A stretch of 20,765 nt of DNA, from the IMG/VR virus record IMGVR_UViG_3300028612_001679, positions 1 to 20,765 of that record; one strand, given 5' to 3'. Positions 1-20,765 of this stretch are shown piece by piece. The translations under genes and the position numbers were made by a program. The notes beneath the pieces were generated by a model, which was not told the origin of the DNA, searched no databases, and saw only the letters and a list, made by a program, of their open reading frames with translations. The stretch is from a virus. Numbering within the stretch: position 1 is the first letter of the stretch; each line of letters opens with the position of its first letter.

Positions 1-120
1 TACGCTACACGGAGTGCGATTGAAGCAGCAGTTTATGCGATAATCACACAAGGCATTGAAGATAATCTGTGGGACTATGAACCACAGCAGGAGGTGTCTG
101 ATGCAAGCACAACTAATTAA
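1..120 (+). CDS. csgG: CsgG-like curli secretion channel, C-terminal end (partial)
   Basis: Only the last 39 codons are in the window; frame 1 is open from base 1 to the TAA at 118-120. The residues SAIEAAVYAIITQGIEDNLW followed by D line up with the C-terminal helix of E. coli CsgG (SAIETGVIFLINDGIDRGLW followed by D), which I recall from the family. CsgG forms the outer-membrane pore that exports curli subunits. The stop lies 20 bases inside the next gene, a curlin-repeat protein, which strongly supports the call by context. The tail after the LWD is shorter than in E. coli. Almost all of the protein, including the lipoprotein signal and the barrel, is outside the window, so whether the gene is intact cannot be judged. 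Confidence 0.8.
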   Translation, partial: YATRSAIEAAVYAIITQGIEDNLWDYEPQQEVSDASTTN

Positions 121-817
121 ATATTCTCTAGTTTACCTCGTTTTTCTGTATTCGTTGGCTTATACGGTATCCGCTTCTGGAGCTAATAATTCTATATACA
201 TTACTCAGAGTGGTGGGTCGTCGGCCCTGACAATGAATTTAGACCAGATCGGAAACTCAAACGTAATAGGAACAAGTAACGCAAGAGTATCCTTAACAGG
301 AACTAGCATGACGATTGATATTGATCAAATTGGAGACTCAAATATCATTGCGGCCACAATCGCTCAAGGGAACAGTAGTTCCTTTACTCTGAGAAGTACC
401 GGGGACTCCAATACTCAAACGATTACAACTGGAGGGACCGGGGATACTCAGGGAAGTGATTTTGACTTTGCCGCTGTCGGAGACTCAAATGTGTTGACAT
501 ACACAGCGGGAGCAGCAGCGACAGCCACATCCGGAAACACCGACATCGTTATTACCGGTACGTCTAACAATCTCAATTTGGTCACTGAGGTAGTCGGTGC
601 AACCAATAACTGGGACGTAGACGGTGATTCCAACGATATTGACACTCTACAAACTGGGAACGCAAATCATTCCATCACGGCAGATATCACGGGCAATACA
701 AACAACATTGATATAGATCAAACCAATGTAAGTGGCAGCACCTCCGGCATAGTCGATATTATTGCCATTACGAGCGGCGGAATTATAGACATCGACCAAT
801 GTTCAAGTGGTTGCTGA
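101..817 (+). CDS. secreted curlin-repeat (CsgA/CsgB-like) amyloid protein 1
   Basis: Start chosen at ATG 101 because AGGAGG at 89-94 sits six bases upstream; in-frame ATGs at 56 and 77 lack this and would put extra residues before the signal peptide. The 238-residue product begins with a hydrophobic signal peptide (cleavage probably near residue 24, after TVSA). The rest is low-complexity, rich in N, T, S, G, D and I, with about ten units built around G-D/N/T-S/A/T-N, such as LDQIGNSNVIG, IDQIGDSNIIA and VDGDSNDID, the strand-turn-strand pattern of curlin repeats. The Gln and Asn ladder is clear in the first units and at the end (DIDQ) and weaker in the middle, so the fibre core may be divergent. 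It ends in a short Cys-x3-Cys motif. It overlaps the csgG-like gene upstream and the fecR-like gene downstream, so it is very likely exported by that CsgG. Confidence 0.82.
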   Translation: MQAQLIKYSLVYLVFLYSLAYTVSASGANNSIYITQSGGSSALTMNLDQIGNSNVIGTSNARVSLTGTSMTIDIDQIGDSNIIAATIAQGNSSSFTLRSTGDSNTQTITTGGTGDTQGSDFDFAAVGDSNVLTYTAGAAATATSGNTDIVITGTSNNLNLVTEVVGATNNWDVDGDSNDIDTLQTGNANHSITADITGNTNNIDIDQTNVSGSTSGIVDIIAITSGGIIDIDQCSSGC

Positions 818-1881
818 TATTTCTGCCGCTTGTAGCGCAGGCACAAATTGGCTCTATCTCAGAGCTCCGTGGCATTGGTGAAGTTCTACGCCAAGGTTCT
901 GATGATTCTTTAGAGGCTGCATTACAACTAGGTATTGCCAGTATGGATAATGTACGTACTGGCAATGGTCGTTTAGCTATTCAATTTCTTGACAATAGTG
1001 TAGTACGACTAACCGAGCGTTCTAGTGTTGTAATAGACGAATACATTTTTGATCCAGATCCCTCTCAGTCTCGCCTTGCTCTTAATATAGCCTCTGGAAC
1101 TGCCCGGTTTTTGACGGGTGCGCTAGGCCGTATTAATCGTGATCGGATCAGCATAACGACGCCGGTGGCAACGATAGCGATTCGTGGGACGGAGTTCACG
1201 ATAACAGTTGATGAGATAGGTCGTAGTCTAGTTATTCTTCTGCCTGATGAGGATGGGAATTCTAGCGGTGAGATTGTAGTTACTTCTATGGCTGGCGAGG
1301 TTGTAATGAACCAACCGTTTCAAGCCACTATGGTGAGTGTATCGGAAACCCCACCAACTCCCCCTGTTATATTACAAAATATGACCCTTGGATTTATAAA
1401 TAACCTACTGATCGTGAACCCGCCTGATGAAATACAAGAGGCAGTTGATGAACAGGCCAGCAGTCCATCTAACATTTTGGACATTGATCTTTTGGAGGAA
1501 ACTGAGGACGAGAATGAGCTGGATAAAGATGAGTTGCAGGATGAGATTGGGAGGCTCGATATAGATCTTTTGAATGTCGATTTCTTGACCGATCTGCTTG
1601 CGATTATAGAGGTGTCGGCCACTAAGAAAGATGCCAGAGTATCTGAGCTTGATGGGGTTAAGATTGAAGGAATCCTCGCTGGTTTCGATCAGCAGAATCA
1701 GACCTACACGTTCGTCGAGGGAGAGGTACTGACCATCTTCAGAAGCGTTGAGAATACCTTTGATCTCGAGCTTGATAAGAACAGTGCTTACAATATATCA
1801 GTGCTGACTGCTGGAAAGGCTCTGGATATCACGATTAACGGAGGAGGTGAGAATGCCATCTATATTAACCAATCTCCGTAA
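799..1881 (+). CDS. periplasmic FecR-domain protein with curlin-like C-terminal tail
   Basis: A 360-residue protein with a short signal peptide (residues 1-15, ending AQA). Residues about 18-175 form a FecR domain; the core reads ISITTPVATIAIRGTEF at 117-133, typical of FecR. Residues about 210-265 are rich in Asp, Glu and Leu and look like a linker. The last residues (NAIYINQSP) resemble a curlin half-repeat and are close to NSIYITQSG in the upstream curlin protein. FecR domains act in the periplasm as signal receivers or scaffolds, and in bacteria similar proteins often sit beside CHASE2 cyclase genes, as here. The start overlaps the previous gene by 19 bases and has only a weak ribosome binding site, so translation is probably coupled. 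This is not a classical FecR: no cytoplasmic anti-sigma part is present and no sigma factor is nearby. Confidence 0.82.
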   Translation: MFKWLLIFLPLVAQAQIGSISELRGIGEVLRQGSDDSLEAALQLGIASMDNVRTGNGRLAIQFLDNSVVRLTERSSVVIDEYIFDPDPSQSRLALNIASGTARFLTGALGRINRDRISITTPVATIAIRGTEFTITVDEIGRSLVILLPDEDGNSSGEIVVTSMAGEVVMNQPFQATMVSVSETPPTPPVILQNMTLGFINNLLIVNPPDEIQEAVDEQASSPSNILDIDLLEETEDENELDKDELQDEIGRLDIDLLNVDFLTDLLAIIEVSATKKDARVSELDGVKIEGILAGFDQQNQTYTFVEGEVLTIFRSVENTFDLELDKNSAYNISVLTAGKALDITINGGGENAIYINQSP

Positions 1882-2716
1882 AAATGGCCTCCCCAGAAGC
1901 TCTGTAAGGCGACTTCTCTTAGTAGGCAAGGCCTTGGTATACCCTATTTTGGGGGTATTTTTGAATATTTCCATTAGTTGGGCTGCAGACAACTCTGTCG
2001 AGATTGATCTAAAAGGTAATAGCAATGTCTATATTGATCAGATTGGATCGGGGAATGTGTCTCGTGTTTGGTGTGGTCTAAGTAACGGAACCTATGACAC
2101 TCACACTTGTTCCAGCGCCACCATTCGGCTGACTCAGACAGGCGATGATAATCTTGCAAAAGCCTATTCACAGTATACGAATCATCAATCAAATCAATAT
2201 ACGATTACTCAGAATGGATCTTCAAATGTCGGTTACATAGACGCTGACGAGAACGATAACGAAATGACCATCACCCAAACTGGTGATGACAACTACGGTG
2301 AAATCTATATGAGTGGAGATGATAACGTATATACAATTAGCCAGGTGGGCGATCACTACGCTAAATTCTATGCGTTTGGAAGTGACTCAACATGGACAGC
2401 TACTCAATCAGGATCGGGCAATCACAATGCCTATATCAAGAGTTGCTCAAATTGTAACAATAACGATGCCACGATCACTCAATCTGGCTCTGGAAATAAA
2501 GACGGGGATATTGAATTCCGCAACAACCCGTCTGACAACTCAACGGTCAATCTTACGCAATCAGGTGACGGCGCACACGTTGGCAATATTAGAGTGGAAC
2601 AGGGTAATTACACTGTCAACGCAACTCAAACGGGAACGACGGTCAAGAACTATACAGTAGTGTTGGATTGCACCTCGAGCTGTAATAAAACGATTACTGT
2701 TAATCAGTTTGATTAA
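1853..2716 (+). CDS. secreted curlin-repeat (CsgA/CsgB-like) amyloid protein 2
   Basis: Start chosen at ATG 1853: AGGAGG at 1842-1847 is five bases upstream, while the in-frame GTG at 1847 overlaps that site. The 287-residue product has a basic N-terminus of about 22 residues, then a hydrophobic stretch ending ISWA (signal peptide about residues 1-44, long). The mature part has about nine regular curlin units of the form T-Q-x-G-x-x-N (IDQIGSGN, LTQTGDDN, ITQNGSSN, ITQTGDDN, ATQSGSGN, ITQSGSGN and others). This is a closer match to the canonical curlin pattern than protein 1. Several Cys pairs (for example SCSNC and CTSSC) could form disulfides. One of the two curlin proteins may nucleate and the other polymerise, as CsgB and CsgA do, but the sequence does not say which. 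Its stop codon overlaps the cyclase start as TAATG. Confidence 0.85.
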   Translation: MPSILTNLRKNGLPRSSVRRLLLVGKALVYPILGVFLNISISWAADNSVEIDLKGNSNVYIDQIGSGNVSRVWCGLSNGTYDTHTCSSATIRLTQTGDDNLAKAYSQYTNHQSNQYTITQNGSSNVGYIDADENDNEMTITQTGDDNYGEIYMSGDDNVYTISQVGDHYAKFYAFGSDSTWTATQSGSGNHNAYIKSCSNCNNNDATITQSGSGNKDGDIEFRNNPSDNSTVNLTQSGDGAHVGNIRVEQGNYTVNATQTGTTVKNYTVVLDCTSSCNKTITVNQFD

Positions 2717-4491
2717 TGAAAATTGGTACAAAAATAGGGTTGATTACAACAGCCCTTTTTACTCTTCCTCTTCTATTAAACTGGTCAGCTTTAGAGATCC
2801 TTCGTCTCAAAACCTTTGATGCTTTTATTACACAACCTACCCCTTCAGGGCACTTTGTAATACTTGATATTACTGAGGAAGATATAGCTCGTGAGGGAGG
2901 TTGGCCTTTTCCCAGGCATACGTTGGCTTCCCTTCAGGACGAACTTATAGCACAGGGGGCTCTGGGAGTTGGATGGGTAATATTGTTTCCTCAGCCTGAT
3001 CGCTTTGGTGGAGATGAAGCTTTTGCTACAAGTCTTAGCCAGGGCATAAATGTATTAGCAATGTCTGAGTATTCTAATGGTCAATATCCAGAAGTGGATA
3101 GAACCGTTATTCTTGGAGAGGATCCTCTGTATTACACTTCTGCTCCGGGATTCCTTGTAAATGTAGAGCAACTTACTGAATATGCTTTACAAGGAGCGGT
3201 CTCAGCTCCTACGGATGTAGACAATCTTATACGGCAGATACCTCTTATTTCTAGGGTTCCTGATGGTTGGATTGCTTCATTTGCAACTCAAGTATTAAAG
3301 GCCCTTACAGTTACAATCAGTGGCGGAGAAGGAAGTTATCAAATTCGTACAAATAAAGACGGCATCGAAAGTATTAGAATTCCAGCTCTAGGAATAATTC
3401 CTACAGATAGGTTTGGACGGAAGTGGATCTCTTGGGTAGATACTCCCACTACGTCGTATCAAGATCCACAAGTAGAGGGTAAATTTGTCTTCATAGGTAC
3501 AAGCGCTGCAGGTGTAATGCCTCAATTAGCAACACCCGTTGGGCTATTAAATCCACATTATATTCAGGCCGCTTTGGCTGAAAGTCTTTTAATTGCAGAT
3601 AGTCCAAGTATTCCAGGTAATCGTTTGTTATATGAGCTTGGACTTCTTTTATTAGTCTGTACAATTACTATAGCATCTCTGCAGAAGTGTAATGTAACAT
3701 GGTCAGCTGTAACTGTAGGGGGTATGTTACTTGGACTTTATGGTACGGGTAGATATCTTATTGAACAAAATCAATTAGTTGATGTTACTTGGCCTATTAT
3801 TTGTTTGCTATTATTATCTGGAGAGCAGTTCTGGTTTAACTTCCGAGAGCAATATCTTCTGCGTCAACAGATTAAGAAACAGTTTGAACATTATCTGGAT
3901 CCTAGACAGGTTAAGCGTTTACAAGATAATCCTGCATTACTAAATCTGGGAGGTGAGCTCCGTAACTGTACGTACATATTCACTGACTTACGAGGATTCA
4001 CTGCTTTGTCTGAACGAGTGAGCCCTGAAAAAGTTACTGAGATTATGAATAAGACCTTATCTATTCAAGTTGAAGTATTTCAACGCTACGGAGGAATGAT
4101 TGATAAATTTATTGGGGACGCTTGTTTTGCAATTATGGGGAGTCCTTTAGATTTACCAGATCATCCTACTAAGGCAGTTCAAGCTGCTATAGAAGTTCAA
4201 GAACGTATAGAAAAATTAAATGAAAGTATGGAAGAAGATATTGTTATTGGTATAGGGATACAAACAGGTCCGGCTGTTGTAGGAAACATGGGCTCAGATA
4301 CGCGATTCGATTTTAGCGCTATCGGAAATGCCGTCAATGAGGCAGCACGCTATGAATCAGCCACAAAGGAAGTGGGAGTGAATATTTTGATAGGGGAGGA
4401 AACGGCAAATAAATGTCGTATAGATTTAAAATATGTAAAAGATATAATAGTTAAAGGTAAAGAAAAACCTTTAAGAGTTTATACTGTTTAA
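2716..4491 (+). CDS. CHASE2-domain class III adenylate/guanylate cyclase
   Basis: A 591-residue membrane cyclase. There is one membrane helix at about residues 7-24, a large extracytoplasmic CHASE2 sensor domain (about 30-300, with typical VILDITEEDI and REGGWPFPR segments), three more helices at about 304-370, and a cytoplasmic class III cyclase domain from about 412. Metal-binding Asp424 (FTDLRGFT) and Asp468 (KFIGDA), purine-binding Lys464 and Ser534, and transition-state Asn541 and Arg545 are all present, so it should be active. Lys with Ser/Thr at the purine sites is the class IIIb adenylate cyclase type, so cAMP is the more likely product. The start overlaps the curlin stop by one base and has no ribosome binding site, implying coupled translation. 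The 3' part is visibly more AT-rich than the curlin genes and resembles the phage genes that follow. Confidence 0.92.
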   Translation: MKIGTKIGLITTALFTLPLLLNWSALEILRLKTFDAFITQPTPSGHFVILDITEEDIAREGGWPFPRHTLASLQDELIAQGALGVGWVILFPQPDRFGGDEAFATSLSQGINVLAMSEYSNGQYPEVDRTVILGEDPLYYTSAPGFLVNVEQLTEYALQGAVSAPTDVDNLIRQIPLISRVPDGWIASFATQVLKALTVTISGGEGSYQIRTNKDGIESIRIPALGIIPTDRFGRKWISWVDTPTTSYQDPQVEGKFVFIGTSAAGVMPQLATPVGLLNPHYIQAALAESLLIADSPSIPGNRLLYELGLLLLVCTITIASLQKCNVTWSAVTVGGMLLGLYGTGRYLIEQNQLVDVTWPIICLLLLSGEQFWFNFREQYLLRQQIKKQFEHYLDPRQVKRLQDNPALLNLGGELRNCTYIFTDLRGFTALSERVSPEKVTEIMNKTLSIQVEVFQRYGGMIDKFIGDACFAIMGSPLDLPDHPTKAVQAAIEVQERIEKLNESMEEDIVIGIGIQTGPAVVGNMGSDTRFDFSAIGNAVNEAARYESATKEVGVNILIGEETANKCRIDLKYVKDIIVKGKEKPLRVYTV

Positions 4492-4503
4492 GGAGAGCTC
4501 AAG

Positions 4504-4761
4504 ATGTTTTTTCAAATACTAAGCATACTTAGTATTATAGTTGTAGTTGCTTCAATTATAACTGCTACAACACCTACTCCTAATGACGATAAATTAATAG
4601 GTAAGGTTTATAAAATTATAGAAGTTCTTGCTTTTAATATAGGCTATGCAAAAGATCTACCAAGTAAATCTATTACTTACTATACGAGAAGAAGAGCAGC
4701 ATTAGCAAATGCTCTTAGAAATAGAAGTGCTGAATTTGAGGAGTTTTTAGATGGCTCGTAA
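4504..4761 (+). CDS. small single-span membrane protein, phage type
   Basis: An 85-residue protein with one N-terminal hydrophobic helix (about residues 4-22) followed by TPTPNDDKLIGKVYKIIEVL, a segment I associate with small membrane proteins of tailed phages, and a basic C-terminus. The TAAGGAG at the end of the cyclase gene gives a ribosome binding site 7-8 bases before the ATG. No promoter is visible between the cyclase and this gene, so it appears to be in the same transcript as the curli block. A lysis-related role (holin or spanin-like) is possible but not shown by the sequence. Confidence 0.65.
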   Translation: MFFQILSILSIIVVVASIITATTPTPNDDKLIGKVYKIIEVLAFNIGYAKDLPSKSITYYTRRRAALANALRNRSAEFEEFLDGS

Positions 4762-4996
4762 TTATAGACAAGAATACGATAGGTATCAGGGTAAACCTGA
4801 ACAAATAGCACGACGAGCTGCACGTAATACAGCTAGACGAGGTGCTCTACGTACAGGAGCAGTAAGGAAAGGGGATGGGAAAGATGTACATCATGTTGAT
4901 GGTAATCCCAGGAATAACAAAGCTGGAAACACCCAGGTTAGAACTGCGAGTTCAAATCGTTCTTTCCGTAGGAACAAGAATGCAGGAAAGGCTTAA
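4751..4996 (+). CDS. small HNH-like basic protein, phage type
   Basis: An 81-residue, strongly basic protein. DVHHVDGNPRNNKAGN near residues 45-60 matches the first part of an HNH/zinc-finger nuclease motif (His-His, Asn, then a second Asn), but the final His is missing and only about 20 Arg/Asn/Lys-rich residues follow. I recognise the overall pattern (MARNYRxEYxxYQGxPEQ at the start) from short phage proteins often annotated as HNH endonuclease-like. It could bind DNA without cutting. It overlaps the previous gene by 11 bases and has GAGGAG seven bases before its ATG. It is the last gene of the plus-strand transcript. Confidence 0.65.
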   Translation: MARNYRQEYDRYQGKPEQIARRAARNTARRGALRTGAVRKGDGKDVHHVDGNPRNNKAGNTQVRTASSNRSFRRNKNAGKA

Positions 4997-5007
4997 ATTG
5001 TAGAAAG

Positions 5008-5040
5008 AGAGGCATCCTTAGCCTCTTAGAAGGCTTTTCT
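5008..5040. terminator. putative bidirectional terminator between convergent transcripts
   Basis: A six-base-pair stem (AGAGGC at 5008-5013 with GCCTCT at 5021-5026, seven-base loop) lies between the convergent gene ends at 4996 and 5126. On the minus strand it is followed by CTTTCT; on the plus strand a T-rich run comes only after ten more bases. Position supports a terminator, but the T tracts are weak. I see nothing else in 4997-5125 apart from an isolated GGAGAGCTCC-like motif without a following start codon. Confidence 0.45.
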
Positions 5041-5125
5041 CAAAGTTTTAGTACGAGGGGTAAGGGTAGTCTTTTAAGCTTGTATAGGAGCTCTCCTTCC
5101 CTTAGAATTACTAATTCCTTTAATA

Positions 5126-5536
5126 TCAAGTACTTATACTTATCCCTTTTAGGCAATATTGCTCTAAATTGACTATAAGCGTAGTGATTGGAATTGCACT
5201 ATTTAGAAAAGTCCTTTTTGTATAGTGATTAATTGAATCAAAATCTACAGTCATAATAGCTTTATCTTCACAGCCTGCTATTACAAAAACTGGTATTTTA
5301 AAATTGTGTTGAGTTTCTAACCAGTTTTTTTGTTGGGGGCTAAGATTAAATTTAAGCTTAGATGTTTCTCTAGCGGGTAGTACTGGTCTGTACTTATATT
5401 CTACAAAACACCAGGCTTCTGGACCGGCATAGTACACATCAGGAACACCTCCATGGTAGGGATCGTTAATTTTCCATTTATAAATAAATGGATCCAGGGC
5501 CCGATGAATTTTTGTAATGAAAGCTTTTTCATTCAC
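5126..5536 (-). CDS. VRR-NUC-like nuclease
   Basis: A 136-residue protein if started at GTG 5536, giving MNEKAFITKIHRAL, which fits the usual N-terminus of this phage family. The open frame continues upstream to a TTG at 5614, but that adds 26 residues encoded in the structured RNA region. Core motifs are GGVPDVYYAG, then WCFVEYKY (the ExK of the nuclease fold) and LSPQQKNWLE (conserved Gln), as in VRR-NUC/Holliday-junction-resolvase-like enzymes. It probably processes branched or broken DNA during phage replication or recombination. There is no good ribosome binding site directly before the GTG; the best match, AGGGAGG at 5577-5583, is about 40 bases upstream, beyond the strand of a long stem. 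It is the last gene of the minus-strand module. Confidence 0.75.
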   Translation of the reverse strand: MNEKAFITKIHRALDPFIYKWKINDPYHGGVPDVYYAGPEAWCFVEYKYRPVLPARETSKLKFNLSPQQKNWLETQHNFKIPVFVIAGCEDKAIMTVDFDSINHYTKRTFLNSAIPITTLIVNLEQYCLKGISIST

Positions 5537-5556
5537 TTTCTGAAAATAACATATTT

Positions 5557-5845
5557 TTAATGAGATAGCTGCCTTACCTCCCTTTGCTGTTATCCATGGA
5601 TTCAGCAAAGACAACCAAACCTTACGTGTCTAAGTCGTGCGTTCCCAAGCCGATATTTTTATGCTTCCACCGCACCTCCATGTAGTGCCCCATTACTACG
5701 GGTAGGTATCCCGTAGTAAGTACGTTAGGCACGAGTACGGTTACTTCACAAGTATCACACTGGCCTCGTTTGCCTCTTTAAGTTAATGCTTCCTAAAAGG
5801 AAATACTAACAGCGCCGTCGCACCCTCAGGCAGCTATCTCATTAA
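5557..5845. repeat. perfect 18-bp inverted repeat bounding the RNA domain
   Basis: Positions 5557-5574 and 5828-5845 are exact reverse complements of 18 bases, separated by 253 bases. There is no obvious target-site duplication outside the arms, which argues against a simple MITE insertion. As RNA the arms would form the closing stem of the domain described above. Confidence 0.9.
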
Positions 5846-5957
5846 GAATCGGTGGACAACTTTGCTGGGAACTCAGTAGCAAAGTCATCCACCTAGGTTC
5901 TATTCCTTATATAACTTAGAAATAGAACCTTTGCTATCTATGAAACTTGCGAGTTTC
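5557..5957 (-). ncRNA. candidate large structured RNA (unknown class)
   Basis: This gene-free stretch contains, in minus-strand order: a hairpin at 5957-5942; a 10-bp stem (5930-5921 with 5904-5895) extendable to 13 with a U-G pair; a 16-bp stem at 5893-5851 continuous only on the minus strand thanks to two G-U pairs; and a domain closed by a perfect 18-bp stem (TTAATGAGATAGCTGCCT at 5845-5828 with its complement at 5574-5557). Inside the domain are a hairpin at 5810-5782 with G-U pairs, a perfect 10-bp hairpin at 5719-5693, and a perfect 8-bp hairpin at 5610-5582 whose loop holds a 10-base palindrome. Wobble pairs repeatedly favour the minus strand, the direction of the flanking genes. I do not recognise it as a group I or II intron, RNase P RNA, tmRNA or 6S RNA. 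A mobile DNA element or replication origin is the main alternative. Confidence 0.7.
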
Positions 5958-5972
5958 CGTAACATATAAAAG

Positions 5973-6647
5973 TTATGAAACAGTCTCATAGATACGCTTG
6001 GCGACTTCATAGTCTTTATCCAGAACCCAACCTTGTTTCTGGACAGAAAGATTATGAAACTTTTGCCCGGAACGATTAGCAGTAGGTACAGAAGATACCT
6101 TCCAAAGAGAAGAAAATCTATCTCCACTTAGTTGTTGGATCTGTGTATTCCACTCACGAGACACTCTTAACTTGGATGAAGCAAAATCCATAAGGAATGG
6201 AGTTACTTCAAGTGTTCCAGTACTTGGATCTTTTCGTAAGAGTAGATGAGTCTGAGTTTGAATAATCTCATAGTCATCTTCTGAGCCATCTAAAGCTTTT
6301 ACTGCTTCTTTAGCTTCAGCCATTGAGTTGTTACCACTGGATCCAATACCTCCACCTTTTTCACGTTTTCGCCAAATAACGAAATCTTCGGTGAAATGTA
6401 TGTTGATAACATAGATTTCCTGTCCGTAGTTTTCGTTTGTCACCGTGTTTAACAAATGCCCTGGGCGAGAACCCTCGATGTAAGCATCGTGGTTTTCATC
6501 TACTTCGCTACTCATTTGCTGAAGGAGTTTGACTCTGGGAGTTTGAAGATGTTCTCCTGTAACATTTTCATTACCTAGGCCGGCAGCCTTCTCTACGTGA
6601 GCAGGTAGTTTAGTAGAAACCAAAACTACTTCTGTTGATTGAACCAT
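5973..6647 (-). CDS. conserved phage replication-module protein, unknown function
   Basis: A 224-residue soluble protein. Segments such as LPAHVEKAAGLGNENV, HLQTPRVKLLQQMSSEVD and FASSKLRVSREWNTQI are familiar to me from hypothetical proteins in the replication modules of tailed phages. Its size, single-domain look and place among DNA polymerase, helicase and nuclease genes make a single-stranded DNA-binding role plausible, but no diagnostic motif proves it. No signal peptide or membrane helix is visible. The ribosome binding site is a modest GGAAAG before ATG 6647. Downstream lies the structured RNA region, so the RNA could be cut from this transcript. Confidence 0.6.
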   Translation of the reverse strand: MVQSTEVVLVSTKLPAHVEKAAGLGNENVTGEHLQTPRVKLLQQMSSEVDENHDAYIEGSRPGHLLNTVTNENYGQEIYVINIHFTEDFVIWRKREKGGGIGSSGNNSMAEAKEAVKALDGSEDDYEIIQTQTHLLLRKDPSTGTLEVTPFLMDFASSKLRVSREWNTQIQQLSGDRFSSLWKVSSVPTANRSGQKFHNLSVQKQGWVLDKDYEVAKRIYETVS

Positions 6648-6676
6648 CTTTCACTTTCCTTTTTTCATAGTTAACA

Positions 6677-7090
6677 TTACTTTGACCTGAAATTAATTCT
6701 GGTCAACTCCTTAGGCTTCACTCCAGGGACTTGAAGCCCCATGACTTGAAGTTCTCTATAGGCCGTAGCAGTCATTTTCTTATGAAGTAACTCAAACTGC
6801 TTAGTACGTAAAAGATAATCGTAAACTTGATCCCAATCTTCTACTTTTGGCACAATTTCTTTTCGAATAGATACGGTACATAGATCATTTCCAACTTGTT
6901 CTATACCTTGATCATTCATTTGATTGATGATTTGAGCCTCGAGCTCATTTTTCTCTCTGCTAAATCTAGCTCTTGTATCATCTATAGATTTTATTTCTTT
7001 TCTTGTCTTATTAAGACGGAGCAATAAATCATTTAGTGAGATCTCCTTGTCGAGATCCCGATGTCTAACCATAATGTCTCCAGTTTCCAT
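6677..7090 (-). CDS. coiled-coil phage protein, unknown function
   Basis: A 137-residue protein with a heptad-like charged helix at about residues 18-60 (LNDLLLRLNKTRKEIKSIDD onward), then a compact part with VEDWDQVYDYLLRTKQFELL and a C-terminal VPGVKPKELTRI. The second half resembles small phage proteins encoded beside replication genes whose function I do not know. Its ATG overlaps the helicase stop as TAATG, so the two are translationally coupled and perhaps work together. A second in-frame ATG at codon 7 is an alternative start. Confidence 0.6.
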   Translation of the reverse strand: METGDIMVRHRDLDKEISLNDLLLRLNKTRKEIKSIDDTRARFSREKNELEAQIINQMNDQGIEQVGNDLCTVSIRKEIVPKVEDWDQVYDYLLRTKQFELLHKKMTATAYRELQVMGLQVPGVKPKELTRINFRSK

Positions 7091-8448
7091 TAAGCGGCCT
7101 CCTGACTATATAATTTAGTCAATATATGTAAAAGATTTTCCATTCTTCCTAACTTACCATTTAATTTATCGTAAACTTTCGTTTCCCAAGTATCCTTGGC
7201 GGCAATAAGAATAGTTTCAGTTTTCTTATTTTGTCCTGCTCTATGGATACGTCTATTAAATTGCTGGAAATGTTCAGCATTATAAGTAGGAGAACACCAT
7301 ATACAGGTAGTAGCTTTAGTAAGTGTAAGACCATGGCTTGCAGATTGAGGGTGTGCAAAGAGAACTTGCACCTGACCTGCTTGAAATCGTTGTACAATAC
7401 CTGCACGTTTCTTAGGAGGAACATCTCCGTCTATAACTTCATAAGTTATTTTTTGAGCTTTAGCTAATTTAATTAAAGCATCTCGTTCATGTTTCCAGTT
7501 AAAAGCAACTAGACTATGTTTTCGTACTTTAATTAAATCTATAATTAAGTCATATCTATTTTGATGAAAATAAGTAACTTTACCTTCTTCATCATAAACA
7601 CCACCTGATACAAGTTGTAATAATTTTTTAACTCTAGCTCCTGCGTTTACTGCATTAATAGTTCCTTGTTGTGTATACAGACAGGACTGAGTAGCTAGAA
7701 TTTCATACAAGTTTCTAATCTCTTTAGTGAGAGTTGTATAAACAGTACGAGTAATATTGTCAGGAAGATCAATACAGTCTTCTAATGCATGTCGTATTGT
7801 TATATCACTTAGTAATTGACCTACAGTTTCTTCAATTCCAGGTTTATCTGTCCATTCATTTACAAACCCATTAAATCTGGGAGTACAGACTTGATGTCTA
7901 AAGGCAAAGAAACGTATGCCTAATCGTTTACCGTCATCTACACAAAGAGTAGGATGCCAAAGATCAAGAATAGTATTGGTATTAGGAGTACCAGACATAA
8001 AAATACGACGGTCAAAATTCGAAACAATAGATTTAAGATTCTTTGATCTTCGTGCAGTTCTATTCTTAAAGGCTGTAAATTCATCTACTACTAAAATATT
8101 AAACTTATTCAGAAACTGCTTATTCTTAACAAGGAAATTGACAGCTTCAAAATTTGTAATAACCATGTCAAGTGAATCATCATTAAAAATTTTCTCACGA
8201 TTTTTTGCATAGGCAATATCATATTTAATAGATGGCTGGAACTTAGCTATATCATCTGCCCAGGCTGCTTCAAGTATAGATAAAGGAGCTAAGACTAGAG
8301 TTTTAGCTTTAAGGGCAACATGAGCATCTAATACAGCTCGAGTCTTCCCTGTACCTGGATCTGAAGTAACCAGGCAACGAGGGTGTCTGATAATAAAATC
8401 AGTTGTTTCTATTTGATGGGAATAGAGAGGAAGGACGGAAACATTCAT
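7090..8448 (-). CDS. SNF2-like superfamily 2 DNA helicase/translocase
   Basis: A 452-residue two-domain helicase. Walker A is DPGTGKT (residues 30-36), the DExx box VDEF is at 121-124, motif III SGTP is at 152-155, and motif VI QFNRRIHRAGQ is at 396-406 with its arginine fingers. HRxGQ is characteristic of the SNF2 branch. It lacks accessory domains, as phage versions usually do, and should act as an ATP-driven DNA translocase in replication, recombination or fork repair. ATG 8448 is preceded by ACAGGAG six bases upstream; this leader also resembles a CsrA site (see findings). The downstream coiled-coil gene is coupled to it. Confidence 0.9.
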   Translation of the reverse strand: MNVSVLPLYSHQIETTDFIIRHPRCLVTSDPGTGKTRAVLDAHVALKAKTLVLAPLSILEAAWADDIAKFQPSIKYDIAYAKNREKIFNDDSLDMVITNFEAVNFLVKNKQFLNKFNILVVDEFTAFKNRTARRSKNLKSIVSNFDRRIFMSGTPNTNTILDLWHPTLCVDDGKRLGIRFFAFRHQVCTPRFNGFVNEWTDKPGIEETVGQLLSDITIRHALEDCIDLPDNITRTVYTTLTKEIRNLYEILATQSCLYTQQGTINAVNAGARVKKLLQLVSGGVYDEEGKVTYFHQNRYDLIIDLIKVRKHSLVAFNWKHERDALIKLAKAQKITYEVIDGDVPPKKRAGIVQRFQAGQVQVLFAHPQSASHGLTLTKATTCIWCSPTYNAEHFQQFNRRIHRAGQNKKTETILIAAKDTWETKVYDKLNGKLGRMENLLHILTKLYSQEAA

Positions 8449-8489
8449 ATGTACTCCTGTATTTCATTCTGTATTTTGTACTAACCCCA

Positions 8490-8504
8490 GCGAACTTCGT
8501 TCGC
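8490..8504. promoter_or_regulatory. perfect hairpin in the leader of the helicase gene
   Basis: GCGAAC at 8490-8495 and GTTCGC at 8499-8504 form a perfect six-base-pair stem with a three-base loop in the 72-base gap between the nuclease and helicase genes. There is no T tract after it on either strand, so it is not a typical terminator. It may be a processing or regulatory hairpin. Confidence 0.4.
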
Positions 8505-8520
8505 AAGAAAGTAATTTTAC

Positions 8521-9270
8521 CTATTTAATTCCATGTTTGCAAGTAGGATTATCACCATTTTTATACGAACACCACTTGCAATTAGATTTGGAAGGAACAG
8601 GCATAAAGTTAGTAGCTGTGGTCATGGTCAGAGCTCGCTGGTGAAGAGTAGGCATGAATACCATAGCTTCATCTCGAGTGTAAGCTTGTAATGTAGTTTT
8701 GCCATGGTCTATATACCATAGCTCGGTCTGGACATGTTGTAACGTGGGATACCTAAGGAATGTACCGATAGCATAAATAAGAGCTTGTTGAGAATGAGTT
8801 ATTTCATTACCAATCATTCGACCTGTTTTATAGTCTATTACACGAGCTGAGGTGGGAGATTCGTGATGTAGAGCATCTAGTTTAATCCGTGCCCAAGTTT
8901 CAGGTACTAACCAACCACAAGGTTCCCAATCAATTGTGAATCCCCATTGCCCTTCGAGTTCAACCTGCTCGAGAGCATACATATCTTGAAGCGTTTCGAA
9001 TTCATATATAAATTTATTAAGTTCTTGTGGTAGTTTTTCTAGTTTACCTTGTACATAGTTTTCAGCTAGCTTATGTATAACACTGCCTCGATTAGCAGCG
9101 GGACCATAATCTTCTGGAATGCGTTTAACTTTAGCTATGTAAGAACGATAGGGACAAGTTTCAAAAACTTTTAAGGTTGAGTAAGACCAAGCTGGTATAA
9201 GACCTAATTGGTCTGGATTACTCTGTATTACATTTTCTATGTCCGGGCGCTTGTCTTGTATAAGCTGCAT
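8521..9270 (-). CDS. PD-(D/E)XK nuclease, RecB/Cas4-like, probably with Fe-S cluster
   Basis: A 249-residue protein with the order of motifs seen in RecB/Cas4-type nucleases: SYSTLKVFETCPYRSYI near residues 29-45 with Cys39, RGSVIHKL with His66, RIKLDAL with Asp132, VIDYKTG with Asp146 and Lys148, QQALIYA (the QxxxY-type motif) at 161-167, and a C-terminal CKWC plus Cys244. Cys39 with Cys231, Cys234 and Cys244 would supply four ligands for an iron-sulfur cluster. It would process DNA ends in phage recombination or replication. No cas1 or cas2 is nearby, so a CRISPR role is not supported. The ribosome binding site is weak. Confidence 0.85.
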   Translation of the reverse strand: MQLIQDKRPDIENVIQSNPDQLGLIPAWSYSTLKVFETCPYRSYIAKVKRIPEDYGPAANRGSVIHKLAENYVQGKLEKLPQELNKFIYEFETLQDMYALEQVELEGQWGFTIDWEPCGWLVPETWARIKLDALHHESPTSARVIDYKTGRMIGNEITHSQQALIYAIGTFLRYPTLQHVQTELWYIDHGKTTLQAYTRDEAMVFMPTLHQRALTMTTATNFMPVPSKSNCKWCSYKNGDNPTCKHGIK

Positions 9271-9293
9271 CCGGTGAATGATACATTACTTTT

Positions 9294-11759
9294 CTACCCA
9301 GTCAAAAGTTGTAAATCGGATTCATCGAAATGTTCTTTCAAGAGGGAGTCTTTTATCTCCTGCTCCAGGATCCATGTAATAAGGACTCCTCTTGGAGCTG
9401 AACGATATTCACCTTCTCCCATTCGTTTTCTGGTTGTTTCTACATTAAGTCTATTCATTACTTTAGAGAAGTCTCGGATCGAAAGAGATTTCTTGTTATC
9501 AGTAAAAACATCGTAAACAACCTTAAAATGCTGCATAGGTATGATTAATTCTTTTTCAGTCGAAGCAATCCAATTCTTAATATAGCGTTGTGCTGTACTT
9601 ATTCCGCCGGCATCGAAGGTATTGGTCAATGGAATATCAAGAACCTCTACAAAATATTCAAGATTATTATGAAGAATAGCTTGAGCAAATTCTTCTAAGA
9701 CGGACATTGAAATGAGTTTCATTCTCTTCTTGGCGTCGTTTTCAAGTGCTGTATGAGCCATACGTTCATTAATCTGGAATTTTTGTAATAACCCTGCAAA
9801 GGCATATAACTCTGTTTCTAACTTATCGAGATTTGTAAGTATCTCAGGGAATCCATCTTCGATTCTTTGTTCTTGCCTAGGAGCTACATTGTATCTACGA
9901 TCCCCATCTTCAATCTTGACTGCATCTCCTCGGTTTGTAAGGAAGATGAAGTTACAATAACTAGGGAGTTCTATTTGGTTTGTACGCATAGCACGTATAG
10001 TGAGATTAGGTTCAGTTATCTGATGTTTAAGCTTATCAGCCATCTTTCCTGCGTTACCTGAATCTCCCATTCGAAATTCATCAATAGCTAGAAATAGTGC
10101 TGTACGCATATACAGGTTGAATTGCTCTTCTATATTTTCGAGTGAACGCATTGGTACTTGAGATTCTCCAAATAGATTTTTAAGTACTTTATGAATAAAC
10201 AATCCTTTACCAGTGCCTGGTACACCTGTAAGTATCCAGGCGGTCATGGTTTTACATTTTTTCTGGTATATATAAGCGAGCCAATTAATGAAATGTTCTG
10301 TCTCTGTAACACCATTACCTAAAATATATTTAATCAAATTAAAGGTATTAGGAATGTATTTTACAAATTGGCCTGCTTCTCCATAAGCACATTCCGGTAC
10401 ATCCTGATTAGCATTCAGCATGTAGGAAGTTTTTCTATAGAGATTTACATAATAGGGAGCTGCCTCCATTTGTATACCCTTATCTGAAGAAGGGTTAAAA
10501 ACAACTTGTGCGTCAGGAACAAAATCAGGCATAGGTCGATTATGAGTACGCATAAAACCTTCAAGAGAACTTTTTTGGGTGGGAGTCAAAGGGAAATCAT
10601 CAGTAAACTGTTTCTTTTGTTTATCAAAAATCCCATTGTAAAAAGTATCAGTATAGTAATCTCGAAGGATTACTGGATTGACTTCTTTTCCACCATCAAT
10701 TTTGTCTGAGAATCGTTCAAATATGCTTTTGAAAAACTCTGAATCTGCTTTCTGTATCTCAAATATAGGCTCACCTTTAAAGTTGTACATATAGTGAGGA
10801 TTGCTAAGGATGAAATAATAGGCACCGCTGTCACCTCCGTTAATATTACAATTGACATAGGGTTCACTGATTCTACAAATCTCAATAGTCATTTTATCGG
10901 GGTTCTGTAAGACTTCTTGAGATTCACCTCTAACATTAACTGTAGTTATTCTTTCAGTTTTCTTTGTTAATCCAGCTTTCTTTCTAAGCCCGTCTTTTAT
11001 TTGTATACTTATTCGATATATCTTTTCTGGATTAACATCTTTTATTAAAGGTGCAATGTCCACAGTTGGCGAGCTACGTTTAATTACTACAAATCGTTCG
11101 CCTGCTATAGGGTTTTGTAAACCAATAAATATAGGAGGAGCTATGTAAACTAATCTAGAATTTTCTGCTAAGCTAACATCTAAAGGATAAACAATACTTT
11201 GTCCATTAGCAGATAGATTTAATTGATTAGCTAAGAAATCTATTTCATAATTTAGAGTTCGTAACCATTCTTTTAGTACTCTAGGAGGAATAGGATCTTT
11301 AAGAAGAAAAAATAAATGCATTGAAACTTTTTTACCATCTAGTCCAAGAGAAGCGCTAGCTTGTGCTATATAACTAACGTTTTGGAACTCAGGAGGTAGG
11401 TAAGTTACAAATTGTTCTGCAATACTTTGTATATCAAATTCATTTAAAATTGATTTAGCAGAAATAGGAAATTCTACTCCGTCTAGATCAAGAACTAAAA
11501 GTTCTGTTTGTGCAGCACGATCACTCATTCTTGCACGAGATTCGTTTTTTAATTTTCTTTTTAAAGTACCTTTAAGAAGAGCTGCGCCTTGAGTAGCATA
11601 TTTAGTTAAGAGTTCATAAAATTGATCAAATCCTTCAGATGTTTTATCAATTTTGTAATGATGGGAAGTGAATTTTTTAACTAGAGGGTAAGGTCTCTTA
11701 CCTTCTAGTGAGATCTGTTTTACTAGCCGTTGTTTAGCCTTAAGGAAGATAACTTCCAT
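9294..11759 (-). CDS. primase-helicase (AEP-like N-terminus, SF3/VirE-type ATPase)
   Basis: An 821-residue replication protein. The N-terminal part has LLVLDLDG with Asp91 and Asp93 and SMHLFF with His148, matching the catalytic pattern of archaeo-eukaryotic primases. The central to C-terminal part is an SF3-like helicase: Walker A GVPGTGKG (residues 512-519, Lys518), Walker B LFLAIDEF (Asp560, Glu561) and sensor FLTNR with Asn609. It would unwind and prime DNA for the family A polymerase encoded two genes upstream. The ATG lies 24 bases after the csrA-like stop with GAGGAG seven bases before it. The length is usual for fused phage primase-helicases. Confidence 0.88.
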   Translation of the reverse strand: MEVIFLKAKQRLVKQISLEGKRPYPLVKKFTSHHYKIDKTSEGFDQFYELLTKYATQGAALLKGTLKRKLKNESRARMSDRAAQTELLVLDLDGVEFPISAKSILNEFDIQSIAEQFVTYLPPEFQNVSYIAQASASLGLDGKKVSMHLFFLLKDPIPPRVLKEWLRTLNYEIDFLANQLNLSANGQSIVYPLDVSLAENSRLVYIAPPIFIGLQNPIAGERFVVIKRSSPTVDIAPLIKDVNPEKIYRISIQIKDGLRKKAGLTKKTERITTVNVRGESQEVLQNPDKMTIEICRISEPYVNCNINGGDSGAYYFILSNPHYMYNFKGEPIFEIQKADSEFFKSIFERFSDKIDGGKEVNPVILRDYYTDTFYNGIFDKQKKQFTDDFPLTPTQKSSLEGFMRTHNRPMPDFVPDAQVVFNPSSDKGIQMEAAPYYVNLYRKTSYMLNANQDVPECAYGEAGQFVKYIPNTFNLIKYILGNGVTETEHFINWLAYIYQKKCKTMTAWILTGVPGTGKGLFIHKVLKNLFGESQVPMRSLENIEEQFNLYMRTALFLAIDEFRMGDSGNAGKMADKLKHQITEPNLTIRAMRTNQIELPSYCNFIFLTNRGDAVKIEDGDRRYNVAPRQEQRIEDGFPEILTNLDKLETELYAFAGLLQKFQINERMAHTALENDAKKRMKLISMSVLEEFAQAILHNNLEYFVEVLDIPLTNTFDAGGISTAQRYIKNWIASTEKELIIPMQHFKVVYDVFTDNKKSLSIRDFSKVMNRLNVETTRKRMGEGEYRSAPRGVLITWILEQEIKDSLLKEHFDESDLQLLTG

Positions 11760-11783
11760 AATAAATGCTCCTCTTCATTTACT

Positions 11784-11957
11784 TTATCCCTTATAGACTT
11801 CTTCTCGGTCTATTTTTAAGTCTGACTCCGCCTCAAAAGCCAATTTTACTTGTTTAGATCCTACTCCTATTACAACTATTTTGCACAAAATTTCGCCTGT
11901 CTTTTTATATAGAATAATAGCTTCTTCCTTCTTACGTGTAAGTATTAAAGTGCCCAT
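11784..11957 (-). CDS. csrA: CsrA/RsmA-like translational regulator (57 residues)
   Basis: A 57-residue product. It begins MGTLILTRKKEEAI, matching the CsrA N-terminus (MLILTRRxGE), and continues with VVIGVGSKQVKLAFEA and IDREEVYKG, matching the conserved GxQVRIGxxAP and HREEIY parts. Arg8 and Arg51 correspond to the two RNA-contacting arginines of CsrA (R6 and R44), both kept. It stops right after the last strand, so the C-terminal helix is nearly absent. The length is otherwise typical of a CsrA monomer, which works as a swapped dimer binding GGA in RNA hairpin loops. The ATG overlaps the polymerase stop as TAATG, so it is made from the replication transcript by coupling. Confidence 0.9.
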   Translation of the reverse strand: MGTLILTRKKEEAIILYKKTGEILCKIVVIGVGSKQVKLAFEAESDLKIDREEVYKG

Positions 11958-13762
11958 TATTTGTCATAAATTTTACTAAAATTACCTTCAACATCTAGAG
12001 GTAGTTTTTCACACCAAGAAGGAGGAACTTTCATTATTTGTATAATTCGATCTAAGATCTCAACTGCTTTGTTTTGTGGACCTGAACAAATAATCTCATC
12101 ATGCACAGTAAGTACAACATCTACTTCAGGAATTCTGGATTGTATGTTTAATATTTGATCAGTAATCACAATTCTGGACAAAGCTTGAATTATATTTTCA
12201 CAGACTCGAGGACCATGTGTTCGAATAGGCCCCTTGTTGAAGTTAGAGATATATAAAAATTCTCCGTTGACATATCTCAAATGAGGATATTTTAAGAACA
12301 TACCATTAGGCAATGCTATGGCATTGTTACTTACTTTTAATGGGCCATACTTATTTCCATATTGAGCTCTATTTATCATGCCATATAAAAATTGTTTACA
12401 AACATTCCATAATCTAGGAATGTTGGGATACATAGCTCGATATTGAGACACAATTTTCAAAGCTGTTTCTTTAGATACATCTACAGATGGCGATCCATTT
12501 TTAAGTGTATCTTTGTAACGATCTACTCCCATTCCATATCCAAGACCTAAGATAGCTGTTTTACCTACATATCGCTCGAGCTTATTTTTTTTGTTTATAG
12601 GTCTCCCATAAATTTGAGAAGCAAATTCGCTATATACATCAGTCCCGGAGATGAAGCTTTGTAACAAGGTTTCTTCATTAGCTAACCAGGCAAGCATCCT
12701 GGCTTCAATATTAGCTAAATCTGTTATATAAAGAAAATGATTTCGAGGAGCTTTAATTGCACTACGCAGTACAGATCCCCGTGGAAGGTTTTGTAAGTTA
12801 ATCTTCTCAGAGCCCCCGAATCGGCCGGTATGAGCTGCGTAGTATCTGAGTGGAACTGAGAAAGTGCCATCAGAATTTACAGACGATAACATGCGTTCAG
12901 CTCGTGTCTCTTCAATTCTGCTTTTTACTGCTTCTCGGCCTTCCCATATGTGGTTGTATTTAGAGTGCAGGTTCGTCATCTGAATGTAAGCTGAATCATT
13001 TTTACTGAAAGCTGGAATAATCTTTCCTGTTCTAAGGCTTCTTTTTGTTGGTACAGTGATACCTAGGGATTCGATGTATGCAGCAAACTTGGGTTGAGAT
13101 GCCAAAATTTCTCTGGTAGTTCCGCTGTCTTTAATTTTTTGTGCTGTTTCCCGAGCTATTTGTTCTTTGTGTGTGATTAAAAGTTCACGGTCTAAGACCA
13201 ATTTAGGTTCAACAAACATACGCACAGTTAGGTTAATAAGATCAAGTTCGCTTTTAGGGTAAGCAGGCACCATTTTATTAAATATTGCATAGGTAAGATC
13301 TACATCCTGTATACAATACCTAGCTATTATTTTTTCTATCTCGGGATTTAGGTAACGTGTGCCTTTGGCATTAACGAGTTCTTCACCTTTTCGCATACTT
13401 TTATTATCTGGGAATAGACGTTCACATACATTTTTCAGAGATGCTGATTCATTGGGATATAAGCCCCGACTCATAGCAGCTGTATCGTAGTAAAAAGCTG
13501 GATATACATTGTAGATCTGGGTCAGGATGTAGGCATCAAATAAAGCGTTATGGCATACAAGTGCGGTCTCGTCCCAGGGGATTTGTAAGAAGATATTTTC
13601 TATTTCTTGAGGAGAGATCCATTCTGTGGGTTCATCTTCCCATTTTACACCTACTCCCCAGACAAGGAATTCATCAGATTGTACATATTCTACGGTAGAC
13701 ATTTTGGTTAAAGAATAACCGACATCGTAGAATGTTTCGAAATCCAAGAATAATTTATTCAT
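11957..13762 (-). CDS. polA: family A DNA polymerase with 3'-5' exonuclease domain
   Basis: A 601-residue replicative polymerase. The proofreading domain has all three motifs: DFET at 7-10, CHNALFD at 70-76 and YCIQD at 149-153. Polymerase motif A is DLANIEARMLAWL (Asp348, Glu353), motif B is RxxxK with Arg397 and Lys401, and motif C is VHDE with His554, Asp555 and Glu556. The position equal to E. coli Phe762 is Leu405. There is no 5'-3' exonuclease domain, as usual for phage enzymes. It overlaps the small gene upstream by eight bases and csrA downstream by one. It would copy the phage genome together with the primase-helicase and helicase here. Confidence 0.95.
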   Translation of the reverse strand: MNKLFLDFETFYDVGYSLTKMSTVEYVQSDEFLVWGVGVKWEDEPTEWISPQEIENIFLQIPWDETALVCHNALFDAYILTQIYNVYPAFYYDTAAMSRGLYPNESASLKNVCERLFPDNKSMRKGEELVNAKGTRYLNPEIEKIIARYCIQDVDLTYAIFNKMVPAYPKSELDLINLTVRMFVEPKLVLDRELLITHKEQIARETAQKIKDSGTTREILASQPKFAAYIESLGITVPTKRSLRTGKIIPAFSKNDSAYIQMTNLHSKYNHIWEGREAVKSRIEETRAERMLSSVNSDGTFSVPLRYYAAHTGRFGGSEKINLQNLPRGSVLRSAIKAPRNHFLYITDLANIEARMLAWLANEETLLQSFISGTDVYSEFASQIYGRPINKKNKLERYVGKTAILGLGYGMGVDRYKDTLKNGSPSVDVSKETALKIVSQYRAMYPNIPRLWNVCKQFLYGMINRAQYGNKYGPLKVSNNAIALPNGMFLKYPHLRYVNGEFLYISNFNKGPIRTHGPRVCENIIQALSRIVITDQILNIQSRIPEVDVVLTVHDEIICSGPQNKAVEILDRIIQIMKVPPSWCEKLPLDVEGNFSKIYDK

Positions 13763-13958
13763 TTTTAGACTTTTCAGTGAGCTCCAACCAATGTTCGTAC
13801 TGCTTCTTGCTGGCTCGTTCCCAACCTACTTGCAGGCCATTGACCATATTAAAAGCAGTGCCCATTGGCACATGTCTATATTGAGTATAAGAAATATCTT
13901 GGTCAGAATAGGAATACGGATGTTTCCAATTTTTTCTGACGTATACGTAGGTAGCCAT
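13755..13958 (-). CDS. small phage protein, unknown function
   Basis: A 67-residue protein rich in Tyr, Trp, Lys and His, with no motif I recognise. Its ATG at 13958 has AAGGAG at good spacing, and its stop overlaps the polymerase start, so it opens the replication transcript. No membrane helix or zinc motif is seen. Confidence 0.6.
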   Translation of the reverse strand: MATYVYVRKNWKHPYSYSDQDISYTQYRHVPMGTAFNMVNGLQVGWERASKKQYEHWLELTEKSKNE

Positions 13959-13978
13959 AAATACTCCTTATTTAAGGC

Positions 13979-14006
13979 TTGACATTTGCAGGAAAGGCTT
14001 TATGTT
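13979..14006 (+). promoter_or_regulatory. sigma70-like promoter for the plus-strand virion-type gene
   Basis: TTGACA at 13979-13984 is a perfect -35 box; TATGTT at 14001-14006, 16 bases later, is a fair -10 box. It reads into the gene at 14072. The divergent replication genes must also be driven from this 113-base gap, but I see no convincing minus-strand boxes. An AAGGCTT repeat occurs on both sides of the -35 box. Confidence 0.55.
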
Positions 14007-14071
14007 CCAAGTAGGATAGCACAAAATGCTAAGTGCAATTTCTTCTTAATTTTCAATGGAATAGGTGATAT

Positions 14072-14548
14072 ATGGCTACAATCGCAACTCTACGTAAAAG
14101 TGGGAATGTAACTAGTAATTCCGCTTTTAAGGGGTTCCCAGATGGAATGATGTTTATACGTAAAGCTACCATTTCCACGGGGACATTGGTCGTAAACGAC
14201 GTTTATCAGGCATTGAACGTGTATGCAGGGGAAACTTTGCATGGTGTACGGGTACTTTCTACAGATATTGATAGTGGGGGTTCTCCGGCAATTGTTCTGG
14301 ATGTTGGTTATGGAAACAGTGATACCGCTACTGCTTCAACTTCGGACGATCTCATTGATGGTTCAACTATAGGGCAGGCTGGGGGTTCAGCTGTAGCAAA
14401 TGCTTTGAGCTCAGATGACGACGCTGGTACTACCTTTGCCGACGGTCCATTGGACTTTTCAGCAGATGATACTATTGATATACATGTGCAAGTTGCGCCA
14501 GCGACTACTGCAGATGGTACACTTACAATCTGGGGTTACTTTAGTTAG
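14072..14548 (+). CDS. putative virion structural/decoration protein
   Basis: A 158-residue acidic protein, rich in Thr, Ser, Gly, Ala and Asp with alternating hydrophobic residues, suggesting an all-beta fold. Segments such as FPDGMMFIRKATIS, VNDVYQALNVYAG and IVLDVGYGNSDTATAS resemble small structural proteins of marine tailed phages. It has no signal peptide. It is a lone plus-strand gene between two minus-strand blocks, with its own promoter before it and a strong terminator after it. The ribosome binding site is AGGTGA just before the ATG. Assignment to head decoration rather than tail is a guess. Confidence 0.6.
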   Translation: MATIATLRKSGNVTSNSAFKGFPDGMMFIRKATISTGTLVVNDVYQALNVYAGETLHGVRVLSTDIDSGGSPAIVLDVGYGNSDTATASTSDDLIDGSTIGQAGGSAVANALSSDDDAGTTFADGPLDFSADDTIDIHVQVAPATTADGTLTIWGYFS

Positions 14549-14598
14549 TTTGAGTCCTCTTTCCTTGATTTGCTCCTCGTTTGTCAAGGCAAAGATTG

Positions 14599-14628
14599 AA
14601 AGCCGGTCAGAGATGGCCGGCTTTTTTT
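14599..14628 (+). terminator. strong rho-independent terminator
   Basis: AAAGCCGGTC (14599-14608) pairs with GGCCGGCTTT (14615-14624), with one U-G pair and a six-base loop, followed by a run of T to 14628. It ends the 14072 gene. It overlaps the 3' end of the small minus-strand zinc-ribbon gene; on that strand the trailing T run is short. Confidence 0.92.
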
Positions 14629-14753
14629 ACAGAGCAAGCATAGCCACATTTTGAACACCAATGTTTACACCAACCTCCATATATTTTAGCTTGTTCGTTT
14701 CTATATGCTAAATCATCGGGGCAAAGAGGACATTCCTGTTCTGCTTCACTCAT
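14607..14753 (-). CDS. small zinc-ribbon protein (48 residues)
   Basis: A 48-residue product starting at ATG 14753, with AAGGAG six bases upstream inside the preceding gene. Cysteines occur as CPLC (8 and 11), Cys29, then CSKC (33 and 36) and Cys40, a zinc-ribbon arrangement. The start overlaps the end of the upstream gene and the stop lies in the terminator stem of the convergent plus-strand gene. Function is unknown; nucleic-acid or protein binding is typical for such phage ribbons. Confidence 0.75.
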   Translation of the reverse strand: MSEAEQECPLCPDDLAYRNEQAKIYGGWCKHWCSKCGYACSVKKAGHL

Positions 14754-15015
14754 TATCTTCTCCTTCATATCCTAGATATTCTCTAAGTTCATCATAGGGC
14801 ATATCTAGTAAGATCCTTAAAATTTTAAGCTTTACAATCTCATTCATTTTTTCTTCGTTTATCGGAATATCTCCAGCTATGTTGTAGAGAAGAGATTGGT
14901 CTTTTACCATGCCGGGGAACATGTCCATTAATTCTTCAACTCTATTTGCCATGTCTATAATTACTTGGCATTTATGCATTTGTACCCCGATTTCTATATC
15001 AGGATCATGGCTCAT
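14746..15015 (-). CDS. small acidic phage protein, unknown function
   Basis: An 89-residue, mostly helical, acidic protein with Met-rich segments (MANRVEELMDMFPGM). I do not recognise it. The ATG overlaps the upstream stop as ATGA, and its 3' end contains the ribosome binding site and start of the zinc-ribbon gene, so the three are likely coupled. Confidence 0.55.
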   Translation of the reverse strand: MSHDPDIEIGVQMHKCQVIIDMANRVEELMDMFPGMVKDQSLLYNIAGDIPINEEKMNEIVKLKILRILLDMPYDELREYLGYEGEDNE

Positions 15016-15593
15016 GTTATTGTGAAACCTCCAGATTCCCGTGCAAATTTAGCAAAGTTTCGAATATTATTTGCATCAAATGGATAATGTTTTGCGAAAT
15101 TTGGTCTGTGTCCTTTACCATTGCAATTATGACATTCTTCTTTATCATTTTGTATAACTCTGAATCCTGCTCCTTCACAGATTTTACATGTTTCATTAGG
15201 TAATTCAGCTATAGTTTTATCATAATCATCTTGATATTTCTTTAGCATACCTTCTTTATCTAATGCATCTATTCGATCAGCAATGTAGATAGCTTTAATG
15301 GCATTAATAGCATAGCCATCATTATATTCACCATTTAATTTATCTTTATCAGTAAGAATATTAGGGGCTATCTGTTGGCAGATAAATCCCCACAATGGTC
15401 TCCAGTGCCATACATTATTTCTAAAATAAATACCTGGATTTGTAGCTTCATAGATTTTGGTCTCTTCAAAGTAAACAGATCTTTCTTCATCTGTTATTGA
15501 TTCATGCCAAATATCATTATATCCATTTGGTATTTTTGGTTCAGAAGTTCCTTCATTTATTTTAGGTTTAATACCATATACATCAAAGCCCAT
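15012..15593 (-). CDS. phage protein with DnaJ-type zinc motifs
   Basis: A 193-residue protein with two CxxCxG motifs near the C-terminus (CKICEGAG at 136-143 and CHNCNGKG at 154-161), the DnaJ-type zinc fold. The N-terminus begins MGFDVYGIKPKINEG and is followed by YFRNNVWHWRPLW, a pattern I know from conserved phage and bacterial hypothetical proteins. ATG 15593 was chosen because GGAGGA lies seven bases upstream; an in-frame ATG at 15611 overlaps that region. No J domain is present, so it is not a DnaJ chaperone. Function is unknown. Confidence 0.68.
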   Translation of the reverse strand: MGFDVYGIKPKINEGTSEPKIPNGYNDIWHESITDEERSVYFEETKIYEATNPGIYFRNNVWHWRPLWGFICQQIAPNILTDKDKLNGEYNDGYAINAIKAIYIADRIDALDKEGMLKKYQDDYDKTIAELPNETCKICEGAGFRVIQNDKEECHNCNGKGHRPNFAKHYPFDANNIRNFAKFARESGGFTIT

Positions 15594-15595
15594 AA

Positions 15596-15919
15596 TTATT
15601 TCCTCCCCCAATCAGGTTCTACTTCGACCCATTGAACTTTAGGTCCTGAAAAATCAGCTTTGAGAACTCGGTACTTTTTTCTTTGCACGGTTAATTTTTC
15701 ATGCTTCATGGTTTTTCTCATAAGGAACAAAGTTATTGATGCAACCATACCGCCGACCATAGCTGCAGCCATGCCACTGAAAGTACCATAGAAGCAAACC
15801 ATTAAAGTAATGGTTATAAGAATGTCTACAAAGATATCATTACCAATTGTCTTACGGCCTCCGATTTTAAGCGCTAGCAAAAGCAGCCCTAATGCGCTGA
15901 ATATTCCTATTAGTAACAC
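15596..15919 (-). CDS. small multi-span membrane protein
   Basis: A 107-residue protein starting at GTG 15919 with AAGGAG upstream. Hydrophobic segments at about residues 2-20, 30-47 and 49-67 suggest three membrane helices, followed by a basic and then mixed cytoplasmic tail ending VEVEPDWGRK. Small proteins of this kind are common in phage genomes; the function is unknown. Confidence 0.6.
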   Translation of the reverse strand: MLLIGIFSALGLLLLALKIGGRKTIGNDIFVDILITITLMVCFYGTFSGMAAAMVGGMVASITLFLMRKTMKHEKLTVQRKKYRVLKADFSGPKVQWVEVEPDWGRK

Positions 15920-16022
15920 TGTGTCTCTCCTTCCACATTAGATAGGCCAAGTATGCGAATTGAATAGCTTCGATTAAAATCCATAGTGCAGTTGTTGCTG
16001 CAGATATAATAGTAGGACTCAT
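15867..16022 (-). CDS. small one-helix membrane protein (51 residues)
   Basis: The 51-residue product begins MSPTIISAATTALWILIEA, with one hydrophobic helix at about residues 5-29 and a basic tail. GGAG lies six bases before ATG 16022, and the ATG overlaps the previous stop as ATGA. Its 3' end overlaps the next gene by 53 bases. The ribosome binding site and neighbours argue that it is real; function is unknown. Confidence 0.6.
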   Translation of the reverse strand: MSPTIISAATTALWILIEAIQFAYLAYLMWKERHSVTNRNIQRIRAAFASA

Positions 16023-16186
16023 GTTTTACTCCATAAAAAATAGATACCAACAGAAATAAGAAATAGAATTGAAGTTATAGTTATTAGATGATGTAGAGTG
16101 GATGAAATACCTAATGCAATAAGAATTGCACTAGCACCTGCTAAAACTGAAGCTTTTAGTTTAGTTAATTTTAATGACTTGCCCAT
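16019..16186 (-). CDS. small two-helix membrane protein (55 residues)
   Basis: A 55-residue product with a basic N-terminus (MGKSLKLTKLKAS) and two hydrophobic segments at about residues 13-28 and 34-52. AGGAGG sits six bases before ATG 16186, inside the 3' end of the VWA gene, which it overlaps by 26 bases. The topology would suit a holin-like or envelope protein, but nothing proves it. Confidence 0.6.
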   Translation of the reverse strand: MGKSLKLTKLKASVLAGASAILIALGISSTLHHLITITSILFLISVGIYFLWSKT

Positions 16187-17303
16187 AAGGAGCCTCCTCT
16201 CTAGAAGTTGTTACCCAAAGAACTGGATAAAGGGGGGCTGGCCCAAAATCAGTAGCTTCTAGATCCGTTAAATAAATTAAAGCTACTACATTAGGATATT
16301 TTTCATTTACATATTTAATAGCTGGACTAAAGGCTGTACCTCCGCGTCCTTCATATTTAACTTTAAGAGGTAAATTTTCTCTTGTATAAGTTGTATCGTT
16401 GTGAACTTTAGAATCACATTGAATGAAGTGAATTAACTCAGGATTAAGATCATGAAGAATGGCAGATGTTTCACCTGTAAATTGTTCTAATTCGGTCTCA
16501 CTAACTGATCCAGAAGAGTCAGTAACAATAGCTATCTCTTCTAAACATGGAGTGTGAAGTGAAGGTAGATATAGTCCAGAAGATATGAGTCTTCGATTAG
16601 GACGTATCCAAGTGAAATCAGATTTGTTATTAGCTCTTAAGAAACGAGCTAATGTCATTCTCCAATCTACTTTAGGGGCTAAAGCCTTTTCTATAAGCGA
16701 TTGCATGTGACCAGGCAATTTACCTATAGATTTAGCTGCTTCAGCTGCTTGGTGTATGGCTACTTCAAGGTCAGCTGCATATTTACCAACTGCTTGGCCA
16801 TCGAGTAAATTTGGATGGTCTTCGACTCCGCCACAGCCTCCAGGATCATCAGTAATTTCTCCATCTTTTCCTGTACACAGCCATACTTCTGTGGGGGTTG
16901 GATTTTGTCCTATATCTTTAGGTAGAAGTTCATAGACTTGTTCAGTGGACATATCATCATATTGAGAATCTAGTAATTCTGTATGAGGAAGAACAAGTCC
17001 ACTTTTTACTAAAGCGCTGTTAATAACAAAATCTCCAGCAATGTTCCAACGTTTTGGGTCACGGCCTTCTCGTCTAAGCATGTGAAGTAGAGCTACATGC
17101 ATTACTTCATGTGCAAGTAAGCCGGCACGTTCAGGAGATTTAAGTTTAAGGAACCATTTAGGGTTATAACGAATATTAACCCCATTGGTACAGGCAGTTT
17201 TTATAGAATCATCTGCTATAGGAGTTAGGCGTAATGCTAGAGCACCAAAGAACGGATGATCTAGCAATAACCTAGAAATTGCTTTTCTATACTCCTCTAA
17301 CAT
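16161..17303 (-). CDS. VWA-domain protein with HExxH metallopeptidase-like domain
   Basis: A 380-residue protein of the DUF2201 type. The N-terminal half has HEVMH (residues 65-69), a zinc-protease-like motif, with RWNIAGDFVIN after it. The C-terminal half is a von Willebrand factor A domain with the MIDAS DSSGS at 262-266, GRGGTAF near 320 and a YLTDLE motif. It is encoded with a MoxR AAA+ ATPase two genes upstream; MoxR and VWA proteins act in pairs as metal-loading or remodelling chaperones in bacteria. Target here is unknown. The ATG is three bases after the upstream stop. Confidence 0.85.
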   Translation of the reverse strand: MLEEYRKAISRLLLDHPFFGALALRLTPIADDSIKTACTNGVNIRYNPKWFLKLKSPERAGLLAHEVMHVALLHMLRREGRDPKRWNIAGDFVINSALVKSGLVLPHTELLDSQYDDMSTEQVYELLPKDIGQNPTPTEVWLCTGKDGEITDDPGGCGGVEDHPNLLDGQAVGKYAADLEVAIHQAAEAAKSIGKLPGHMQSLIEKALAPKVDWRMTLARFLRANNKSDFTWIRPNRRLISSGLYLPSLHTPCLEEIAIVTDSSGSVSETELEQFTGETSAILHDLNPELIHFIQCDSKVHNDTTYTRENLPLKVKYEGRGGTAFSPAIKYVNEKYPNVVALIYLTDLEATDFGPAPLYPVLWVTTSREEAPYGQVIKIN

Positions 17304-17305
17304 AG

Positions 17306-18043
17306 TTAATCATCTCCTAATAAAGAAGCTGTGAGAATATCCTCGGTCAATTTGGTACTATTATCCATATTGACTGCTTCTTCTTTTTGAGCTTCTTGCT
17401 TACGTTTTCGTTCTTGTTTCTTATGTACTTTAGCTACGATTTCAGATTCAACTAACTTATCTAAAGCAGGATAAGCACGTAAAGCTTGGTTAAGAGTAGT
17501 AAATTGATCTAAAAACTTAGAAAATTTATTAACATTTACTTGATTTCTAGCCTTTTGTTTTGAATTCGATTCCTGAACTAATAACAACTCCTCTAGTTCT
17601 GGGATTTCTTCCCGTTTCATAGCAAGAGTAACTGTTTCTGCTCCACCATATCTTTGCGGGATAGAAGGAAAAGAACGTTCTGCAGAGAGAGGGAATCTAA
17701 TAAGATGTTCATGGGTTTTTGATGTAATCACCCAATCTTCATCATCTGCATTGAACATACCAGCTTCATCTTTTTTACGGTCACAACTATAACTAGTATA
17801 AGAAGTTTTTACTTTTAGCTCATTATCCTTTACAAAAAAAGTATCTACTTCAATTAAATCCTTAAAGCAATCGGTTAAAGCGATTTTAATCTTATTTATT
17901 CTTACTCCTATAATAGCGTTATAAATAGCATCTGCTAGAGCAGGGTTAAATTCTTTTTCTGAATGTAATTTTTCAAGAACTTTAGTCTTATATGCATACC
18001 TAAGCTCATGTATTAATTTTCGAGACATTCTTACCGTTGACAT
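17306..18043 (-). CDS. phage protein between the MoxR and VWA genes, possibly Nmad5-like
   Basis: A 245-residue protein, mixed alpha/beta, with a Lys/Arg/Glu-rich stretch at about residues 200-225. The FTTLNQALRAYPALDKLV region near 185-200 resembles the C-terminal part of phage Nmad5 proteins (nucleotide-modification-associated domain 5), as I recall them, but no catalytic motif is visible. GAGGAG is six bases before ATG 18043. Sitting between MoxR and VWA genes, it could be their client or adaptor. Both ideas are inferences. Confidence 0.55.
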   Translation of the reverse strand: MSTVRMSRKLIHELRYAYKTKVLEKLHSEKEFNPALADAIYNAIIGVRINKIKIALTDCFKDLIEVDTFFVKDNELKVKTSYTSYSCDRKKDEAGMFNADDEDWVITSKTHEHLIRFPLSAERSFPSIPQRYGGAETVTLAMKREEIPELEELLLVQESNSKQKARNQVNVNKFSKFLDQFTTLNQALRAYPALDKLVESEIVAKVHKKQERKRKQEAQKEEAVNMDNSTKLTEDILTASLLGDD

Positions 18044-18054
18044 ACATTGCTCCT

Positions 18055-19071
18055 CTATAAAATGTCATGGGAAGAATCTGTAATCCATTTACGGACTGCA
18101 GGATGTGAAATCATCATTTTGTCATATTGAATGGCTAACTTCATACCTATTACTTGGTACTCGGTATCCATTTTCTTTATGACTTTTACAATGTTATCCA
18201 TTTTCTTTTCGCTAGATTGAGAAGCCAGAGCCCCTGCAAGAGCAATGTTTACAGCCACATTATCCTGAGGCTTGTAAGTTTGCGGATTAGCGATTAATGC
18301 ATCGACATCAGGCAAATCTTTATGGATTACCCTGAATGCGATGTACTCTCCAGCGGCTCCGTCACCAACCAAGGCTGAGACGCCATAATAGAGAGTTTCC
18401 TCATTGACATTAGCTAACTTTAATCGTTTATCTACGAAAGCCCAGCTACGAGGAGTCGGAAATGCATAGCTTTCGGGATTAAAGTTGTATAGCAAACCAG
18501 GCTTAAATCTCAAAAATGATATTAAGGACTGATCAATGCCGTTTCGGATAGCCCAGCTGCACCAATCATCCAGATTGGGCTCGAGCTCATAGTGCGCTAA
18601 CCTGTTTCTCACAGGGGATGGCATTTGGTATACAGCTGCAAAATCAGTTAATCTGTTACCTGCAGCTATGATTGACCACCCTTCTGGTAGTTCATAATCT
18701 CCTACTTTACGGGTGAGCAATAATTGAAGAAATGCGTTTTGGGTTGCGGGAGGAGCAGTAGGTAATTCATCAATAAAGAATAAACCTTCTGCACCATCTC
18801 TTTCCACAATAGGAAAGACATCAGGTACGGCCCATCGAGTAAATCGTTTACCTATGGCTTTCTGTAACATTACATAAGGTATTCCTCTAACATCTACAGG
18901 ATCAAAAAGATTAGCCCTGAAATCTAGAAGTTTCATATTAAGCTTTTGAGTTACTTCAAGCGGGATATCAGATTTACCTATGCCTGGGCCCCCCCATATC
19001 ATGGTGTTGAGTCCAGCTTTCATATTATCTAAGATTTCTGATAATAAATGCTTAGGTCTAATAGAATGCAT
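18055..19071 (-). CDS. MoxR-family AAA+ ATPase
   Basis: A 338-residue ATPase from ATG 19071, chosen because GAGGAGC precedes it at good spacing; the open frame extends 32 codons further without another ribosome binding site. Motifs are Walker A GGPGIGKS (27-34), Walker B FFIDEL (Asp101, Glu102), sensor 1 AAGNR (Asn139) and the PVRNR arginine pair at 155/157. The ATPase part matches MoxR proteins that remodel targets together with VWA partners, here the gene at 16161. The C-terminal part is helical. Confidence 0.85.
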   Translation of the reverse strand: MHSIRPKHLLSEILDNMKAGLNTMIWGGPGIGKSDIPLEVTQKLNMKLLDFRANLFDPVDVRGIPYVMLQKAIGKRFTRWAVPDVFPIVERDGAEGLFFIDELPTAPPATQNAFLQLLLTRKVGDYELPEGWSIIAAGNRLTDFAAVYQMPSPVRNRLAHYELEPNLDDWCSWAIRNGIDQSLISFLRFKPGLLYNFNPESYAFPTPRSWAFVDKRLKLANVNEETLYYGVSALVGDGAAGEYIAFRVIHKDLPDVDALIANPQTYKPQDNVAVNIALAGALASQSSEKKMDNIVKVIKKMDTEYQVIGMKLAIQYDKMMISHPAVRKWITDSSHDIL

Positions 19072-19156
19072 AACAGCTCCTCGATTTAGCAATTTGTATT
19101 TATTACGTAAAATTAACCCCATAGTTATAAATTTAAAAGGGCAAAAACCCAACTGG

Positions 19157-19507
19157 CTAGTAAACATCTCCTGACTTTATTTCTTTAATTAGCAGGAGTT
19201 TATCTAGCAGAACAAAAATGTCATCTCCACTGAGGTTGCTCCACTTAGAGCCAACGTCCAGTCCGTCAGGCACACGGCCCAATAGCCTGGCACATTCTTT
19301 GAAGGCTTCTATGTGCTTTGGTTTATAAGGGGCATAAGGAGAGAATTCCAGGTAGTGAACTTCTCCATACTGATCAGTAAGCGTATGCCATCGTTTTGAA
19401 TTTTCAATCTCACCATCGGCACCGTACTCAGGATCATCCCAAGTCTCGTACTTTGTAAGTATAAGTGGCTCAGTGGACTGTTTTCTCTTCCTGTTCGGCA
19501 CCGTCAT
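19157..19507 (-). CDS. small phage protein, unknown function
   Basis: A 116-residue protein if started at ATG 19507, which follows GAGGGA; the frame is open to 19561 and ATG 19522 is another choice. It is basic at the N-terminus (NRKRKQ), then Trp/Tyr-rich (YLEFSPYAPYKPK), then helical (DDIFVLLDKLLLI). I do not recognise it. It overlaps the previous gene by about 38 bases. Confidence 0.5.
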   Translation of the reverse strand: MTVPNRKRKQSTEPLILTKYETWDDPEYGADGEIENSKRWHTLTDQYGEVHYLEFSPYAPYKPKHIEAFKECARLLGRVPDGLDVGSKWSNLSGDDIFVLLDKLLLIKEIKSGDVY

Positions 19508-19751
19508 CACAAATTCCCTCATCTTCTTCCTCTGAGTAATGAATATGAATTTTGGTAGCATTCATTAATATCTCCATGGCCTCAGTTGAATTTATTTGGT
19601 AGTGAAAAAGGATATAGGAGAATAAATAAGCAAGGTCATGGGAATAAATGGAATTCATATTCTTTTCCATATATTCCATAAGACCAGTGACTTGTTCTTT
19701 TGTCACTTCTAAACTTGAGTCTAATAGGTTTGGTATTTTTGCTTCAGACAT
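19470..19751 (-). CDS. small helical phage protein, unknown function
   Basis: A 93-residue protein, mostly helical, with an acidic C-terminus (SEEEDEGICDD). No motif recognised. AAGGAG lies before ATG 19751, and the gap to the upstream gene is two bases, indicating one transcript. Confidence 0.55.
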   Translation of the reverse strand: MSEAKIPNLLDSSLEVTKEQVTGLMEYMEKNMNSIYSHDLAYLFSYILFHYQINSTEAMEILMNATKIHIHYSEEEDEGICDDGAEQEEKTVH

Positions 19752-19753
19752 AT

Positions 19754-20002
19754 TTACTCCTTGAATACCCCTGGTATTTCTATTGGCTCTATGTCTCGTA
19801 TTTTAATGGTGCCCATATTAAAAGCATGTAAAAGAGCATGAATAGCCCATTGCTGGTAATCTATATCAGAATCAACTGGAAAAGGGGCTTTAAACTCAAA
19901 CACTATAGTTCGATCAGGAGTTTCTGCATCCATAAGAGTGGCACGGAACCATCGTAATCCAGAACTTTCAGCATTTTCGCCTATAATTTTTTGGGAAGCC
20001 AC
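19754..20002 (-). CDS. small phage protein, unknown function
   Basis: An 82-residue protein. The frame opens at GTG 20020, but AAGGAG lies inside those first codons, six bases before a second GTG at 20002, so I place the start there (MASQKIIGENAESS). No motif recognised. It is the first gene after a strong terminator, with only about 36 bases between them. Confidence 0.55.
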   Translation of the reverse strand: MASQKIIGENAESSGLRWFRATLMDAETPDRTIVFEFKAPFPVDSDIDYQQWAIHALLHAFNMGTIKIRDIEPIEIPGVFKE

Positions 20003-20038
20003 ATTTTTCTCCTTTGGCACACGTACCTATGATGACAT

Positions 20039-20075
20039 AAAAAAACCCCTGCCAGCTACGAGGCCGACAGGGGTT
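20039..20075 (-). terminator. strong rho-independent terminator
   Basis: On the minus strand AACCCCTGTCGGC pairs with GCTGGCAGGGGTT (13 pairs, two of them G-U, six-base loop) and is followed by a run of T. It ends the transcript of the gene at 20089-20571. Confidence 0.93.
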
Positions 20076-20088
20076 GAATAAGAGCCAC

Positions 20089-20571
20089 TTACTTCTTCGA
20101 AGTACGTTCTTGGTACTTGATACGAAGCTGATTTTTATCACGATTACTGAAACCACAGGCCTCAGCAATTTCTAGAGACAGCTTGAACAAGTCTGCATTT
20201 TTATGGGAGAAGAGGTCCCCTGTAGTAAAGAGGTGCAACTCTTCCATGAACTTATTCAAAGCGCTTAAGGTATGATACCTCTGCAGCGATTTGGCAGCTT
20301 GTCCATTTTCTGAATTAGCTTCGGCATCTATGAACCATCGAATCGCCTCTATGCGACCTTTAGCTCCATAGTCGAGAAACTTAGAGACGCCTGATTGGAA
20401 CACATCAATCTCATTTGGGAAGGACTTATCTTCCCGTCTTCTACGTTCGTTCAACTGTTGCTCGTGCCAATCAGCAACGGCGGACTTGTCTTCTCGCCTT
20501 CTACGTTCGTTCAATTGCTGCTCGTGCCAATCAGCACCATCGTCTGAAATTTGGACTGGGTATTGTGACAT
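20089..20571 (-). CDS. phage protein with duplicated Arg-rich motif, unknown function
   Basis: A 160-residue protein. Residues about 14-31 (ADWHEQQLNERRRREDKS) are repeated at about 34-51 in an exact copy, from a 60-base tandem duplication. The motif looks like a short charged helix able to bind nucleic acid or a partner. The remaining part is mostly helical (IEAIRWFIDAEANSENG, LEIAEACGFSNRDKNQL). No family recognised. The start ATG 20571 follows AAGGAGAGGAG. A terminator lies right after its stop, so this gene ends a transcript. Confidence 0.6.
   Translation of the reverse strand: MSQYPVQISDDGADWHEQQLNERRRREDKSAVADWHEQQLNERRRREDKSFPNEIDVFQSGVSKFLDYGAKGRIEAIRWFIDAEANSENGQAAKSLQRYHTLSALNKFMEELHLFTTGDLFSHKNADLFKLSLEIAEACGFSNRDKNQLRIKYQERTSKK
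20422..20536. repeat. 60-base in-frame tandem duplication
   Basis: Two copies with period 60 (about 55 bases aligned each) differ at five sites. All five are transitions and all are synonymous in the minus-strand gene. Confidence 0.9.
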
Positions 20572-20636
20572 GGACTCCTCTCCTTAAGTTAAAAGGAGCA
20601 CTTTTGCGACATACTCAGGTCGTACTACGTCAGCCT

Positions 20637-20765
20637 TTAGACGTTGGCAAAGATGGATTCACAGTGTTCAACTGTGGCTTGATTCATGCGGGATGAAACC
20701 TGGCCGGTTTTATCTGCATGTTTGTTGAAATTCCATTCTGCCAGTCGTTGCTGACGACCGGCTCT
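20637..20765 (-). CDS. C-terminal end of an unknown protein (partial)
   Basis: The frame is open from the window edge to TAA at 20639-20637, giving 42 residues (ending VEHCESIFANV). It lies 65 bases upstream of the 20571 gene in the same orientation. No family is recognised, and a chance open frame of this length cannot be excluded. A hairpin CACAGT/ACTGTG (20660-20676) lies inside it. Confidence 0.35.
   Translation of the reverse strand, partial: RAGRQQRLAEWNFNKHADKTGQVSSRMNQATVEHCESIFANV

Follow-up and report, generated by a model that had tools for sequence, protein, structure and literature searches.

To our knowledge, few large structured phage RNAs have been described, and the roles of GOLLD and ROOL have yet to be established. 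GOLLD and ROOL are highly structured RNAs of phages and prophages, of unknown function, that have no dedicated protein; GOLLD is often longer than 800 nt, and both are often located near tRNA islands (PMC12286853). The manA, wcaG and PhotoRC-II motifs are structured RNAs of marine phages and cyanophages, of which manA and wcaG are apparent regulators of particular downstream genes (PMC2864571). The RNA cassette described here, from an uncultured and probably marine phage, resembles GOLLD and ROOL in being phage-borne, highly structured and without a dedicated protein; in contrast to them, it is 230-300 nt long, has no Rfam match, and lies in a window (the whole 20.8-kb stretch of an IMG/VR virus record that was analysed) containing no tRNA. 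Unlike manA and wcaG, the cassette has no single downstream gene, as its flanking genes differ between its two copies, and it again has no Rfam counterpart. The cassette very probably represents a genuine RNA type that has not been described so far.

In the window, a run of minus-strand genes (13762 to 5126) encodes DNA polymerase A, CsrA, a primase/helicase-like protein, an exonuclease and a SNF2 helicase, and ends with gp33-like and gp34-like (Pam3) proteins followed by a small GVPD...EYK protein, the nuclease of Table 1, which had no match in Pfam or NCBIfam. The CsrA homologue is found within this replication operon at 11784-11957 (PF02599, E = 2e-11). Elsewhere, the phage carries genes for an ATPase (phrog_1297) and a DUF2201 VWA-like metallopeptidase (16161-19167), and positions 56-4491 encode two curlin-repeat proteins, a FecR-domain protein and a CHASE2-adenylate/guanylate cyclase, followed by an HNH gene. 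The set at 56-4491 recurs at the same position in many related phages, indicating a phage-borne module and not host flank.

The stretch between the gp34 stop codon (5973) and the GTG of the nuclease gene (5536-5534) is free of any open frame of note, as the preliminary description had stated, and coding content is ruled out by breaks in six of the six frames. Its minus-strand fold has a free energy of -161.3 kcal/mol (z = -8.5), which none of 100 shuffles equalled, and a scan of the whole window identifies 5537-5972 as its most structured part, with the segment from 5851 being extreme on both strands. The perfect 18-bp closing stem reported earlier is present (5557-5574/5828-5845) and, with its extension, reaches 22 nt at 95%; this helix, P1, is the sole long near-perfect inverted repeat within 20.8 kb. 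The several hairpins of 8-16 bp were also located, as helices of 13, 16, 9 and 8 bp (Table 1). Further, five of the window's six CTTTGCT/AGCAAAG heptamers fall within 5582-5935 (three AGCAAAG and two CUUUGCU on the RNA strand), and this clustering would permit alternative pairings among hairpin 2, hairpin D and the 5′ flank.

Related phages were collected via their nuclease, gp34 and SNF2 proteins. In nearly all of these relatives, the gap between gp34 and the nuclease measures 60-305 nt or holds other genes, without the RNA; the only other copy between these two genes is on an identical 4.1-kb contig (L004). Scans of IMG/VR and GTDB for exact 16-18-mers returned chance matches except for the identical L004 and L123, and blastn against phages, plasmids and E. 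coli gave nothing convincing, with a 27-nt stretch in a Halioglobus plasmid judged to be a chance match. Profile searches likewise yielded no copy beyond the identical contig at that stage. A search of the whole records of related phages found one diverged homologue at 7148-7379 of IMGVR_UViG_3300003702_000015 (G027), the contig of L084. The match consists of two blocks with 78-79% identity (E = 2.7e-19 and 2.8e-9), and the reciprocal search with the G027 RNA finds the window (E = 1.3e-19); the G027 cassette is about 232 nt long, compared to 297 nt in the window. A 16-mer from the conserved core, picked once the homologue was known, retrieved the G027 copy and chance matches in a viral scan. 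A covariance model (R1), built from the window and G027 sequences, scores the G027 copy at E = 1.1e-36, G027 being part of its training set, and yielded no additional copy among the remaining related records. Overall, the cassette occurs in 2 of approximately 130 related contigs, many of which are fragments. A search of 4227 Rfam families (including GOLLD, ROOL, OLE, introns, ribozymes, RNase P and tmRNA) had been suggested as a check, and neither copy matched a family at the gathering score or gave anything credible at E up to 10.

The homologue also enabled the covariation check named in the preliminary description, which revealed compensatory changes in two helices. In the hand alignment of the window and G027, covering 50 pairs, P1, hairpin B and hairpin D are kept. 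At seven of these pairs, both partners differ and pairing is retained (compensatory double changes); five belong to the outer half of P1 and two to hairpin D. Another seven pairs survive a one-sided change, and five are broken in one copy; two of the broken pairs are adjacent and create a tandem G-A/A-G mismatch in the G027 hairpin D. As there are only two distinct sequences, this covariation is counted on one pair. Paired cells amount to 95%, compared to at most 54% in slid-partner controls. Moreover, paired columns carry substitutions (28 of 100) no less often than unpaired ones (14 of 72), and the long single-stranded blocks are nearly invariant between both RNAs. When G027 was folded without the window, the same P1 and hairpins B and D were predicted with p of at least 0.94 except at the tandem mismatch; in particular, 9 of the 11 stem pairs in hairpin D had p of 0.97-1.0, the remaining two being the mismatch. 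The compensation, the invariant blocks, the shared operon orientation and the absence of an Rfam match support the original proposal of a large structured minus-strand RNA of unknown class.

The structured RNA does lie within 5537-5972, the extent first assigned to it, and the borders of the conserved cassette are narrower (Table 1). In the proposed architecture, the long P1 would close a multi-branched domain consisting of hairpin B, an arm of variable length, a near-invariant single-stranded core and hairpin D. The longest conserved blocks (CGGCUUGGGAACGCACGA-N5-ACACGUAAGG, UAAAGAGGC and GAAUCC/GGAUAAC) are single-stranded in the models or located at hairpin tips. Hairpin A and the GGCC/GGCU closure of the peripheral arm are less certain than the other elements; neither is supported in G027, and the closure is predicted in the window only. 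A GUGCG/CGCAC pairing, complementary and invariant in both copies, was rejected because forcing it costs 4.5-4.9 kcal/mol.

Table 1. Features of the cassette and its surroundings, in minus-strand 5′ to 3′ order; positions are those of the window.
Feature	Position	Strand	Evidence or remark
Upstream gene, Pam3 gp34-like protein (PF23977)	5973..6647	-	E = 1.9e-53
Hairpin 1 (helix hp1), 13 bp, outside the cassette	5895..5930 (5895-5907/5918-5930)	-	Absent from G027
Hairpin 2 (helix hp2), 16 bp, two G-U, outside the cassette	5851..5893 (5851-5866/5878-5893)	-	At the place of the relatives' gp34 3′ hairpin
RNA cassette, P1 to P1, 297 nt	5553..5849	-	G027 homologue; borders are P1 in both; empty site in G014
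P1, 5′ arm (RNA orientation)	5828..5849	-	Five compensatory double changes vs G027
Hairpin A (small, invariant GGUGCGACGGC), uncertain pairing	5811..5824	-	p only 0.25 in G027
Hairpin B	5782..5810	-	Independent folding in both RNAs
Conserved single-stranded UAAAGAGGC	5772..5780	-	Comparison with G027
Peripheral arm of variable length, possibly GGCC/GGCU-closed	5652..5766	-	115 nt here, ~70 nt in G027
Helix, 9 bp	5694-5702/5710-5718	-	
Near-invariant core CGGCUUGGGAACGCACGA-N5-ACACGUAAGG	5620..5652	-	Alignment with G027
Hairpin D, conserved GAAUCC/GGAUAAC tip	5579..5613	-	Two compensatory double changes
Helix, 8 bp	5582-5589/5603-5610	-	
P1, 3′ arm	5553..5574	-	The same five double changes as in the 5′ arm
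Extended -10 element TATGTTATTTT, 6 nt ahead of the nuclease GTG	5543..5553	-	Motif in many relatives
Downstream gene, small protein, GVPD...EYK, PD-(D/E)XK-like nuclease motif	5126..5536	-	Sequence motif

The strand assignment had initially been based on G-U pairs thought to be compatible only with minus-strand RNA, an argument that failed a shuffle control within the window. The plus-strand fold is equally exceptional (z = -8.2). The minus-strand energy advantage (-22.2) is matched by the shuffles (-20.0 ± 5.6, with 38 of 120 as large) and is therefore explained by composition alone. The G-U fraction (0.129) is lower than that of the shuffles (0.159), and the one mismatch of P1 would be a G-U pair on the plus strand only. 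The strand-specific evidence comes solely from the G027 homologue: the hand structure, applied to both sequences, has 12 G-U cells versus 1 A-C cell, and each copy lies on the coding strand of its own operon.

In G027, the RNA is flanked by a p199-like gene and a small zinc-finger gene and runs in the operon's direction. The same two genes are ~30 nt apart without the RNA in G014, whose p199 is 68% identical, making this an empty site; the genes behind p199 differ in the window. A P1-bounded unit at two non-homologous sites, together with an empty site, indicates a discrete 230-290-nt RNA cassette. The placement in the replication operon upstream of the nuclease gene, as originally described, is correct with regard to position; the cassette is not tied to that gene, because its homologue sits at another site.

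A hairpin of 14-22 bp stands a few nt past the gp34 stop codon in approximately 60 unique relatives; it occurs in nearly all of the relatives L005-L230, commonly in the form GUACAUG-N-UGCGACA-loop-UGUCGCA-N-CAUGUAC. In a set of 17, this hairpin covaries, and its G-U pairs fall on the transcript strand; since only some examples have a U-run, it does not serve as a terminator in every case. The cassette shares its intergenic site and strand with the gp34 3′ hairpin, which in comparison is one short hairpin of unrelated sequence. In the window, the position of the gp34 hairpin is filled by hairpins 1 and 2, which are followed by the cassette and finally by the nuclease promoter. Many relatives have TATGnTAnnCT followed by 6-7 nt and GTG, and the window has TATGTTATTTT-CAGAAA-GTG; this motif reads as an extended -10 and suggests that the nuclease is served by a separate, near-leaderless promoter located below the cassette. 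As the nuclease -10 element is downstream of the cassette, a nuclease message started from this promoter is unlikely to include the cassette. A riboswitch or nuclease leader was rejected, given this -10 element and the other genes beside the G027 copy. An intrinsic terminator was rejected as well, as no U-run follows hairpin 1, hairpin 2 or P1 and there is only one weak 5-bp site (5824-5811).

The same gp34-nuclease site holds other sequences in other relatives. L050 (4787-5000) and L067 (4786-5000) have a different structured insert of ~130 nt with three long complementary stretches (GUCCCU.../...AGGGAC, GCUUGGUG/CACACCAAGC and GGUAGUAAGUG/CRCUUACUACC) that interlock in a pseudoknot- or switch-like manner. 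In L015, L038, L053 and L084, the gap contains spanin-like genes (an inner membrane protein and a lipoprotein), and the lipoprotein gene overlaps the nuclease start; the window shares 16 bases (TCAGAAAGTGAATGAA) with L084 in this gap.

On balance, the locus is probably a discrete structured non-coding RNA cassette of an undescribed family that likely stands alone after cleavage from the operon transcript. The main rival reads the cassette as an element acting in cis on the operon mRNA: an expanded gp34 hairpin that would form a 3′ end or an insulator and would stabilise or terminate the message upstream of it. The many relatives with a covarying hairpin on the transcript strand after the gp34 stop, the nuclease promoter directly below the cassette, and the different insert of L050 and L067 at the same place are all consistent with such an element. 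However, the G027 homologue does not lie near gp34, the place of the gp34 hairpin is taken by hairpins 1 and 2 and not by the cassette, no stem has a U-run behind it, and a structure that only stabilises would not usually have a near-invariant core; overall, the cis-acting reading is unlikely, though more likely than a DNA element or a ribozyme. A small MITE-like mobile DNA element, with the P1 arms as its terminal inverted repeats and the RNA structure as incidental, would account for a unit that is bounded by an inverted repeat, is present or absent as a whole and is found at two different sites in related phages. It is improbable, however, because it is the outer, terminal half of the repeat that has diverged with compensation and the inner half that is conserved, whereas recognition of the ends by a transposase would require the opposite; the pattern is more readily explained by an RNA helix than by the ends of a transposon. 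Conservation extends to the internal core and to hairpin D, the latter with compensation, there is no target-site duplication at the P1 borders of either copy, and no searched record contains multiple copies. The 8-nt direct repeat TAACATAT was rejected as a target duplication, its frequency being within chance.

The size of 230-300 nt, the conserved single-stranded core, the GUGCG that opens the conserved part and the mobility between sites would also suit a ribozyme or the remnant of a self-splicing intron. This reading is very improbable, as no Rfam intron or ribozyme model matched either copy at E up to 10, both sites are intergenic with no gene interrupted, and no intron-encoded protein was found. 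Other candidates were rejected. A retron msr-msd lacks a reverse transcriptase among the Pfam-scanned window proteins, and no RT-like ORF was noted beside the G027 copy, where the ORFs were viewed (the Pfam scan covered the window only). A CsrA decoy RNA would suit the phage's CsrA homologue and the higher GGA density of this stretch (23 versus 13 per kb); however, the 436 nt contain just 10 such sites, and several lie within stems. A replication origin, raised at the outset as a refuting outcome, does not fit, as no GC-skew minimum coincides with the stretch and the skew tracks gene direction.

As a discrete RNA, the cassette would be inserted between phage genes in the orientation of the surrounding operon and transcribed with it as part of a polycistronic transcript. 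Its release may occur by cleavage around P1, with RNase III acting plausibly at P1 and hairpin 2, and the released cassette would then most likely function independently, with a target or partner that belongs to it, and not as the leader of the next gene. With regard to searching, the whole-record search of related phages found a homologue that blind k-mer scans and blastn against public collections had missed. The family's pattern of presence and absence between related phages is clean and, with its length of 230-300 nt, defined architecture and invariant core, its members are small enough to be probed, expressed and solved. We tentatively suggest, as a possibility somewhat short of probable, that they form a new family of self-contained phage RNAs, trans-acting during infection, whose cassettes move between intergenic sites, and whose near-invariant single-stranded core may bind a host or phage partner or be catalytic.

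Follow-up and report, generated by a model that had tools for sequence, protein, structure and literature searches.

The window analyzed here is a whole record, a linear virus contig of 20,765 bases, and it carries at positions 11784-11957 of the minus strand a 57-aa ORF with an ATG start, csrA, predicted to encode a CsrA-family RNA-binding regulator. Directly upstream of csrA lies a gene for a family A DNA polymerase with a 3'-5' exonuclease domain (11957-13762, minus strand; PF00476 at 7.5e-29, PF01612 at 6.6e-8), and directly downstream lies a gene for a DUF5906/VapE-like primase-helicase (9294-11759, minus strand; PF19263 at 9.1e-19, phrog_24712 at 3e-159), which bears out the placement between polymerase and primase-helicase made in a first-pass annotation of this DNA. 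The first gene of the operon is gp13755, a 67-aa ORF (13755-13958, minus strand) that overlaps the polymerase start and keeps the same position across the clade, giving the order gp13755-pol-csrA-primase; genes for a PD-(D/E)XK exonuclease (8521-9270, minus strand; PF12705 at 3.1e-19) and an SNF2-type helicase (7090-8448, minus strand; PF00176 at 3.1e-16) belong to the same operon. gp13755 is divergent from an ORF at 14072, and the 113-bp intergenic region between them (13959-14071) is the leader of the replication operon. In the window, the polymerase TAA stop and the csrA ATG share one nucleotide (TAATG), and the pol-csrA junctions of relatives are ATGA at 35 loci, TAATG at 13, and abutting at 7, together two-thirds of scored junctions. 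A gap of 140-190 nt is found at some 18 loci, so the coupling of csrA to the polymerase, which the first-pass annotation had also put forward, holds as the usual but not the universal arrangement.

The 57-aa ORF is a true CsrA-family protein. It had been called a 57-residue CsrA homologue by eye, with a profile search against the CsrA family suggested as a check, and that search matches Pfam PF02599 with E=2e-11 and 44.1 bits (cut-off 27), aligning residues 4-56 to positions 2-49 of the 53-position profile; PHROG 9500, 'CsrA-like regulator', matches at 1.3e-10. The NCBIfam csrA equivalog models match below their cut-offs (NF002469, 39.4 versus 73 bits; TIGR00202, 34.2 versus 70.1), which places the phage protein within the family but not among canonical bacterial CsrA proteins. 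An AlphaFold2 monomer model built with 19 phage homologues has a mean pLDDT of 94.9 and the CsrA monomer fold of strands and a short C-terminal helix. Its best 15 Foldseek matches in the PDB are all CsrA/RsmA/RsmE chains, the highest TM score being 0.83, to 1vpz. PDB sequences searched with a profile likewise gave CsrA-family chains only. Residues 1-12 of the model are assigned no strand, as would be expected if strand 1 pairs with a partner subunit.

The residues that contact RNA in CsrA are present in the window protein as L6, T7, and R8 in beta1 (compare L4/T5/R6) and R51. By alignment, R8 corresponds to R6 and R51 to R44 of E. coli CsrA, and both arginines, whose presence had initially been noted for this single sequence, are invariant in all 69 distinct phage CsrA sequences. 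Across 69 loci with distinct primases, invariance holds for R8, L39, A43, I49, D50, R51, and E53. With bacterial CsrA/RsmA/RsmE (PF02599) the phage proteins share the fold, the LxLTR strand, the invariant arginine equivalent to R44, and, judging from their leaders, probably also the logic of a GGA hairpin at the Shine-Dalgarno sequence (SD). They differ from E. coli CsrA in having an invariant IDR in place of HR (D50 for H43), and from bacterial CsrA generally in having a KQVKLAF core and no AP motif. They also lack the C-terminal helix extension and tail of the bacterial proteins, since they stop within a few residues of a conserved EEIY.

The csrA-bearing clade consists mostly of metagenome-derived phages. 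In a csrA-profile scan of IMG/VR, from which 80 loci were kept, all 80 lie in viral contigs beside the same replication genes, with csrA directly upstream of the primase and, wherever the contig extends that far, downstream of the polymerase. A scan with a primase profile gave 81 loci (80 viral and one in a metagenome-assembled genome, or MAG), many of them on contigs common to both scans, and csrA precedes the primase in 77 of the 77 with at least 300 bases of upstream sequence; none is without csrA. Across 69 loci, distances between csrA sequences correlate with those between polymerases and between primases (Mantel rho 0.27 and 0.37, respectively; 0/999 permutations), as expected if a short, fast-changing protein had been inherited jointly with them. 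In these phages csrA is no stray acquisition. An annotated outgroup phage with distant relatives of the polymerase and primase, phiA008, has another small ORF and no csrA between them, and a tblastn search of the window csrA against 50,697 annotated phage records found no match at E<=0.01.

The leader of the operon contains a candidate CsrA operator, the hairpin TAAATA-AGGAG-TATTTA at 13958-13974 on the minus strand. The gp13755 SD lies in its loop, its 3' arm takes in the start codon's first base, and the predicted MFE fold includes it. We extracted gp13755 leaders from 121 loci, 57 of them unique, and in nearly all 57 the GGA of the SD sits in a small hairpin loop just ahead of the gene's start codon. 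A few relatives have the GGA at the start codon itself instead of in an SD. The hairpin takes several forms, among them AAATA-AGGAG-TATTT, AATTA-AGGAG-TAATT, AATTA-ACGGAG-TAATT, AGTT-AGGAG-AACT, and ATT-ATGGAG-AAT, and from lineage to lineage the arms vary in a compensatory way, as AATA/TATT, AATTA/TAATT, AGTT/AACT, or ATT/AAT, or as AGTC/GACT where the loop is slightly larger.

Covariation was tested on 30 unique 21-base SD cores in one fixed ungapped register against 500 column shuffles. Paired cells make up 76.7% of the total versus 63.9% in the shuffles, double-changed paired cells number 21 versus 10.9, and covariation scores 0.313 versus 0.137, with all slid registers lower; none of the 500 shuffles reached any of these three values, a figure that overstates significance because column shuffles keep the relatedness of the sequences. 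The other two of the five measures, pairs changed on both sides and further pair types, are at or below the shuffles. A covariance model built on the full leader had zero base pairs, MAFFT having shifted the two hairpins, and it was replaced by this ungapped SD-core alignment. The mean stem of gp13755 leaders is 5.9 bp versus 2.9 bp with shuffled flanks, while the next-best of 16 gene families exceeds its own shuffles by 0.9. Because the stems are short and A+T-rich, any one sequence is weak evidence when taken alone: the per-sequence probability that shuffling yields a stem at least as long has a median of about 0.1, and the fold energy of the window leader (z -1.1) is no evidence by itself. 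As a set, the leaders appear to share a conserved GGA-loop hairpin over the gp13755 SD, backed by compensatory changes in which relatedness is only partly controlled.

Several relatives have a second, upstream hairpin away from the SD, also with a loop GGA (GCATTT-AGGAA-AAATGT, GACAAAA-AGGAG-TTTTGTC); this loop GGA is absent from the window leader. A two-site GGA pattern is familiar from bacterial CsrA targets. The upstream hairpin element itself, at 13975-14030 on the minus strand of the window and in relatives, is conserved; it lies within the divergent intergenic region between conserved flanks (CATAAAG...GTCAA) and could be a CsrA site, a promoter, or an operator.

Hairpins of this kind, with at least four Watson-Crick pairs around an SD GGA, also recur elsewhere in these genomes. 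Counting unique leaders, we found them in 117 of 925 from the clade versus 38.6 expected, an excess for which binomial P values are too small because they assume independence and the phages are related. With the detected gp13755 family removed the count is 102 of 894 versus 36.7 expected (about 2.8-fold), a set in which unclustered gp13755 members may remain. Six control phages (HTVC008M, KPP25, T4, KVP40, SPO1, and phiA008), classed as csrA-free from the annotation of the stretches used, show 6 of 221 versus 6.6 expected. Within the clade, the ratio for GGA inside genes is about 1.2 and for internal AGGAG about 1.1, versus 2.8 and 4.2 at SDs. The next recurrent gene with such a hairpin is a DUF3310-like gene (46 leaders, 10 distinct hairpins). 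The Vibrio phage VvAW1, which also bears a csrA, has zero SD-GGA hairpins in the stretch tested. In the window, the further candidate TTTTA-TGGAG-TAAAA before the ORF at 15867-16022 (hairpin at 16024-16038, minus strand) is weak, is unenriched across that gene family, and is possibly due to chance, and an operator before gp5973, suggested by a first MFE-based test, was not supported by a stricter stem test. Among the curli genes, too few leaders were usable for finding conserved CsrA sites, and none was convincing.

We think it probable that the phage CsrA is an autogenous translational brake on the phage's own early and replication mRNAs, including those of its own operon, a reading in which we infer CsrA-RNA binding, repression, and timing from sequence patterns. 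CsrA would be made from the early/replication operon through coupling to the polymerase, and the C-terminally short protein, as the subunit of a dimer, would target the phage's own messages. As it accumulates, it would bind the loop GGA of the SD hairpin that precedes gp13755 and keep ribosomes off that SD at the head of the operon. Through the coupled starts the repression would then spread, reducing gp13755, polymerase, and CsrA levels and possibly those of the primase. A few other genes whose SD GGA lies in a hairpin may be secondary targets, among them the DUF3310-like gene and, in relatives, the family of the gene at 6677-7090. The first-pass annotation had offered two roles, rewiring of host translation or timing of the phage's own genes. 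The operon slot kept at 77 of 77 loci, the covarying SD hairpin, and the SD-GGA excess relative to control phages favor the timing half of that suggestion, and none of these results shows the protein acting on host genes for biofilm or carbon metabolism.

Other roles for the protein or the hairpins have to be weighed against this brake. The hairpins could be purely cis-acting, exposing the SD for efficient initiation or responding to temperature, with CsrA acting elsewhere. A loop GGA is demanded by the SD itself, some of the stems are weak, and an SD placed in a loop can aid initiation, so this has a real if minor chance of being correct. Against it stand the lack of any excess in control phages that have GGA-type SDs and the second loop GGA that several relatives have in a hairpin away from the SD. 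The palindromes might alternatively be DNA operators of a phage transcription factor, given that the gp13755 leader is palindromic and lies within a 113-bp divergent intergenic region. Yet the half-sites vary by lineage (AATA, AATTA, GTT, AGTC) while the pairing and the GGA loop stay constant, and operons have similar palindromes at their internal SDs, which makes a DNA operator quite improbable.

If instead the protein acts on the host, supplementing or mimicking host CsrA/RsmA and altering the translation of genes for metabolism, surface structures, or CRISPR-Cas, there is precedent: RsmA represses cas genes, RsmA homologues occur in phages, and phage and host CsrA are correlated (Campa et al., 2021; PMC8450108). 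The conserved RNA-contact arginines suggest that host GGA sites could be bound. One would hardly expect a host-acting moron, however, to hold the same replication-operon slot at 77 of 77 loci, or to be accompanied by matching hairpins in the phage's own leaders. The only match in a cellular genome, a 60.8-kb contig in one Marinimicrobia (Fidelibacterota) MAG, also argues against this role, since the phage gene is that MAG's only CsrA, and 3 of 39 other genomes of its family have one; the MAG link rests on contig binning alone, which is weak evidence, and we claim no host. Overall, we regard host rewiring as unlikely. A virion-carried or structural role has been proposed for the CsrA of the Lessievirus JC1, a Burkholderia phage with one CsrA peptide detected in its virions (PMC9144972). 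Such a role is hard to credit here: the JC1 gene lies between portal-region and capsid genes, whereas this one is in a replication operon on the strand opposite the late genes of a sister contig.

CsrA-family genes on phages are already published, including RsmM of P. aeruginosa phages, Lessievirus CsrA, those of the Vibrio phages VvAW1 and vB_VneS_J26 (PMC12038007), and those of jumbo Xanthomonas and Erwinia phages. A survey of csrA on phages and plasmids covered 30 phages (PMC7366521), many phage csrA genes are in GenBank and IMG/VR (PMC8450108), and one was reported in phage JC1 (PMC9144972). Their contexts differ from the window's replication operon where we compared them, csrA lying between exonuclease and HNH genes in VvAW1 and near portal and capsid genes in JC1 (PMC9144972). 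In the accessible portions of the reports on these earlier examples, conserved leader operators are undescribed, and in the open-access literature we found no description of a clade-wide core replication-operon csrA or of phage CsrA operators. What is new is a core replication-operon CsrA with candidate operators of its own. Phage-borne CsrA has so far been read mainly as an anti-host tool (CRISPR-Cas repression, metabolism).

The closest functional parallels may be in T4. RegA is likewise a small RNA-binding protein (for the phage CsrA, a predicted one) encoded in a replication cluster beside the DNA polymerase gene, regA lying between genes 62 and 43, and it acts at the translation initiation regions of early and replication mRNAs, as we propose for the phage CsrA; about 30 mRNAs are repressed by RegA at initiation regions (PMC3014915). 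The folds are unrelated, RegA being absent among the family matches of the phage CsrA and among its listed fold matches, and RegA prefers unstructured A+U-rich sites, in contrast to the GGA hairpin loops that are candidate sites here. The proposed likeness is one of function and not of homology: an overall job like that of RegA would be done with a CsrA fold and the CsrA recognition rule. T4 gp43, the DNA polymerase, offers a further parallel, since its translation is under autogenous control at a leader hairpin, as we propose for the polymerase here, with the difference that gp43 itself binds, whereas we propose a separate co-encoded protein. Whether this phage lineage has made CsrA into a core replication-operon repressor with its own SD-hairpin regulon, an independently evolved functional counterpart of T4 RegA, seems to us an evenly balanced question. 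If so, a bacterial global regulator has been turned into a viral early-gene brake, a second and unrelated solution to the job RegA does in T4. The candidate leader RNA sites are specific ones, open to in vitro tests that need no cultured host.

The start of the window carries a curli module on the plus strand (56-4491), comprising curlin-repeat proteins (56-817 and 1847-2716), FecR (799-1881), and a CHASE2-guanylate/adenylate cyclase (2716-4491), to which sister contigs L186-L188 add CsgF and CsgG. These first 4.5 kb were considered as possible host DNA, which is ruled out because relatives have curlin, FecR, and cyclase genes next to the same phage genes, together with CsgF and CsgG; an equivalent module in HTVC008M also argues against it. 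The marine methylophage Melnitz reportedly has csgGF without csgA/B (PMC9004378), whereas annotated HTVC008M (gp14-19) and this clade also have curlin-repeat proteins and a cyclase. On L164, the Marinimicrobia-MAG contig, an ORF at 18605-19768 between the FecR and cyclase genes is predicted, by eye, to encode a DNA cytosine methyltransferase-like protein. The ORF at 14072-14548, conserved and divergent from gp13755 in nearly all relatives, is a lone plus-strand ORF amid minus-strand early genes and has no PHROG or NCBIfam match. In one sublineage (L070, L071, L073, L080, L081, and L084), small genes homologous to those at 15596-16022 of the window now sit between the exonuclease and SNF2 helicase genes.
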